This document shows, in pieces, positions 1 to 56,776 of a stretch of DNA of 56,776 nucleotides. The stretch is from Saccharomonospora azurea NA-128. GTDB taxonomy: Bacteria > Actinomycetota > Actinomycetes > Mycobacteriales > Pseudonocardiaceae. A model generated the notes under the pieces. That model ran no database searches. It saw only the letters and a program-made list of their open reading frames with translations, and was not told where the DNA came from. The position numbers were made by a program, and so were the translations under genes. The stretch spans positions 3,886,912 to 3,943,687 of the forward strand of contig NZ_CM001466.1 in assembly GCF_000231055.2 (NCBI RefSeq), read 5' to 3'. The first letter of the stretch is position 1. Every line of letters starts with the position of its first letter.

Positions 1-660
1 GCCGCGGTGGCGCTGCGGACGCTGCTGCCCCACGGCACGCTCCGTGCGCGCCCCGGACTGCCGACCGTGGTCGCGAGCCGCGCCCTGCTCGGCGGCGCGT
101 TCGCGGGGATGGAGGCGTACCTGCCGCTGATCATGTCGCAGGTCCACGGCCACAACGCCGCCGTCGCCGGGCTGCCGCTGACCGTGGCGGCGTTGAGCTG
201 GTCGGCGGGGTCGGCCGTCCAGGGCAGGAAACCGGACTGGAGCAGGGCCGCTCTGCTGCGGGCGGGCTTCGGGCTCGTGGCGGCCGGGCTCGCGCTGTTC
301 TCGCTCGTGGCATGGGGTGGGGCGCCGGCGTGGGTGGCGTTCGCCGCCTCGGCCTGCGGGGGAGCAGGCATGGGGATCGCTACGCCGTCGATCTCGGTGC
401 TCTTGATGCGCCTGTCGCCGGTGGCGGAACGGGGCTTCAACACCTCCGCCATGCAACTCGGCGACTGGATCTCCTCCGCGCTGACGATCGGTGCGGGCGG
501 TGCCTTGCTCGCCGTCCTCGCCGGTGGCGCGAGCGACCCGTCCGGCGCCGTCACCACGCTGGCCCTGGCACTCGCCCTGGTGGCGGTGCTGGGCGTCGTC
601 CTCGCCGGACGAGGGCTGCGCGTGGAGGGGATCGACGGAACCGGGCCCGAGCGGGCCTGA
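1..660 (+). CDS. MFS transporter, C-terminal part (5' end outside window)
   Basis: The frame is open from the first base, so the gene begins upstream and only about 219 C-terminal residues are seen. The protein is strongly hydrophobic, with roughly six membrane segments separated by short Arg/Gly loops, as in the second half of a 12- or 14-helix major facilitator. A Gly/Ala-rich helix around residues 115-135 is followed by a polar loop ([15 protein letters not shown]), typical of drug-efflux-type MFS proteins. The substrate cannot be inferred. It is followed after about 80 bp by the cysteine desulfurase gene on the same strand. The family call is fairly safe; subfamily and function are unknown. 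Confidence 0.7.
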
Positions 661-739
661 CGCCGGGTCCGGCCGGTGCCGACCCGTGCCCGGCCAGTGC
701 CGTCATCGGGGTCGTGGCACGCGACTACCCTTGTCGGTG

Positions 740-1945
740 ATGACGTACCTCGACCACGCGGCCACCACGCCGATGGTGCCGGAGGCCCTCGCGGCCATGA
801 CCGACGCGCTGTCCACGCTGGGCAACGCCTCGTCGCTGCACTCCTCGGGCCGCCGGGCTCGCCGGACGGTCGAGGAGGCGAGGGAGGCGATCGCCGAGGC
901 CGTCGGTGCGCGCCCGTCGGAGGTGCTGTTCACGGCGGGGGGAACCGAGAGCGACAACCTCGCCGTCAAGGGCATCTTCTGGGCCCGGCGCCGAAGCGAC
1001 CCGCGGCGCCGCCGCGTGCTCGCGAGCGCCGTCGAACACCATGCGGTGCTCGACGCCGTGCAGTGGCTGGCCGACCACGAGGGTGCCGAGGTGACGTGGC
1101 TGGAGGTCGACCAGCACGGCCGCGTGCGGCCGGACGCGCTGCGCGCCGCTGTCGAGGACGACCCCGACGCCGTGGCGCTGGCCACCGTGATGTGGGCGAA
1201 CAACGAGGTCGGCACGGTGAATCCGGTGCCGGAGCTGGCGGCCGTGTGCGCGGAGTACGGGGTTCCCCTGCACACCGACGCCGTGCAGGCCATGAGCACG
1301 GTGGAGGTGGACTTCGCCGCGAGCGGCGCCGCCGCGCTCACCCTCACGGGCCACAAGCTCGGCGGACCCTACGGGGTCGGGGTGCTGCTGCTGCGGCGCG
1401 ACACGCAGGCCACGCCGCTCCTGCACGGCGGCGGGCAGGAACGCGAGGTGCGGTCGGGCACGCTGGACGTGCCCGGCATCCACGCGCTCGCCACCGCCGT
1501 GAGCCTGGCCGTCGAGCGCAGGCCCGACCACGCCGCCCGGCTCGTGAAACTCCGCGACGACCTCGTGGCCGCCGTGCGCGCCGAGGTGCCCGACGTCGTG
1601 CTCAACGGTCCGCCGCAGGACGCGGCCGACCGGCTGCCCGGGATCGTGCACCTCACCTTCCCCGGCTGTGCCGGTGACAGCCTGCTGATGTTGCTCGACG
1701 CGAAGGGCATCGAGTGCTCCACGGGGTCGGCGTGCACGGCGGGTGTGGCGGAGCCGAGCCACGTGCTGCTCGCGATGGGGGCCGACGCCGCGTCGGCGCG
1801 CAGCTCGTTGCGGTTCTCCCTCGGACACACGTCGACAGAGGCCGACGTCGACGCGCTCGCGGCCGAGATCGGCGGGGTGGTGGCCAGGGCCCGCCAGGCG
1901 GGGTTGTCCGGCATGCGCAGAACGCGAAGCGATCAGGAGGTGTAG
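740..1945 (+). CDS. iscS: cysteine desulfurase (IscS/NifS family)
   Basis: A PLP enzyme that takes sulfur from cysteine as an enzyme-bound persulfide, for tRNA thiolation and Fe-S assembly. The 401-aa product starts with the family hallmark YLDHAATTP. It has the cofactor motif GGTES (about residue 67), the HTDAVQ motif (about 178), the PLP lysine in TGHK (Lys206) and the persulfide cysteine in STGSACTAG (Cys332). The start is ATG 740, or the in-frame GTG 737 just before it. A TACCCT box at 726-731 lies about 9-14 nt upstream and no Shine-Dalgarno is visible, so the mRNA may be leaderless. mnmA follows after 2 nt, the natural sulfur acceptor and the same order as Rv3025c-Rv3024c. Classification as IscS-like is by motif and context. 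Confidence 0.93.
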
Positions 1946-1947
1946 CG

Positions 1948-3039
1948 GTGCGGGTACTGGCCGCGATGAGCGGGGGAGTGGACTCGGCGGTCGCCGCCGC
2001 GCGGGCCGTGGAGGCCGGGCACGACGTGGTCGGGGTCCACCTGGCGCTGTCGGCGAAGCCCGGCACGCTGCGGACGGGGTCGCGGGGCTGCTGCACGATC
2101 GAGGACGCCCACGACGCCCGCAGGGCCGCCGACATCCTCGGCATCCCCTTCTACGTCTGGGACTTCGCCGAGCGGTTCACCGAGGAGGTCGTGGAGACCT
2201 TCGTCGGCGAGTACGCCGCGGGCCGCACGCCGAACCCGTGCGTGACCTGCAACGAGAAGATCAAGTTCGAGGCGTTGCTGGAGAAGGCCGTGGCGCTGGG
2301 CTTCGACGCCGTCTGCACCGGACACTACGCGCGGCTGTCCGTCGTGGACGGTGTGCCGGAGTTGCGCCGCAGCGCCGACGAGGGCAAGGACCAGTCCTAC
2401 GTGCTCGCGTCGCTCACGCCGGAACAGTTGCGCCACGCGATGTTCCCGCTCGGCGACTCGGTGAAGTCCGACGTCCGCGACGAGGCGGAGCGGCGCGGCC
2501 TGCCCGTGGCGCACAAGCCCGACAGCCACGATATCTGCTTCATCCCGGACGGCGACACGAAGTCGTTCCTCGAAAAGCGGCTCGGTCAGCGTCCCGGCGA
2601 TCTCGTCGACGCCGAGACCGGCGCGGTGCTGGGCAGGCACACGGGCGTGCACGGGTTCACCGTGGGCCAGCGCAAGGGCCTCGGCATCGACGCCCCCGCG
2701 CCCGACGGCAGGCCGCGGTACGTGCTGTCGCTCGAACCCGTGTCCGGCACCGTGAAGGTCGGCTCGGCGGGTGACCTCGCGGTGAGCCGCATCGAGGCGG
2801 ATCGGCCGATCTGGCCGAGCGAGACCCCGCTTCCCGGCCCCACCGAGTGCGTCGCGCAGGTGCGGGCGCACGGCAGCACCGCTCCGGCGGTGGCCGAGGT
2901 CGTCGACGGCCGGGTGGTCGTGGAACTGCGGGACACGCTGCGTGGGGTCGCGCCCGGGCAGGTCGTGGTGCTGTACCGGCCGGACGCCGACGGCGGCGAC
3001 GTGGTGCTGGGCAGCGCGAAGATCGCCGCCACGGCATGA
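1948..3039 (+). CDS. mnmA: tRNA-specific 2-thiouridylase MnmA
   Basis: Thiolates U34 of the tRNAs for Lys, Glu and Gln, using ATP and persulfide sulfur relayed from the desulfurase. The 363-aa protein has the PP-loop SGGVDS at residues 8-13, the catalytic cysteine region [12 protein letters not shown] (Cys101) and the second cysteine in HDICFIPDG (Cys197). The C-terminal beta-barrel domain follows, with the VGQRKGLG signature. The GTG start at 1948 is chosen because AGGAGG at 1935-1940 is ideally spaced and residue 1 falls right before the first strand. It is 2 nt downstream of the desulfurase stop and overlaps the next gene by 4 nt (ATGA), so the three are probably co-transcribed. Confidence 0.95.
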
Positions 3040-3818
3040 GGTCCGCCGCCCGGCGCGGCGTGTGGCTGCCGCTGGCGGTGCTGGCTCTCGCGGTGCTGGG
3101 CGGTGTGGTCGAGACACTTCTCGCGCCCTCCCTCGTGGTGCCGACCGGCCCGCGCGAGGACTTCGGCTGGTTCGCCTACACGCCGGTGTCCGGACCGTAT
3201 TCGGGGCAAGGCTTCCTGCCCAGCACTGCCTACTCCACGGACGGTGCCGGTCTTCAGACGCTGTCGGCCGCCGAGTACTCGGTGCTGCGGTCCGGCTCCT
3301 CCGACGAGTACTGGTGGTGCGCGGCGGCGGTGTGTTTTCTCGTGCTGCTGGCGTGGTACCGCGGGGACCGGCCCTGGTGGCGGGTGGTGACGGTGGCGCT
3401 CGTCGCGCCTGCCGTGTTCGCGCTCGGCATCGCGTCGATGGTCGTGGGAGCGACCGACGACGGCATCGGTGCCACGGTGCCGGGACTGCTCGCCGGGCTC
3501 GCGGGCATGGCGGGTGCCTGGGCGCGCTGGGGGCAGGGGCGTGGCCGCTGGCTCGGTGTGGCGGCGTGCGCGGCGTTGACGGTGTCGATCGCCGTGGCCG
3601 CGCTGTCGGACGTGCTCCCCACGGGCACCGTCGTGCTTTTGGTCGCCGGGGCCACGCTCGCGTGGTTCGTGCGGAGCCCGCTGGTCGCCGTGGCCGCTGC
3701 GGTGGCGGGCCTCGTGCCGGCCTGGTCGTCCGACCCGGTACTGCCGGGTGTGGTGGCGGCCGTGGTGCTGGTGCTCGCGGCGATCGCCTCTCGACATCCC
3801 CGGCTGCGTCACGTGTAA
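3036..3818 (+). CDS. multi-pass membrane protein, unknown function
   Basis: A 260-aa protein starting at ATG 3036, overlapping the mnmA stop by 4 nt, so translationally coupled. The N-terminus (Arg-rich, then a hydrophobic stretch at about residues 9-28) is followed by an extracytoplasmic-looking loop of about 70 residues rich in Gly/Ser/Tyr. About six further hydrophobic helices separated by short Arg/Trp loops make up the rest, ending in a basic tail (SRHPRLRHV). I do not recognise a family motif. Actinobacterial mnmA genes often have such an uncharacterised membrane protein downstream. No function is assigned. Confidence 0.8.
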
Positions 3819-3854
3819 TGACGGGCACACTCTTCGCCCGACCGGAGGACGCCG

Positions 3855-4523
3855 ATGACGCCTGTCCGCTCCAGCACCATTGCCGACCTCCTGCGCCGTA
3901 GTGCGGCCCGCCATCCCGACCGTCTCGCCGTGCGGTTCGAGAGTCGGGAGTGGACGTACGCGGAGCTGGACACGGCCGTGACCCGCGCCGCCGCGCACCT
4001 GCTCGGTCTCGGGCTGGAGCACGGCGACCGCGTGGCCGCCTACGGCAGGAACTCCGACGCCTTTCTGATCGGGTTCCTCGCGTGCGCGCGGGCGGGTCTC
4101 GTGCACGTGCCCGTGAACTACAACCTCACCGGCGAGGAGCTGGCCTACCTGGTGGAGCAGTCCCGCAGCCGGGCGGTGCTCACCGATCCCGCCCTCGCCG
4201 AGCAGCTGGCTGCCGCCACGACAGCACCGGAGCACGTGCTGGCGCTGCGCGACGCCGACGGCAGCCTCCTCGACGCCGCCCGCGAGGGCGAGCTTCCCGA
4301 GCTGGACGTCGAGGTGTCCGACACCGACCTCGCCCAGCTGCTCTACACCTCTGGCACCACGTCCCGGCCCAAGGGCGCGATGATGACCCACCGGGCGCTG
4401 GTGCACGAGTACCTGTCGTGCATCGCGGGTCTCGACCTCACCGCCGACGACGCGCCGCTGCACGTCATGCCGCTCTACCACAGCGCTCAGCTGCATGATT
4501 GTCACACCAAAGCACATACCTGA
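3855..4523 (+). pseudogene. acyl-CoA synthetase, 5' part, interrupted by island
   Basis: N-terminal about 214 residues of an AMP-binding acyl-CoA ligase, starting ATG 3855 after CCGGAGGA. It carries the adenylation P-loop YTSGTTSRPKGAMMTH (about residue 167) and then runs into MPLYHSAQLH. The homology stops at about 4495 and the frame ends eight codons later. The missing half, with the next expected residues (LMPWLAVGATN), is found 4.1 kb away at 8596. The gene is therefore split by inserted DNA, not merely truncated. The 5' part alone lacks the C-terminal catalytic lysine domain and would not be an active ligase. The family is fatty-acyl-CoA ligase (FadD-like); the substrate is unknown. Confidence 0.9.
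4481..4495 (+). repeat. 15-bp direct repeat at left island junction (att-like)
   Basis: CAGCGCTCAGCTGCA encodes H-S-A-Q-L-H of the interrupted ligase. It recurs with one mismatch at 8570-8584, at the other junction. A near-identical direct repeat flanking an insertion is what integrase-mediated recombination or a long target duplication would leave. No recombinase gene is visible between the copies, so the mechanism is inferred. Confidence 0.6.
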
Positions 4524-4913
4524 CCCAGGCGGTTTCCAGCTCTAACGCGAGGTCCGGACACCGGGCGCGTCCAGGTCGGGTGGGAGACTGTCATCTGGGC
4601 GATGAGGTGCCGTAGCAGGTAGCGGCGGCCATATACCGGCAGTATGTCCCAGTCTGCGGCGAGGGACACGGCGGCTTCCACAGGTGGGCGGATGTTGCGG
4701 TTGGCGTCGGCTTGGCTGTGGAGTTGGTGGTCCTTGCCGCGGTCATAGGCGACGGCTGCCGTGATACAGGTGAGTTGCTGACACCGCCGCCGGACCGGAT
4801 CAACAGCAAGGGCGTAGAGGCTGTTGATCCGGTCGTCGACAGCTGGCACTGCTGCCGAAGTCGTGGAATGGTCCTGTGACTGTCGCGGTTCCCACCGAGT
4901 CAAAAGAAGAAAG
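4524..4913. other. left arm of island, no confident gene
   Basis: 390 bp between the ligase stub and the membrane-protein stop. The minus strand stays open through most of it in one frame that is continuous past the 4914 gene region, but it has no start or motif I can support. The one clear structure is the long inverted repeat at 4793-4834. I see nothing else convincing here. Confidence 0.4.
4793..4834 (-). terminator. perfect 15-bp inverted repeat downstream of island operon
   Basis: GACCGGATCAACAGC (4793-4807) and its exact reverse complement GCTGTTGATCCGGTC (4820-4834) are separated by 12 nt. It lies 80 nt past the stop of the last island gene on the minus strand, so a terminator role is likely. 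There is no following U-run, so it could instead be an element end or recombination site. Confidence 0.5.
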
Positions 4914-5678
4914 TTATTCCAAACAGTGTATGGAGAGCAGGTAGGGGAAGTCACCGAAGTTGTGGTCGCGGCTGCCTTTGATATCGAGGATCGCGAGCTC
5001 CGCGCGGCGGGGTGTCGTGATGTCGGGTTGCAGGCACGCCGGCTTGCCGTCATTGCGCTGGGCGCCGGTGTGATCGATCCAAAACCTACTGTGGAGTGGG
5101 TAAGTCTGAGGGGGGCCGTCGGTGCCATCTTCGACGAACACAAAGCTCGTTCCGTCGTCGGAATGCGACACCACGGCTCCTCGGACCAGGCGAGGAAGCG
5201 CATCGTCGGTCGGGATGACGGCAGCGATCGCCACCGCGCTACCCACACCGGCAGCCGCGACGCTGATGATTACCCATGCCGGCATGGTGATGGTTTTGCG
5301 GAAGAACGGTGACTTGGACTTCCGTTCCGATTCTGACCCGTCGAGCTCGGGCTTGGCGGCGGGCGGCCGTTCTCTGTTGCGAAGGGCCGCGCCGATCAGC
5401 ACGGCTAGTCCAACTGCCTCGGCCAGCGGCAGAAGTTGCATTCCTGCTTCGTAGAGCTTGCCGAGGACATGCCGGGAGGGCTGAGTCGGAAGGACGAAAC
5501 CGGCGCCCCAGAGGAGCCACAGGAGGTTCGTGGTGACCAGGATGACGCTCCCGGTGCCGACCAACCACACCGTGGGTCGCGTCAGCTTCCTGGCTGCCAG
5601 CAGTGTGAGGACGAGACCCGCGGCCGGGACGAGGGTGATCAACCCCTGCGTGATGAGTGTCGAGTAGTCGGGCTGCAT
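4914..5678 (-). CDS. island membrane protein with C-terminal extracytoplasmic domain
   Basis: A 254-aa protein, third gene of the island operon. ATG 5678 is preceded by GGAG at good distance. Three hydrophobic segments occupy roughly residues 8-30, 36-62 and 80-100. They are followed by a charged cytoplasmic-looking linker (about 101-130, rich in Glu/Lys/Arg/Pro) and one more helix at about 134-157. A C-terminal domain of about 95 residues follows, containing two Cys (CLQ and the HCLE terminus) that could form a disulfide outside the membrane. No family is recognised. Only 34 nt separate it from the upstream lipoprotein gene, so it is probably co-transcribed with it and functionally linked at the cell surface. 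The lower GC marks it as acquired. Confidence 0.75.
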   Translation of the reverse strand: MQPDYSTLITQGLITLVPAAGLVLTLLAARKLTRPTVWLVGTGSVILVTTNLLWLLWGAGFVLPTQPSRHVLGKLYEAGMQLLPLAEAVGLAVLIGAALRNRERPPAAKPELDGSESERKSKSPFFRKTITMPAWVIISVAAAGVGSAVAIAAVIPTDDALPRLVRGAVVSHSDDGTSFVFVEDGTDGPPQTYPLHSRFWIDHTGAQRNDGKPACLQPDITTPRRAELAILDIKGSRDHNFGDFPYLLSIHCLE

Positions 5679-5712
5679 CGGATCTCCACGGTGGCAGGGA
5701 TTTGGGAAACGT

Positions 5713-7029
5713 TCACGGGGTGGCCGGATCTGTGTACTCGGTCAGACACTCGTCCAGCCCGGCGAACGAGGAGTGTGATCGCTGCGTGGATTCTACGAAC
5801 CGAACCCGGGTGGACGTGTCGGCGTAAGTCGATCGGACGAGCTTGCCAGGCGTCACGGTGTCCCTTGGCGATGTCACCACGCACATCGACGGAGCGAACT
5901 CGGGTTTCACTGGCGTGGCTGGCATGGCGTGACAAGGAGCCTGCCTGAGCCTGAGTATGTCGGTCACTGAGGTGACCTCTGTGGGAAGGGCTGGAACTTC
6001 CCCAGCGCTCGCGCAGGTCTCTTGCAGCTGAGCGAGGCTACCCGGCGAGATCGAGTCGCGTCCGTACCGCATCCACAGGCCGTCGGACAAACGGCCGATT
6101 TGGACAGTGTCGGTTCCGTCGAGGACGTGTGGCGAGATCTCATCGAAGGACTGGTCATTGATGTAGCCGAGGTCGACCACCGCCGAGTACTGGTCGAAGG
6201 CCATCACTGGCAGAGACCTGCCGGCGACGGCAGTAGGACTGACCGGGCGGATGCCCGCTTGCAGATCGGCCAGTGCGACGGCACGTTCGGCAATGAGCGT
6301 GGCTTGGTCGGTACCGACCGGGAACGGCCGTACCAGGATGGCCCAGTCCAACTTCGGTGCATCAAGGTATGTCAGGCGCACCGAGCCCCAGGAGTGACCG
6401 ATGAAGCCCTTCAAAGTGAGCCCATGGCGCGCGTTGATCGTCTCGATGAGCTTTTGGTAGGTCGGTGCGTCGAAGCCCCACCGCTGGGACGAGTCCGCCA
6501 GGCCACAGCGGCTGGCCATGTCCTTGGCGACGGTGTCGACGGTCGCGGATGCCTCGCGGGCGGCGAGGTAGTACCTGCTCTGCGCGTCCTGGCATTCGGT
6601 CGACACGGCCTGGGTGACCCAGGGTTCTTCCGGCACCACGATGTTGTACCGACTTTGCAGGGCCGGGAAGGCCGTGAGGAATGCGCTAAGACCCACTTCG
6701 CCTGAAAGCACGGAATGACCAGGTCCGCCGAAGTCGAGCACGACGGTGTCGGACGTCTTCTGAGTGGCGGGCAGGTAGGCGTAGCGCCAGATGCGCCCGT
6801 CGACCTCGATGTCCGTGCAGGGTTCCTTGGTCTTCTGCGCTTCGCAGGTCAGCCCGTCGAGAGCCGCTTCCTGTGTCGGGATGGGTGCGGGTTCGCCGTT
6901 GTCCGTCGTACACGCGGTAACGCTTGTGGCTGCCAGCAAGACCAGGGTTCCGAGGACGGCGCGGACGCCATGGCACCGCCACGGCGTCCGCGTATTCCGG
7001 GTAGTCCTCGTAAGAGAACTTCTCACCAT
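5713..7029 (-). CDS. lipoprotein alpha/beta-hydrolase, probably surface peptidase or esterase
   Basis: A 438-aa product. The N-terminus is basic, then hydrophobic, ending in a lipobox TSVTAC (Cys40), so it is predicted to be exported and lipid-anchored. The hydrolase fold shows an oxyanion-type GGPGH (residues 101-105), the nucleophile elbow GHSWGS (Ser213), an Asp candidate in TSPRDTVTP (Asp390) and the His candidate in QRSHSSFAG (His419). This order is that of TAP-like/prolyl-aminopeptidase-type secreted hydrolases of actinomycetes, but the substrate is not inferable. The ATG at 7029 overlaps the stop of the preceding secreted-protein gene by 7 nt, a strong sign of co-translation. Several Cys pairs fit an extracytoplasmic protein. 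Confidence 0.85.
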   Translation of the reverse strand: MVRSSLTRTTRNTRTPWRCHGVRAVLGTLVLLAATSVTACTTDNGEPAPIPTQEAALDGLTCEAQKTKEPCTDIEVDGRIWRYAYLPATQKTSDTVVLDFGGPGHSVLSGEVGLSAFLTAFPALQSRYNIVVPEEPWVTQAVSTECQDAQSRYYLAAREASATVDTVAKDMASRCGLADSSQRWGFDAPTYQKLIETINARHGLTLKGFIGHSWGSVRLTYLDAPKLDWAILVRPFPVGTDQATLIAERAVALADLQAGIRPVSPTAVAGRSLPVMAFDQYSAVVDLGYINDQSFDEISPHVLDGTDTVQIGRLSDGLWMRYGRDSISPGSLAQLQETCASAGEVPALPTEVTSVTDILRLRQAPCHAMPATPVKPEFAPSMCVVTSPRDTVTPGKLVRSTYADTSTRVRFVESTQRSHSSFAGLDECLTEYTDPATP

Positions 7030-8102
7030 CCGCTGTCAGCCTTTGCCCACGCCTCGGTGTTGCACATGGTCGGTGTGCACACTCGAACCTGCATGTAGTT
7101 GCGGTCCGCCCAGAACGGCAGAACGTACTGATCCACCGCGTCGTACTTGCCTGCGATGTCCATGTACATCTGTCCGTCACGTACACCGTCGAAGTCGATC
7201 GTCATCCGGTTTTGGGTGCCGATGCCAGCGTTGATGTTGAGCCAGTATTTGTCGCAGATGTTGATCGGCATCGTGACCGAACCGGATAACCCGCCCCAAG
7301 AGCCACCCACGGTGTAATTGCGGTTGCTGTCACAGGTACTGAGGGAATCGCCGTGGCGAGGCGCCCAGTCGGCCAACTGCTTGATCTTCCCTTCATGGCC
7401 CGTCCACGGCCGCGCCGAAACCTCCATGTCGACCGTTTCGGCGGTCACGCCCCAGATGTCTGATGGCGCCGGAGTCCACAGGGCCCAGCGGTTGTAGACG
7501 AAGATTGGAGTCTTGTCCAAGCCCCAGGCCTCGTAACAGGACACGATCTTGTGGTCGTAGTCGCTCGAATAGCTCGGGGCGAACCAGCCTGTCGAGCAGC
7601 CGTTGTCCTCCAGGTACATGTTGTCGATCCCGAATACCGCTGCGTACCCCGAGCCAGGCTGAGCCTCACGTGTGCGTTCGGTGGGCATTCCGGTGGTGTC
7701 GCCGCCGCCCATCTGCAGGCCGATGGCGATATTGTGCGCGTCACTGTTGGCAGTGTCTCTCCGGGAGTAGAGCAACTCGGTGGGTGCTTTGGGGCTGTCC
7801 CACACGAGAGTGATCGTCTCATCAGCGGAGTACGGATCCGCCACCTCGGCGACTCGTATCCGGCTCTCGTCGACGAGTCGTCCGTTGCGAGCGGCCTCAT
7901 CCAGGTGCTGTCTGACTCGCCCATGCGCTTCGGAATCCGCCGATGTCAGCGCGGTGGCCGAGCGGGAGGCCTCCTGTAGGGTCGCTTCGTCAAACCGCTC
8001 GATCCGCACCGTGTGCTGCGCGGCATCGACCGGAGTGGCATGGGCAGGCGCCCCTGCCACCAGCAAGCCGGTAATCGTCGAAGCCGCGACTACTGACAAC
8101 AC
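7023..8102 (-). CDS. secreted protein of unknown function, first gene of island operon
   Basis: A 359-aa product. A signal sequence (AASTITGLLVAGAPAHA) with a likely signal peptidase I site after AHA, about residue 22, points to secretion. The mature part is Trp/Tyr/Asp-rich with several Cys and has stretches such as GGSWGGLSG, suggesting a compact beta-rich extracellular domain. I recognise no family. The GTG start at 8102 is the first possible one after an in-frame stop upstream. It leaves a signal peptide with no basic N-region, which is unusual and may mean the true 5' end was lost or a different start is used. It overlaps the lipoprotein gene by 7 nt. Confidence 0.75.
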   Translation of the reverse strand: MLSVVAASTITGLLVAGAPAHATPVDAAQHTVRIERFDEATLQEASRSATALTSADSEAHGRVRQHLDEAARNGRLVDESRIRVAEVADPYSADETITLVWDSPKAPTELLYSRRDTANSDAHNIAIGLQMGGGDTTGMPTERTREAQPGSGYAAVFGIDNMYLEDNGCSTGWFAPSYSSDYDHKIVSCYEAWGLDKTPIFVYNRWALWTPAPSDIWGVTAETVDMEVSARPWTGHEGKIKQLADWAPRHGDSLSTCDSNRNYTVGGSWGGLSGSVTMPINICDKYWLNINAGIGTQNRMTIDFDGVRDGQMYMDIAGKYDAVDQYVLPFWADRNYMQVRVCTPTMCNTEAWAKADSGW

Positions 8103-8569
8103 AGCAACCTCGAGCGATCGGTGAGCGTGGTCTTGAAAAGATCAACACTTCCTCCACGGGCTCGAACTAATGGGGGCACGCATGGCTGCATGCGAGTGCG
8201 CGTCGGCGCCCCTGTCCCCCAGCACCTCCCTCAGGTGTTCTCACTGAAAGTAGTGAAGTAAAAGCGAACAGTGTTCCACCATTTGCGTTGAGGGTACACG
8301 CTTTCCTGTGATCATTCTCACGGTTGCCGCGTGAGTCAGCTGTATCTCCCTCCTTGCCCGATCGCCTCCCACTGCGACGAGTAGTGCTCTACCTGCTTAA
8401 GCACGAACACAACCGCACTCTCACGGAACGCACGTGATACCTCTTCCCGGCTATGATCCACATCCCCACTCAACGAGTGAGTTCTCCAGCAGACCGAGCG
8501 GTTCAGTGGCGCTGGTGTCGTGTGTGGGGTGGTCGTGGCGGGGATGCGATCGTTCACCGCGATCGCAGG
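8103..8569. other. island right arm: upstream region of the island operon
   Basis: About 467 bp with no supported gene; the open frames here do not look coding. It should hold the operon promoter. An imperfect 24-bp palindrome lies at 8176-8199 (GCACGCATGGCT facing GCATGCGAGTGC), placed where an operator could act, about 75-100 bp upstream of the first gene. A second inverted repeat (GCGATCG at 8546-8552 against CGATCGC at 8560-8566) sits next to the right junction and could be part of an attachment site. Confidence 0.4.
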
Positions 8570-8584
8570 CAGCGCCCAGCTGCA
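8570..8584 (+). repeat. 15-bp direct repeat at right island junction (att-like)
   Basis: CAGCGCCCAGCTGCA, one mismatch from 4481-4495. It again spells S-A-Q-L-H in frame 3, immediately before the resumed ligase sequence, and thus marks the right end of the inserted DNA. Confidence 0.6.
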
Positions 8585-9459
8585 CGTTTTCTTTGATGCC
8601 GTGGCTCGCCGTGGGCGCCACCAACACCGTGTTGGAGACACCCGACCCCACGGAGATCCTGCGCAGGCTCGAAGCCGACCGGCACGGCGCCTTCTTCGCC
8701 GCGCCCACGCTGTGGGTGGCGCTGGCCAACCACGCCGACTTCGCCCGGCGCGACCTGTCGACGCTGCGCAAGGCCTACTACGGCGCCTCGATCATGCCGG
8801 TGCCCGTGCTCGAACGGCTCCGCGAGGCGATGCCGCAGCTCGGCTTCTACAACTGCTTCGGACAGTCGGAGATCGCGCCGCTGGCCACCGTGCTGCGGCC
8901 CGAGGAGCACGACGCCCGACCCGACTCGGCCGGCAGGCCCGTGCTGTTCGTGGAGGCCCGGGTCGTCGACCCGGACGGCAACGACGTCGCGCCCGGGGAA
9001 CTCGGCGAGGTCGTGTACCGGTCGCCGCAGCTCGCCACCGGCTACTGGGACAAGCCGGAGGAGACGGAGGAGGCCTTCCGCGACGGCTGGTTCCACTCGG
9101 GCGACCTGGTGCGCCTCGACGAGGAGGGCTACCTCTACGTCGTCGACCGCATCAAGGACGTCATCAACACCGGGGGCGTGCTCGTGGCGTCGCGCGAGGT
9201 GGAAGACGCTCTCTACACGCATCCCGGGGTCGCCGAGGTCGCCGTCGTGGGGCTGCCGGACGACCGGTGGATCGAGGCGATCACCGCCGTCGTCGTGCCC
9301 AAGGGCGACGTGAGCGCCGACGAACTCCTCGCCCACGCCAAGGCGGCGCTGTCGAACTTCAAGGTGCCCAAGGCGGTGCACTTCGTCGACGACCTGCCCC
9401 GCAACGCCTCCGGCAAGATCCTCAAGCGGGAGCTGCGGCAGCGGCTCGCCGTGGGGTGA
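8585..9459 (+). pseudogene. acyl-CoA synthetase, 3' part
   Basis: C-terminal about 288 residues of the split ligase. Homology resumes at LMPWLAVGATN (ATG 8596) and runs through YNCFGQSE (A5-type motif), GYWDKPEET, the GWFHSGDLVRLDEEGY motif and the hinge/C-terminal domain. It ends with the catalytic-lysine motif ASGKILKRELR. Relative to the SAQLH frame of the repeat there is one extra base between 8586 and 8595, so simple recombination of the two 15-bp repeats would leave a +1 frameshift. An in-frame ATG at 8596 might allow production of an orphan C-terminal fragment, but no ribosome site is visible. Confidence 0.88.
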
Positions 9460-9471
9460 GGCGCCGCCTCG

Positions 9472-9594
9472 TCAGCGGAGGGCGAGCAGTGTGCGGGTGA
9501 GAACGTCGGGATCGTCGGTGTGGCCGAGCGCTACGACGCGCATGTCGCGGTGCCCGACGTGCCCGGCGGGCACACGCGGGGATCCCGGCCGTCG
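9472..9594 (-). other. open frame continuing past the metallo-hydrolase stop (possible gene remnant)
   Basis: Directly after the TGA of the metallo-hydrolase gene the same minus-strand frame stays open for 40 codons, to TGA 9472-9474. Its third positions are GC-rich and its end looks protein-like (MRVVALGHTDDPDVLTRTLL). This could be the decayed C-terminus of a longer ancestral gene, or chance. It is too short to call a gene. Confidence 0.25.
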
Positions 9595-10638
9595 TCACAC
9601 CGGGTCGAAGCGGCGGACTCCGTCCTCTCCGGTCTCGACGGTCAACATCTCGCGGGTCACGAGGACGTCCAGGTGCGCGGCCACCTCCAGCACCGCGAGC
9701 ATCCGGTTGAACGGGTCGAGCTCGTCGAGCGCCCGGGCCCGTCGTGTCCACGTGAGCCGGGACGCGACCTCGTAGGCGGTGTGCGCGCCGTCGGCCACCG
9801 TGGCCGCGATCCGGTCGAACCGGCGTTCGTGGTGGTCCAGCAGTTCGTCCACGCGTGCGTGCACGCTGGGGGAGACGGGCCCGTGCGCGGGCAGCATTTG
9901 CCGGTCGGGCCGCGCCCGCACCGAGGCCAGCGATGCGAGGAAGTCGCGCAGCGGCAGGGGCGGCGGTGCGGCGTGCAGGCCGATCGACGGCGTGATGTGG
10001 GGGAGCACGTGGTCGCCCGTGAACAGCAGCCCGGCGTCGGCGTCGTCGAAGACCACGTGCCCCGCCGTGTGCCCGGGCGTGTGGACCACTTCGAGCGAGC
10101 GGCGGCCTCCGGCGGCGGGCGTCCGGCCCGGTTCCAACCAGTCGTCGGGCTGCTCCCAGAGGCTGTCGTCCTGCGCGGGCACCGACCTGAACAGCGCGGC
10201 CAGCGCGTCCACCACGGGTGCGCCGCCGGCCTGCCGCAGCAACGCGACCTGGTCGGCCATCGGCATCCGGCCGGGCTCCGACACGGTGTCGAGGGTCGTG
10301 CGCTCACCCGCGCCCAGCGCGACGGGTGTGCCGTACTTGCGGCGCAGCTCCACGGCGAGTGAGTAGTGGTCGCGGTGGATGTGCGTGATGAGGAACCGGT
10401 CGATGTCCGCGAGTCCCGCGCCGATGCCGGACAGAGCGGACGCCAGCCGGGCGTGCGCCTCGTCGAGCGCCCAGCCGGAGTCCACCAGCGTCAGCGACTC
10501 GCCGTCGGTCAGCGCGTAGACGTTGACCGCGCGCAGCCCGTCGTTCGGCATCGGCAGCGGAATCCGGTACACGCCGGGAGCCACGGAGTAGAGGCCCGGT
10601 TCGGTCCACGGCCGCGTCCCGTCGTCGAGCGGTTGCAT
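9595..10638 (-). CDS. metallo-beta-lactamase-fold hydrolase
   Basis: A 347-aa binuclear metal hydrolase of the glyoxalase II/LACTB2-like group. The metal ligands are complete: THIHRDH (His86, His88, Asp90, His91), PGHTAGH (His190), FTGDH (Asp209) and LPAHG (His252). The C-terminal about 80 residues form a helical winged-helix-like domain (DELLDHHERR and following), as in LACTB2-type enzymes that act on RNA or thioesters. ATG 10638 begins the protein. It is convergent with the ligase remnant, and the divergently read nitrilase gene is not in the same operon. Substrate unknown; cytosolic. Confidence 0.85.
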   Translation of the reverse strand: MQPLDDGTRPWTEPGLYSVAPGVYRIPLPMPNDGLRAVNVYALTDGESLTLVDSGWALDEAHARLASALSGIGAGLADIDRFLITHIHRDHYSLAVELRRKYGTPVALGAGERTTLDTVSEPGRMPMADQVALLRQAGGAPVVDALAALFRSVPAQDDSLWEQPDDWLEPGRTPAAGGRRSLEVVHTPGHTAGHVVFDDADAGLLFTGDHVLPHITPSIGLHAAPPPLPLRDFLASLASVRARPDRQMLPAHGPVSPSVHARVDELLDHHERRFDRIAATVADGAHTAYEVASRLTWTRRARALDELDPFNRMLAVLEVAAHLDVLVTREMLTVETGEDGVRRFDPV

Positions 10639-10704
10639 TCCGCCATGAGACCAGGTCGACCGCGAGCCGGGAGTCAGGTGAGACCCACCTCACTGAGCGA
10701 GCGC

Positions 10705-11538
10705 TCAGTCGTCACCGCTTTCGAGCATCAGCCGTTCCAGCTCCCGCCGGAGCAGGCCCATGCGCGCGTCCGCGAGCAGCGGGATCTCCCGCCTGCGCCG
10801 CCGGACGGCCCCGAGGTCGATGTCGATGACCGTCAACGACTCCTCCCACCACGGCGCCGTCGCCACGGCCGAACCCCACGGGTCGATCACCCGCGAACCG
10901 CCCCAGAACCGCACACCCGCCTCGTCGCCGACGCGGTTGACGAACACCACCCAGCACTGCTGCATGCGGGCCGTGAACGTGAGCAGGTCGTGCCAGTACT
11001 CGGCGGGGTCGAACGAGCCGCCCGTCAGCTTCGCGGCACTGTTCGCGGGAACGATGAACAGCTCCGCGCCGTCCTGCGCCGCCAGCCACGGCAGCATCGG
11101 CTGCCACGCGTCGTTGCAGATCAGCGTCGCGAACCGGCCCTTCTCGGTGTCGAACGCGCGCAGATGCTGCCCCGGGTTGGCGTGCTTGCGCTCCTCCCAG
11201 ATCAGGTAGTTCGGCAGGTACAGCTTCCGGTGGTTGTGCACGAGGCGGCCCTGCGAGAGGTACAGCGCCGAGTTGTGCCTGCGGATGCGGCCGTCCTCCA
11301 ACAGCCCGATCACGACGTCCGGGCCGTGCTTCGACAGCGTGGCGAGGCGCGGGTCGTCGGGCCACAGCGAGATGTCGTCCGCCAACTGTCCCAACGCGTA
11401 CCCGGTGAGTGACAGCTCCGGAAACACGACCAGATCGGCGTCCTGGGCCGCCGCGTCCTTGACCACCCGTTCGGCATCGGCGAGGTTGCCCTCCACGTCG
11501 CCGAGCCGGCAGTCCGTCTGTGCCAGTGCCACTCTCAT
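10705..11538 (-). CDS. carbon-nitrogen hydrolase (nitrilase superfamily)
   Basis: A 277-aa amidase-type enzyme. The catalytic triad is present: Glu41 in FPELSLTGYAL, Lys105 in HRKLYLPNY and Cys141 in LICNDAWQP, the usual E-K-C spacing. The pattern fits the branches acting on small amides or N-carbamoyl compounds (including NAD synthetase-like glutaminase relatives), but the substrate cannot be fixed. ATG 11538 is chosen because GGGGAGGTG sits 6 nt upstream and translation then starts at the first beta strand (MRVALAQTD). It lies divergent from the MetE-like gene, about 160 bp apart. Confidence 0.88.
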   Translation of the reverse strand: MRVALAQTDCRLGDVEGNLADAERVVKDAAAQDADLVVFPELSLTGYALGQLADDISLWPDDPRLATLSKHGPDVVIGLLEDGRIRRHNSALYLSQGRLVHNHRKLYLPNYLIWEERKHANPGQHLRAFDTEKGRFATLICNDAWQPMLPWLAAQDGAELFIVPANSAAKLTGGSFDPAEYWHDLLTFTARMQQCWVVFVNRVGDEAGVRFWGGSRVIDPWGSAVATAPWWEESLTVIDIDLGAVRRRRREIPLLADARMGLLRRELERLMLESGDD

Positions 11539-11701
11539 GCGTTTCACCTCCCCTTTCCGTCCCTTTCCATCACCGTCCCCGAAGGAGCGAACACTGCCGA
11601 CGGTACGGCAACGCCTCGCCGTCCGGTGCCGGTGATTCGGGTGGTGAGCTGGGCAGACCCCGGAGGTGGCGGCGCGTGCGGGCGGCGGCACAATCGGTGG
11701 C

Positions 11702-12760
11702 GTGAGCAGTGGTCGGACGGGTGAAGCGAAGACACAGCGGTTCTGGCCTCCGGGCGCGGCGACCGGAGTCGGGTCGATGCCCGGTGCCGACGTGAGCGAG
11801 TCCGCCGCCGTCGTGTTCGGGGAGCTGCCGGACCTCCCGCACCTTCCCGAGCTGCCCGCGCGGGGCCTCGGCGCGGACCTCGTCGGGCGGTCGGCGGCGC
11901 TGCTCGTCGACCTGGCCGTGGAGGCGGTGCCGTCGGGGTACCGGGTCACGACCCGGCCGGGCCGCGACCACCGCCGTGCCCTCGACCTGCTGCGCTGGGA
12001 CGTCGACGCGGTCACCGAGGCGGCCGAGTCGGCGCGACCGTCGGTCGTGAAGACGCAGATCGCCGGGCCCTGGACCCTCGCCGCGGAGGTGGAGCTGCCG
12101 CGCGGACACCGGGTGCTCACCGACCACGGCGCGCTGCGGGACGTCACCGACTCGCTCGTCGAAGGGCTCGCCGCGCACGTCGCACAACTCGCCGACCGCA
12201 TCGGCGCGCAGGTCGTGGTGCAGCTCGACGAACCGACCCTCCCGGCCGTGCTCGCCGGTGCGTTGTCCACCCCGTCCGGCTACGGCACCGTGCCCGCCGT
12301 ACCCGAACCGCGGGCGCGCGAACTGCTCACCACGGTGATCGAGGGAGCCAGGGCCGCCACGGGAGGTCCCGTGCTGGTGCACTGCTGCGACCACCGCCCG
12401 CCCGTGGGGCTGCTGCACTCCGCGGGGGCGGACGCGATCTCGCTGGACGCGACCCTGCTGAGCAGCGCACCGGGCGCGCTGCTCGACGAGATCGGGCAGG
12501 CCTGGGACGACGACGTGACGTTCCTGCTGGGCCTCGTTCCCGGGACCGCTCCCGCGACCCGGCCGGAGTTGAGGGAGCTCGCCCGCCCGGCGTTCGACCT
12601 CGTCGACCGGCTGGGTTTCGCGCGCACGACGCTGGCCGAGCGGGCCGTGCCCACCCCCGTCTGCGGGCTGGCCGGTGCGACGCAGGAGTGCGCACGGCGA
12701 GCACTGTCGCTGGCCGGAGATCTGGGCAAAGCCTTCGTCGAGCCGATCGAGGGCTGGTAG
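11702..12760 (+). CDS. MetE C-terminal-domain-like protein
   Basis: A 352-aa protein resembling only the catalytic C-terminal barrel of cobalamin-independent methionine synthase. It has GVGSMPG near the N-terminus, KTQIAGPWTLA, VVVQLDEPTLP, the VHCCD metal-site region (His/Cys) and a C-terminal CGLAGATQE motif with a candidate Cys ligand. Full MetE is twice as long, so this is one of the stand-alone actinobacterial paralogs (Rv3015c is the positional counterpart next to ligA). A methyl-transfer role is likely; the donor and acceptor are unknown. The start is GTG 11702, immediately before SSGRTGEA. It is followed after 2 nt by the next gene. Confidence 0.85.
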   Translation: MSSGRTGEAKTQRFWPPGAATGVGSMPGADVSESAAVVFGELPDLPHLPELPARGLGADLVGRSAALLVDLAVEAVPSGYRVTTRPGRDHRRALDLLRWDVDAVTEAAESARPSVVKTQIAGPWTLAAEVELPRGHRVLTDHGALRDVTDSLVEGLAAHVAQLADRIGAQVVVQLDEPTLPAVLAGALSTPSGYGTVPAVPEPRARELLTTVIEGARAATGGPVLVHCCDHRPPVGLLHSAGADAISLDATLLSSAPGALLDEIGQAWDDDVTFLLGLVPGTAPATRPELRELARPAFDLVDRLGFARTTLAERAVPTPVCGLAGATQECARRALSLAGDLGKAFVEPIEGW

Positions 12761-12762
12761 TA

Positions 12763-15686
<2,924 letters not shown>

Positions 15687-15688
15687 CA

Positions 15689-15760
15689 GCGTGTCCGCGT
15701 CTGGCGTACGCGTGTCCGCGGTTCACGTACGCGTGTTCGTCGTTCCCGTACGCGTTACCG
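15689..15760 (+). repeat. 21-bp tandem repeat array A (4 units)
   Basis: Units begin at 15689, 15710, 15731 and 15752, exactly 21 bp apart, with core GCGTGTCCGCG followed by a variable half ending CGTAC; the last unit is degenerate. It starts 2 nt after the ligA stop. The same core occurs at 16988-17125, 37676-37701 and 43794-43897. Confidence 0.9.
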
Positions 15761-15784
15761 TCTCTCAGGGAGGAGATCACCGTC

Positions 15785-16285
15785 GTGAGTGACATCGTCG
15801 TGCGCCCGGCTCGCCCGGAGGAGTGGTCCGCCGCCGGGGAGTTGACCGTCGCCGCGTATCGCGCGAACGGCTATCTCGACGACGCCGACGGCAAGGCCTA
15901 CACGCGATCGTTGCGGGACGCCGCCCGGCGCGCGGAGCACGGGACACTCCTCGTGGCCGTCGCCGCTGACGGGGACCTGGTGGGCACCGCCACGCTCGTG
16001 GAGCCCGGGTCGGTGCTGGCCGAGATGTGCGGCGACGGCGAGGCCGAGCTCCGCATGGTGGCCGTGGCTCCGCACGCGCGGAGGCGTGGCGTCGGGGAGG
16101 CGTTGACGCGTGCGGCGCTCGACCTCGCCGCCGAACGCGGGGCGACCCGCATGGTCCTGTGCAGCCTCGACATCATGACCACCGCGCACCGGCTGTACGA
16201 GCGGCTCGGGTTTCAGCGCGTTCCCGCACGCGACTGGTACACCGACGGGGGACTGCTGCTGGTGGCGTTCACGAAGGAGCTGTGA
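15785..16285 (+). CDS. GNAT-family N-acetyltransferase
   Basis: A 166-aa acetyl-CoA-dependent acyltransferase. The acetyl-CoA pyrophosphate-binding motif A is clear: VAVAPHARRRGVGEALTR (R-R-G-V-G), followed by the usual C-terminal YERLGFQRVP motif B. GTG 15785 is chosen on the strength of AGGGAGGAG at 15767-15775. It is separated from ligA by repeat array A. Family assignment is secure; the substrate (small molecule or protein N-terminus) is unknown. Confidence 0.9.
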   Translation: MSDIVVRPARPEEWSAAGELTVAAYRANGYLDDADGKAYTRSLRDAARRAEHGTLLVAVAADGDLVGTATLVEPGSVLAEMCGDGEAELRMVAVAPHARRRGVGEALTRAALDLAAERGATRMVLCSLDIMTTAHRLYERLGFQRVPARDWYTDGGLLLVAFTKEL

Positions 16286-16316
16286 CGCCGAGCGAAGGAC
16301 TGCGAACCCCGGGCGG

Positions 16317-16934
16317 TCACGGCCAGTCGCGGGTGTCGCGACGGACGAGCACGGTCACGCACAGTCCGACGGTCGCCACGCCGAGCGCGAGCAGCGCCGC
16401 TCCGTCGACACCCAACGCGTCGACGACGTGATCGAGAAGCCGTCTGCTGCGCGACTCCGGGTCCGCCAACACCACGGCGGAGAAGGACAACGCGAGGACC
16501 GTGGCCGCGGCGAGGACCCAGCGGCCGAGTCGACCGTCCAATCCCGTCCGGTGCACGACGACCCGGCCCGCGCGCAGGATCCGCCGTACCCGCAGGATCC
16601 GGAACGTCCCGGCGGCGAGCAGTAGTCGCAGGACCTGGACGGGCCCGACGACGAACACCACGGCCGGCACGGTGATGCCCACCACGATGAGCTGCGGGCG
16701 GTATCGCTGGACGTAGGTCCGGAGGTTGCCGCTCGCCCATAGCAGCGCGAGCGATTCCCCCACGAGGACGGCCAGGGACAGCCAGTTCAGCACGGTGCCG
16801 ACGACGCCGAGCGTGCCGGGCGTGGTGGCGAGGAAGACGGCCGGGACCGACACGACACTCGCGGCGAGGACGGGGACCGTGAGTCGCTGTTGGACATGGT
16901 GCGCGCGGTCGCCGTCACGGGTGGGTCCCGGCAT
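16317..16934 (-). CDS. voltage-sensor-like six-helix membrane protein lacking a K+ filter
   Basis: A 205-aa protein with about six hydrophobic segments (near 19-38, 41-66, 82-100, 103-126, 138-157 and 176-197). The fourth carries arginines at roughly every third position, RILRVRRILRAGR (112-124), as in S4 of voltage-gated channels, and the second has an acidic residue (Glu60). The layout therefore resembles S1-S6, but the short S5-S6 loop (about 20 residues, charged) contains no TVGYG-like filter. A conducting K+ pore is therefore doubtful. ATG 16934 is chosen because the frame upstream runs through the 21-bp repeats, encoding heptads. Function unknown: a sensor, a proton pathway or a degenerate channel are options. 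Confidence 0.75.
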   Translation of the reverse strand: MPGPTRDGDRAHHVQQRLTVPVLAASVVSVPAVFLATTPGTLGVVGTVLNWLSLAVLVGESLALLWASGNLRTYVQRYRPQLIVVGITVPAVVFVVGPVQVLRLLLAAGTFRILRVRRILRAGRVVVHRTGLDGRLGRWVLAAATVLALSFSAVVLADPESRSRRLLDHVVDALGVDGAALLALGVATVGLCVTVLVRRDTRDWP

Positions 16935-16987
16935 GTCAGGTCGTCCGCGGGCGTGATCGACGTGGGTGTCGACCCGCGTGGCCCGAC

Positions 16988-17125
16988 GCACGGTCGTGGA
17001 CACCGCATGCGGACGCACGTGCGGGAGGTGCGGACACGCGTACGCCAGACGCGGACACGCGTGCACGAGACGCGGACACGAGTACCTGAGGTGCGGACAC
17101 GCGTGCGCAGAGTGCGGACACGCCG
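16988..17125 (-). repeat. 21-bp tandem repeat array B (about 6-7 units)
   Basis: The core GCGGACACGCG recurs at 17009 (variant), 17030, 17051, 17072, 17093 and 17114, exactly 21 bp apart, with a degenerate unit at 16988. On the minus strand the array begins directly after the stop of the ACT-domain gene, which is the same placement as array A after ligA. Confidence 0.92.
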
Positions 17126-17779
17126 TCAGGAGTCCAGGACCACTGCCACGATGCCGGCGAGGTGGGCCAGGCGGGCGACCTCGGCGGCGCGGAACATCGG
17201 GCCGCCCGGCCTGCCCACGAGCAGCGCTCGGTCGGGCTTGCCCACGGGGGTGGCGGCGAGCTCGGTGCCGAGTTCGCGCCACATCTCGGGGATCCAGGAC
17301 GCCTCGGCGTCGAGCACGGTGGCCCGCTCCAGCGGCATCCACGGCAGTTCACCCAACGGTGCCTCCGGTGCCGCCGTGGACGACGCGAGCCGGGTGATCT
17401 CCCCGTCGTCGGCACGCACCACGAGTGACCACCCGGCGCGCACGATCCGTGGCACGCCGTCGGCGAGCAGGTCGAGGCCGGAACGGGGATTGGCCGCGAT
17501 CTCCTCCACGAGTTCCAGTTCCCGGTGGGTGTCGAGCACTCCCGCGTAGGGGCGCACCGCGTCCACCTCGACGCCCTCCACGCTCTCGGCCGCGGTGATG
17601 AGCGTGTCGGGGAGTCTGCCGGAGGGCAGCTCGACCACCAGGTCGTCGATCGCCACACCGTTGCCGCGTTCGACGACGTCGACACTCAGGATGTCGGCGC
17701 CCGCCAGTCCCAGGGCACTCGCCACGGCGCCGAGGGTGCCGGGGCTGTCCGGGAGTTGGACCCGGATCAGGAAAGACAA
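17126..17779 (-). CDS. ACT-domain amino-acid-sensing protein
   Basis: A 217-aa protein with an N-terminal ACT domain (FLIRVQLPDSPGTLGAVASALG, with the typical PDSPGTLG ligand loop at about residues 10-17). The rest is less conserved, ending in a helical region (AAEVARLAHLAGIVAVVLDS). The start is TTG 17779, preceded by a GGAAAGGGG site; no ATG or GTG gives a sensible N-terminus. It is the positional counterpart of Rv3013 beside ligA and gatC. It probably binds an amino acid as a regulator; no catalytic domain is visible. Repeat array B follows its stop immediately. Confidence 0.82.
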   Translation of the reverse strand: MSFLIRVQLPDSPGTLGAVASALGLAGADILSVDVVERGNGVAIDDLVVELPSGRLPDTLITAAESVEGVEVDAVRPYAGVLDTHRELELVEEIAANPRSGLDLLADGVPRIVRAGWSLVVRADDGEITRLASSTAAPEAPLGELPWMPLERATVLDAEASWIPEMWRELGTELAATPVGKPDRALLVGRPGGPMFRAAEVARLAHLAGIVAVVLDS

Positions 17780-17990
17780 CGTGGACCCCTTTCCTCGGCC
17801 AGCGTCCTCACCTTGTCCACTGCTCGTATTCGCCGACCGATGATTGTGACAGTTCCGACCTCGCATGGGTAGTCGCCGTCGCCCGGACCCGAGGCGAGTG
17901 ATCGGGCCCGTACGCCATAGACTGCCCTGGGAAACACCCGAAATCGACAACACTCGCGTCGAATACGAGAACACCCCGGGAGTCGCCCGC

Positions 17991-18290
17991 GTGTCGAACA
18001 TTTCCCGCGACGAGGTCGCGCATTTGGCCAGATTGGCGAGGATGGCCGTCACCGAGGAGGAACTGGACGTCTTCGCGGGCCAGCTCGATCAGATTCTGGA
18101 CTCGGTGGCGAAGGTGTCCGAGGTCGCCTCGGACGACATCCCGCCGATGTCGCATGCCGTGCCGTTGACGAACACGTTCCGTGAGGACGAGGTTCGGCCG
18201 GGCCTCAGCCAGGCCGAGGCGCTGGCGGGCGCACCGGCGGCGGAGGACGGCAGGTTCCGGGTGCCGCGGATTCTTGGGGAAGAGCAGTGA
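17991..18290 (+). CDS. gatC: Asp/Glu-tRNA amidotransferase subunit C
   Basis: A 99-aa structural subunit that stabilises GatA-GatB. The family pattern is complete: [21 protein letters not shown] at the N-terminus, then [12 protein letters not shown], and the C-terminal [11 protein letters not shown] motif that wraps the partners. GTG 17991 gives the normal length. A TAGACT box at 17918-17923 is a likely -10 element for the operon. Its stop overlaps the gatA start by 4 nt (GTGA). Confidence 0.95.
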
Positions 18291-19795
18291 CCGATCTGAC
18301 GAGGCTGTCCGCCGCCGAACTGGCGGAGAAGATCCATTCCCGCGAGGTGTCGTCCGAGGAGGTGACCCGGGCCCACCTGGACCGGATCGCCGAGGTGGAC
18401 TCCGACATCCACGCGTTCCTCCACGTCGACGCCGACGGCGCGGTCGCGTCCGCTCGCGCGGTGGACGAGGCGCTGGCGAAGGGCGAGAGCCCCGTGTCGG
18501 CCATCGCCGGTGTGCCGCTGGCGCTGAAGGACGTGTTCACGACGCGCGGCATGCCCACCACGTGCGGCTCGCGCACGCTGGAGAACTGGGTTCCGCCGTA
18601 CGACGCCACGGTGACGCGCAAGCTGCGCGAGGCGGGCGTGCCGATCCTCGGCAAGACCAACATGGACGAGTTCGCGATGGGCTCGTCGACGGAGAACTCG
18701 GCGTTCGGTCCCACGCGGAACCCCTGGGACCGCGAGCGGGTGCCCGGCGGCTCCGGTGGTGGTTCGTCGGCGTCCATCGCCGCGTACGAGGCGCCGCTGG
18801 CCATCGGCACCGACACCGGTGGCTCCATCCGCCAGCCCGCGTCCGTCACCGGCACCGTCGGCGTCAAGCCGACCTACGGCGGCGTCTCGCGGTACGGGCT
18901 CGTGGCGTTCTCGTCGTCGCTCGACCAGGCCGGCCCGTGTGCGAGGTCGGTGCTCGACGCGGCGTTGCTGCACGAGGTCATCGGCGGTCACGACCCGCTC
19001 GACTCCACGTCGATCGACGCGCCGGTGCCGCCCGTGGTGCAGGCCGCGCGTGAGGGCGCGAACGGCGACCTCACCGGCGTGAAGGTCGGCGTGGTGCGCG
19101 AGCTCTCGGGAGAGGGCTACCAGCCCGGCGTGCTGGCGTCGTTCGACGCCGCCGTGGCTCAGCTGCGCGAGCTGGGCGCCGAGATCGTCGAGGTCTCGTG
19201 CCCACACTTCACGTACGGCCTGTCGGCGTACTACCTGATCGCGCCGAGCGAGTGCTCGTCCAACCTGGCCCGCTTCGACGCCATGCGGTACGGGCTGCGG
19301 GTGTCCGACGACGGGGAGCACAGCGCCGAGGAGGTCATGGCGGCCTCCCGGGAGGCGGGCTTCGGTCCCGAGGTGAAGCGCCGCATCATGCTCGGCACCT
19401 ACGCGCTGTCGTCGGGCTACTACGACGCCTACTACGGCTCCGCGCAGAAGGTGCGCACCCTGATCGCGCGCGACTTCACGGCCGCGTACGAGCAGGTGGA
19501 CGTGCTCGTGTCGCCGACGACGCCCACCACGGCGTTCCGTCTCGGCGAGCGCGTGGACGACCCGCTCGCGATGTACCTGGCGGATCTGTGCACCATCCCG
19601 GCGAACCTCGCGGGCAACGCGGCGATGAGCGTGCCCAGCGGGCTCTCGGCCGACGACGGCCTGCCGGTCGGGTTGCAGATCATGGCTCCGGCCCTGGCCG
19701 ACGAGCGACTCTACCGGGTGGGCGCGGCGTACGAGGTCGCCCGCGGCCCGGTGCTGGACAAGATGTCTGAGCTGAAGGGAGCGCCGACGCCGTGA
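18287..19795 (+). CDS. gatA: Asp/Glu-tRNA amidotransferase subunit A
   Basis: A 502-aa amidase-signature subunit that frees ammonia from glutamine for transamidation of Glu-tRNA(Gln) or Asp-tRNA(Asn). The Ser-cisSer-Lys triad is present: Lys in LALKDVFTT, Ser in [12 protein letters not shown] and cis-Ser in [13 protein letters not shown]. The Gly/Ser-rich signature lies at about residues 150-180. GTG 18287 overlaps gatC by 4 nt, and its own stop overlaps the gatB GTG by 4 nt. The tight coupling fits a stoichiometric complex. Confidence 0.96.
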
Positions 19796-21297
19796 CTGCG
19801 GTTGCCGACCTGATGGACTACGCCGAGGTCGTCGAGTCGTACGACCCGGTGCTCGGGCTCGAGGTACACGTCGAGCTCAACACGAAGACGAAGATGTTCT
19901 GCGGCTGCCCCAACCTGTTCGGCGGTGAGCCGAACACGCACGTGTGCCCCACGTGCCTGGGTATGCCCGGTGCGTTGCCGGTGGTCAACGGCAAGGCGGT
20001 GGAGTCGGCGATCCGGATCGGTCTGGCGCTGAACTGCGACATCGCCGATTGGTGCCGGTTCGCCCGGAAGAACTACTTCTATCCGGACATGCCGAAGAAC
20101 TTCCAGACCTCGCAGTACGACGAGCCCATCGCGTTCGACGGTTACCTCGACGTGGTGCTCGACGACGGTGAGGTCGTGCGCGTGGACATCGAGCGCGCGC
20201 ACATGGAGGAGGACACCGGCAAGTCGCTGCACGTCGGTGGCGCGACGGGCCGGATCCACGGTGCCGAGCACTCGCTGCTGGACTACAACCGTGCCGGCGT
20301 GCCGCTGATCGAGATCGTCACCAAGCCGATCGTGGGCATGGGCGAGCGGGCGCCGGAGGTGGCGCGCGCGTACGTGACGGCGCTGCGCGACCTGCTGCGG
20401 GCCATGGACGTCTCGGACGTGCGCATGGACCAGGGTTCCCTGCGGTGCGACGCCAACGTGTCGCTGATGCCGAAGGGCGCGACCGAGTTCGGCACGCGCA
20501 CCGAGACGAAGAACGTCAACTCGCTGCGCAGTGTCGAGCGCGCGGTGCGCTACGAGATGACGCGGCAGGCGGCCGTGCTCGCCTCGGGTGGCAGCGTGCT
20601 GCAGGAGACCCGCCACTTCCAGGAGGCGGACGGCACCACGGCGTCGGGCCGCGTCAAGGAGACCGCGGAGGACTATCGGTACTTCCCGGAGCCCGACCTG
20701 GTGCCCATCGCGCCGTCGCGGGAGTGGGTCGAGGAGCTGCGCACGACGCTGCCGGAGCTGCCGTGGGAGCGCCGCAAGCGCATCCAGGAGGAGTGGAACC
20801 TCACCGACGAGGAACTCCGCGACCTCATCAACACGGGGGCGGCCGATCTGGTGGCGGCGACGGTCGAGGCCGGTGCCAAGCCGAACGAGGCGCGCAGCTG
20901 GTGGGTGCAGTACCTGACCCAGCAGGCGAACCTGCGTGAGGTGGAGCTCGCCGACCTGCCGATCACGCCGAAGCAGGTGGCCCGCGTGATCGAGCTGGTC
21001 AACTCCGGTGAGCTGACCAACAAGCTGGCCCGCGAGGTCGTGCAGGGTGTGCTGAGTGGTGAGGGCGAGCCCGACGACGTCGTGGAGAAGCGCGGTCTCA
21101 AGGTCGTGTCCGACGACTCCGCGCTGATCACCGCGGTCGACGAGGCGCTGGCCGCGCAGCCCGACGTGGCGGAGAAGATCCGTGGCGGCAAGGTGCAGGC
21201 CGCGGGCGCGATCGTGGGCGCGGTGATGAAGGCGACGAAGGGGCAGGCCGACGCCAAGCGCGTCCGCGAGCTCGTCCTGGAGAGGGTCGGCGCCTGA
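19792..21297 (+). CDS. gatB: Asp/Glu-tRNA amidotransferase subunit B
   Basis: A 501-aa kinase-like subunit that phosphorylates misacylated Glu-tRNA(Gln) and transfers ammonia. The N-terminal cradle begins [22 protein letters not shown], with the zinc-site cysteines in FCGCPN and [11 protein letters not shown]. The catalytic region [16 protein letters not shown] and the C-terminal YqeY-like tail domain (from about residue 350, ending [11 protein letters not shown]) are present. In M. tuberculosis pfkA lies between gatA and gatB; here the two genes overlap directly. Confidence 0.96.
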
Positions 21298-21299
21298 CC

Positions 21300-21842
21300 G
21301 TGTCGACGCGCGACCGTCGGGAACCGGGATGGTCGCCCGCTCGGGTGTCGTGGCGGGAGTGGCTCGGCCTCGCGGCCGGGCTGCTCGCCGTCGGATCGTT
21401 GTTCCTGTCGTGGACGAACCTGGGTGCCGATCATCCCGAGGTGAGTGCCGCACTGGCGGAGCTGCCGGACGAGGACGTGCATCGCTCGGTGTGGCGGGCG
21501 ACGTTCTTCGGGTGGCTCGCTCCGCTGCTGATCGCGGTCGCCGGAGTGTGCGTGGTGCTGTTCGGGCAGCGCCGCGCCCTGCGGACCGCCGGACTGCCGC
21601 AGCTGTGGTTGGTGGCCGCGGCGGTGGGGGCGGTCGCCACGGTGCTCGCGTGGGTGTTCGTCGACTGGCAGTTCGGCACCGAGCAGCGCGAGTTCCTGAC
21701 CGTGAGCGGCGTGGAGTTCCAGGCCGGGCCGGGACGGTACCTGGGCGCCGCGGCGGTGCTGGGGTCGCTTGTGGCGGCCGTGTTGGACGTGCGGGCGGCG
21801 GTCAGTCGCGGCCCGAGCCGGAAGAGGGCTGGCGCACAATGA
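21300..21842 (+). CDS. small multi-pass membrane protein
   Basis: A 180-aa protein starting GTG 21300, 2 nt after gatB. A basic N-terminus is followed by four hydrophobic helices (about residues 22-42, 72-92, 103-122 and 146-165). An acidic extracytoplasmic loop (LGADHPEVSAALAELPDEDV) lies between the first two, and the C-terminus is basic. The topology suggests a four-helix bundle; no family is recognised. The 3' end overlaps the convergent LppZ-like gene by 41 bp. Confidence 0.7.
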   Translation: MSTRDRREPGWSPARVSWREWLGLAAGLLAVGSLFLSWTNLGADHPEVSAALAELPDEDVHRSVWRATFFGWLAPLLIAVAGVCVVLFGQRRALRTAGLPQLWLVAAAVGAVATVLAWVFVDWQFGTEQREFLTVSGVEFQAGPGRYLGAAAVLGSLVAAVLDVRAAVSRGPSRKRAGAQ

Positions 21843-22989
21843 GGACCACGCGGTCGTCGCTGGACACCGGTTCGCCGCCGTCCTTGTTGACCGTTCCCGC
21901 GACGGCGACGTCCCCCGTCACCTGAGCGAGGCTGCCGATCCGCCCGTACGAGGCGCCGTTCTCGCCGTCGAGGGTCGGCTGCGGATCCCCGCCGACGGAC
22001 CCGTCTTCCGTCAACGGCAGGTTCTGCACGTTGCCGGCCTCGGACGTGGCCACGGCGAGCATGTCGGTCCAGTCGGCACACCCGCTGACGCCGGGGCGGT
22101 CCTTCCACGTCCACGCGGGCACCGAGAGTGGTTCGCCCGCCTCCACCCGGTAGACCGCGTCGTGCTGTTCCGCCTGGTCGGTGACCCACAACCGTCCGCC
22201 GTCGGTCGTGCTGCACAGACCACCGGGAGAGCGCAGGCCGTGGGCGTACACCGGCGAGTCCGCCTGCGGGTTGCCCTCCGCGGGCTTGCCGGAAGTGTCG
22301 ATGCGCAGCACCTTGCCCGCGAGCGAGCCGGGGTCGGCGGTGGCACTCGGCGTGCCGGCATCGCCGGTGGCCACGAGCAGGGCACCGTCGGTGCCCGGAA
22401 GCAACGCACCCCGGTTGTGGGTCGGGCCCTTCGGGATGCCGGTGAGGACGGGCTTGGGTGACTGCCCCTGGGAGAACCGCACCACCCGGTTGTCGCTCGC
22501 GGTGGTGACGTAGGCGTAGACGAGGCCGTCCTCCGCGTAGGTGGGCGACAGCGCGAGACCGGTGAGCCCGCCGTCGCCTGTGGCCTCGACGTCCAGCGTC
22601 GCGATCTCCTGCGGTTCCCCGTCGGTGCCGACGAGGAACACACGCCCGCTGCGCCGCTCGCCCGCCAACGCGCTGACCGAGGACCCGTCGGAGGGCAGGG
22701 GGGCCACGGCCGACACGGTGTCGAGGCACGTGGCGATGACGGCCTTGTCGTAGTCGGTGCACCCCTCGGGTGGAGGGACCGACGTCTCCGAGCTCGGTGG
22801 GCTGCCGGGGCCGGGACTGTCGTCCATCTCGGGCAGCTCCGGCTGCGGCGCGGCCTCCGCGGTGAGCTCGGGAGCGTCCCGCCAGTCGGTGGCAGCGGTG
22901 GAGTCGTCGAACTCGGCACAGCCCGCGGGCACGACGGCGACGGCCGCCAGCACCGCGGCAGGCCATGAGCGTCTCGGACCCCTGCGCAC
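21802..22989 (-). CDS. LppZ-like lipoprotein, PQQ-dependent sugar dehydrogenase fold
   Basis: A 395-aa exported lipoprotein: Arg-rich N-terminus, a hydrophobic segment and a lipobox VPAGC (Cys24), then a Pro/Glu/Ser-rich tether to about residue 75. The rest shows six-bladed propeller features of soluble glucose/sorbosone dehydrogenases (GLTGLALSPTYAEDGLVYAYV, GDAGTPS, YAHGLRSPGG, WVTDQAEQHDAVYRV). Whether it keeps PQQ and catalysis is uncertain. It is in the position of Rv3006 (LppZ). GTG 22989 is the start and gives a proper signal peptide. Likely located at the outer face of the membrane. Confidence 0.85.
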   Translation of the reverse strand: MRRGPRRSWPAAVLAAVAVVPAGCAEFDDSTAATDWRDAPELTAEAAPQPELPEMDDSPGPGSPPSSETSVPPPEGCTDYDKAVIATCLDTVSAVAPLPSDGSSVSALAGERRSGRVFLVGTDGEPQEIATLDVEATGDGGLTGLALSPTYAEDGLVYAYVTTASDNRVVRFSQGQSPKPVLTGIPKGPTHNRGALLPGTDGALLVATGDAGTPSATADPGSLAGKVLRIDTSGKPAEGNPQADSPVYAHGLRSPGGLCSTTDGGRLWVTDQAEQHDAVYRVEAGEPLSVPAWTWKDRPGVSGCADWTDMLAVATSEAGNVQNLPLTEDGSVGGDPQPTLDGENGASYGRIGSLAQVTGDVAVAGTVNKDGGEPVSSDDRVVLIVRQPSSGSGRD

Positions 22990-23060
22990 GCCAGCCAGCC
23001 TAAGGCGCGTGAGGTGAACCTCGGGTAAGTGGGTCCGGACACATCGGCCACGATGGTGGG

Positions 23061-23981
23061 GTGACCATCACCGTGCTGATTCCCCACGACGACGGCGTGA
23101 CCGCCCTGTCGGAGGTGCCCGGCGTGCGGGCCGTGCGCTACGACGTCGACGCCCTCGCCGAGAGCCTGCCCGCCGAGGCCGCCGAGGCGGAGGTCCTCAT
23201 TCCGGGGGCCAAGCCCGCCACGCTGCGGCCGCTGCTCGACGGCATGCCGAGGCTCCGGTTGATCCAGCTGCTGTCCGCCGGTGCCGAGGACTGGACCGAC
23301 CGGGTCCCGGACGGGGTGCTGCTCTCCACCTGCCGGGGAGCACACGGTGGCAGTACCGCCGAGTGGGTCATGGCGGTGCTGCTGGCCACCTATCGCGGCC
23401 TGCCCGCGTTCGCCGAGGCGCAGCGCGCGCGGACCTGGAGCCCGCAGACCACGCAGACGTTGCAGGGCAGCCGGATCCTGGTCGTGGGGGCGGGCGACGT
23501 CGGCCGGCAGTTGCGGCGCAGGCTCCTGCCGTTCGACGCGTGGGTCACGATGGTCGGGTTCACGCCGCGTGACGACGTGCACGGCGTGGAGGAACTCCCG
23601 GCGTTGTTGCCCGACGCCGACGTCGTCGTGTTGGTGACCCCGCTGACGTCGCGCACGCGGGGACTGGTGGACGCGGCCTTCCTGGGTGCGATGCCCGACG
23701 GTGCGCTGCTCGTGAACGCCGCGCGGGGAGCGGTGGTGGACACCGACGCGTTGCTGGCGGAGCTCACGGAGGGCCGGTTGAGCGCGGCGCTCGACGTCAC
23801 CGATCCGGAACCGCTGCCCGCGGACCATCCGTTGTGGACCGCGCCGAACGTGCTGATCACACCGCACGTCGGCGGCGCGGTCCGGGACGCGCGGCGCCGT
23901 TCGTACCGGGTGGTGGCGGCCGAGATCGAGCGGTACGTCCGCGGTGAACTGCCCGACAACCTGGTGCAGGGCGAGTACTGA
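23061..23981 (+). CDS. D-2-hydroxyacid dehydrogenase family protein
   Basis: A 306-aa NAD(P)-dependent oxidoreductase. The Rossmann motif VVGAGDVGRQL is at about residue 141. Later come the LVNAARGAVVDTDAL motif (catalytic Arg in NAARG), a Glu/Asp pair in DVTDPEPLPADHPLW and the catalytic His in TPHVGG. All three catalytic residues (Arg, Glu, His) are visible. The N-terminal catalytic domain is shortened relative to SerA, and there is no ACT domain. GTG 23061. It is divergent from the LppZ-like gene. The substrate (2-keto acid) is not determined. Confidence 0.9.
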   Translation: MTITVLIPHDDGVTALSEVPGVRAVRYDVDALAESLPAEAAEAEVLIPGAKPATLRPLLDGMPRLRLIQLLSAGAEDWTDRVPDGVLLSTCRGAHGGSTAEWVMAVLLATYRGLPAFAEAQRARTWSPQTTQTLQGSRILVVGAGDVGRQLRRRLLPFDAWVTMVGFTPRDDVHGVEELPALLPDADVVVLVTPLTSRTRGLVDAAFLGAMPDGALLVNAARGAVVDTDALLAELTEGRLSAALDVTDPEPLPADHPLWTAPNVLITPHVGGAVRDARRRSYRVVAAEIERYVRGELPDNLVQGEY

Positions 23982-24007
23982 CCTCGCCCCCGGTGCGACG
24001 GCCCGAG

Positions 24008-24196
24008 TCAGGCTCCCTCGGCGAGGACCTCGGTGCTCCGCGGTGTGGAGTCGGCTCTCAGCAGCACGACACTCGTCGTCCTGGGGTCGGTGGCGGGCCA
24101 GCCGGGTGAGGACTCGATCGCCTCGCCGGTCCGGACGGTCGCGGCGGCCGCGTAGGTCACCGTCGCGTGAGCCGGCGGAGGGATCGTGGCGACCAC
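24008..24196 (-). CDS. possible small ORF or 3' remnant, 62 aa
   Basis: An open frame starting GTG 24196, 13 nt after the stop of the helical protein gene and in the same direction. It has strongly GC-biased third positions, as expected for coding DNA. The predicted peptide (PPPAHATVTYAAAATVRTGE and onward) has no recognised motif and no clear ribosome site. It may be a short gene of the toxin locus or the tail of a decayed gene. Uncertain. Confidence 0.35.
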   Translation of the reverse strand: MVATIPPPAHATVTYAAAATVRTGEAIESSPGWPATDPRTTSVVLLRADSTPRSTEVLAEGA

Positions 24197-24209
24197 GAGG
24201 TGCCGTCCG

Positions 24210-24692
24210 CTACTGCATCACGGATCCGCCGAAGTAGTCGTCGTCGTCCGGGTCGCCACCCTCGCGCGTGGGCCCGGGCGTCGTACCGGGCCCCGGCGTG
24301 GTCGCCGACGGCGGGCCGCCCGGCTCGATGATGTCGTCGAGGTCGTGCCCCTCCTGGATCATCGCGTAGGCCTGGCGCATGCCCTCGACGCCGCCCTCCA
24401 GCGCGGTGCGGACCTGCGGGTCGTCGAGGAACCGTCCCGCGGCGATGTCGTTCCAGGACAGGTCGCCCTTGTCGATGCGGGCCTGCAGCTCGCGCAGCTC
24501 CTTGGGGGCGTCCTTGCTACGGGCGTGTTCGGCGATCTGCTCGACGTCCTGCGGTGAGAGGCTGGACTTGGCCATCTTCGCGTCGAGCTGCTTCGCGCTG
24601 CTGATGGTGCGGTCGAGGCCGAGCTCCGCCTGTTCGAGCTGCGCCATCGCCGCGGCGATACGGGGATCGCGGGAGAGGTCGGGGCCGGTCAT
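24210..24692 (-). CDS. helical acidic protein of the toxin locus, unknown function
   Basis: About 160 aa from ATG 24692 (GGAG 7 nt upstream; the alternative GTG 24698 has poor spacing). The first about 110 residues are predicted helical with heptad-like Leu/Ala spacing (QLEQAELGLDRTISSAKQLD and onward). The tail is a disordered Pro/Gly/Thr segment ending in an acidic DDDDYFGGSVMQ motif. Short tails of the form YF-G-S-V are common among actinobacterial proteins encoded beside WXG100/EspC genes, so I infer a type VII-associated accessory role. No enzymatic motif is present. It is the last clear gene in the toxin operon. Confidence 0.7.
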   Translation of the reverse strand: MTGPDLSRDPRIAAAMAQLEQAELGLDRTISSAKQLDAKMAKSSLSPQDVEQIAEHARSKDAPKELRELQARIDKGDLSWNDIAAGRFLDDPQVRTALEGGVEGMRQAYAMIQEGHDLDDIIEPGGPPSATTPGPGTTPGPTREGGDPDDDDYFGGSVMQ

Positions 24693-24765
24693 CAACACGC
24701 TCCGGAGTGGGTGGGCGGACCTGGGTTGCTCGGTGCCGTCGGCGTTCGACGGCGTCGTCGTGACC

Positions 24766-25227
24766 TCACCGCCGGTCCTCCACCGACGTCACGACGACCC
24801 AGTGCTCGTACTCCTCTTCGGACACCGCGACGATCGGGCTGCCCGTCGGTGAGACGGCGACGAACTCGAACGTCGACGTGCGTTCCTGGAAGACGGGGAG
24901 GAAGCCTCCTCGCTCGGGCGGGCGGGCGCGGACCCAGGGCAGGGTCGAGGCGCCGGGGCCGGTGAGGCAGATCAGGCACGCGCCGTCGGCGTCGAACAGG
25001 CCGACGTCACGGCCCGTGTCCCGCCACGCCTGTTCGGTCCGGTCCAGAACGTCGTCGGCGTCGTCGTCGGAGTCGATGCGGACCCGGGGAACGACGCCCC
25101 CCGAGGCCGCGGCCTTGATCGCCGCCAACGGCGTGACCCCGGAGGCGTCGTCGGCCTCCCCGAGCACCGTGAACCCCGCGGCCTCCAGGACGGCGATCCG
25201 GTCGGCCCGGGTCACCTTGCCCGCCAT
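24766..25227 (-). CDS. probable immunity protein of the Rhs toxin
   Basis: A 153-aa cytosolic, acidic protein with no signal peptide. ATG 25227 lies 20 nt downstream of the Rhs toxin stop, the usual place for the cognate immunity gene. A beginning such as VTRADRIAVLEAAGF and a middle region rich in Asp (RIDSDDDADDVLDRTEQAW) are visible, followed by a beta-rich C-terminus (TFEFVAVSPTGSPIVAVSEEEYEHWVVVTS). No family is recognised. The immunity role is inferred from position, size and charge only; it would neutralise the C-terminal domain of the toxin. Confidence 0.65.
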   Translation of the reverse strand: MAGKVTRADRIAVLEAAGFTVLGEADDASGVTPLAAIKAAASGGVVPRVRIDSDDDADDVLDRTEQAWRDTGRDVGLFDADGACLICLTGPGASTLPWVRARPPERGGFLPVFQERTSTFEFVAVSPTGSPIVAVSEEEYEHWVVVTSVEDRR

Positions 25228-25247
25228 GCTGTCGTCCCCCTGTTCGA

Positions 25248-28200
25248 TCAGGACGGCGGTGTGACGCCGTAGAACATGTGGTGGCTTCCGCCGATCTGAC
25301 TGTAGCGCTCGATGTCGTTGTTCGACGCGGTGCTCCAGCCGAAGTCGACGCCTTCCCGGGACGGGTCGCCCTTCGGTTGACCCGCGTGGAAGTGCGGTCC
25401 CGGTGCGTTGGGATCACTGGTGTGTTCGGCGATCACCCGGGAGCCGTTCTCGGTCTCGAACTGCATGTAGCGGCCGTGCGTGCCGAGGTCCTCGGAGTGC
25501 CGGTAGTTCGGTTCGCCGTAGCGGGTGTAGTCGTTGCCGACCTCCCACGCCGCGTCGGGTTCCGTGCCCTGCGGGATACCGGCCCGGTCGTAGGCGGCGT
25601 TCATCGCCTCCTCGCGGGTCTGGTAGTAGGTGTTGCACGCCGCGAGTCCCCACGGGTCGAGCCACAGGGTGGGGTTCGGAACGTAGGCACTCGGGTTGGC
25701 CGCCGGCGCGAGTCCGAGCGGGTCGTTGCTGACGTAGCGCCCGGTCTCCGGGTCGTAGTGCCGCTGGTAGTTGTAGTGCAGCCCGCTCTCGGCATCGTGG
25801 TACTGGCCGGGGAAGCGCAGCGGCATGGAGACCGGCATGGAGGTCGGCATGGAGGTCGGCATGGCCGCGGCGGGTTCGGCCACCGTGTCGCCCCAGACCG
25901 AACGCCTCGCGTGCCAGGCGAGCCTGCCGTGCGCGTCGACGAGTTCGGTCGGCGTGCCCACCAGGTCGGTGACGATCGAGTAGAACTGCTGGTCGATCCA
26001 CTCCCGGGCCGCGGTGTTCGCCCGGACCCGGGTCACCTGCGTGAGCGGACGGAACGAGCCGGGAGCCCAGTTCCACGTCGTCGCGTGGCCTGTCGAATGG
26101 GCCTGTTCGGCGAGCAGGGTGCCGTCCCAGGTGAACGCGGTCTCCTCGGCGACACCGCCGTCGGGGGACAGGCGCTGTTTGGCGATCCGGCGGCCGAGCG
26201 CGTCGTAGCGGTAACGCCAGCGCGCGCCGTCCGGGGTGGTGACGCCCACGAGCCGGTCCTCGGCGTTCCAGGTGTAGTGCCAGATCTCCGGTTTGCGCGA
26301 CAGCCGCGTCTTCTCCCGCCGCACCAGCCGTCCCTGCGCGTCGTGGTGGTAGCGCACGGAACCGGCCGTCTGCACGCGGTTGCCCGCGTACTGCCGGGGG
26401 CCCGCGGTGTCGGTGCCGGGCCAGGACGCGGCCGTGATGTTGCCGAGCGCGTCGTAGGAGTAATGCTCACGCCAGTTCCGGCCGGTGACGCCGGTGATGC
26501 GCCCGACCGGGTCGAGGGTGAACCGGCGGGCACCCGCGAGCCGGTCGTCCACCCCCGTGAGGTGTCCGTCCGGCTGGTAGTGGAACGTGCGCTCCTGAAG
26601 GATCCTGGCCATCGGGGCCACCGGTCCGGGACGGCCGGGGGCGGGCAGCGCGGAGATCGTCTGGGACAGCAGCCTGTGGCCGGGTGTCCACGACTGGGCC
26701 AGCACCGTCCCGGTGTCGACGACGCGTTCGATCTCGCGACCGGCGGCGTCGTAGCCGAAGGTCAGGGACCGGCCCGCGGTGTGCAGTGTCGTCGGCCGGT
26801 GGTTGACGTTGTAGGCCCAGCTCGTCTCGTTGCCGGTCGGCGTCAGGCGATAGGTCCGGCGACCGGCCGCGTCGTAGGCGTACCGGCTGATGCGGCCGTT
26901 GACCGTCTCGCTCAGCACACGCCCGAGCACGTCTCGCCGCAGCGTGACGTCGGCGTCGTCGTTGACGGCCCGCAGCAGCCGGCCCATCGGGTCGAACTCG
27001 AAGTGCGACACCGCTCCCGCCGCGTCGCGCTCCCGGACGCGGTCGCGCTCGTCGTAGGTGAACGTCGTGACCTCACCCGCACCGTTGGTCCGCGACGTCA
27101 GCCTGCCCGCCGCGTCGTAGGTGTAGCGCAGGATGCGGCCGTCGAAGTCCCGCTCCTCGACGACCCGGCCCGCCGCGTCGTAGGTGTAGGTCCATACCAG
27201 ACCGCTCGACGTGCGCACGTTCGTGGGCCGCAGCGCGGTGTCGTAGTCGTACTCCACCCAGGAGCCGTCCGGCAGCACCTGGCGCCGCGGCAGGTCGAAG
27301 TGCGTGCTCTCGTAGCGGGTCGTGCGGCCCATCGCGTCGACGTAGGACACGGTGTTGCCCTCGCCGTCGTAGTGCCACTGCTCGGTGGCACCGTGCGGGT
27401 CGGTGCGCGCCACCACCTTGCCCTCGATGTTGTAGCGGAATCGGGTTCGCGCGCCGAGCGGGTCGATGGTCTCGACGATCCGGCCGAACAGGTCGCGCAC
27501 GTGCTGCAGGCTCGCGCCGGTCGGGTCGGTGATCACGAGTGGGAGACCGGCGTCATTGGTGCGGACCGTGCGCGTGCCGCCGACCTCGTCGACGGTCTCG
27601 ACGAGGTGTCCCCGGTCGTTGTAGGTGTGCCGCTTGACCGCGCCCGCCGGGTTCGTGACGGCGACGAGGTTGCCGCGCTCGTCGTAGCTGTGGCGCCAGA
27701 CGGCTCCGTCCGGCTCGGTCACCACCACGGGACGGCCGAACTCGTTGTACTCCGCCGTGGCCTGGCTGCCGTCGGGGTGGGTGATCGCGGTCAGGTTGCC
27801 GTCGGCGTCGTAGGAATAGCGGGTGGTGCGGCCCAGCGGGTCGGTCCGCGAGAGCAGCCGGTTGTGCTCGTCCCACTCCGACACCGTCGTCGCCCCGAGC
27901 GGGTCGGTGCGCACGGCCACGTTGCCCCGCTCGTCGAGCTGATACGTCGTGATGTTGCCGAGAGAGTCGGTGAAGCGGGTCGTCCGCTGTTCGGTGTCGT
28001 AGGAGAACGTGCCGTTGAGGAAGCCGTCCGCACCCTGGTTGGCGATGCAGCGTCCCTGCGCGTCGTAGAGGTAGCGGTACCACTCGCCGTTGCGGTCGGT
28101 CCACTGGACGATCCGGCCCTCGTCGTCGTACTGGAAGCGCATCGCGCGGTTCGACGAGTTCACCACGTCGGTGAGCAGCCCCTCGGCGTCGTAGCCGTAG

Positions 28201-29780
28201 CGCATGACCGTCACGGGACCGGCCTGGCTCTCCTGCGCGTCGCGCAGGCGGAGGGCGCTCACCCGGCCGTCGGCCGTCTCGACGTCGACGTGGTAGCCGC
28301 AGCCATGCCGCACCGCGGTGAGGACTCCGGCGGAGTCCCGGTCGAGCTCGATGCGGTTGTCGTTGTGGTCGCCGATCGCGGTGAGCGGGACGACCGGGCC
28401 GGACGTCGCCGAGGCGTCGAAGTGGAGGACGCGCGCCGGGTCTCGCCGGGTGATGGTGTAGCCCGTCTCGGTGCGCTCCAGCGGCCAGCGCGGCCCGGTC
28501 TGCGGCAGCACCCGCGCGCCCGGATCGGGCAGCGGGTAGACGAGGATCACGCCGTCGTCGGCGACGTAGACCACGCCCTCGGCGTCGATCTCCAGCCGCT
28601 GGTCCAGTGTGGACGCCCAGTTGCGGCCGAACAGCCGTCCGGCGCGGTAGCCCGAGATGTGGGTTCTGCGCAGAATCAGCGGGAGCACGCCGGGCAGTTG
28701 CAGGTCCGTCTGGCCGAGCACGACCTCGCCGCTGGCGATGTCCACCGGGTCGTTCTCGCACACGCGGAAGTCCTCCGGGGTGCGGGTCGTCTCCGGGTCC
28801 TGAGGTCGTGCCGAGGTGTCGTTGCCGCTGCCGGACCGGTTGGTGTTGTTTCCGCCCCCGTTGCCCGTGGTGCCGGAGGAGGAGGTGTCGCCGGTGCTGC
28901 TGCTGGAGGCGGTGTTCTGCTCCCGGGCGCTCGCCCGCTCGTCGGCCAGTCCCCGCGCGTTCTCCGACGCACTGGAGGCCGACGTGCGGAGGTCGCCGGC
29001 CGCGCTCGATGCCTGGGTGGCGCCGTCCTTCACCTGGCCCGCGCCGTCCTTGACCTGGTTGACGCCGTCGCGGACGCCACTGGCGACGGTCAGGACGTCG
29101 CTGATGCTGTCGGCGCTGCCCAGCTCCGAGAGCGCCGTGCCCACCGCCATGATGCCGTTCACGACCTCGGTGGCACCGTTGATCATGGCCTCGATGCCCG
29201 CGATGAGGTCCATGATGGCGTTGTAGATCTGGATGCCGTCGTAGACGAGCTTGACGGCGCGGCCCCAGCCGACCACCGGGATCGGCAGCATCGCCGCCGC
29301 CTCGATCAGCTTGTTGACCAGCTTCTCGATCAGAGCCAGCGCTTGGTCGCACGCACGCTTGGACCCGTCGGCGACCTTGTTGAGCGCGAAGCCGATCAGC
29401 TTGGCGGCCTGGGCGTCGGCCTCCAGACCCACGGTCCACGTGACGCTGATCAGGGTGGAGAAGCTCTCCGCCGCGGGCCCCTGCCAGGAGGGCCTCAGCT
29501 CCTCCGCCCCGGCGTTGATGTTCTGGCGTACCGCCTGCAACGCCTGGCAGACCTTGTCCCACTCGGCCGCAGCGTTGCCGATCTTCTCGAAGTCACCGGT
29601 GATCGGCGTGATGATCGAGGACACGAGGTCCTCGCCCACGACCTTCTGCCAGACCCAGTTGACGGCCTGCACCTGGAAACCGGCGTCGGCGATCGCCTGC
29701 TCGATGGCGGACTCGCCGGAGGACTCGTCGCCGCCCTGGAGGAGATCCTGTGGTTTCACGACCTCGCGGTACGCCGCCAT
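25248..29780 (-). CDS. WXG/Rhs polymorphic toxin, probable type VII substrate
   Basis: 1510 aa. Residues about 1-240 are helical and contain a W-x-G motif (SWQGPAAESF) like WXG100/LXG cargo domains, with hydrophobic helices near 160-230. A Ser/Thr/Gly/Asn linker (about 260-340) follows, then the Rhs entry domain starting DPVDIASGEVVLGQTDLQLPG. Next come many YD repeats (patterns such as YDAAGRL and YDEDGR) to about 1320. The Rhs core signature closes with YNYQRHYDPETGRYVSNDPLG and LWLDPWGL (about 1380). The last about 130 residues are a distinct tip with HFHAG and GGSHHMFY motifs, a likely nuclease or other toxin. It is preceded by an EspC-like gene (1-nt overlap) and followed by a probable immunity gene. 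Confidence 0.92.
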   Translation of the reverse strand: MAAYREVVKPQDLLQGGDESSGESAIEQAIADAGFQVQAVNWVWQKVVGEDLVSSIITPITGDFEKIGNAAAEWDKVCQALQAVRQNINAGAEELRPSWQGPAAESFSTLISVTWTVGLEADAQAAKLIGFALNKVADGSKRACDQALALIEKLVNKLIEAAAMLPIPVVGWGRAVKLVYDGIQIYNAIMDLIAGIEAMINGATEVVNGIMAVGTALSELGSADSISDVLTVASGVRDGVNQVKDGAGQVKDGATQASSAAGDLRTSASSASENARGLADERASAREQNTASSSSTGDTSSSGTTGNGGGNNTNRSGSGNDTSARPQDPETTRTPEDFRVCENDPVDIASGEVVLGQTDLQLPGVLPLILRRTHISGYRAGRLFGRNWASTLDQRLEIDAEGVVYVADDGVILVYPLPDPGARVLPQTGPRWPLERTETGYTITRRDPARVLHFDASATSGPVVPLTAIGDHNDNRIELDRDSAGVLTAVRHGCGYHVDVETADGRVSALRLRDAQESQAGPVTVMRYGYDAEGLLTDVVNSSNRAMRFQYDDEGRIVQWTDRNGEWYRYLYDAQGRCIANQGADGFLNGTFSYDTEQRTTRFTDSLGNITTYQLDERGNVAVRTDPLGATTVSEWDEHNRLLSRTDPLGRTTRYSYDADGNLTAITHPDGSQATAEYNEFGRPVVVTEPDGAVWRHSYDERGNLVAVTNPAGAVKRHTYNDRGHLVETVDEVGGTRTVRTNDAGLPLVITDPTGASLQHVRDLFGRIVETIDPLGARTRFRYNIEGKVVARTDPHGATEQWHYDGEGNTVSYVDAMGRTTRYESTHFDLPRRQVLPDGSWVEYDYDTALRPTNVRTSSGLVWTYTYDAAGRVVEERDFDGRILRYTYDAAGRLTSRTNGAGEVTTFTYDERDRVRERDAAGAVSHFEFDPMGRLLRAVNDDADVTLRRDVLGRVLSETVNGRISRYAYDAAGRRTYRLTPTGNETSWAYNVNHRPTTLHTAGRSLTFGYDAAGREIERVVDTGTVLAQSWTPGHRLLSQTISALPAPGRPGPVAPMARILQERTFHYQPDGHLTGVDDRLAGARRFTLDPVGRITGVTGRNWREHYSYDALGNITAASWPGTDTAGPRQYAGNRVQTAGSVRYHHDAQGRLVRREKTRLSRKPEIWHYTWNAEDRLVGVTTPDGARWRYRYDALGRRIAKQRLSPDGGVAEETAFTWDGTLLAEQAHSTGHATTWNWAPGSFRPLTQVTRVRANTAAREWIDQQFYSIVTDLVGTPTELVDAHGRLAWHARRSVWGDTVAEPAAAMPTSMPTSMPVSMPLRFPGQYHDAESGLHYNYQRHYDPETGRYVSNDPLGLAPAANPSAYVPNPTLWLDPWGLAACNTYYQTREEAMNAAYDRAGIPQGTEPDAAWEVGNDYTRYGEPNYRHSEDLGTHGRYMQFETENGSRVIAEHTSDPNAPGPHFHAGQPKGDPSREGVDFGWSTASNNDIERYSQIGGSHHMFYGVTPPS

Positions 29781-30133
29781 CAGGCACTCCCCACCGAGAA
29801 GTCACCGGAACCGTCGACCAGGCTGCCGAGCCGGTCCATCTCGGAGCGTGAGGCCTCGTCGCGGGCCTCGTACTGGTCGGCCGCGGTGAGGAGGTTGTCG
29901 CGGACCTCGCCCATCTTGCCGCTCGCGAAGTCCAATGTGTCGGCGTACAGCCCGACGACGCCGGTGACCACGGGCGCGAGCAGCGCCAGCAGCCCGGTGT
30001 AGCCGCTCGTGTCGCCGCCCTTCTCGGTGGCGTGCCGGCTGATCGCCGACAGGTGGTCCGCCTGCTGACTCAACAGTTCGGCGCAGCCGCGCAGCTCCGC
30101 GGGTTCGACATGATGGCCGCCGCCGTTCGACAT
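29780..30133 (-). CDS. EspC/WXG100-like ESX-associated protein
   Basis: A 117-aa, small, helical, soluble protein of the ESX-1 EspC/DUF2580 type. It has an N-terminal VEPAELRGCAELLSQQADHL helix, a central Gly-rich turn, then a second helix ending RSEMDRLGSLV. Its stop overlaps the toxin ATG by 1 nt, so the two are co-translated. By analogy with known WXG-toxin pairs it would be the helical partner or chaperone targeting the toxin to a type VII system; no ESX machinery genes are in this window. ATG 30133. Confidence 0.8.
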   Translation of the reverse strand: MSNGGGHHVEPAELRGCAELLSQQADHLSAISRHATEKGGDTSGYTGLLALLAPVVTGVVGLYADTLDFASGKMGEVRDNLLTAADQYEARDEASRSEMDRLGSLVDGSGDFSVGSA

Positions 30134-30242
30134 GGTGCATCCCCCAGTGACATCGACGCGATCTCCGATGTGACGTGCTCACGCGGCATCGGTTCCCGAA
30201 AGGGGCACATCGTGAGCGGGCGTTACTCTACGCTGCCCGCCC

Positions 30243-30869
30243 ATGACGGTTCACAACAACGACGGATTCGACGCACCGACGACGGCGTTTGCGACCGACG
30301 CCTTCGACGACAGCGGGTTCACCACTCCGGACGCGGTCGCCGGCGGGACGGGAACGGAGCCCGAACGCCCGGCCGAGTCGATGCACGGGGGAGTCGACTT
30401 CGGGCTCTTCGTCATCCGGATCGCGGTCGGCGGCCTCATGATCGCCCACGGCCTGCAGAAGCTCGGTCTGCTCGGCGGTCCCGGTATCGACGGCTTCGCG
30501 CAGGCTCTCACGGCGATGGGGTTCAGCGACCAGACGACGCTGCTCGCGTGGGTCACCGCACTGTCGGAAGTGGGCGGTGGCGCGCTGCTGGTCCTGGGAC
30601 TGTTCACGCCGTTCGGCGCGGCGGCCGTGCTCGGTGTGCTCGCGAACGCGGTCTACGGGAAGCTGGAGAGCGGCTTCTTCGCCGCGACGGGCGGGTTCGA
30701 GTTCGACCTGCTGATCGCGGTGGTCGCGTTCGCGTTGCTCTTCACCGGTGCGGGGCGGGTGTCGCTCGACAAGAACACCCCGTGGCGGCGCAAGCCGTGG
30801 CCGCTCGGGCTGGTCTCGCTGGTGATCGCCGCCGGGCTGACGACGGCCGTCATCGTGCTGTTCCGGTGA
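30243..30869 (+). CDS. DoxX family membrane protein
   Basis: A 208-aa protein. A disordered acidic N-terminus (about 50 residues, Asp/Thr rich) precedes a four-helix DoxX core: FGLFVIRIAVGGLMIAHGLQKL, then helices around 98-116, 121-140 and 160-180, with a C-terminal hydrophobic helix. The family is linked to thiol redox and superoxide handling; the positional counterpart Rv3005c forms a membrane complex with SodA and SseA. ATG 30243. It is divergent from the EspC-like gene and convergent with ilvD, from which a strong hairpin separates it. Confidence 0.85.
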   Translation: MTVHNNDGFDAPTTAFATDAFDDSGFTTPDAVAGGTGTEPERPAESMHGGVDFGLFVIRIAVGGLMIAHGLQKLGLLGGPGIDGFAQALTAMGFSDQTTLLAWVTALSEVGGGALLVLGLFTPFGAAAVLGVLANAVYGKLESGFFAATGGFEFDLLIAVVAFALLFTGAGRVSLDKNTPWRRKPWPLGLVSLVIAAGLTTAVIVLFR

Positions 30870-30872
30870 GGA

Positions 30873-30907
30873 CGTGGGGGCGAGCGGCGAACCGGGTCGC
30901 CCCCACG
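30873..30907. terminator. bidirectional hairpin between doxX and ilvD
   Basis: CGTGGGGGCGA (30873-30883) and TCGCCCCCACG (30897-30907) form a perfect 11-bp stem between two convergent genes. There is no U-run, as is common for actinobacterial terminators. Confidence 0.7.
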
Positions 30908-30915
30908 CCCTCCGC

Positions 30916-32760
30916 TCACTTGTCCGGGTTGCGCACGGCGCCGGTGTCGGCGGAGGTGGCCATCCGCGCGTAGGCCCGCAGCGCGGCGGTGACCGGGCGC
31001 TCCCGGTTCACCGGCTGCCACGGCTTCTCGGACGCCTCCATCTTGGCGCGGCGCTCGGCGAGCACCTCGTCGTCGACGAGCAGTTCGAGCTTGCGCTCGT
31101 GCACGTCGATGAGGATCTCGTCACCGGTCTCCACGAGCCCGATCGTGCCGCCCGCGGCGGCCTCGGGCGAGATGTGGCCCACGGAGATGCCCGACGACCC
31201 GCCGGAGAAGCGGCCGTCGGTGATGAGCGCACACACCTTGCCGAGTCCCGCGCCCTTGAGGAACGCCGTCGGGTGCAGCATCTCCTGCATGCCCGGCCCG
31301 CCCGCGGGGCCCTCGTAGCGGACGACGACGACCTCGCCCGGCTGCACTTCCTTGTTCAGGATGGCCGACACGGCCTCCTCCTGGCTGTCCACCACCCGGG
31401 CGGGGCCGGAGAAGCGCCACAGTTCCTCGTCGATGCCCGCGGACTTGATCACGGCGCCGTTCTCGGCGAGGTTGCCCCGGAGGACCGTGAGACCACCGCT
31501 GGCCGTGTAGGCGTGGGCGACGTCACGGATGCAGCCGTTCGCGGCGTCGGTGTCCAGCGACGACCACCGGTTCGAGGTCGAGAACGCCTCAGTGGTGCGC
31601 ACTCCGCCCGGGGCGGCGTGGAAGAGCTCCAGTGCGCGTTCCGACGCCGAGCCGCTCCGGATGTCCCACGTGGACAGCCACTCCTCCAGCGTGGCCGCGT
31701 GGATCGCGTGCACGTCGGTGTTGAGGAACCCGCCCCGGTGGAGTTCGCCGAGGATCGCGGGGATTCCGCCGGCGCGGTGCACGTCCTCCATGTGGTAGTC
31801 GGAGTTCGGGGACACCTTGGACAGACAGGGGACCTCGCGGCCGATCCGGTCGATGTCGTCGAGCGTGAAGTCGATCTCGCCTTCCTGCGCGGCGGCGAGG
31901 ATGTGCAGGACCGTGTTGGTGGACCCGCCCATCGCCATGTCGAGCGCCATGGCGTTCTCGAAGGCCTGCTTGGTGGCGATGGAGCGGGGGAGAGCGGACT
32001 CGTCGTCCTCGCCGTACCAGCGCTTCGCCAGGTCGACGACCGTCCGGCCCGCCTCGGTGAACAGCTCCCGGCGCGCGGTGTGGGTCGCGAGCGTCGAGCC
32101 GTTCCCGGGCAGGGAGAGGCCGAGCGCCTCGGTGAGGCAGTTCATGGAGTTGGCGGTGAACATGCCGGAGCACGACCCGCACGTCGGGCAGGCCGACTGC
32201 TCCACAATCGACAGTCCTTCGTCGTCGACGGAGGAGTTGGCCGACGCCGAGATCGCGGTGATGAGGTCGGTGGGCGCGTGGGCGACACCGTCGACGACCA
32301 CCGCCTTGCCCGCCTCCATGGGCCCGCCGGAGACGAACACGGCCGGGATGTTGAGCCGCATGGCGGCGTTGAGCATCCCCGGAGTGATCTTGTCGCAGTT
32401 CGAGATGCACACCAGGGCGTCCGCCTGGTGAGCGTTGGCCATGTACTCGACCGAGTCGGCGATGATCTCGCGTGAGGGCAGCGAGTAGAGCATGCCGCTG
32501 TGCCCCATGGCGATGCCGTCGTCCACGGCGATGGTGTGGAACTCGCGGGGCACGCCTCCGGCCTCACGGACGGCCTCGGCGACGACCTCACCGAGGTCCT
32601 TGAGGTGCACGTGTCCCGGCACGAACTGGGTGTAGGAGTTGGCGATGGCGACGATGGGCTTGCCGAAGTCGCTGTCGGTCATGCCGGTGGCGCGCCACAG
32701 GGAGCGAGCTCCCGCGGCGTTGCGGCCGTGGGTCGTGGTTCGGGAACGCAGAGCAGGCAT
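30916..32760 (-). CDS. ilvD: dihydroxy-acid dehydratase
   Basis: Dehydrates 2,3-dihydroxy-isovalerate/3-methylvalerate in the common Val/Ile pathway, using an Fe-S cluster. 614 aa, full length. The cluster cysteines are in [11 protein letters not shown] and [17 protein letters not shown]. The family signature RFSGGSSG and the C-terminal region [18 protein letters not shown] are present. ATG 32760 is supported by [19 protein letters not shown], the conserved actinobacterial IlvD N-terminus. It lies on the opposite strand to the nearby ilvBNC operon and carries no leader-peptide attenuator of its own. Confidence 0.97.
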
Positions 32761-32809
32761 GAGCCGACTCTACGCCCGCCCACCAGGTGGGAAGCCGCCG
32801 GTCGGGGTG

Positions 32810-33394
32810 CTAGCGAGCGTCCCGGTCCTCGGACACGGTGTCGTCGGTCCGGTCGCTCTCCGGGTTCTCGCCTGCTCGGGCGTCGGTGGCGCCCTCCGCG
32901 TCACTCCCCGCGGCGCCCGTGCCGTCCTCGTTCTTCTCCGGTTCGTCGGCGGGCTCGGACAGCAGACCCGACGGGTCGGGGACCCGGCCTTCGCTGACGA
33001 GCGAGAGCACGGGCAGGTGCCGCGTGCGCACGGACGGCAGGGCCACCTTCGTGTCGTCGCTCAGCACCGCGACGACCGACGCCTTGGGTGTGAGGGAGAA
33101 GCCCTTGAGCGCGTCCCACGGGAGTTGCCGGGTGCCGAGCATCGTGCGCACCTCCAGGCCGTCGCGGGTGGCCACCGTGCGCGTCCGCATGATCCAGACC
33201 GCCACGGCGATCGGCACGATGAGCAGCGGCAGGAGGTAGGGCAGCGTGGCGGCGAAGGGGAACATGCACATGAAGAGCATCAACACGCCGATCAGGGCGG
33301 TCCCCGGGATGCGGAAGACGGCCCGGTGGCCCTTCTCGGGAGTCTGAACGCCGGTCGTATCGTCGCCGGTGGTGCCGTGCTGTTCCGCAGTCAT
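32810..33394 (-). CDS. PH-domain membrane protein (Cfp6-like)
   Basis: 194 aa. A short N-terminus is followed by two membrane helices (ALIGVLMLFMCMFPFAATLP and LLPLLIVPIAVAVWIM). A bacterial PH-like domain then follows (VATRDGLEVRTMLGTRQLPWDALKGF to about residue 140), and the tail is disordered and acidic. It corresponds in position to Rv3004 (cfp6), which is annotated as having a PH domain and sits next to ilvB. ATG 33394; the longer upstream frame has poor coding character. Function unknown. Confidence 0.8.
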   Translation of the reverse strand: MTAEQHGTTGDDTTGVQTPEKGHRAVFRIPGTALIGVLMLFMCMFPFAATLPYLLPLLIVPIAVAVWIMRTRTVATRDGLEVRTMLGTRQLPWDALKGFSLTPKASVVAVLSDDTKVALPSVRTRHLPVLSLVSEGRVPDPSGLLSEPADEPEKNEDGTGAAGSDAEGATDARAGENPESDRTDDTVSEDRDAR

Positions 33395-33514
33395 GGTCGT
33401 GTCCTGCTCTCGTTCCGCCACACCTCTGATGGTGCACCGCAGGCGGGCCGCAGTGCCATCCGGGGGCGTCCGATTGTCGGTAGGTCCAGTATTCGGGATC
33501 ACCATCCCGCAGAG

Positions 33515-33544
33515 TTGACACCTCTCGATGAAGACCGTTAACGT
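33515..33544 (+). promoter_or_regulatory. ilvBNC promoter (-35 TTGACA, -10 TAACGT)
   Basis: TTGACA at 33515-33520 and TAACGT at 33539-33544 are 18 bp apart, a near-consensus vegetative promoter. The predicted start site, about 7 nt past the -10, falls at 33551-33552, on the GTG of the leader peptide, so the transcript would be leaderless. Confidence 0.75.
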
Positions 33545-33551
33545 CGAGGCC

Positions 33552-33599
33552 GTGACATCGCAGCTCGTTCTCGTAATTCCTCCGCGCGTCGACGCGTAG
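33552..33599 (+). CDS. ilvBNC leader peptide
   Basis: A 15-codon ORF starting GTG 33552: [15 protein letters not shown], then TAG. The run Leu-Val-Leu-Val-Ile contains all three branched-chain amino acids made with help of the operon downstream, the hallmark of ribosome-mediated attenuation. It is too short for automatic gene calling. Its last codons lie in the first arm of the following hairpin, and the promoter position suggests leaderless translation. Confidence 0.85.
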
Positions 33600-33664
33600 G
33601 GGAACGTTTCTCTGCGTCGACGCGCGACCCTCGTGCGACCACACCTGGTCGGCGAGGGTTTTTT
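33583..33664 (+). promoter_or_regulatory. ilvB leader: ilvBNC transcription attenuator
   Basis: Two mutually complementary segments (GCGCGTCGACGC at about 33584-33595 and GCGTCGACGCGC at about 33614-33625) are followed by an intrinsic terminator. Its stem pairs ACCCTCG with CGAGGGT and CGACC with GGTCG (33627-33659), and a T-run follows at 33659-33664. With the Leu/Val/Ile leader peptide this should end transcription when charged tRNAs are plentiful. I did not resolve which segment acts as the antiterminator. Confidence 0.85.
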
Positions 33665-33781
33665 GTTGCGCGGACCACGTCGGAGAAGCCGCATCACCAG
33701 CGAGAACGACAGCCCCGACCGGCACGAACATCGAGACGAACACCAACCCAACCACCGGACAAACCCACGAGGCGAGAACCG

Positions 33782-35644
33782 ATGACTAGCGCCACCTCGC
33801 GATCGGACACGACCGCCGGGACGACTTCCCCCGCGGCGTCGCCCGGCCACTCAGGACCCCGTCCCAAGCCGACTCCGCCCGCAGGAACCCCCGTTCGGGT
33901 GACGGGCGCGCAGTCGCTCGTACGGTCCCTCGAGGCCGTCGGCGTCGAGGTGGTCTTCGGCATTCCCGGTGGCACCATCCTTCCCGCCTACGACCCGCTG
34001 CTCGACTCCACCAAGGTGCGGCACGTCCTCGTGCGGCACGAGCAGGGCGCGGGCCACGCCGCGACCGGGTACGCGCAGGCGACCGGCAAGGTCGGCGTGT
34101 GCATGGCCACGTCCGGCCCTGGGGCGACCAACCTGGTGACCCCGCTGGCGGACGCGAACATGGACTCGGTGCCCGTGGTCGCCATCACCGGACAGCAGAC
34201 GCGCGGCCTCATCGGCACGGACGCCTTCCAGGAAGCCGACATCTGCGGCATCACCATGCCGATCACCAAGCACAACTTCCTCGTCACCGAGCCCGCCGAC
34301 ATCCCGAGGGTGATCGCCGAGGCGTTCCACCTCGCGAGCACGGGCCGCCCCGGCCCGGTCCTGGTGGACATCCCCAAGGACGTGCTGCAGGAGACGACGT
34401 CGTTCGCGTGGCCGCCCGAGATGCACCTGCCGGGCTACCGGCCCACGCTGCGTCCGCACGGCAAGCAGGTCCGGGAGGCGGCTCGCCTGATCACGCAGGC
34501 CCGGCGCCCGGTGTTCTACGTCGGTGGCGGCGTGCTCAAGGCCGGTGCGTCGGAGCAGCTGCGGGAGCTGGCCGAGCTGACGGGCATCCCGGTGGTGACG
34601 ACCCTGATGGCGCGGGGCGCGTTCCCCGACTCCCACCGGCAGCACCTCGGCATGCCCGGCATGCATGGCTCCGTGGCGGCGGTCGCCGCCATGCAGCGCG
34701 CCGACCTGCTCGTGGCGCTGGGCGCACGGTTCGACGACCGGGTCACGGGCCGGCTGGAGTCGTTCGCGCCCGACGCGCAGGTGGTGCACGCCGACATCGA
34801 CCCGGCGGAGATCTCGAAGAACCGCAAGGCCGACGTGCCGATCGTGGGCGACTGCGCCGAGATCATCACCGAGCTGGTCGACGCGGTGAAGGCCGAGACC
34901 GCGAACAGCGGCACGGCCGACCTGTCCGCGTGGTGGCTGCAGCTCGACTCGTGGCGCGACACGTTCCCCGCCGGATACGAGTGGCCCGCGGACGGCACGC
35001 TGGCGCCGCAGTACGTCATCGAGCGCATCGGCGCGCTCGTGGGTCCCGACGCCATCTACACGGCCGGGGTCGGGCAGCACCAGATGTGGGCGGCGCAGTT
35101 CGTCAAGTACGAGCAGCCCCGGACGTGGATCAACTCCGGCGGCCTCGGGACCATGGGCTACGCCGTGCCCGCGGCCATGGGCGCCCAGTTCGGCAGGCCC
35201 GACAAGCAGGTGTGGGCCATCGACGGCGACGGCTGCTTCCAGATGACGAACCAGGAACTCGCCACGTGCGCCATCGAGGGAGCGCCCATCAAGGTGGCCG
35301 TCATCAACAACGGCAACCTCGGCATGGTGCGGCAGTGGCAGAACCTCTTCTACTCGGAGCGGTACTCCAACACCGACCTCGGCACGCACAAGCACCGCAT
35401 CCCGGACTTCGCGCTCCTCGGCGAGGCGCTGGGCTGTGCGGGGCTGCGGTGCGACACGAAGGAGTCGGTCGACGACACCATCCGGCGGGCCATGGAGATC
35501 AACGACCGTCCGGTCGTGATCGACTTCGTGGTCGGCAAGGACGCCCAGGTGTGGCCGATGGTCGCCGCGGGCACGGGCAACGACGAGATCATGGCGGCGC
35601 GGGGGATCCGACCGCTGTTCGACGAGGACGAGGTGTCGCAGTGA
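33782..35644 (+). CDS. ilvB: acetolactate synthase catalytic subunit
   Basis: ThDP enzyme joining two pyruvates, or pyruvate plus 2-ketobutyrate, as the first common step of Val/Leu/Ile synthesis. 620 aa with an N-terminal low-complexity extension of about 35 residues. It has the catalytic Glu in [15 protein letters not shown] (about 86), central FAD-binding domain regions ([15 protein letters not shown] and onward) and the ThDP-Mg motif [16 protein letters not shown] (about 481). ATG 33782 follows the attenuator by about 115 nt. ilvN follows after 40 nt and ilvC 42 nt later, so all three respond to the leader. Confidence 0.97.
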
Positions 35645-35684
35645 GGCCTGCTCACACCGGACAGCGAAAGGAACGGAAGCGCCC

Positions 35685-36191
35685 ATGAGCAACCACACGT
35701 TGAGCGTCCTGGTCGAGAACGTGCCGGGCGTGCTCGCCAGGGTGTCGGGCCTGTTCTCCCGGCGTGGCTTCAACATCGAATCGCTTGCCGTGGGACCCAC
35801 GGAGAATCCCGAGGTGTCCCGGATGACGATCGTGGTCGCCGTCGAGGAACAACCACTCGAACAGGTGACCAAGCAGCTCAACAAGCTCGTCAACGTCATC
35901 AAGATCGTGGAACTCAGCTCGTCCCAGTCGGTGCAGCGGGAACTGCTGCTCGTCAAGGTGAGGGCCGACGCCACGGTGCGGAGTCAGGTGCTGGAGACCG
36001 TTCAGTTGTTCCGCGCGAAGGTCGTCGACGTGTCGCCGGAAGCGCTGACGATCGAGGCCACCGGCACCGCGGACAAGATCAACGCATTGCTGCGCATGCT
36101 GGAGCCGTACGGCGTGCGTGAGCTCGTGAAGTCGGGCATGGTCGCGGTGGGCCGGGGCGCCCGCTCGATCACGGCGACGGCGACCCGCTGA
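35685..36191 (+). CDS. ilvN: acetolactate synthase regulatory subunit
   Basis: A 168-aa ACT-domain subunit conferring valine feedback control on IlvB. Its N-terminus HTLSVLVENVPGVLARVSGLFSRRGFNIESL is the classic ACT motif, with the Val-binding NVPGVL loop. A second ACT-like half with EALTIEATG follows and the C-terminus is GVRELVKSG. ATG 35685, with GAAAGGAACGGAAG upstream serving as ribosome site. Between ilvB and ilvC in one operon. Confidence 0.96.
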   Translation: MSNHTLSVLVENVPGVLARVSGLFSRRGFNIESLAVGPTENPEVSRMTIVVAVEEQPLEQVTKQLNKLVNVIKIVELSSSQSVQRELLLVKVRADATVRSQVLETVQLFRAKVVDVSPEALTIEATGTADKINALLRMLEPYGVRELVKSGMVAVGRGARSITATATR

Positions 36192-37247
<1,056 letters not shown>

Positions 37248-37270
37248 TCCGACACCTGATCTGACGCCGC

Positions 37271-37309
37271 CGTCGGGGCCCGGAGCACGACGTGTCCCGG
37301 GCCCCGACG
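37271..37309 (+). terminator. ilvBNC terminator hairpin
   Basis: CGTCGGGGCCCGG (37271-37283) pairs perfectly with CCGGGCCCCGACG (37297-37309) across a 13-nt loop, 23 nt after the ilvC stop. No U-run follows. Confidence 0.75.
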
Positions 37310-37375
37310 GGCGTCGTTTCCCGGAGGCCGTTCCCGAGTGTCCGTGCGGGACGGTATGTCCTACCGTGGCGCCCC

Positions 37376-37654
37376 ATGACGAACGATTCCCTTGTCATCG
37401 ACGACAAGTCCGGCGTGCGCGACGAACTCGACCTCTCCGGTGCGCTGTGGCGGAGTCTTCCCGGGCTGGCTGCCGAGTCCGACGACGCGGGCGGCACCCT
37501 GGAGTACGCCTTCGTCACCCACAGCGATGCGGTGACGTACGTGGCGCTGCGGCAGGGCACCGGCACGGACGCCACGGTGCTGGTCTTCACGCCGTCCGAA
37601 TGGGACGCCTTCCTCCTCGGCACCCGGGCCGGAGAGTTCGACCGTCCGTACTGA
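37376..37654 (+). CDS. DUF397-family protein
   Basis: A 92-aa small protein. The family's C-terminal motif VLVFTPSEWDAFLLGTRAGEF is clear, after VTYVALRQGTG; the N-terminal part (LDLSGALWRSLPG) is divergent from the usual KSSYS form. DUF397 proteins are widespread in actinomycetes, usually beside helix-turn-helix regulators of differentiation, but no regulator is adjacent here. ATG 37376 has no ribosome site and a possible TACCGT -10 box just upstream, so it may be leaderless. It stands alone between ilvC and serA. Confidence 0.75.
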   Translation: MTNDSLVIDDKSGVRDELDLSGALWRSLPGLAAESDDAGGTLEYAFVTHSDAVTYVALRQGTGTDATVLVFTPSEWDAFLLGTRAGEFDRPY

Positions 37655-37675
37655 ACCGCTCACGCTTTCGGTCGG

Positions 37676-37701
37676 CGTGTCCGCGTTCCCGCGCGGACAC
37701 G
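37676..37701 (+). repeat. inverted pair of the 21-bp repeat core
   Basis: CGTGTCCGCG (37676-37685) and CGCGGACACG (37692-37701) are exact reverse complements with a 6-nt spacer, i.e. one + and one - copy of the core found in arrays A, B and D. It lies 22 nt after the DUF397 stop and could act as a terminator stem. Confidence 0.8.
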
Positions 37702-37883
37702 AGCCGTGGCCCGCTCGTCCGGTGCACAGTGTGGGAAACGTTGCCCCAGCGCGTCTTTTCGCCGCCGACGTATTGCGGCGGCGGGGCCGTCCAGGACTAG
37801 ACTCCGAGCTTCGAGGACACAGTGTCGTGGCCTGCCAATGAGCGTCTGCGAATGGCCCCAATTCCTGAGACGAAAGGCGCATC

Positions 37884-39479
37884 GTGAGCAATTCCAGCCA
37901 GCCCGTCGTTCTCCTCGCCGAGAAACTCGCCCCGTCCGCGGTCGCGGTCTTCGGTGACGAGGTCGAGGTCCGGCATGTGGACGGTACCGACCGTCCCGCG
38001 CTGTTGCAGGCGGTGAAGGAGGCCGACGCGCTGCTGGTGCGATCCGCCACCAAGGTCGACAAGGAGGTCCTCTCCGAGGCCGCGAAGCTCAAGGTCGTCG
38101 CGCGGGCCGGTGTGGGTCTCGACAACGTCGACGTTCCCGCCGCCACCGAGCGTGGTGTGCTCGTGGTCAACGCGCCCACCTCCAACATCGTGTCCGCCGC
38201 CGAGCACGCCGTCGCGCTGTTGCTGGCCGTCGCGCGGCGGGTTCCGGCCGCGGACCAGAGCCTGCGCAGCGGGGAGTGGAAGCGCAGCGCCTACACCGGC
38301 GTCGAGCTGTCCGGCAAGACCGTCGGTGTGGTCGGCTTCGGCAAGATCGGGCAGCTGGTGGCCGCGCGCCTCGCCGCGTTCGACACGACGCTGCTCGCCT
38401 ACGACCCCTACGTCTCGCCCGCGCGTGCGGCGCAGCTGGGTGTCGAGATCGTCTCGCTCGACGAGTTGCTGGAGCGCTCCGACGCCATCTCCATCCACCT
38501 GCCCAAGACGCCGGAGACCAAGGGCCTCATCGACGCCGCCGCGCTCGCGAAGGTCAAGCCCGGTGTGCTCCTGGTGAACGCGGCTCGTGGCGGGCTGGTC
38601 GACGAGAACGCGCTCGCGGACGCGGTGCGCGAGGGCCGGGTCGGCGGCGCCGGTATCGACGTGTTCTCCGAGGAGCCCACGACGTCGAGTCCGCTTTTCG
38701 AGCTGCCCAACGTCGTCGTGACGCCGCACCTGGGCGCGTCGACGCGGGAGGCGCAGGACCGCGCGGGCACCGACGTGGCCAGGTCCGTCCTGCTCGCGCT
38801 GCGCGGTGACTTCGTGCCGGACGCCGTCAACGTCGCGAGTGGCACGGTGGGCGAGGAGGTGCGCCCGTACCTGTCGTTGACGCAGAAGCTCGGCACCGTA
38901 CTCTCCGCCTTCAGCGCCAAGGCGCCGGCGTCGGTGTCCGTGACCGCGGCGGGTGAACTCGCCAGCGAGGACGTCAGCGTGCTGCAGCTGGCCGCTCTGC
39001 GCGGCGTGTTCTCCGGCGTCGTGGACAGCCAGGTGACGTTCGTGAACGCGCCCCGGCTCGCCGAGGAGCTCGGTGTCGAGGTCAGCGTGTCCACCCAGCC
39101 GGAGAGCCAGAACTACCGCAGCCAGGTCACCGTGCGGGTCGTGCACGCCGACGGCACCTCGCACTCCGTGTCCGGTGCGGTGACGGGCAAGGACGAGGTG
39201 CCCAAGCTCATCGCGGTGAACGGCAGGCACTTCGACATCCGCGCCGAGGGCCACATGCTGTTGCTGGAGTACCCGGACCGGCCGGGCATCATGGGCCGGG
39301 TCGGCACGCTGCTCGGAGAGGCCGGCATCAACATCGAGGCCGCGCAGATCAGCCAGACCACCGACCGCTCCGACGCTGTGATGCTGCTGCGTGTCGACCG
39401 TGCCGTGGGCAGCCACATGCTCGACCCGATCGGCGCCACCGTCGACGCCCGCAGGATCCGGGCGCTGAGCTTCGACTGA
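37884..39479 (+). CDS. serA: D-3-phosphoglycerate dehydrogenase
   Basis: First step of serine synthesis (3-phosphoglycerate to 3-phosphohydroxypyruvate, NAD+). 531 aa, the long actinobacterial type: catalytic domain, NAD domain with VGVVGFGKIGQLVA (about 149), catalytic residues in NAARGGLVDENAL, a Glu in IDVFSEEP and His in VVTPHLGAST. The intervening ASB domain (about 320-455) and a C-terminal ACT domain (LEYPDRPGIMGRVG, about 455-530) give serine feedback control. GTG 37884 has GAAAGG upstream; a TAGACT box at 37798-37803 is a likely -10. Same position as Rv2996c. Confidence 0.97.
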   Translation: MSNSSQPVVLLAEKLAPSAVAVFGDEVEVRHVDGTDRPALLQAVKEADALLVRSATKVDKEVLSEAAKLKVVARAGVGLDNVDVPAATERGVLVVNAPTSNIVSAAEHAVALLLAVARRVPAADQSLRSGEWKRSAYTGVELSGKTVGVVGFGKIGQLVAARLAAFDTTLLAYDPYVSPARAAQLGVEIVSLDELLERSDAISIHLPKTPETKGLIDAAALAKVKPGVLLVNAARGGLVDENALADAVREGRVGGAGIDVFSEEPTTSSPLFELPNVVVTPHLGASTREAQDRAGTDVARSVLLALRGDFVPDAVNVASGTVGEEVRPYLSLTQKLGTVLSAFSAKAPASVSVTAAGELASEDVSVLQLAALRGVFSGVVDSQVTFVNAPRLAEELGVEVSVSTQPESQNYRSQVTVRVVHADGTSHSVSGAVTGKDEVPKLIAVNGRHFDIRAEGHMLLLEYPDRPGIMGRVGTLLGEAGINIEAAQISQTTDRSDAVMLLRVDRAVGSHMLDPIGATVDARRIRALSFD

Positions 39480-39500
39480 GCAGACTCCGGTATTCGCTTC

Positions 39501-39570
39501 CGAAACCCCGCCGCAAGCGCGTCCCGCGTGGCGCGTGGAGCAGGACCACCGCTCCCGGCGGGGTTTTCGG
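39501..39570 (+). terminator. serA terminator
   Basis: CGAAACCCCGCCG (39501-39513) pairs with the segment CGGCGGGGTTTTCG near 39556-39569 (one extra T), enclosing a loop of about 40 nt, 22 nt after serA. Confidence 0.65.
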
Positions 39571-39866
39571 CTGTGTGGGCGGGGGCGACCCCGAGCCGTT
39601 CCCACGAGCTGGGAAACCGCGTCGGTCGGCGGCGACATTTCCACTATGGATCGACGAGGGCGCGAGAGCGTGGCACATTGCACCGCTTTCGAGTGCCTTT
39701 TCGCTCGGTCCTTATGACACGATTGAGTGACTAACGTTTCCCCGGCTGCGGCGTATGGGTGGTCGTGCTTCGACCGAATGGCGACCAACGGTAACCTGCC
39801 GTCGCTGGAGTTCGATCGCGGAGGGGCTTCCGGTGCGCCGGGTGCCTGACTGACGGAGGTGTGTGG
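39571..39866. other. leuB upstream region
   Basis: About 296 bp without a gene. It is somewhat less GC-rich (stretches such as GATTGAGTGACTAACG) and should contain the leuB promoter. I looked for a leader peptide with Leu codons and a terminator like those before ilvB and cimA and found none. ACGGAGGT at 39853-39860 is the leuB ribosome site. Confidence 0.5.
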
Positions 39867-40910
39867 ATGCGGCTTGCTGTGATCCCCGGCGACGGGATCG
39901 GGCCCGAGGTCGTGGGCGAGGCGCTGAAAGTGCTCGCCGAGGTCGTCCCGGGTGCTGAGATCACCAAGTACGACCTCGGTGCATCCCGCTGGCACTCCAC
40001 GGGCGAGCTGCTGCCCGAGTCGGTCCTGACCGAACTCCGCCAGCACGACGCCATCCTGCTCGGCGCCGTGGGCGACCCGAGCGTGCCGAGCGGCATCCTC
40101 GAACGCGGCCTGTTGCTGCGCCTGCGGTTCGAACTCGACCACCACGTGAACCTCCGGCCCGGTCGGCTCTACCCCGGCGTGCGCGGCCCGCTCGCCGACC
40201 CCGGCGAGGTCGACATGGTGGTGGTGCGCGAGGGCACCGAGGGCCCGTACGCGGGCAACGGTGGCCTGCTGCGCAAGGACACCGAGCAGGAGGTCGCCAC
40301 CGAGGTCAGCGTCAACACCGCGTTCGGCATCCGCCGGGTGGTGGCCGACGCCTTCGCCCGCGCCGAGCAGCGTCCGCGTAAACACCTCACGCTCGTCCAC
40401 AAGACCAACGTCCTCGAACACGCCGGTTCGCTGTGGTCGCGCATCGTGGAGGAGGAGTCGCTCGCGCACCCCGACGTGACCGTGGCGTACTCGCACGTCG
40501 ACGCCGCGACGATCCACCTCGTCACCGACCCGAGCCGGTTCGACGTCATCGTGACCGACAACCTCTTCGGCGACATCATCACCGACCTCGTCGCGGCGGT
40601 GACGGGCGGCATCGGACTCGCGGCGAGCGGCAACCTCGACATCACGCGGCGCAACCCCAGCATGTTCGAGCCGGTGCACGGCAGCGCGCCGGACATCGCG
40701 GGCCAGAGCCTCGCCGACCCGACCGCGGCCGTGCTGTCGGTGGCGTTGCTGCTCGACCACCTCGGTGAGCGCGAGTCCGCGCGGCGCATCGAGGCCTCCG
40801 TGGCCTTCGACCTCGCGACTCGGGACCAGAACAACCCGGGCAGCACCCAGGCCATCGGCGACCGTCTCGCCGCGCTCGTGTCGTCGAACTCCCGCACCAA
40901 GGCGAGCTGA
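39867..40910 (+). CDS. leuB: 3-isopropylmalate dehydrogenase
   Basis: Third step of leucine synthesis: oxidative decarboxylation of 3-isopropylmalate with NAD+ and Mg. 347 aa. The N-terminus [14 protein letters not shown], the substrate-binding arginines in [18 protein letters not shown], the catalytic Lys/Tyr region and the metal-site signature [16 protein letters not shown] (about 230) are all present. [12 protein letters not shown] is the conserved NAD-loop segment. ATG 39867 is preferred over GTG 39861 because ACGGAGGT ends exactly before 39861, giving a correct 6-nt spacing only for the ATG. Confidence 0.96.
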
Positions 40911-40918
40911 CGCCGCAG

Positions 40919-40949
40919 CGACCGGGCACGTCGTTTCCGTGCCCGGTCG
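40919..40949 (+). terminator. leuB terminator hairpin
   Basis: CGACCGGGCAC (40919-40929) and GTGCCCGGTCG (40939-40949) form a perfect 11-bp stem with a 9-nt loop, 8 nt after leuB. No U-run. Confidence 0.7.
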
Positions 40950-40966
40950 CGGGGTATTCGGCGCCC

Positions 40967-41215
40967 ATGCGCAACTGGTTGAAGAACCTGCTGGGGCGTC
41001 GGGAACCCGCCTCGTCCACCGCGCCGGAGTCGGATGTCGCGGACGATCCGGCGGTGTCGCGCGCACGGCCCAGCGGCGGTAGGCCCGGCGACGAGCGGGG
41101 CGACAACGCGTCGTCCACCGGACCCGGCCACAACGACCCGGTGGTGGGCCGCATCAGCGGAGACGACCTCGGCTACGCCGGCGAGACCGGAGCCGAGCGG
41201 CGCAGCAACGACTGA
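40967..41215 (+). CDS. small hydrophilic protein, unknown function
   Basis: 82 aa. A short amphipathic basic N-terminus (MRNWLKNLLGRRE) is followed by an almost fully disordered stretch rich in Ser, Pro, Gly, Asp and Arg (EPASSTAPESDVADDP and onward). No motif is recognised; the basic start could bind membranes or nucleic acid. ATG 40967 is 17 nt after the leuB hairpin, with no ribosome site, so possibly leaderless. It is convergent with the acetyltransferase gene, 1 nt apart. Confidence 0.6.
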   Translation: MRNWLKNLLGRREPASSTAPESDVADDPAVSRARPSGGRPGDERGDNASSTGPGHNDPVVGRISGDDLGYAGETGAERRSND

Positions 41216-41216
41216 C

Positions 41217-41969
41217 TCACGCCGCCGTGCGGTAGTGGTAGGAGCACAGCTTTTCGAAGCCGGCCCGCTCGTAGAGCCGGGACGCCGCGTCGTTGTCGGG
41301 CTCCACCTGGAGATAGAGGTGCTCGGCACGCCGATCACGGGCCCAGTGCGCCAGCGCGGACACCACGGCTCTCGCGGCACCGCGTCCGCGGGCTTGCGGC
41401 AGAGTCGCGATGCCGAACAGGCCCGCCCAGCCGGTGTCGACCACGGCGCGGCCCACGGCGACGACCTCGCCCTCGGAGTACACGTGCGCGAACCCGGAAG
41501 GCCGGGCGACGCGCTCCAGCAACGCCCACTCGGCGCGGGCGTCACCGCGGTGGTCCGACACCGCGTGCCAGACGTCGAACCACGTCCGAGTCGGACGGTC
41601 CTCCACCACGACCGATGCCGGAGGCGGAGGCAGCAGCGCGGTGACCCGGCCGACCGAGGCGGTGTGGAGCGACATCGGACTCTCGACGCGGTAACCGCGC
41701 TCGGCCAGCACCATGTCGAGAACCTCCGGGCAGGCGCCGGGGGTGATCTGGAATCGCGCGGGGGAGTTCCGGCGCGCGAAGAACGCCTCCGCCTCGGCGA
41801 CGCGACGGACGAGCTGCTCGGCCGGAGCGTCCGCGTGGGGCAGCACCGACTGCACCCACCACGCGACCCCCGGTGAGTGCCGCAGCCACCAGCCGTCCAC
41901 GCACTCGACCACCTCGGCGGGCAACGCCCGAGCCGTCCGCTCCTGCAACAGGCGGGCGAGTTCCGGCAC
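41217..41969 (-). CDS. GNAT-family N-acetyltransferase
   Basis: A 250-aa, two-domain acetyltransferase. The C-terminal half has the acetyl-CoA motif LPQARGRGAARAVVSALAHWA, followed by LYLQVEPDNDAASRLYERAGF. The N-terminal half (from about residue 20, WWLRHSPGVAWWVQSVLP) is typical of the actinobacterial mycothiol-synthase-like or RimI-like fusions. GTG 41969 has GGGAGGGG upstream; the frame continues open beyond but through the cimA leader, so the short start is preferred. It is divergent from the cimA leader transcript. Substrate unknown. Confidence 0.85.
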   Translation of the reverse strand: MPELARLLQERTARALPAEVVECVDGWWLRHSPGVAWWVQSVLPHADAPAEQLVRRVAEAEAFFARRNSPARFQITPGACPEVLDMVLAERGYRVESPMSLHTASVGRVTALLPPPPASVVVEDRPTRTWFDVWHAVSDHRGDARAEWALLERVARPSGFAHVYSEGEVVAVGRAVVDTGWAGLFGIATLPQARGRGAARAVVSALAHWARDRRAEHLYLQVEPDNDAASRLYERAGFEKLCSYHYRTAA

Positions 41970-42035
41970 GACGACCCCTCCCGGGAGAACGACGTCACAG
42001 GCGTCGACACCGCCGGTTGTGGCAGGATGGGCGAC

Positions 42036-42080
42036 GTGACCACCTCTCACGTGATCATTATCGGCAGGCGCGCCGGGTAG
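42036..42080 (+). CDS. cimA leader peptide
   Basis: A 14-codon ORF from GTG 42036: MTTSHVIIIGRRAG, then TAG. The Val-Ile-Ile-Ile run matches the product pathway (isoleucine) of the citramalate synthase gene downstream. A CAGGAT box at 42023-42028 lies 7 nt before the GTG, so the leader is probably translated from a leaderless mRNA. It is far below normal gene-calling size. Confidence 0.85.
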   Translation: MTTSHVIIIGRRAG

Positions 42081-42140
42081 TGCTGAGAAGCCCCAGCACC
42101 CGGCGCGCAGACCTCTCGCATCCAGCGAGGGGTCTTTTTT
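42068..42140 (+). promoter_or_regulatory. cimA transcription attenuator
   Basis: The last leader codons form one arm of a hairpin: GCGCGCCGGG (42068-42077) plus TGCTG (42081-42085) against CAGCACCCGGCGCGC (42094-42108), with a TAG bulge at the stop codon. Next comes an intrinsic terminator, GACCTCTCGC (42110-42119) pairing with GCGAGGGGTC (42125-42134), then six T. The layout matches the ilvBNC attenuator. Confidence 0.85.
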
Positions 42141-42171
42141 GTTGGTCCACTCATCGTCACAAGGAGATCCC

Positions 42172-43782
42172 GTGAACCGCACGGAGCCCGCAGGCACCCC
42201 GCTCGGGGACCAGTTCCACCTCTATGACACCACGTTGCGCGACGGAGCCCAGCGGGAGGGCATCTCCTACTCGATCACCGACAAGCTGGCCGTGGCGCGG
42301 TTGCTCGACGACCTCGGCGTCGGGTTCATCGAGGGCGGGTGGCCGGGTGCGCTGCCGAAGGACACGGAGTTCTTCGCCCGCGCGGCGGCCGGGGAACTGA
42401 CACTGCGGCACGCGGTGCTCGTCGCGTTCGGTTCGACGAGGCGGGCCGGGATCGCCGTCGCCGACGACCCGCAGGTGCGGGCGCTGCTCGAGTCCCAGGC
42501 TCCCGTCGTGACACTCGTGGCGAAGTCGGACGCCCGCCACATCGAGCGAGCGTTGCGTGTGGACGTCGACGAGGCGTGCGCGATGGTGCGCGACACGGTG
42601 TCGTTCCTCGTGCGCGAGGGCAGGCGGGTGTTCGTGGACGCCGAGCACTTCTTCGACGGCTACGCCCACGATCCCGACACGGCGCTGCGGGTGCTCGACG
42701 CCGCCGGACAGGCCGGCGCCGACGTGGTGGTGTTGTGCGACACCAACGGTGGCCAGCTGCCGCTGGGCATCGCCGAGACGGTGCGGGAGGTCGCCGAGCG
42801 GACCGGCCTGCGCCTGGGCATCCACTGCCAGGACGACACGGCGTGTGCCGTCGCCAACAGCATCGCCGCCGTGCAGGCGGGAGCGACCCACGTGCAGTGC
42901 ACCGCCAACGGCTACGGCGAACGCGCGGGCAACGCCGACCTCTTCGCGGTGACCGGCAACCTCGTGGCGAAGCTGGGGATGCCGGTGTTGCCCGAGGGGC
43001 GTGTCGCGGAGCTGACGCGGACCGCGCACGCGTTGGCGGAGCTCGCCAACCTCGCTCCCGAGGAGCACCAGGCCTACGTCGGCACGTCCGCGTTCGCCCA
43101 CAAGGCCGGGCTCCACGCGAGCGCCATCAAGGTGGATCCGTTGCTGTACAACCACATCGACCCGGAACTGGTCGGCAACGACATGCGGGTGCTCGTGACC
43201 GAGATGGCGGGCCGCGCGAGCCTGGAGCTCAAGGGACGGCAACTCGGCGTCGATCTCGCGGACAAGCCGGAGGCGCTGTCGGGTGCGCTGAAGAAGGTGA
43301 AGGCGCTCGAGGCGGAGGGCTGGTCGTTCGAGGCGGCCGACGCGTCGTTGGAGTTGTTGCTGCGCGCGGAAGCCGACGACGCCCCCGTCGAGGCGCCGTT
43401 CCGGCTGGAGTCCTACCGCGTTGTGCTCGAACACCGCAGCGGCGGCGACGTCGTGTCGGAAGCCACGGTCAGGGTCCACGTCGGTGGCGAACGCGTCATC
43501 GCGACCGCGGAGGGCAACGGTCCGGTGCACGCGTTGGACGCCGCCCTCCGGCAGTCGCTGCGTGGACACCTGTCCTGGTTGGACAGCGTGGAGTTGTCCG
43601 ACTACAAGGTGCGCATCCTCGTCGGCAAGCCGGGCACGGACGCGGTCACGCGCGTCCTCGTCGAGTCGACCGACGGCGACCGGACGTGGACGACCGTGGG
43701 AGTGCATCCGAACATCGTCGAAGCCAGCTGGCTGGCGCTCTGCGACGCGCTGGTGCACAAGTCGCTGACGGTGTCCCACTGA
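42172..43782 (+). CDS. cimA: citramalate synthase (CimA-type LeuA-like)
   Basis: A 536-aa DRE-TIM metallolyase with C-terminal LeuA dimer domain, condensing acetyl-CoA with pyruvate to citramalate for isoleucine (family assignment). Visible motifs: YDTTLRDGAQREGISYS (metal Asp, catalytic Arg), EGGWPGALPKD (typical of CimA instead of GRYGDF-type LeuA), HCQDDTACAVANS and CTANGYGERAGNADL (metal-binding His). The regulatory domain runs from about residue 385. GTG 42172 has AAGGAG at 42161-42166. The gene lies right behind its own attenuator. Alternatives are isopropylmalate or homocitrate synthase, but EGGWPG and the VIII leader favour CimA. Confidence 0.9.
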   Translation: MNRTEPAGTPLGDQFHLYDTTLRDGAQREGISYSITDKLAVARLLDDLGVGFIEGGWPGALPKDTEFFARAAAGELTLRHAVLVAFGSTRRAGIAVADDPQVRALLESQAPVVTLVAKSDARHIERALRVDVDEACAMVRDTVSFLVREGRRVFVDAEHFFDGYAHDPDTALRVLDAAGQAGADVVVLCDTNGGQLPLGIAETVREVAERTGLRLGIHCQDDTACAVANSIAAVQAGATHVQCTANGYGERAGNADLFAVTGNLVAKLGMPVLPEGRVAELTRTAHALAELANLAPEEHQAYVGTSAFAHKAGLHASAIKVDPLLYNHIDPELVGNDMRVLVTEMAGRASLELKGRQLGVDLADKPEALSGALKKVKALEAEGWSFEAADASLELLLRAEADDAPVEAPFRLESYRVVLEHRSGGDVVSEATVRVHVGGERVIATAEGNGPVHALDAALRQSLRGHLSWLDSVELSDYKVRILVGKPGTDAVTRVLVESTDGDRTWTTVGVHPNIVEASWLALCDALVHKSLTVSH

Positions 43783-43793
43783 CCCCTGGTGCA

Positions 43794-43897
43794 TCGTGTC
43801 CGCGGTCTGCGTACGCGTGTTCGCGTCGCACGTCGCGGACACGCGTGCACGAGGCGCGGACACGCGTGCGGGAAGCGCGGACACGCGTGCGGTGGGG
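43794..43897. repeat. 21-bp repeat array D, two orientations
   Basis: Two plus-sense units (cores at 43794 and 43815, the first with one mismatch) are followed by three minus-sense units (cores GCGGACACGCG at 43835, 43856 and 43877, 21 bp apart). Starts 11 nt after the cimA stop. The opposed units could pair into a large hairpin. Confidence 0.9.
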
Positions 43898-43926
43898 TGG
43901 TGGACGGGACGGGTTACGATGACGCC

Positions 43927-44706
43927 GTGCGTTTGGCTCGTATCGCTCACCCAGAAGGCGTCGCGTTCGGCTCGATCGAGGCCGACGGCGACAACGACGA
44001 CGCGGCGCAGGTCCTGGAGATCGCGGACCATCCGTTCGGCAAGCCGAACTACACGGGGCGGCGCTGGCCCCTCGCGGACGTGCGGTTGCTGGCTCCCATC
44101 CTGCCGACGAAGGTGATCGCGGTGGGGCGCAACTACGCCAAGCACGCCCAGGAGTTCGGCAACGAGGTCCCCGCCGAACCGATGATCTTCCTCAAGCCCT
44201 CCACGAGCGTCATCGGCCCCCACTCGCCGATCAAGCTGCCGCCCTCCTCCTCGCAGGTCGACTTCGAGGGTGAGCTGGCGGTGGTCATCGGCCAGCCGGT
44301 CAAGAACGTCCGCCCGGAGCAGGCGCGGGCCGCGATCCTCGGCTACACCGTCGCCAACGACGTCAGCGCGCGCGACCACCAGGCCGCCGACGGGCAGTGG
44401 GGTCGCGCCAAGGGGTTCGACACGTTCTGCCCGATCGGCCCGTGGATCGAGACGGCCGTGGATCCGGCGGATCTGCGGCTCACCACGGAGGTCGACGGTG
44501 TGGTGAAGCAGGACGCGCGCACGTCGGACATGGTGCACAAGGTCGACGACCTCGTCGCGTTCGTGTCGTCGGTGATGACGTTGCTGCCCGGCGACATGAT
44601 CATCACCGGCACGCCGGAGGGCGTGGGCCGCATCGAGGAGGGCCAGCAGGTGTCGATCACCATCGAGGGCATCGGCACGCTGACCAACCCCGTGCAGTCG
44701 GCCTGA
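43927..44706 (+). CDS. fumarylacetoacetate hydrolase family protein
   Basis: A 259-aa FAH-superfamily enzyme. The metal-site acidic residues appear in DFEGELAVVIGQ and the family signature NDVSARDHQ; the closing motif is GDMIITGTPEGVG. The N-terminal about 60 residues form the short cap of the 2-hydroxyhepta-2,4-diene-1,7-dioate isomerase type. GTG 43927 (no ribosome site; preceded by a TTACGAT box, possibly leaderless). Same position as Rv2993c just before gltX. Likely acts on beta-dicarbonyl acids; exact substrate unknown. Confidence 0.88.
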   Translation: MRLARIAHPEGVAFGSIEADGDNDDAAQVLEIADHPFGKPNYTGRRWPLADVRLLAPILPTKVIAVGRNYAKHAQEFGNEVPAEPMIFLKPSTSVIGPHSPIKLPPSSSQVDFEGELAVVIGQPVKNVRPEQARAAILGYTVANDVSARDHQAADGQWGRAKGFDTFCPIGPWIETAVDPADLRLTTEVDGVVKQDARTSDMVHKVDDLVAFVSSVMTLLPGDMIITGTPEGVGRIEEGQQVSITIEGIGTLTNPVQSA

Positions 44707-44715
44707 GTCGCCTGG

Positions 44716-45948
44716 TCACCGCCGCGCGAACACCGGCGCGCGCTCGGGTCGTGGTCCGATCCCGACGATGAGCGCGGGCACGGTCGACAACCACGGCGCC
44801 CGGCGCATGAGTGCCGTGAACAATCGCGGCGGGCCCGGCCGACGGCCGTCCACGACCGGTGACACGATCATCCGGTGCAGGAGGCGCTGCAGGCCCTGCA
44901 CGATGACGGTGGGCATGATGCGTCGTCTCCGTACCGCCGCGAGGACCCGGTCGTCGACCCGGCCGCGCCGCAGCGGGCCCGCGAGCACCCGCGCGGCGGC
45001 GACGGCGTCCTGCACGGCCAGGTTGATCCCGACGCCGCCGACGGGTGACATCGCGTGGGCCGCGTCGCCGATGCACAGCAGGCCGTCGGTGTGCCACCGT
45101 TCGAGCCGGTTCAGCCGGACGTCGAGGTGCTTGACGTCGTCCATCGTGGTCAGTTCGTGGACCCGGTCGGCGAGGTCGGGCATGAGGTCGGCGACGTCGT
45201 GCCGGAACGCGTCGATGCCGCGCCTGCGCAGCTCCGCGTCCGTGCCCTTCCTGCCGAGGTAGGCGACCTGGTAGAAGTCGCGCCGCGGGATGGTGATGCC
45301 GAACTTCGTGCCCCGCATGTGCGGCTGGAGCCGGTTGGGTCCCTCACCGGGCGTGCGGCCGAGCCGGAACCACCACACGTCCATCGGTACCGACGCTTCC
45401 TTCGGGCGTAGACCTGCCTGAGCTCGGGCCAGTGACCAGCGGCCGTCGCAGGCGACCGTGAGGTCGGCCCGCAGCGTGTGGGTGCTGCCGTCCTCGGTGC
45501 GGTACCGCACGCCCTGCACGCGTCCGCGGTCCTTGACGAGCTCGGTGACCTCCGCGCGCATCACCAGGCGGAAGGACGGTTCCTCGGCCGCGGCGTCGGC
45601 CAGCAGGCTCAGGAAGTCCCACTGCGGCGTGATGGCGATGTACGGGTGGGGATGGCCGAACTTCGCGAGCCGCTTGAGGTCGCCCACGACCACCCGGCCG
45701 CCGTCGGCCGAGGGGAAGGCGATCTCGGTCAGCCGGGTCTGGGGCAGGTGGGCGAACCGCTCGCCGAGGCCGAGGTCGTCGAGAAGTCGCAGCGTGGAGG
45801 GGTGCACGGTGTCGCCCCGGAAGTCGCGCAGGAAGTCGCCGTGCTTCTCCAGCACGGTCACCTCGACGCCTGCTCTGGCGAGGAGCAGGCCGAGAACCAG
45901 CCCTGCCGGGCCGCCGCCGATGACGGCACAGGTCGTCCGCTCGTCCAT
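44716..45948 (-). CDS. FAD-dependent monooxygenase (UbiH/PHBH type)
   Basis: A 410-aa flavoprotein. The dinucleotide motif VIGGGPAGLVLGLLLARAGV opens the protein (about residue 8) and the ribose-binding GD motif CIGDAAHAMSPVGGVGINLAVQDA is near 280. The DG-type motif VACDGRWS lies at about 158. ATG 45948 has GGGA upstream; a longer start at 45993 would include the operator below and is less likely. The substrate is probably an aromatic compound, unknown. The gene stands alone, convergent with the FAH gene and divergent from gltX, with a palindromic operator in the shared upstream region. Confidence 0.88.
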   Translation of the reverse strand: MDERTTCAVIGGGPAGLVLGLLLARAGVEVTVLEKHGDFLRDFRGDTVHPSTLRLLDDLGLGERFAHLPQTRLTEIAFPSADGGRVVVGDLKRLAKFGHPHPYIAITPQWDFLSLLADAAAEEPSFRLVMRAEVTELVKDRGRVQGVRYRTEDGSTHTLRADLTVACDGRWSLARAQAGLRPKEASVPMDVWWFRLGRTPGEGPNRLQPHMRGTKFGITIPRRDFYQVAYLGRKGTDAELRRRGIDAFRHDVADLMPDLADRVHELTTMDDVKHLDVRLNRLERWHTDGLLCIGDAAHAMSPVGGVGINLAVQDAVAAARVLAGPLRRGRVDDRVLAAVRRRRIMPTVIVQGLQRLLHRMIVSPVVDGRRPGPPRLFTALMRRAPWLSTVPALIVGIGPRPERAPVFARR

Positions 45949-45958
45949 CCCGACTCCC

Positions 45959-45980
45959 TTATTCAATGGATGTTGAATAA
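45959..45980. promoter_or_regulatory. palindromic operator upstream of the monooxygenase
   Basis: TTATTCAA (45959-45966) and TTGAATAA (45973-45980) are exact inverted repeats spaced by 6 bp, in an AT-rich patch right before the monooxygenase start. This is the form of a MarR/TetR-type operator; no regulator gene is adjacent. Confidence 0.7.
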
Positions 45981-46034
45981 ATTGACGATGCACGAAGTCG
46001 CGGCGCCCGTCAAGGGCGATACGCTGACAGGGCT

Positions 46035-47516
46035 ATGAGTGAGACGAAGGCTGTACGTGCCCGCTTCTGTCCGTCGCCCACCGGAACCCCGCACGTCGGG
46101 TTGATCCGAACGGCGCTGTTCAACTGGGCGTTCGCGCGCCACCACGGCGGCTCGCTCGTGTTCCGGATCGAGGACACCGACGCCGCTCGCGACAGTGAGG
46201 AGTCCTACGAGGCTCTGCTCGACGCGCTGCGGTGGCTGGGGCTCGACTGGGACGAGGGGCCCGAGGTCGGCGGCGAGTACGGGCCGTACCGCCAGAGCGA
46301 GCGCGGCCACCTGTACTCGGAGATCGCGCAGAAGCTGCTCGACGCGGGCGAGCTGTACGAGGCGTTCTCGACCAACGAGGAGGTCGAGCAGCGTCGCCGT
46401 GACGCGGGGCAGGACCCGAAGCTCGGGTACGACAACTTCGACCGCGACCTCACCGAGGAGCAGAAGCAGCGCTTCCGCGACGAGGGGCGCTCTCCGGTGC
46501 TGCGGTTGCGGATGCCGGACGAGGACCTGACGTGGAACGACCTCGTGCGCGGCGAGATCACGTTCAAGGCGGGCACGATTCCCGACCCAGTGCTCGTGCG
46601 GGCCAACGGGCAGCCGCTCTACACGCTCACCAACCCGGTCGACGACGCGCTCATGCGGATCACCCACGTGCTGCGTGGCGAGGACCTGCTGCCGTCGACG
46701 CCGCGGCAGATCGCGCTGTACGCCGCGCTGCGCCGGATCGGCGTCACCGACTTCACGCCCGAGTTCGGGCACCTGCCCTACGTCATGGGCGAGGGCAACA
46801 AGAAGCTGTCCAAACGCGACCCGAAGTCGAACCTGTTCAACTACCGGGACGAGGGCTTCATCCCCGAGGGGCTGCTGAACTACCTCGCCCTGCTCGGGTG
46901 GTCGATCGCCGACGACCGCGACGTGTTCACGGTCGACGAGCTCGTCGAGGCTTTCGAGATCACGAAGGTCAGTGCCAACCCGGCGCGCTTCGACGCCAAG
47001 AAGGCCGAAGCCATCAACGGCACGCACGTGCGTGCGTTGCCGGCGGAGGAGTTCGTCCGCCGCACCGTGCCGTACCTGGTCCGCGCCGGGGTGCTGCCGG
47101 ACGAGCCGAGCGACGACCAGCTCGACAAGCTGCGCACCATCGGACCGCTAGTGCAGGAGCGCGTCACCGTCCTGTCCGACGCCGTGAACCTCGTGCGCTT
47201 CCTGTTCGTCGACGAGGACACCTTCGCCCCGGAGGAGGCGGCGGCCACCAAGGCGCTCGGCCCCGACTCCGAACCGGTGCTGCGGGCTTCCTTGGACGCA
47301 CTGGAAAAACTCGACGAATGGCGCAGCGACGCGATCGAGGCCGCCCTCAAGGAGGCACTCGTCGACGGGCTGGGGCTCAAGCCCCGCAAGGCATTCGCGC
47401 CCGTGCGAGTGGCTGTGACCGGGCGCACTGTGTCACCGCCCCTGTACGAGTCCATGGAGCTGCTCGGCCGAGAGAATTCACTCGGGCGGTTGCGTCGCGC
47501 GCTGCCAGGCCACTGA
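46035..47516 (+). CDS. gltX: glutamyl-tRNA synthetase
   Basis: Class I synthetase charging tRNA-Glu and, in organisms with GatCAB and no GlnRS, also tRNA-Gln. 493 aa. The HIGH-type motif is [11 protein letters not shown] (about residue 13), and the KMSKS-type motif is KKLSKRD (about 256). The anticodon-binding helical C-terminus follows. ATG 46035 is the first start. The nearby tRNA-Gln(CTG) and tRNA-Glu(CTC) genes plus gatCAB in the same window support a non-discriminating role, which is an inference. Confidence 0.96.
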
Positions 47517-47601
47517 GCGTAGACCTCCTGGACCGAAACAGAAGCGCTTTATCACCTACTCAGCAGAGTTGGTAACGCGAAATCTGCCCTAGCCTCGCGG
47601 A

Positions 47602-48384
47602 GTGGCTTCCGCGCTTGGCTTTCCTTCGGCATCGCACTCTGCCTCCGATCTCGACGGTGCTCCTTCCTGGACGCCGCCCGAGCTTCGGTTGGTGTGCCTG
47701 GACATCGACGACACGCTGATCGACTTCACGGCGGCGGGTCGGCACTCGCTGGCGACCCTGATCGGCAGGGCCGACGTCTGGCCGCTGTGGGAGCGCATCA
47801 CCGACGAGCACGTCGCCCGGGTCGTGGCGGGTGAGTTGGCCTACGCCGACATGCACACCGCGCGCACCCGGGCGTTCCTCGCCGAACTCGGCATCGTGGT
47901 CGACTTCGTCCAGGCCTCCGAATTCGAGTTGCGTCGCAAGGAACTTCTCCGCCGCTCCTGGCGGCTCTTCGACGACGTTCTTCCCTGTCTGGAATGGCTC
48001 ACCGCCGCGGGCGTGACGCTCGCGGCCGTCACCAATGCCTCGGGTGCGCACCAGAGAGACAAACTCGGCAGACTCGGCCTCGCCCGCTTTTTCGACCACG
48101 TGGCCATCGCGGGCGAGATGGGAGTGGCCAAACCGGACCCTGTGATGTTCCACAAAGTCTGTGCCGCCGTGGGTTGTGACCCGGCTCATGCCGTCCATAT
48201 CGGCGACAAACTCACCACCGACGCCCTCGGTGCCCGCGACGCCGGGCTGGTGGGCGTGTGGCTCGACCGCCACGGCCTCGACACCGACGTCCCGGCGGGC
48301 GTGCACGTGCTCGACACCCTCAGCGAGCTCCCTGAGCTGCTGGTTTCCGAGTTCGCCCGGGTGGGTGTGCCGACCCAGCGCTGA
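47602..48384 (+). CDS. HAD-family hydrolase
   Basis: A 260-aa phosphatase of the haloacid dehalogenase superfamily. Motif I is CLDIDDTLID (Asp34, Asp36), motif II includes TNASG, motif III has the Lys in KPDPVMFHKV, and motif IV is IGDKLTTDALGA. The helical cap lies between motifs I and II. GTG 47602 shows no ribosome site but a TAGCCT box about 10 nt upstream, so it may be leaderless. It lies 85 bp after gltX and just before the tRNA genes. Substrate unknown. Confidence 0.88.
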   Translation: MASALGFPSASHSASDLDGAPSWTPPELRLVCLDIDDTLIDFTAAGRHSLATLIGRADVWPLWERITDEHVARVVAGELAYADMHTARTRAFLAELGIVVDFVQASEFELRRKELLRRSWRLFDDVLPCLEWLTAAGVTLAAVTNASGAHQRDKLGRLGLARFFDHVAIAGEMGVAKPDPVMFHKVCAAVGCDPAHAVHIGDKLTTDALGARDAGLVGVWLDRHGLDTDVPAGVHVLDTLSELPELLVSEFARVGVPTQR

Positions 48385-48424
48385 CAGGGGGACCCCCCGT
48401 GTGAACCCGATTTTCGGCATGCTC

Positions 48425-48430
48425 TAGTAT
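48425..48430 (+). promoter_or_regulatory. tRNA-Gln promoter -10 box
   Basis: TAGTAT at 48425-48430, with a weak -35 (TGAACC at 48402-48407, 17 bp spacing), lies 48 bp before the tRNA. The tRNA-Glu gene has its own TACGAT box at 48574-48579. Confidence 0.5.
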
Positions 48431-48477
48431 TTCTTTCCAGCGGCGCCGATCCGGAGAGATTCGGCGAGGGGCCGCGA

Positions 48478-48549
48478 TGGGGTATGGTGTAATTGGCAGC
48501 ACGACTGATTCTGGTTCAGTTAGTCTAGGTTCGAGTCCTGGTACCCCAG
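48478..48549 (+). tRNA. tRNA-Gln (anticodon CTG)
   Basis: A 72-nt cloverleaf: acceptor TGGGGTA (48478-48484) pairs with TACCCCA (48542-48548), discriminator G. The anticodon stem ACTGA/TCAGT encloses loop TTCTGGT, giving CTG. A T-arm with GGTTCGAGTCC is present. The CCA end is not encoded. Confidence 0.95.
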
Positions 48550-48597
48550 CGCGAAGCGAGAAAACCGGTCTGGTACGATCACTTCGCACGACGACAA

Positions 48598-48670
48598 GCC
48601 CCCGTCGTCTAGCGGCCTAGGACGCCGGCCTCTCACGCCGGTAGCGTGGGTTCGAATCCCATCGGGGGTA
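48598..48670 (+). tRNA. tRNA-Glu (anticodon CTC)
   Basis: A 73-nt cloverleaf: acceptor GCCCCCG against CGGGGGT (a G-U first pair), discriminator A. The anticodon stem CCGGC/GCCGG holds loop CTCTCAC, giving CTC. T-loop GGTTCGAATCC. No encoded CCA. 48 nt after tRNA-Gln, probably with its own promoter. Confidence 0.95.
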
Positions 48671-48686
48671 CGGAAGAAAGAGCGGG

Positions 48687-48727
48687 AGAGCCCTCTCTGC
48701 GGAAAGCGCAGAGGGGGCTCTTTCTTT
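48687..48727 (+). terminator. tRNA operon intrinsic terminator
   Basis: AGAGCCCTCTCTGCG pairs with CGCAGAGGGGGCTCT around a GAAAG loop, followed by TTCTTTT. A strong classical terminator, 16 nt after tRNA-Glu. Confidence 0.9.
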
Positions 48728-48735
48728 TATGTCCT

Positions 48736-48779
48736 GTGGGGGCCCAGCCCCCACACCCCAGCCGGGGGCACGCCCCCGG
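48736..48779. repeat. pair of GC-rich hairpins (REP-like)
   Basis: GTGGGGGC/GCCCCCAC (48736-48743 and 48747-48754) and CCGGGGGC/GCCCCCGG (48762-48769 and 48772-48779) form two compact stems right behind the tRNA terminator. Similar elements are common in actinomycete intergenic DNA. Confidence 0.6.
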
Positions 48780-48851
48780 ACCCCGGCCGGGCACGTTCGG
48801 TGGTTCGGCTCACCTTCCGTGCCGTTCCGGCTGGGGCGGGGACGGGCCATT

Positions 48852-48900
48852 GGCTTCGCTTCGCTCGCCTCGGCCCGCAGGGCTTCGCTTCGCTCGCCTC
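48852..48900 (+). repeat. 20-bp direct repeat
   Basis: GGCTTCGCTTCGCTCGCCTC occurs identically at 48852-48871 and 48881-48900, 29 bp apart, in the region upstream of the regulator's 3' end. Internally it is also repetitive (CTTCG/CTCG units). Confidence 0.85.
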
Positions 48901-48934
48901 CGGTGGCGTTAGTGCGTCCGCGGGCGCTCCGGGC

Positions 48935-49672
48935 TTACAGGCGGTCTTGCAGGGCTTGCGCGGCTTGGAGTAGGTCGCTCGCCCACTTCGCGCCCGGGCG
49001 GCGGCCGATGCGGTCCACAGGGCCCGACACCGACACCGCGGCGACCACGTTGCCCGCGCTGTCCCGCACCGGCGCGGACACACTCGCCACACCCGGCTCC
49101 CGCTCGGCCACACTCTGAGCCCAACCGCGGCGGCGCACCTCCAGCAACGTGCGCTCCCCGAACACCGCGTCCGCCAACACCGCCTGCCGCGTGTGCGCAT
49201 CCGCCCACGCCGCCAACACCTTCGCGCCCGAACCCGCCGTCATCGGCAACCGCGCACCCACCGGCACCGTGTCCCGCAGACCACTCGGCGGCTCCGCCAC
49301 CGCGACGCACACCCGCACCACGCCGTCACGGCGGTACAACTGCACACTCTCGCCCGTCAGGTCCCGCAACTTCGGCAACACGACACCGGCCGCGTCGAGC
49401 AACGGATCCACCGTCCCGCCCGCCAACTCGGCGAGCGCCGGCCCCGGCCGCCACCGGCCGTCCGGGCCCCGCCGCAACAGGCGGTGCACCTCCAGGCCGA
49501 CCGCCAACCGGTGAGCCGTCGCCCGCGGAAGACCGGTGCGCGAACACAACTCCGCCAGCCCGCACGGCTGTTCCGCCACGGCGTGCAACACGGAAACGGC
49601 TTTGTCGAGAACGCCGATCCCGCTCTGCTGAACCTGCGGCGCCTCGTTGTTGCTAACATCGGGTTGTCCCAC
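48935..49672 (-). CDS. ltbR: IclR-family regulator of leuCD (LtbR/NdgR-like)
   Basis: 245 aa. An N-terminal winged helix ([19 protein letters not shown], then the recognition helix [13 protein letters not shown], about residues 18-75) precedes the IclR effector domain (from about 85). Divergence from leuC is the conserved arrangement of LtbR (Corynebacterium), NdgR (Streptomyces) and Rv2989, which control leuCD and respond to amino acids. GTG 49672 is the start; a TAGTAT box on this strand lies only a few bases before it, so translation is probably leaderless and operators there would also autoregulate. Symbol by synteny. Confidence 0.85.
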
Positions 49673-49766
49673 GACGCGATACTACAATCTCGCGATATGG
49701 GAAGTCCATGATCGGCGAAGTGAGTCCGCTCGCTTTTCCAGACACACGCTCAACGGAGGAGCCCTG
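49673..49766. promoter_or_regulatory. ltbR-leuC divergent control region
   Basis: Direct repeats CGCGATA at 49675-49681 and 49691-49697 (16 bp apart) overlap the promoter boxes for both directions: TACAAT (49683-49688) for leuC and TAGTAT on the other strand for the regulator. Good candidate site for the IclR protein. GGAGGA at 49755-49760 is the leuC ribosome site. Confidence 0.65.
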
Positions 49767-51182
49767 ATGACCGAACGGCGGGGCCGCACACTGGCGGAAA
49801 AGGTGTGGGACGCACACACGGTGCGTCGAGGCGAGGGTGCCGAACCCGACCTGCTCTACATCGACCTGCACCTCGTCCACGAGGTCACCAGCCCACAGGC
49901 ATTCGACGGGCTGCGCCTCGCCGGGCGGCAGGTGCGGCGCCCCGACCTCACCATCGCGACCGAGGACCACAACGTGCCGACCGTCGGCATCGGCCTGCCC
50001 ATCGCCGACCCGGTGTCGCGGACGCAGGTCGAGACACTGCGCCGCAACTGCGAGGAGTTCGGTATCCGGCTGCATCCGATGGGTGACGACGAGCAGGGCA
50101 TCGTCCACGTCATCGGGCCGCAGCTGGGCCTCACGCAACCCGGCATGACCGTGGTCTGCGGCGACAGCCACACCTCGACCCACGGCGCGTTCGGCGCGAT
50201 GGCGTTCGGCATCGGCACGTCCGAGGTGGAACACGTGCTGGCCACGCAGACGCTGCCGCTGCGGCCCTTCAAGACCATGGCCGTCAACGTGGACGGGGAG
50301 CTGCGCCCCGGCGTGACGGCGAAGGACATCATCCTCGCCGTCATCGCCAAGATCGGCACCGGTGGCGGCCAGGGTTACGTGCTGGAGTACCGCGGCAGCG
50401 CCATCGAGTCGCTGTCGATGGAAGCGCGCATGACCATCTGCAACATGTCCATCGAGGCGGGCGCCAGGGCGGGCATGATCGCCCCGGACGAGACGACCTT
50501 CGCGTACCTGAAGGACCGGCCGCACGCGCCGAAGGGCGCAGACTGGGACGCCGCGCTCGCCGAATGGCGCGAGCTGCGCACCGACGACGACGCGGTGTTC
50601 GACGCCGAGGTGCACCTGGACGCCTCGTCGCTCACCCCGTTCGTCACCTGGGGAACGAACCCCGGCCAGGGTCTCCCGCTGGCCGAATCGGTGCCCGACC
50701 CGGCGCGGATGGGGGACGAGAACGAGCGGCTGGCCGCCGAGAAGGCCCTGTCCTATATGGATCTGGAGCCCGGTACGCCGCTGCGTGACATCTCCGTGGA
50801 CACCGTCTTCCTGGGTTCGTGCACCAACGGCCGCCTGGAGGACCTGCGGACCGCCGCCGAGGTGTTGCGCGGCCGGAAGGTCGCCGAGGGCGTACGGATG
50901 CTCGTGGTGCCCGGCTCGATGCGGGTCCGGCAGGCCGCCGAGGAGGAGGGCCTGCACGAGGTGTTCCTCGAGGCCGGCGCCGAATGGCGGGCCGCGGGCT
51001 GCTCGATGTGCCTCGGCATGAACCCGGACCAGCTGAAGCCGGGCGAGCGCAGCGCCTCGACCTCCAACCGCAACTTCGAGGGCCGGCAGGGCAAGGGCGG
51101 GCGCACCCACCTGGTGTCGCCGCTCGTGGCCGCCGCCACGGCCGTCCGCGGGACGCTGTCCTCACCCGAGGACCTCTCCTAG
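49767..51182 (+). CDS. leuC: 3-isopropylmalate dehydratase large subunit
   Basis: A 471-aa [4Fe-4S] aconitase-family subunit isomerising 2- to 3-isopropylmalate. The cluster cysteines are in FLGSCTNGR (about 352) and [13 protein letters not shown] (about 412 and 415). The signature [22 protein letters not shown] and the N-terminus VWDAHTVRR are present. ATG 49767 has GGAGGA at 49755. leuD follows after 39 nt. Regulated by the divergent IclR protein, not by a leader peptide. Confidence 0.97.
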
Positions 51183-51221
51183 CCGCCCGCCCACCCGAAC
51201 CACCGACGAGGAGCACACGTC

Positions 51222-51815
51222 ATGGAAGCCTTCACCACGCACACCGGCGTCGGGGTGCCCCTGCGCAGGTCTAACGTGGACACTGACCAGATCATCCCGG
51301 CCGTCTACCTCAAGCGGGTGTCCCGAACCGGGTTCGAGGACGGTCTGTTCGCGGCCTGGCGCGCCGACGAGCAGTTCGTCCTGAACCAGGAGCCCTACAA
51401 GCGGGGATCCGTCCTCGTGGCGGGCCCCGACTTCGGCACCGGGTCGTCACGCGAGCACGCGGTGTGGGCGTTGATGGACTACGGATTCCGCGTCGTCATC
51501 TCGTCCCGCTTCGCCGACATCTTCCGCGGCAACTCCGGCAAGCAGGGCCTGCTCGCCGCCGAGTGCGAGCAGTCGGACGTCGAGCAATTGTGGAAGCTGC
51601 TGGAGGAGGAACCGGGCACCGAGGTGACGGTCGATCTCAACGAGAAGACCGTGAGGGCAAAGGACTTCGTGGCCCGCTTCGCCATCGACGACTACACCCG
51701 CTGGCGCTTGCTGGAGGGGTTGGACGACATCGCGCTGACGCTGCGGAACGCCGACGCGATCGAGGAGTTCGAGAAGCGGCGCCCGGCGCACAAACCCGTC
51801 ACCACTCCGAGGTAG
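51222..51815 (+). CDS. leuD: 3-isopropylmalate dehydratase small subunit
   Basis: The 197-aa swivel domain partner of LeuC. Opens with [20 protein letters not shown] (substrate loop) and contains the hallmark [13 protein letters not shown] (about residue 67). ATG 51222, with GACGAGGAG upstream. In an operon with leuC. Confidence 0.97.
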
Positions 51816-51986
51816 CCCCGTGTGACGCCGGCTCCGGGAATCCCTCGCTCCCGCAACGGATATCCGGGGCCGGCACCCGGTCTCGACGAACCGGTCCGAC
51901 ACCACACCGAACGGCACGCGAAACGAGCCCTGAAGGGCTTGTAGAGACGTAACCGCGCACACGATAAGGAAAAAATCCGCGTGCCG

Positions 51987-52014
51987 TTTGGAATTTGCGC
52001 TGTGATGGTAATAC
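51987..52014 (+). promoter_or_regulatory. hupB promoter
   Basis: TTTGGA (51987-51992) and TAATAC (52009-52014), 16 bp apart, with an A-rich stretch (GGAAAAAATCC) upstream that could serve as UP element. About 60 bp before hupB, whose ribosome site is GGAGGG. Confidence 0.6.
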
Positions 52015-52074
52015 CGTGTGCGCATGTCGGCCGGTGTGGCCGGGTAACACGTAGTTCTTCTTGGAGGGACTGTA

Positions 52075-53079
52075 ATGGCCAACAAGGCCCAACTCATCGA
52101 AGCGCTCTCAGAGCGCTTGGGCGACAAGAAGGTCGCGGCTGCGGCCGTCGACAACCTCGTCGACATCATCATCCGCACGGTCAACAAGGGCGAGAAGGTG
52201 AACATCACCGGCTTCGGTGTGTTCGAGAAGCGCGCCCGGGCCGCCCGTACCGCCCGCAACCCGCGTACCGGCGAGACCGTCCGGGTGAAGAAGACCAACG
52301 TTCCTGCCTTCCGCGCGGGCACGACGTTCAAGGACGTGGTGAGCGGCGCCAAGAAGCTGCCGAAGGCCACGACCACCAAGCGCGGCACGACGTCGACCTC
52401 GCGGACCACCGCCGGCACGGCGAAGACGGCCGCGACGCGTCCGACGTCGACACGCAGCACCACCAGCCGGACGCGCGCCACCACGGGCACCAGCACGCGT
52501 TCCACGGCGACGCGCGCGACGAAGACGAAGCCGACCCGCAGCACCGCGACGAAGAGCACGGCGACCAAGTCGACGCCGACGAAGTCCACTGCGGCCAAGA
52601 GCACGGCGAGCAAGAGCACGACGAGCAAGGCCACGCCGAAGAGCACGGCGACGAGGACCACGAAGGCGAGCACCACGAAGGCGGCCCCGAAGACGGCTGC
52701 CAAGTCGACGACCAAGGCTGCCTCCACGCGTTCCACCGCGAAGTCCAGCACCGCGAAGTCCAGCACCGCGAAGTCGAGCACCGCGAAGTCGAGCACCGCG
52801 AAGACGAGCGCCACCAAGGCCGCTCCGAAGACGGCCGCCAAGACCACCGCCACGCGGTCGACCGCCGCGAAGTCCACGCCCAAGTCGACGACCAAGTCGA
52901 CCGCGAGCAAGTCGACCCCGAAGACCACCGCCAAGACCACCGCCACGCGGTCCACCGCGAAGAAGGCTCCGGCCAAGACCACGAAGGCGGCCGCGAAGAG
53001 CACGACGAGGACCACCGCGAGGGCGACCGCGCGCACCACCTCGCCGGCGAAGAAGACCACGACGAAGAAGGCGAAGTAG
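52075..53079 (+). CDS. hupB: HU-family nucleoid protein with long basic tail (HupB)
   Basis: 334 aa. Residues 1-90 are a canonical HU (DNA-bending) domain: [25 protein letters not shown] and the arm tip [13 protein letters not shown]. The remaining about 240 residues are an Ala/Lys/Ser/Thr-rich, histone H1-like tail with repeats such as five successive [10 protein letters not shown]-type blocks around 52739-52810. The mycobacterial HupB (214 aa) has a similar but shorter tail, so this is an unusually long version. Binds DNA and possibly RNA; may be modified on Lys. ATG 52075. Confidence 0.94.
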
Positions 53080-53115
53080 CCACTCAGGCGCCGCGCTCGC
53101 GGCATTCAGTCGTCT

Positions 53116-53152
53116 CGGCAGGGCTCCCGTAGTCGACACGGGAGCCCTGCCG
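53116..53152. terminator. hupB/mutT1 bidirectional terminator
   Basis: CGGCAGGGCTCCCGT (53116-53130) and ACGGGAGCCCTGCCG (53138-53152) form a perfect 15-bp stem with a 7-nt loop between convergent genes. Confidence 0.85.
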
Positions 53153-53156
53153 CGTT

Positions 53157-54077
53157 TCAGGCCGGGGTGGGCAGCGCGCTGGGCAGGTAGTGCGCTGCGA
53201 CGAGGCGGGGTTCCTCCGCGGAGTGCCGGTCGAAGGACAACACCCACACCGAACCCTTCTTGCTCGGCACCTCGCCGGTGAGTTTCCGGGTGAGTGACAC
53301 ACCGTCGCGTTCCGCGAGCGTGTCCAGCAGAGGCGGGATGACACCGCCCTGGCTGCACACGACGGCGGTGTCGTGCGACGCGGCGATCGACAGCAGCGAC
53401 CGCAGTCCGGCGTCGGGATCGCTCGCGTACGTCTGTTCCGACAGGGGCGCTTCGAGCCGCACGTCACAGCCGATGTCGGAGGCCACCGCGCGCACCGTCT
53501 GGACGCATCGCAGCCGCGGTGCCGAGTACACCGCCTCGGGGCGGAAGGCGCGGAGGAGCGGCCGCAACGCCGTCGCCTGCCGCTGTCCGGCGTCCGACAG
53601 GGGACGCAGGTCGTCGTCGCCCGTCCACTCGTCGCGGTTGCCCGCCTTGGCGTGGCGGACCAGCAGCACCGTCGCGGTGTCGACGGGAAGCTGCTGGGCG
53701 CGCGAACACACGTCCCGATCGCTGTCGTACGTGAGCAGCGACTGCGCTTCCTCCAGCGGCACCCAGCGAAGCTCGTCCACTTCCGCATTGGGTGTGAACT
53801 CGCCCGAAACCGGTCTCGCCGTGAAGTAGTCCACGGTTTTCGCGGACCCGTTCACGCTGTATTCGACGGTGGTGAGAAAGCGTTCGAGAACGGCGTCGTA
53901 CCCCGTTTCCTCGGTGAGTTCCCGCACAGCGGCGATCGGAGAGGTCTCTCCGGGATCCAGTTTGCCCTTCGGCAGTGACCAGTCGTCGTAGTGCGGCCGG
54001 TGCACGACCGCTATCTCACTGCCCGCGGGGCTGCGGCGCCACAGCACCGCCCCCGCGGCTTTCACGATGTTGCTCAC
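53157..54077 (-). CDS. mutT1: NUDIX hydrolase fused to histidine phosphatase (MutT1)
   Basis: 306 aa. The NUDIX domain carries the full box G-x5-E-x7-RELTEETGY (about 38-60). It is followed by a histidine phosphatase domain beginning [10 protein letters not shown] (RH at about 141-142), a later [10 protein letters not shown], and GGVIPPLL. In mycobacteria MutT1 hydrolyses 8-oxo-(d)GTP and diadenosine polyphosphates in two steps, one per domain. GTG 54077 overlaps the ppk stop by 4 nt (GTGA), so it is translated with ppk. The longer upstream frame is ppk DNA. Confidence 0.93.
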
Positions 54078-56359
54078 CCTGTGGCTCCGTGCCTGCGCAG
54101 CATTTCCATCTGGTGGTCGCGGACCTGGCCGCTGCCCGTCGGAGAGGGTACCCATTCGCCGGTGGGGTGCAGGACCCAGCACCGGGTCATCGGATCGAAT
54201 GCGGAGTCCATCACTTCGTCGAGCTGTGCGGTGAGCCGAGGGTCCGAGACCCGCACGAGTGCCTCGATGCGACGGTCGAGGTTGCGGTGCATGATGTCGG
54301 CGCTGCCGATCCAGTGGGTGTCGGCGCCGCGGAAGTGGAAGACGCGTGAGTGCTCCAGGAACCGGCCGAGGATCGAGCGCACGCGGATGTTGTCGCTCAG
54401 TCCCGGCACACCGGGCTTGAGCGAGCAGATGCCCCGCACCACCACGTCGACGTCCACCCCGGCCTGGGACGCGCGGTAGAGCCCGTCGATGACCTGTTCG
54501 TCGACGAGGGAGTTGCACTTGATGCGGATACCCGCGGGCTTGCCCGCCCTGGCCAACGAGATCTCCTCGTCGATGAACTTCAGCAGACCGCGCCGGATGC
54601 CGTTGGGGGAGGTCAGGATGTTGCGGTAGGTCTGCTGGCGCGAGTAGCCGGTGAGGACGTTGAACAGGTCGGTCAGGTCGGAGCCGACGGAGGCGTCGGC
54701 GGTGAACAGTCCGAGGTCCTCGTACAGCCGCGCCGTCTTCGGGTTGTAGTTGCCCGTGCCGACGTGGCAGTACCGCCGGATCGTGCCGCCCTCCTCACGC
54801 ACGACGAGAGCGATCTTGCAGTGGGTCTTCAGGCCGACGAGACCGTAGACGACGTGCACGCCCGCGCGTTCCAGCGTGCGCGCCCAGGTGATGTTGGCCT
54901 GCTCGTCGAACCGCGCCTTGATCTCGACCAGCGCCACGACCTGCTTGCCGCGCTCGGCGGCGTCGATGAGCGCGTCCACGATGGGCGACTCGCCGGACGT
55001 GCCCGAGGTGCGGTACAGCGTCTGCTTGATGGCGAGCACCTTGTCGTCGGCGGCGGCCTGCTCGATGAACCGCTGCACGCTCGTGGAGAACGAGTGGTAC
55101 GGGTGCTGCACCAGGACGTCGCCCTCGCGCAGGGTCGCGAACACGCTCTTGGGGGTCTCGCGTTCCCCGAACGCCGGATGGGTGGCGGGAACGAACGGCG
55201 GGTCCTTGAGTTCCTTGCGGTGCAGCGAGTGGAGCTGGTGCAGACAGCTGAGGTCGAGCAGGCCGGGAATCTCCACGACGTCCTGCGGGTCGACCTCCAG
55301 CTCGCGCAGGAGGAGTTCCAGCACGTGCTCGCTCATGTCGCTGGCGACCTCCAGCCGCACCGGAGGGCCGAACCGGCGTTGCGCGAGTTCGCGCTCCAGT
55401 GCCTGCAGCAGGTCCTCGTCGCGGTCCTCCTCGACCTCGAAGTCGGCGTTGCGGGTGACCCGGAACACGTGATGTTCGCTCACCTGCATGCCGCTGAACA
55501 GCTCGTCGAGATGGGCGGCGATCAGTTCCTCCAGCGGGAGGAACGTCGCGGTGCGGCTGTCCCGGCTCGGCTCGATGCGCACGAGCCGCGGCACGTTGTT
55601 CGGCACCTTCACCCTGGCGAAGCGTTCGGTGCCGTCGCCGGGGTCGCGCACGGTCACGGCGAGGTTCAGGGAAAGCCCCGAGATGTACGGGAAGGGGTGG
55701 GCCGGGTCCACGGCGAGCGGCGTGAGCACCGGGAAGATGTGCTTGGTGAAGTACTCCGACATCCGCGAGCGGTCGTCGGCGTCGAGCTCCGACCAGGAGA
55801 CGATGCGGATGCCCTCGTCGGCGAGCGCGGGCCGCAGATCGTTCTCGAAGACCATGGCGTGCCGCTCGACCAGCTCCGCGTTGCGTGCCGCGACATAGGT
55901 GAGCTGCTCGCTCGGGGTGAGTCCGTCGGCGCTGCGCACCGAGAGTCCGGTCTGTTCGCGCCGCTTCAGGCCCGCGACCCGCACCATGTAGAACTCGTCC
56001 AGGTTGGACGCGAAGATGGCCAGGAACTTGGCCCGCTCCAGCAGCGGCTGCGACTCGTCCTCGGCGAGCGCGAGGACGCGCGCGTTGAAGTCCTGCCAGG
56101 AGAGCTCCCGGTTGAAGTACCGGTCGTCGGGGAGCTCGTCGGGGACGCCGTCGCCTCGGGTCGCGGCGGGCGGCGGGGACACGGAGCTGAAGTCGCGTCC
56201 CCAGCTGTCGGGAACCCGCGGCGGGGGAGCGGTCCCGGCAGGGCGGCGTCCCGGATCACCGGTCCCGTCCCGTTCGTCGGCGCGAACGCCGCCGGGTACG
56301 TCGGACGTGCTGGCCGCAGAGGGTCGGGTTTCGTCGCTCACGCTGCCATTGTCCCCCAT
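54074..56359 (-). CDS. ppk: polyphosphate kinase
   Basis: Makes polyphosphate from ATP (PPK1 family). 761 aa from ATG 56359; GTG 56341 is an alternative with a G-rich stretch upstream, and the N-terminal about 80 residues are disordered. The core starts at [19 protein letters not shown]. The catalytic phospho-histidine is in [11 protein letters not shown] (about 530) and the second active-site His in LEHSRVFHF (about 669). [17 protein letters not shown] is also conserved. Operon with mutT1, as in Rv2984-Rv2985. Confidence 0.96.
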
Positions 56360-56432
56360 TCGAGGAGGTTGTGACGGGTGCGAGAAGGGGCTTCGCCGCC
56401 GTTCCCGCCGCCGTCCGGGCAGGTCGGCGGGC

Positions 56433-56776
56433 TCAGGACAGCAGGCAGGCGCGGTCGAGCACGGCGCGCGTGCGCTCGCCCAGTCCCAGCAGCCGGGCGT
56501 GGTCGAGATCACCGGGGGTGTCGACGTCGCCGCGCAGTGACGGCACTGGGGCGGTGATCGGCCGGGCGCCGGAGAGTGTGTGCGCGTGAGCCGAACCCGG
56601 GCCGAACCGGGGACGCAGCCGAGCCCCGGGCGCGGACAGCAGGAGAGTGGTCCCGGTGCCCTGCCGGTCGGCCACGAACGCCCGGGTGCCGCGCGCCTCC
56701 GCCAGCGCCGCGGAGAGCTCCTCGGGGCGCAACGCCGGCAGGTCCGCCTGGAGGGCGCCGACCACGGCGTCCGGGG
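56433..56776 (-). CDS. cofC: 2-phospho-L-lactate/PEP guanylyltransferase, C-terminal part
   Basis: The 5' end lies outside the window; about 114 C-terminal residues are present. The order [34 protein letters not shown] and [21 protein letters not shown] matches CofC/FbiD, which builds the coenzyme F420 side chain. The nucleotide site (QADLPALR) and the DVDTP loop are intact. It is the counterpart of Rv2983, next to ppk (Rv2984). Confidence 0.9.

Follow-up and report, generated by a model that had tools for sequence, protein, structure and literature searches.

What do three adjacent genes, here called A, B and C, do inside a stretch of unusually low GC content in Saccharomonospora azurea NA-128, and do they belong together at all? 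We analysed the whole stretch of DNA around them, 56,776 nucleotides in length and referred to below as the window. The original prediction described the trio as a surface module, made of a secreted protein, an anchored hydrolase and a membrane protein, which might serve in processing or in defence and which travels as the passenger of an island. The three open reading frames were present as described, all on the minus strand; A shares a 7-nt overlap with B, and a gap of 34 nt separates B from C (Table 1).

The genes A, B and C are the content of a small, foreign insert that interrupts an acyl-CoA synthetase gene of housekeeping type. The GC content of the insert is 0.626, while 224 other stretches of equal length all had values of at least 0.677. 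The two halves of the synthetase gene are out of frame at the junction, so that the target gene is left broken. In the same genus, 7/7 orthologues of this gene are unsplit, and each of these carries only a single copy of the 15-bp sequence that is repeated at the insert edges. An insert that splits a gene which stays whole in all of its relatives examined bears out the island passenger proposed in the original prediction. Pfam searches of A, B, C and 21 further open reading frames of at least 60 aa in or reaching into the insert identified no integrase or transposase. A classical transposon was rejected, as there was no transposase and there were no terminal inverted repeats (13 of approximately 38 positions). 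The hairpin downstream of C, a probable transcript end, had a folding energy of -41.6 kcal/mol and a z of -5.6 for a 71-nt stretch, and lacked a T run.

Table 1. Positions of the genes, predicted active-site elements and insertion features in the window.
Feature	Positions	Strand	Basis or remark
Low-GC insert	4496..8569		4,074 bp; GC 0.626 against 0.707 in the remaining window
Acyl-CoA synthetase, N-terminal half	3855..4495	+	AMP-binding profile positions 1-222; unsplit orthologues
Acyl-CoA synthetase, C-terminal half	8585..9459	+	AMP-binding 219-384 plus AMP-binding_C
Left 15-bp direct repeat copy, insert edge	4481..4495	+	single copy in 7/7 unsplit orthologues
Right 15-bp direct repeat copy	8570..8584	+	14/15 identical to left copy
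Gene A, predicted secreted protein, 359 aa from the GTG start originally predicted	7023..8102	-	open reading frame
Gene B, predicted membrane-tethered serine hydrolase, 438 aa	5713..7029	-	remote TAP-like (S33-type) relative
Lipobox-like VTAC of B, residues 37-40	6910..6921	-	sequence
GGPG of B, residues 101-104, expected oxyanion-hole loop	6718..6729	-	invariant in 7/7 B
GHSWG of B, predicted nucleophile Ser213	6385..6399	-	GxSxG invariant in 7/7; aligns with TAP-like GYSYG
Predicted catalytic Asp390 of B	5860..5862	-	invariant in 7/7; aligns with TAP-like D
Predicted catalytic His419 of B	5773..5775	-	invariant in 7/7; aligns with TAP-like H
Gene C, four-segment membrane protein, 254 aa, accessory	4914..5678	-	homologues after B in two Actinokineospora
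C-terminal domain of C, probably extracytoplasmic, approximately residues 155-254	4917..5216	-	alone in 3/205 genomes
Hairpin 80 nt past the C stop, probable transcript end	4793..4834	-	15-bp perfect stem

The original prediction depended on homologues of the three genes occurring together elsewhere. They do, as the order A-B-C was found again in two Actinokineospora. Because these homologues in another genus retain both order and strand, a chance arrangement of the trio was rejected. Across the nine loci with A, B directly followed A on the same strand in eight, with spacings in the seven measured loci of a 7-nt overlap, 101, 34, a 4-nt overlap, 23, 3 and 3 nt. The third position was less constant, being occupied by C in three loci, by a membrane-bound kelch protein unrelated to C in three, and by neither in three. 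Thus the conserved part of the proposed surface module is the anchored hydrolase adjoining a secreted protein, and C, which is exchangeable, falls outside it. C has four hydrophobic segments and two conserved Cys residues in its C-terminal domain, and this domain was found alone in 3/205 genomes of the order; neither A nor B lay within the 14.0, 13.5 and 5.2 kb read around it. C was therefore rejected as an essential part, since a kelch protein takes its place in some loci and these three other genomes have its domain by itself.

One A-like gene (locus L068; 25% identity with A from locus L019) had no B in its 14.5-kb locus. Genome contigs scanned with B alone gave no match, and five weak matches (G406, G709, G710, G901 and G1084), which were short and had E values of 3e-4 to 9e-4, were left out of the counts. 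In a comparison of the two Actinokineospora relatives, A, B and C had dN/dS values of 0.21, 0.18 and 0.39, respectively, and a neighbouring control gene had 0.17; by these values A and B are under purifying selection between these relatives. Pairwise identities of A and B were correlated (r 0.95, 15 pairs from 6 loci), a pattern that common descent by itself would also produce. The recurrence of A and B side by side in distant bacteria suggests that they work jointly at the cell surface.

Gene A encodes a protein with a single hydrophobic segment, which reading of the sequence places at the N-terminus, and it is presumably exported. It is 44% identical to its Actinokineospora homologues. Eight A sequences share four invariant Cys residues and a conserved D-x-G-W motif near or at the C-terminus, and A is conserved over its full length rather than polymorphic. 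None of the eight A proteins matched Pfam, A had no match in NCBIfam or PADLOC and only a best E of 0.37 in PHROGs, and profiles of A and B had no significant match in the PDB. By these searches A is a family without known relative, and it adds a protein family to which Pfam (8/8 members scanned), NCBIfam and PADLOC offer no match and PHROGs and solved structures none of significance. The original prediction had counted two of the three products as lacking a recognisable family. This was too low, as none of the three reached the Pfam or NCBIfam cut-off and B was placed by profile comparison only.

The start of A in the window is irregular. The signal peptide read from the GTG start has no Lys or Arg, residues present in 7/7 relatives examined, and just upstream in a different frame lies an Arg-rich start with a longer ribosome-binding sequence; this may mean that the start is unusual, that a frameshift has occurred or that the sequence contains an error. 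A possible shift in this region, together with the lack of an integrase in the insert and the presence of a transposon within A or B in two loci of relatives, would fit a cassette that is decaying here as a functionless passenger, with intact copies elsewhere. However, the open reading frames of B and C are intact and the catalytic residues of B have been kept, and we consider decay improbable. As this reading is compatible with those discussed below, the probabilities of the several readings do not sum to one.

We then considered the identity of B. The N-terminus is hydrophobic in all seven B proteins (by hydropathy for the B of the window, by eye for the others), and in the B of the window this segment ends in the lipobox-like VTAC. 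Cys40 of the lipobox-like sequence is not conserved, and five relatives have a hydrophobic N-terminus that by eye looks uncleaved. Besides the motifs listed in Table 1, Cys residues are also invariant among B proteins. None of the seven unsplit B proteins reached a Pfam threshold, including those for Abhydrolase. For profile comparison we considered 31 TAP-like loci and used 20, the other 11 having no open reading frame of 380-720 aa bearing both motifs at the position expected; since the set was chosen for both motifs, motif agreement with B is partly built in. Alignment of these 20 proteins with the seven B proteins using hhalign gave a score of 54.7 (P 4.8e-6, 368 columns) at 18-19% identity, as against a best score of 24.5 among 40 column-shuffled controls in the same direction, and probabilities in the two directions were 51% and 86%. 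Searches with hmmsearch gave E values of 0.0017 to 0.34 for the TAP profile against B, and a best of 1.2e-5, with most above 0.01, for the B profile against the 20 TAP-like proteins. In an earlier comparison that used only two TAP-like sequences, the similarity to B fell short of significance (E 0.055). On this profile evidence B is a remote relative of the TAP-like family that includes Hip1 and SlpD/E, and we call it a remote relative rather than a member because it scores below the Pfam gathering threshold. Hydrolases of PF08386 were found in 26/26 genomes of the window's relatives, its own genome counted. From the resemblance to TAP-like enzymes we infer that B is an active peptidase, against which stands the fact that some solved TAP-like relatives carry the name carboxylesterase.

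Our tentative reading, which we judge somewhat short of an even chance, is that A and B form a rare, horizontally scattered actinomycete module in which B acts on A, most likely by trimming or activating it proteolytically. A, encoded just before B, would be secreted and would be the substrate of B; B, tethered to the membrane, would trim or activate it outside the membrane; and C here, or the kelch-repeat membrane protein elsewhere, could serve as a swappable partner or holder on the membrane side. The processing role put forward in the original prediction is plausible, because B resembles TAP-like hydrolases and one of these, the cell-envelope-associated Hip1, is described in the consulted part of PMC4022732 as cleaving GroEL2 near its N-terminus. 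The same arrangement would also suit a secreted A that regulates B, as an inhibitor, chaperone or targeting subunit that restrains the hydrolase or brings it a cell-wall substrate. The pairing of A and B in 8/9 loci and their parallel divergence agree with such a role, and a protein that is encoded first and conserved over its full length could equally be a folded partner or a substrate. However, A matches no known inhibitor family and one A-like gene has no B nearby, and we regard regulation of B by A as rather unlikely. More broadly, A and B might represent a family, so far unrecognised, of pairs dedicated to maturation outside the cytoplasm, each a secreted protein of new fold with its own strongly diverged, tethered TAP-like protease and interchangeable membrane partners (the four-segment protein or a kelch propeller), spread among actinomycetes by small elements; this wider proposal we hold to be doubtful.

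Alternatively, A and B could be a secreted enzyme system for a peptide, ester or glycan from outside, which A would bind, B would hydrolyse, and C or the kelch protein would hold or pass on. Ligand or protein binding is common among kelch propellers, solved TAP-like relatives include proteins named carboxylesterase and secreted hydrolase, and an FAD monooxygenase gene lies upstream in both Actinokineospora loci. However, this monooxygenase aside, inspection by eye of the loci read found no transporter or catabolic gene recurring beside the pair, and A contains no known carbohydrate-binding domain. We regard action on an outside substrate as quite unlikely.

The role in phage defence or interbacterial conflict that was also suggested for the trio gained no support from comparison with known systems. 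In such a role A could be a secreted effector matured by B, with C for self-protection, or the set could block phage adsorption at the cell surface. The sporadic distribution, the island site and the transposon-broken copies in relatives are consistent with this, and the kelch proteins matched PHROG families, one of them named virion structural (E 2.6e-6), although these matches are probably due to the common kelch repeat. However, a PADLOC search with 10 proteins at E values up to 1 gave no match, A and B had no match in phage or plasmid records, and no relatives of either were found in viral contigs; on this basis we rejected phages and plasmids as the source of A and B. The pattern of polymorphic toxins was also absent, as A is conserved up to its D-x-G-W motif, with no polymorphic C-terminus, and C, missing from 6/9 loci with A, is not tied to the pair. 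We consider antagonism or defence very unlikely.

To our knowledge, few natural substrates have been established for TAP-like enzymes of the cell envelope. The consulted part of PMC4022732 describes substrate knowledge as "largely lacking" for the proteases it discusses. A diverged TAP-like enzyme that is kept beside one secreted gene in 8/9 loci is a ready-made enzyme-partner pair to test.

Three known systems can be compared with this locus. Like integrative elements with att-site duplication, the insert is flanked by a duplicated site (15-bp repeat, 14/15); it differs in that no integrase or transposase was found among its open reading frames, terminal inverted repeats are absent and the target gene is broken. 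B shares the GGPG and GxSxG motifs, the Ser-Asp-His order and many cysteines with TAP-like serine hydrolases (Abhydrolase_4; Streptomyces lividans TPP A, TPP B/SlpD and TPP C/SlpE; mycobacterial Hip1, also named carboxylesterase A), and one such protein of S. lividans, SLIV_12485, is a lipoprotein according to the consulted part of PMC5994538. The consulted parts of PMC4022732 and PMC5994538 mention no A-like operon partner for these enzymes. In contrast to TAP-like proteins, which have 525-595 residues (stop to stop), B has 438, falls below the Pfam threshold and adjoins the secreted gene A. In Streptomyces mobaraensis, transglutaminase is secreted as a pro-enzyme and matured through trimming by a tripeptidyl aminopeptidase. 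Extracellular trimming of a secreted protein by an enzyme of the TAP type is likewise what we propose for A and B; however, A matches no Pfam transglutaminase model, and B is predicted to be tethered to the membrane and is encoded beside its putative substrate.

The three predicted minus-strand open reading frames were all recovered (table), encoding A, a predicted secreted protein (359 aa), B, a predicted membrane-tethered serine hydrolase (438 aa), and C, a membrane protein (254 aa). Re-measurement gave the same spacing as proposed, with a 7-nt overlap of A and B and a 34-nt gap between B and C. A hairpin lies beyond the C stop, and A-B-C therefore looks like a single transcript. A scan for sigma-70-type promoters gave no match, a negative that says little in an actinomycete.

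The cassette lies in a 4,074-bp insert that splits an acyl-CoA synthetase gene. Positions 1-222 of the Pfam AMP-binding profile stop at about 4495, and positions 219-384 and the C-terminal domain restart past 8585. The first half of this gene was matched in 12 of 12 same-genus genomes, own genome counted. Orthologues of the split gene were found in seven same-genus genomes besides the host (77-87% identity); in all seven the DNA was continuous across the insert site, with an open frame of 516-549 aa spanning it, although at L023 the frame taken is another long one, not that of the gene. The 15-bp direct repeat at the insert edges is present as a single copy in the unsplit orthologues. The insert is single-copy in its own genome and has a GC content of 0.626, as against at least 0.677 in 224 other windows of equal length. 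This low-GC, repeat-flanked insert in an otherwise unsplit gene bears out the original prediction of an island passenger: the cassette is horizontally acquired. The insert had no terminal inverted repeats, and A, B, C and the 21 other ORFs scanned (at least 60 aa, in or reaching into the insert) included no integrase or transposase. We infer entry as a site-specific element that either lost its integrase or was served by one in trans.

Small changes were seen directly at the junction in the second half of the acyl-CoA synthetase gene, which is out of frame. Separately, roughly 50 bp close to the insert's left end are 80-84% like part of one gene in six family genomes, which from its translation we take to encode a CitE-like CoA-ester lyase; this stretch may be what is left of another attachment site, or a chance resemblance.

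Features of the window and of related loci
Locus	Position	Feature	Remarks
Window	3855-4495 (+)	acyl-CoA synthetase, first half	
Window	4481-4495 and 8570-8584	direct repeat, 15 bp	14/15 identical
Window	4496-8569	insert	
Window	4814-4864	CitE-like similarity	
Window	80 nt 3' of C stop	hairpin	15-bp perfect stem; -41.6 kcal/mol, z -5.6 (71-nt stretch)
Window	4914-5678 (-)	C	
Window	5713-7029 (-)	B	
Window	7023-8102 (-)	A	
Window	8155-8143	GGAGG and Arg-rich start	other frame than A
Window	8585-9459 (+)	acyl-CoA synthetase, second half	
L005	11070-17288	RHS/YD-like protein, 2,072 aa	convergent to trio
L010	10720-12123	IS66-type transposase gene	interrupts B
L019	5016-5921	beta-propeller-lectin-like repeats (by eye)	near A
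L020	9853-11232	DDE transposase gene	interrupts A
L068	11349-12353	beta-propeller-lectin-like repeats (by eye)	near A
L103	6907-7458	stand-alone C domain, small protein	one membrane span by eye
L104	6439-6852	stand-alone C domain, small protein	one membrane span by eye
L105	4520-5053	stand-alone C domain, small protein	one membrane span by eye

Relatives were few. B was not found in 11 other same-genus genomes, some only 82-91% complete, and a single-sequence search matched 3 of 297 family genomes, own included. A search with A matched 3 of 397 order genomes (own included; one weak partial match was dropped), and a B profile 6 of 394 class genomes (own included; three weak, dropped). The A profile matched 5 of 200 genomes in the family of genome G826 (one weak, dropped) and 2 of 16 Actinokineospora genomes; over 296 phylum genomes, the own genome was the sole match. 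When GTDB contigs were pattern-scanned with the A alignment, two named loci came up, in Actinomadura soli and in Actinokineospora diospyrosa, the latter taken as identical with the G250 locus. Neither A nor B matched anything in the phage and plasmid collections, and searches of viral contigs yielded no relatives. The A-B module is therefore rare and scattered.

We compared nine loci with A, the window among them. B lies downstream of A on the same strand in eight; the exception, L068, carries an A-like gene picked up by profile (25% identical to A of L019). The proposed trio held in three loci, the window and two Actinokineospora, whose C proteins are 36-38% identical to that of the window, and failed in the six where C is missing. 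A kelch-repeat protein is the third gene in three loci (Actinomadura soli, G826 and G1012); all three kelch proteins exceed the Pfam cut-off for PF24681 and have, by eye, an N-terminal membrane segment or lipobox. Neither C nor a kelch protein was found in three loci. The C-terminal domain of C also stands alone in 3 of 205 order genomes, with no A or B in the surrounding sequence that was read (14.0, 13.5 and 5.2 kb). On this pattern, A-B is the core and C an accessory. Sub-threshold similarity of the A. diospyrosa C to heliorhodopsin (E 0.014, Pfam; 0.029, NCBIfam) was taken as chance similarity of membrane segments.

Near some loci we also observed repeat proteins: in A. diospyrosa one that looks secreted and, by eye, has RHS/YD-like repeats, replaced by another gene at the second Actinokineospora locus, and the lectin-like proteins of L019 and L068, the former without a match in a Pfam scan.

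A decaying passenger would be one alternative reading. Transposase genes split B at L010 and A at L020, which suggests that the pair can sometimes be dispensed with. When the two Actinokineospora were compared, dN/dS was 0.21 for A, 0.18 for B and 0.39 for C, with 0.17 for the adjacent FAD monooxygenase as control; in these two species purifying selection acts on A and B, and C is less constrained. The cassette is real and conserved as a pair. In the same comparison (L005 and L006), dS was 0.29 for A and 0.44 for B, against 0.79 for the upstream monooxygenase; the lower values may mean that the two species exchanged the pair more recently.

Neither A nor B reaches a family threshold. A is an orphan family: none of the eight members scanned matched a Pfam model. 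Its eight sequences share 24 invariant residues, including Cys169, Cys189, Cys257 and Cys283. They also keep a D-x-G-W close to the C-terminal end or right at it. A motif [RK]-x-G-[RN]-L around Gly74, kept in seven of the eight (L068 departs), might, speculatively, be a processing site. The start of A in the window looks doubtful: the signal peptide from the GTG at 8102 lacks the Lys/Arg present in all seven relatives examined. A GGAGG with an Arg-rich start lies in another frame (table); the GTG itself has a shorter GAGG before it. The anomaly could stem from an unusual start, from a frameshift or from a sequencing error.

B had no significant match in Pfam, NCBIfam or PDB sequences. Seven of seven B proteins keep a GGPG loop, GxSxG with Ser213, Asp390, His419 and eight Cys. 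Aligned by hhalign with 20 TAP-like proteins (the serine hydrolase group of PF08386), B scored 54.7 (P 4.8e-6, probability 86%, 368 columns) with GGPG, GxSxG, Asp and His in register; the 20, from the window's genome and relatives, were chosen for GGPG-like and GxSxG motifs, so motif agreement is partly built in. The reverse direction gave P 1.6e-4 (probability 51%), and 40 column-shuffled controls in the first direction scored at most 24.5. When just two TAP-like sequences were used, in an earlier comparison, the result fell short of significance (E 0.055). In very small sets, the B profile found TAP-like proteins at best at 1.2e-5, most above 0.01, and the TAP profile found B at 0.0017 to 0.34. 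Given these mixed searches, the weak two-sequence result and the selection by motif, we class B as a remote, diverged relative of the TAP-like group, not a member, that probably works like a TAP-like serine hydrolase.

As read from sequence, A-B linkage, the putative catalytic residues of B and its predicted tether are most economically explained if membrane-held B trims or activates A during the export of A from the cell, with C or the kelch protein positioning the pair. We infer this enzyme-substrate relation; A could instead regulate B, or the two could form a joint enzyme system with an outside substrate. A module for antagonism or defence would be another reading. None of ten proteins matched PADLOC, which leaves the predicted phage defence without support there, and phage-family matches below E 0.01 came from kelch proteins only (PHROGs, best 1.4e-7), one of them to a family named virion structural (E 2.6e-6); we read these as a shared repeat.

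B thus resembles an enzyme type that is already known, and the key functional link, that of B to A, is putative. For L042, a TAP-like protein of the same genome, the matching solved structures carry the names Hip1, carboxylesterase A, TnmK2 and secreted hydrolase. According to PMC4022732, Hip1 is cell-envelope-associated, carries 11 cysteines besides its Ser-Asp-His triad, cuts GroEL2 near its N-terminus, and resembles SlpD and SlpE of Streptomyces lividans, both mycelium-associated; PMC5994538 records one secreted and one lipoprotein tripeptidyl-aminopeptidase-like protein in S. lividans.
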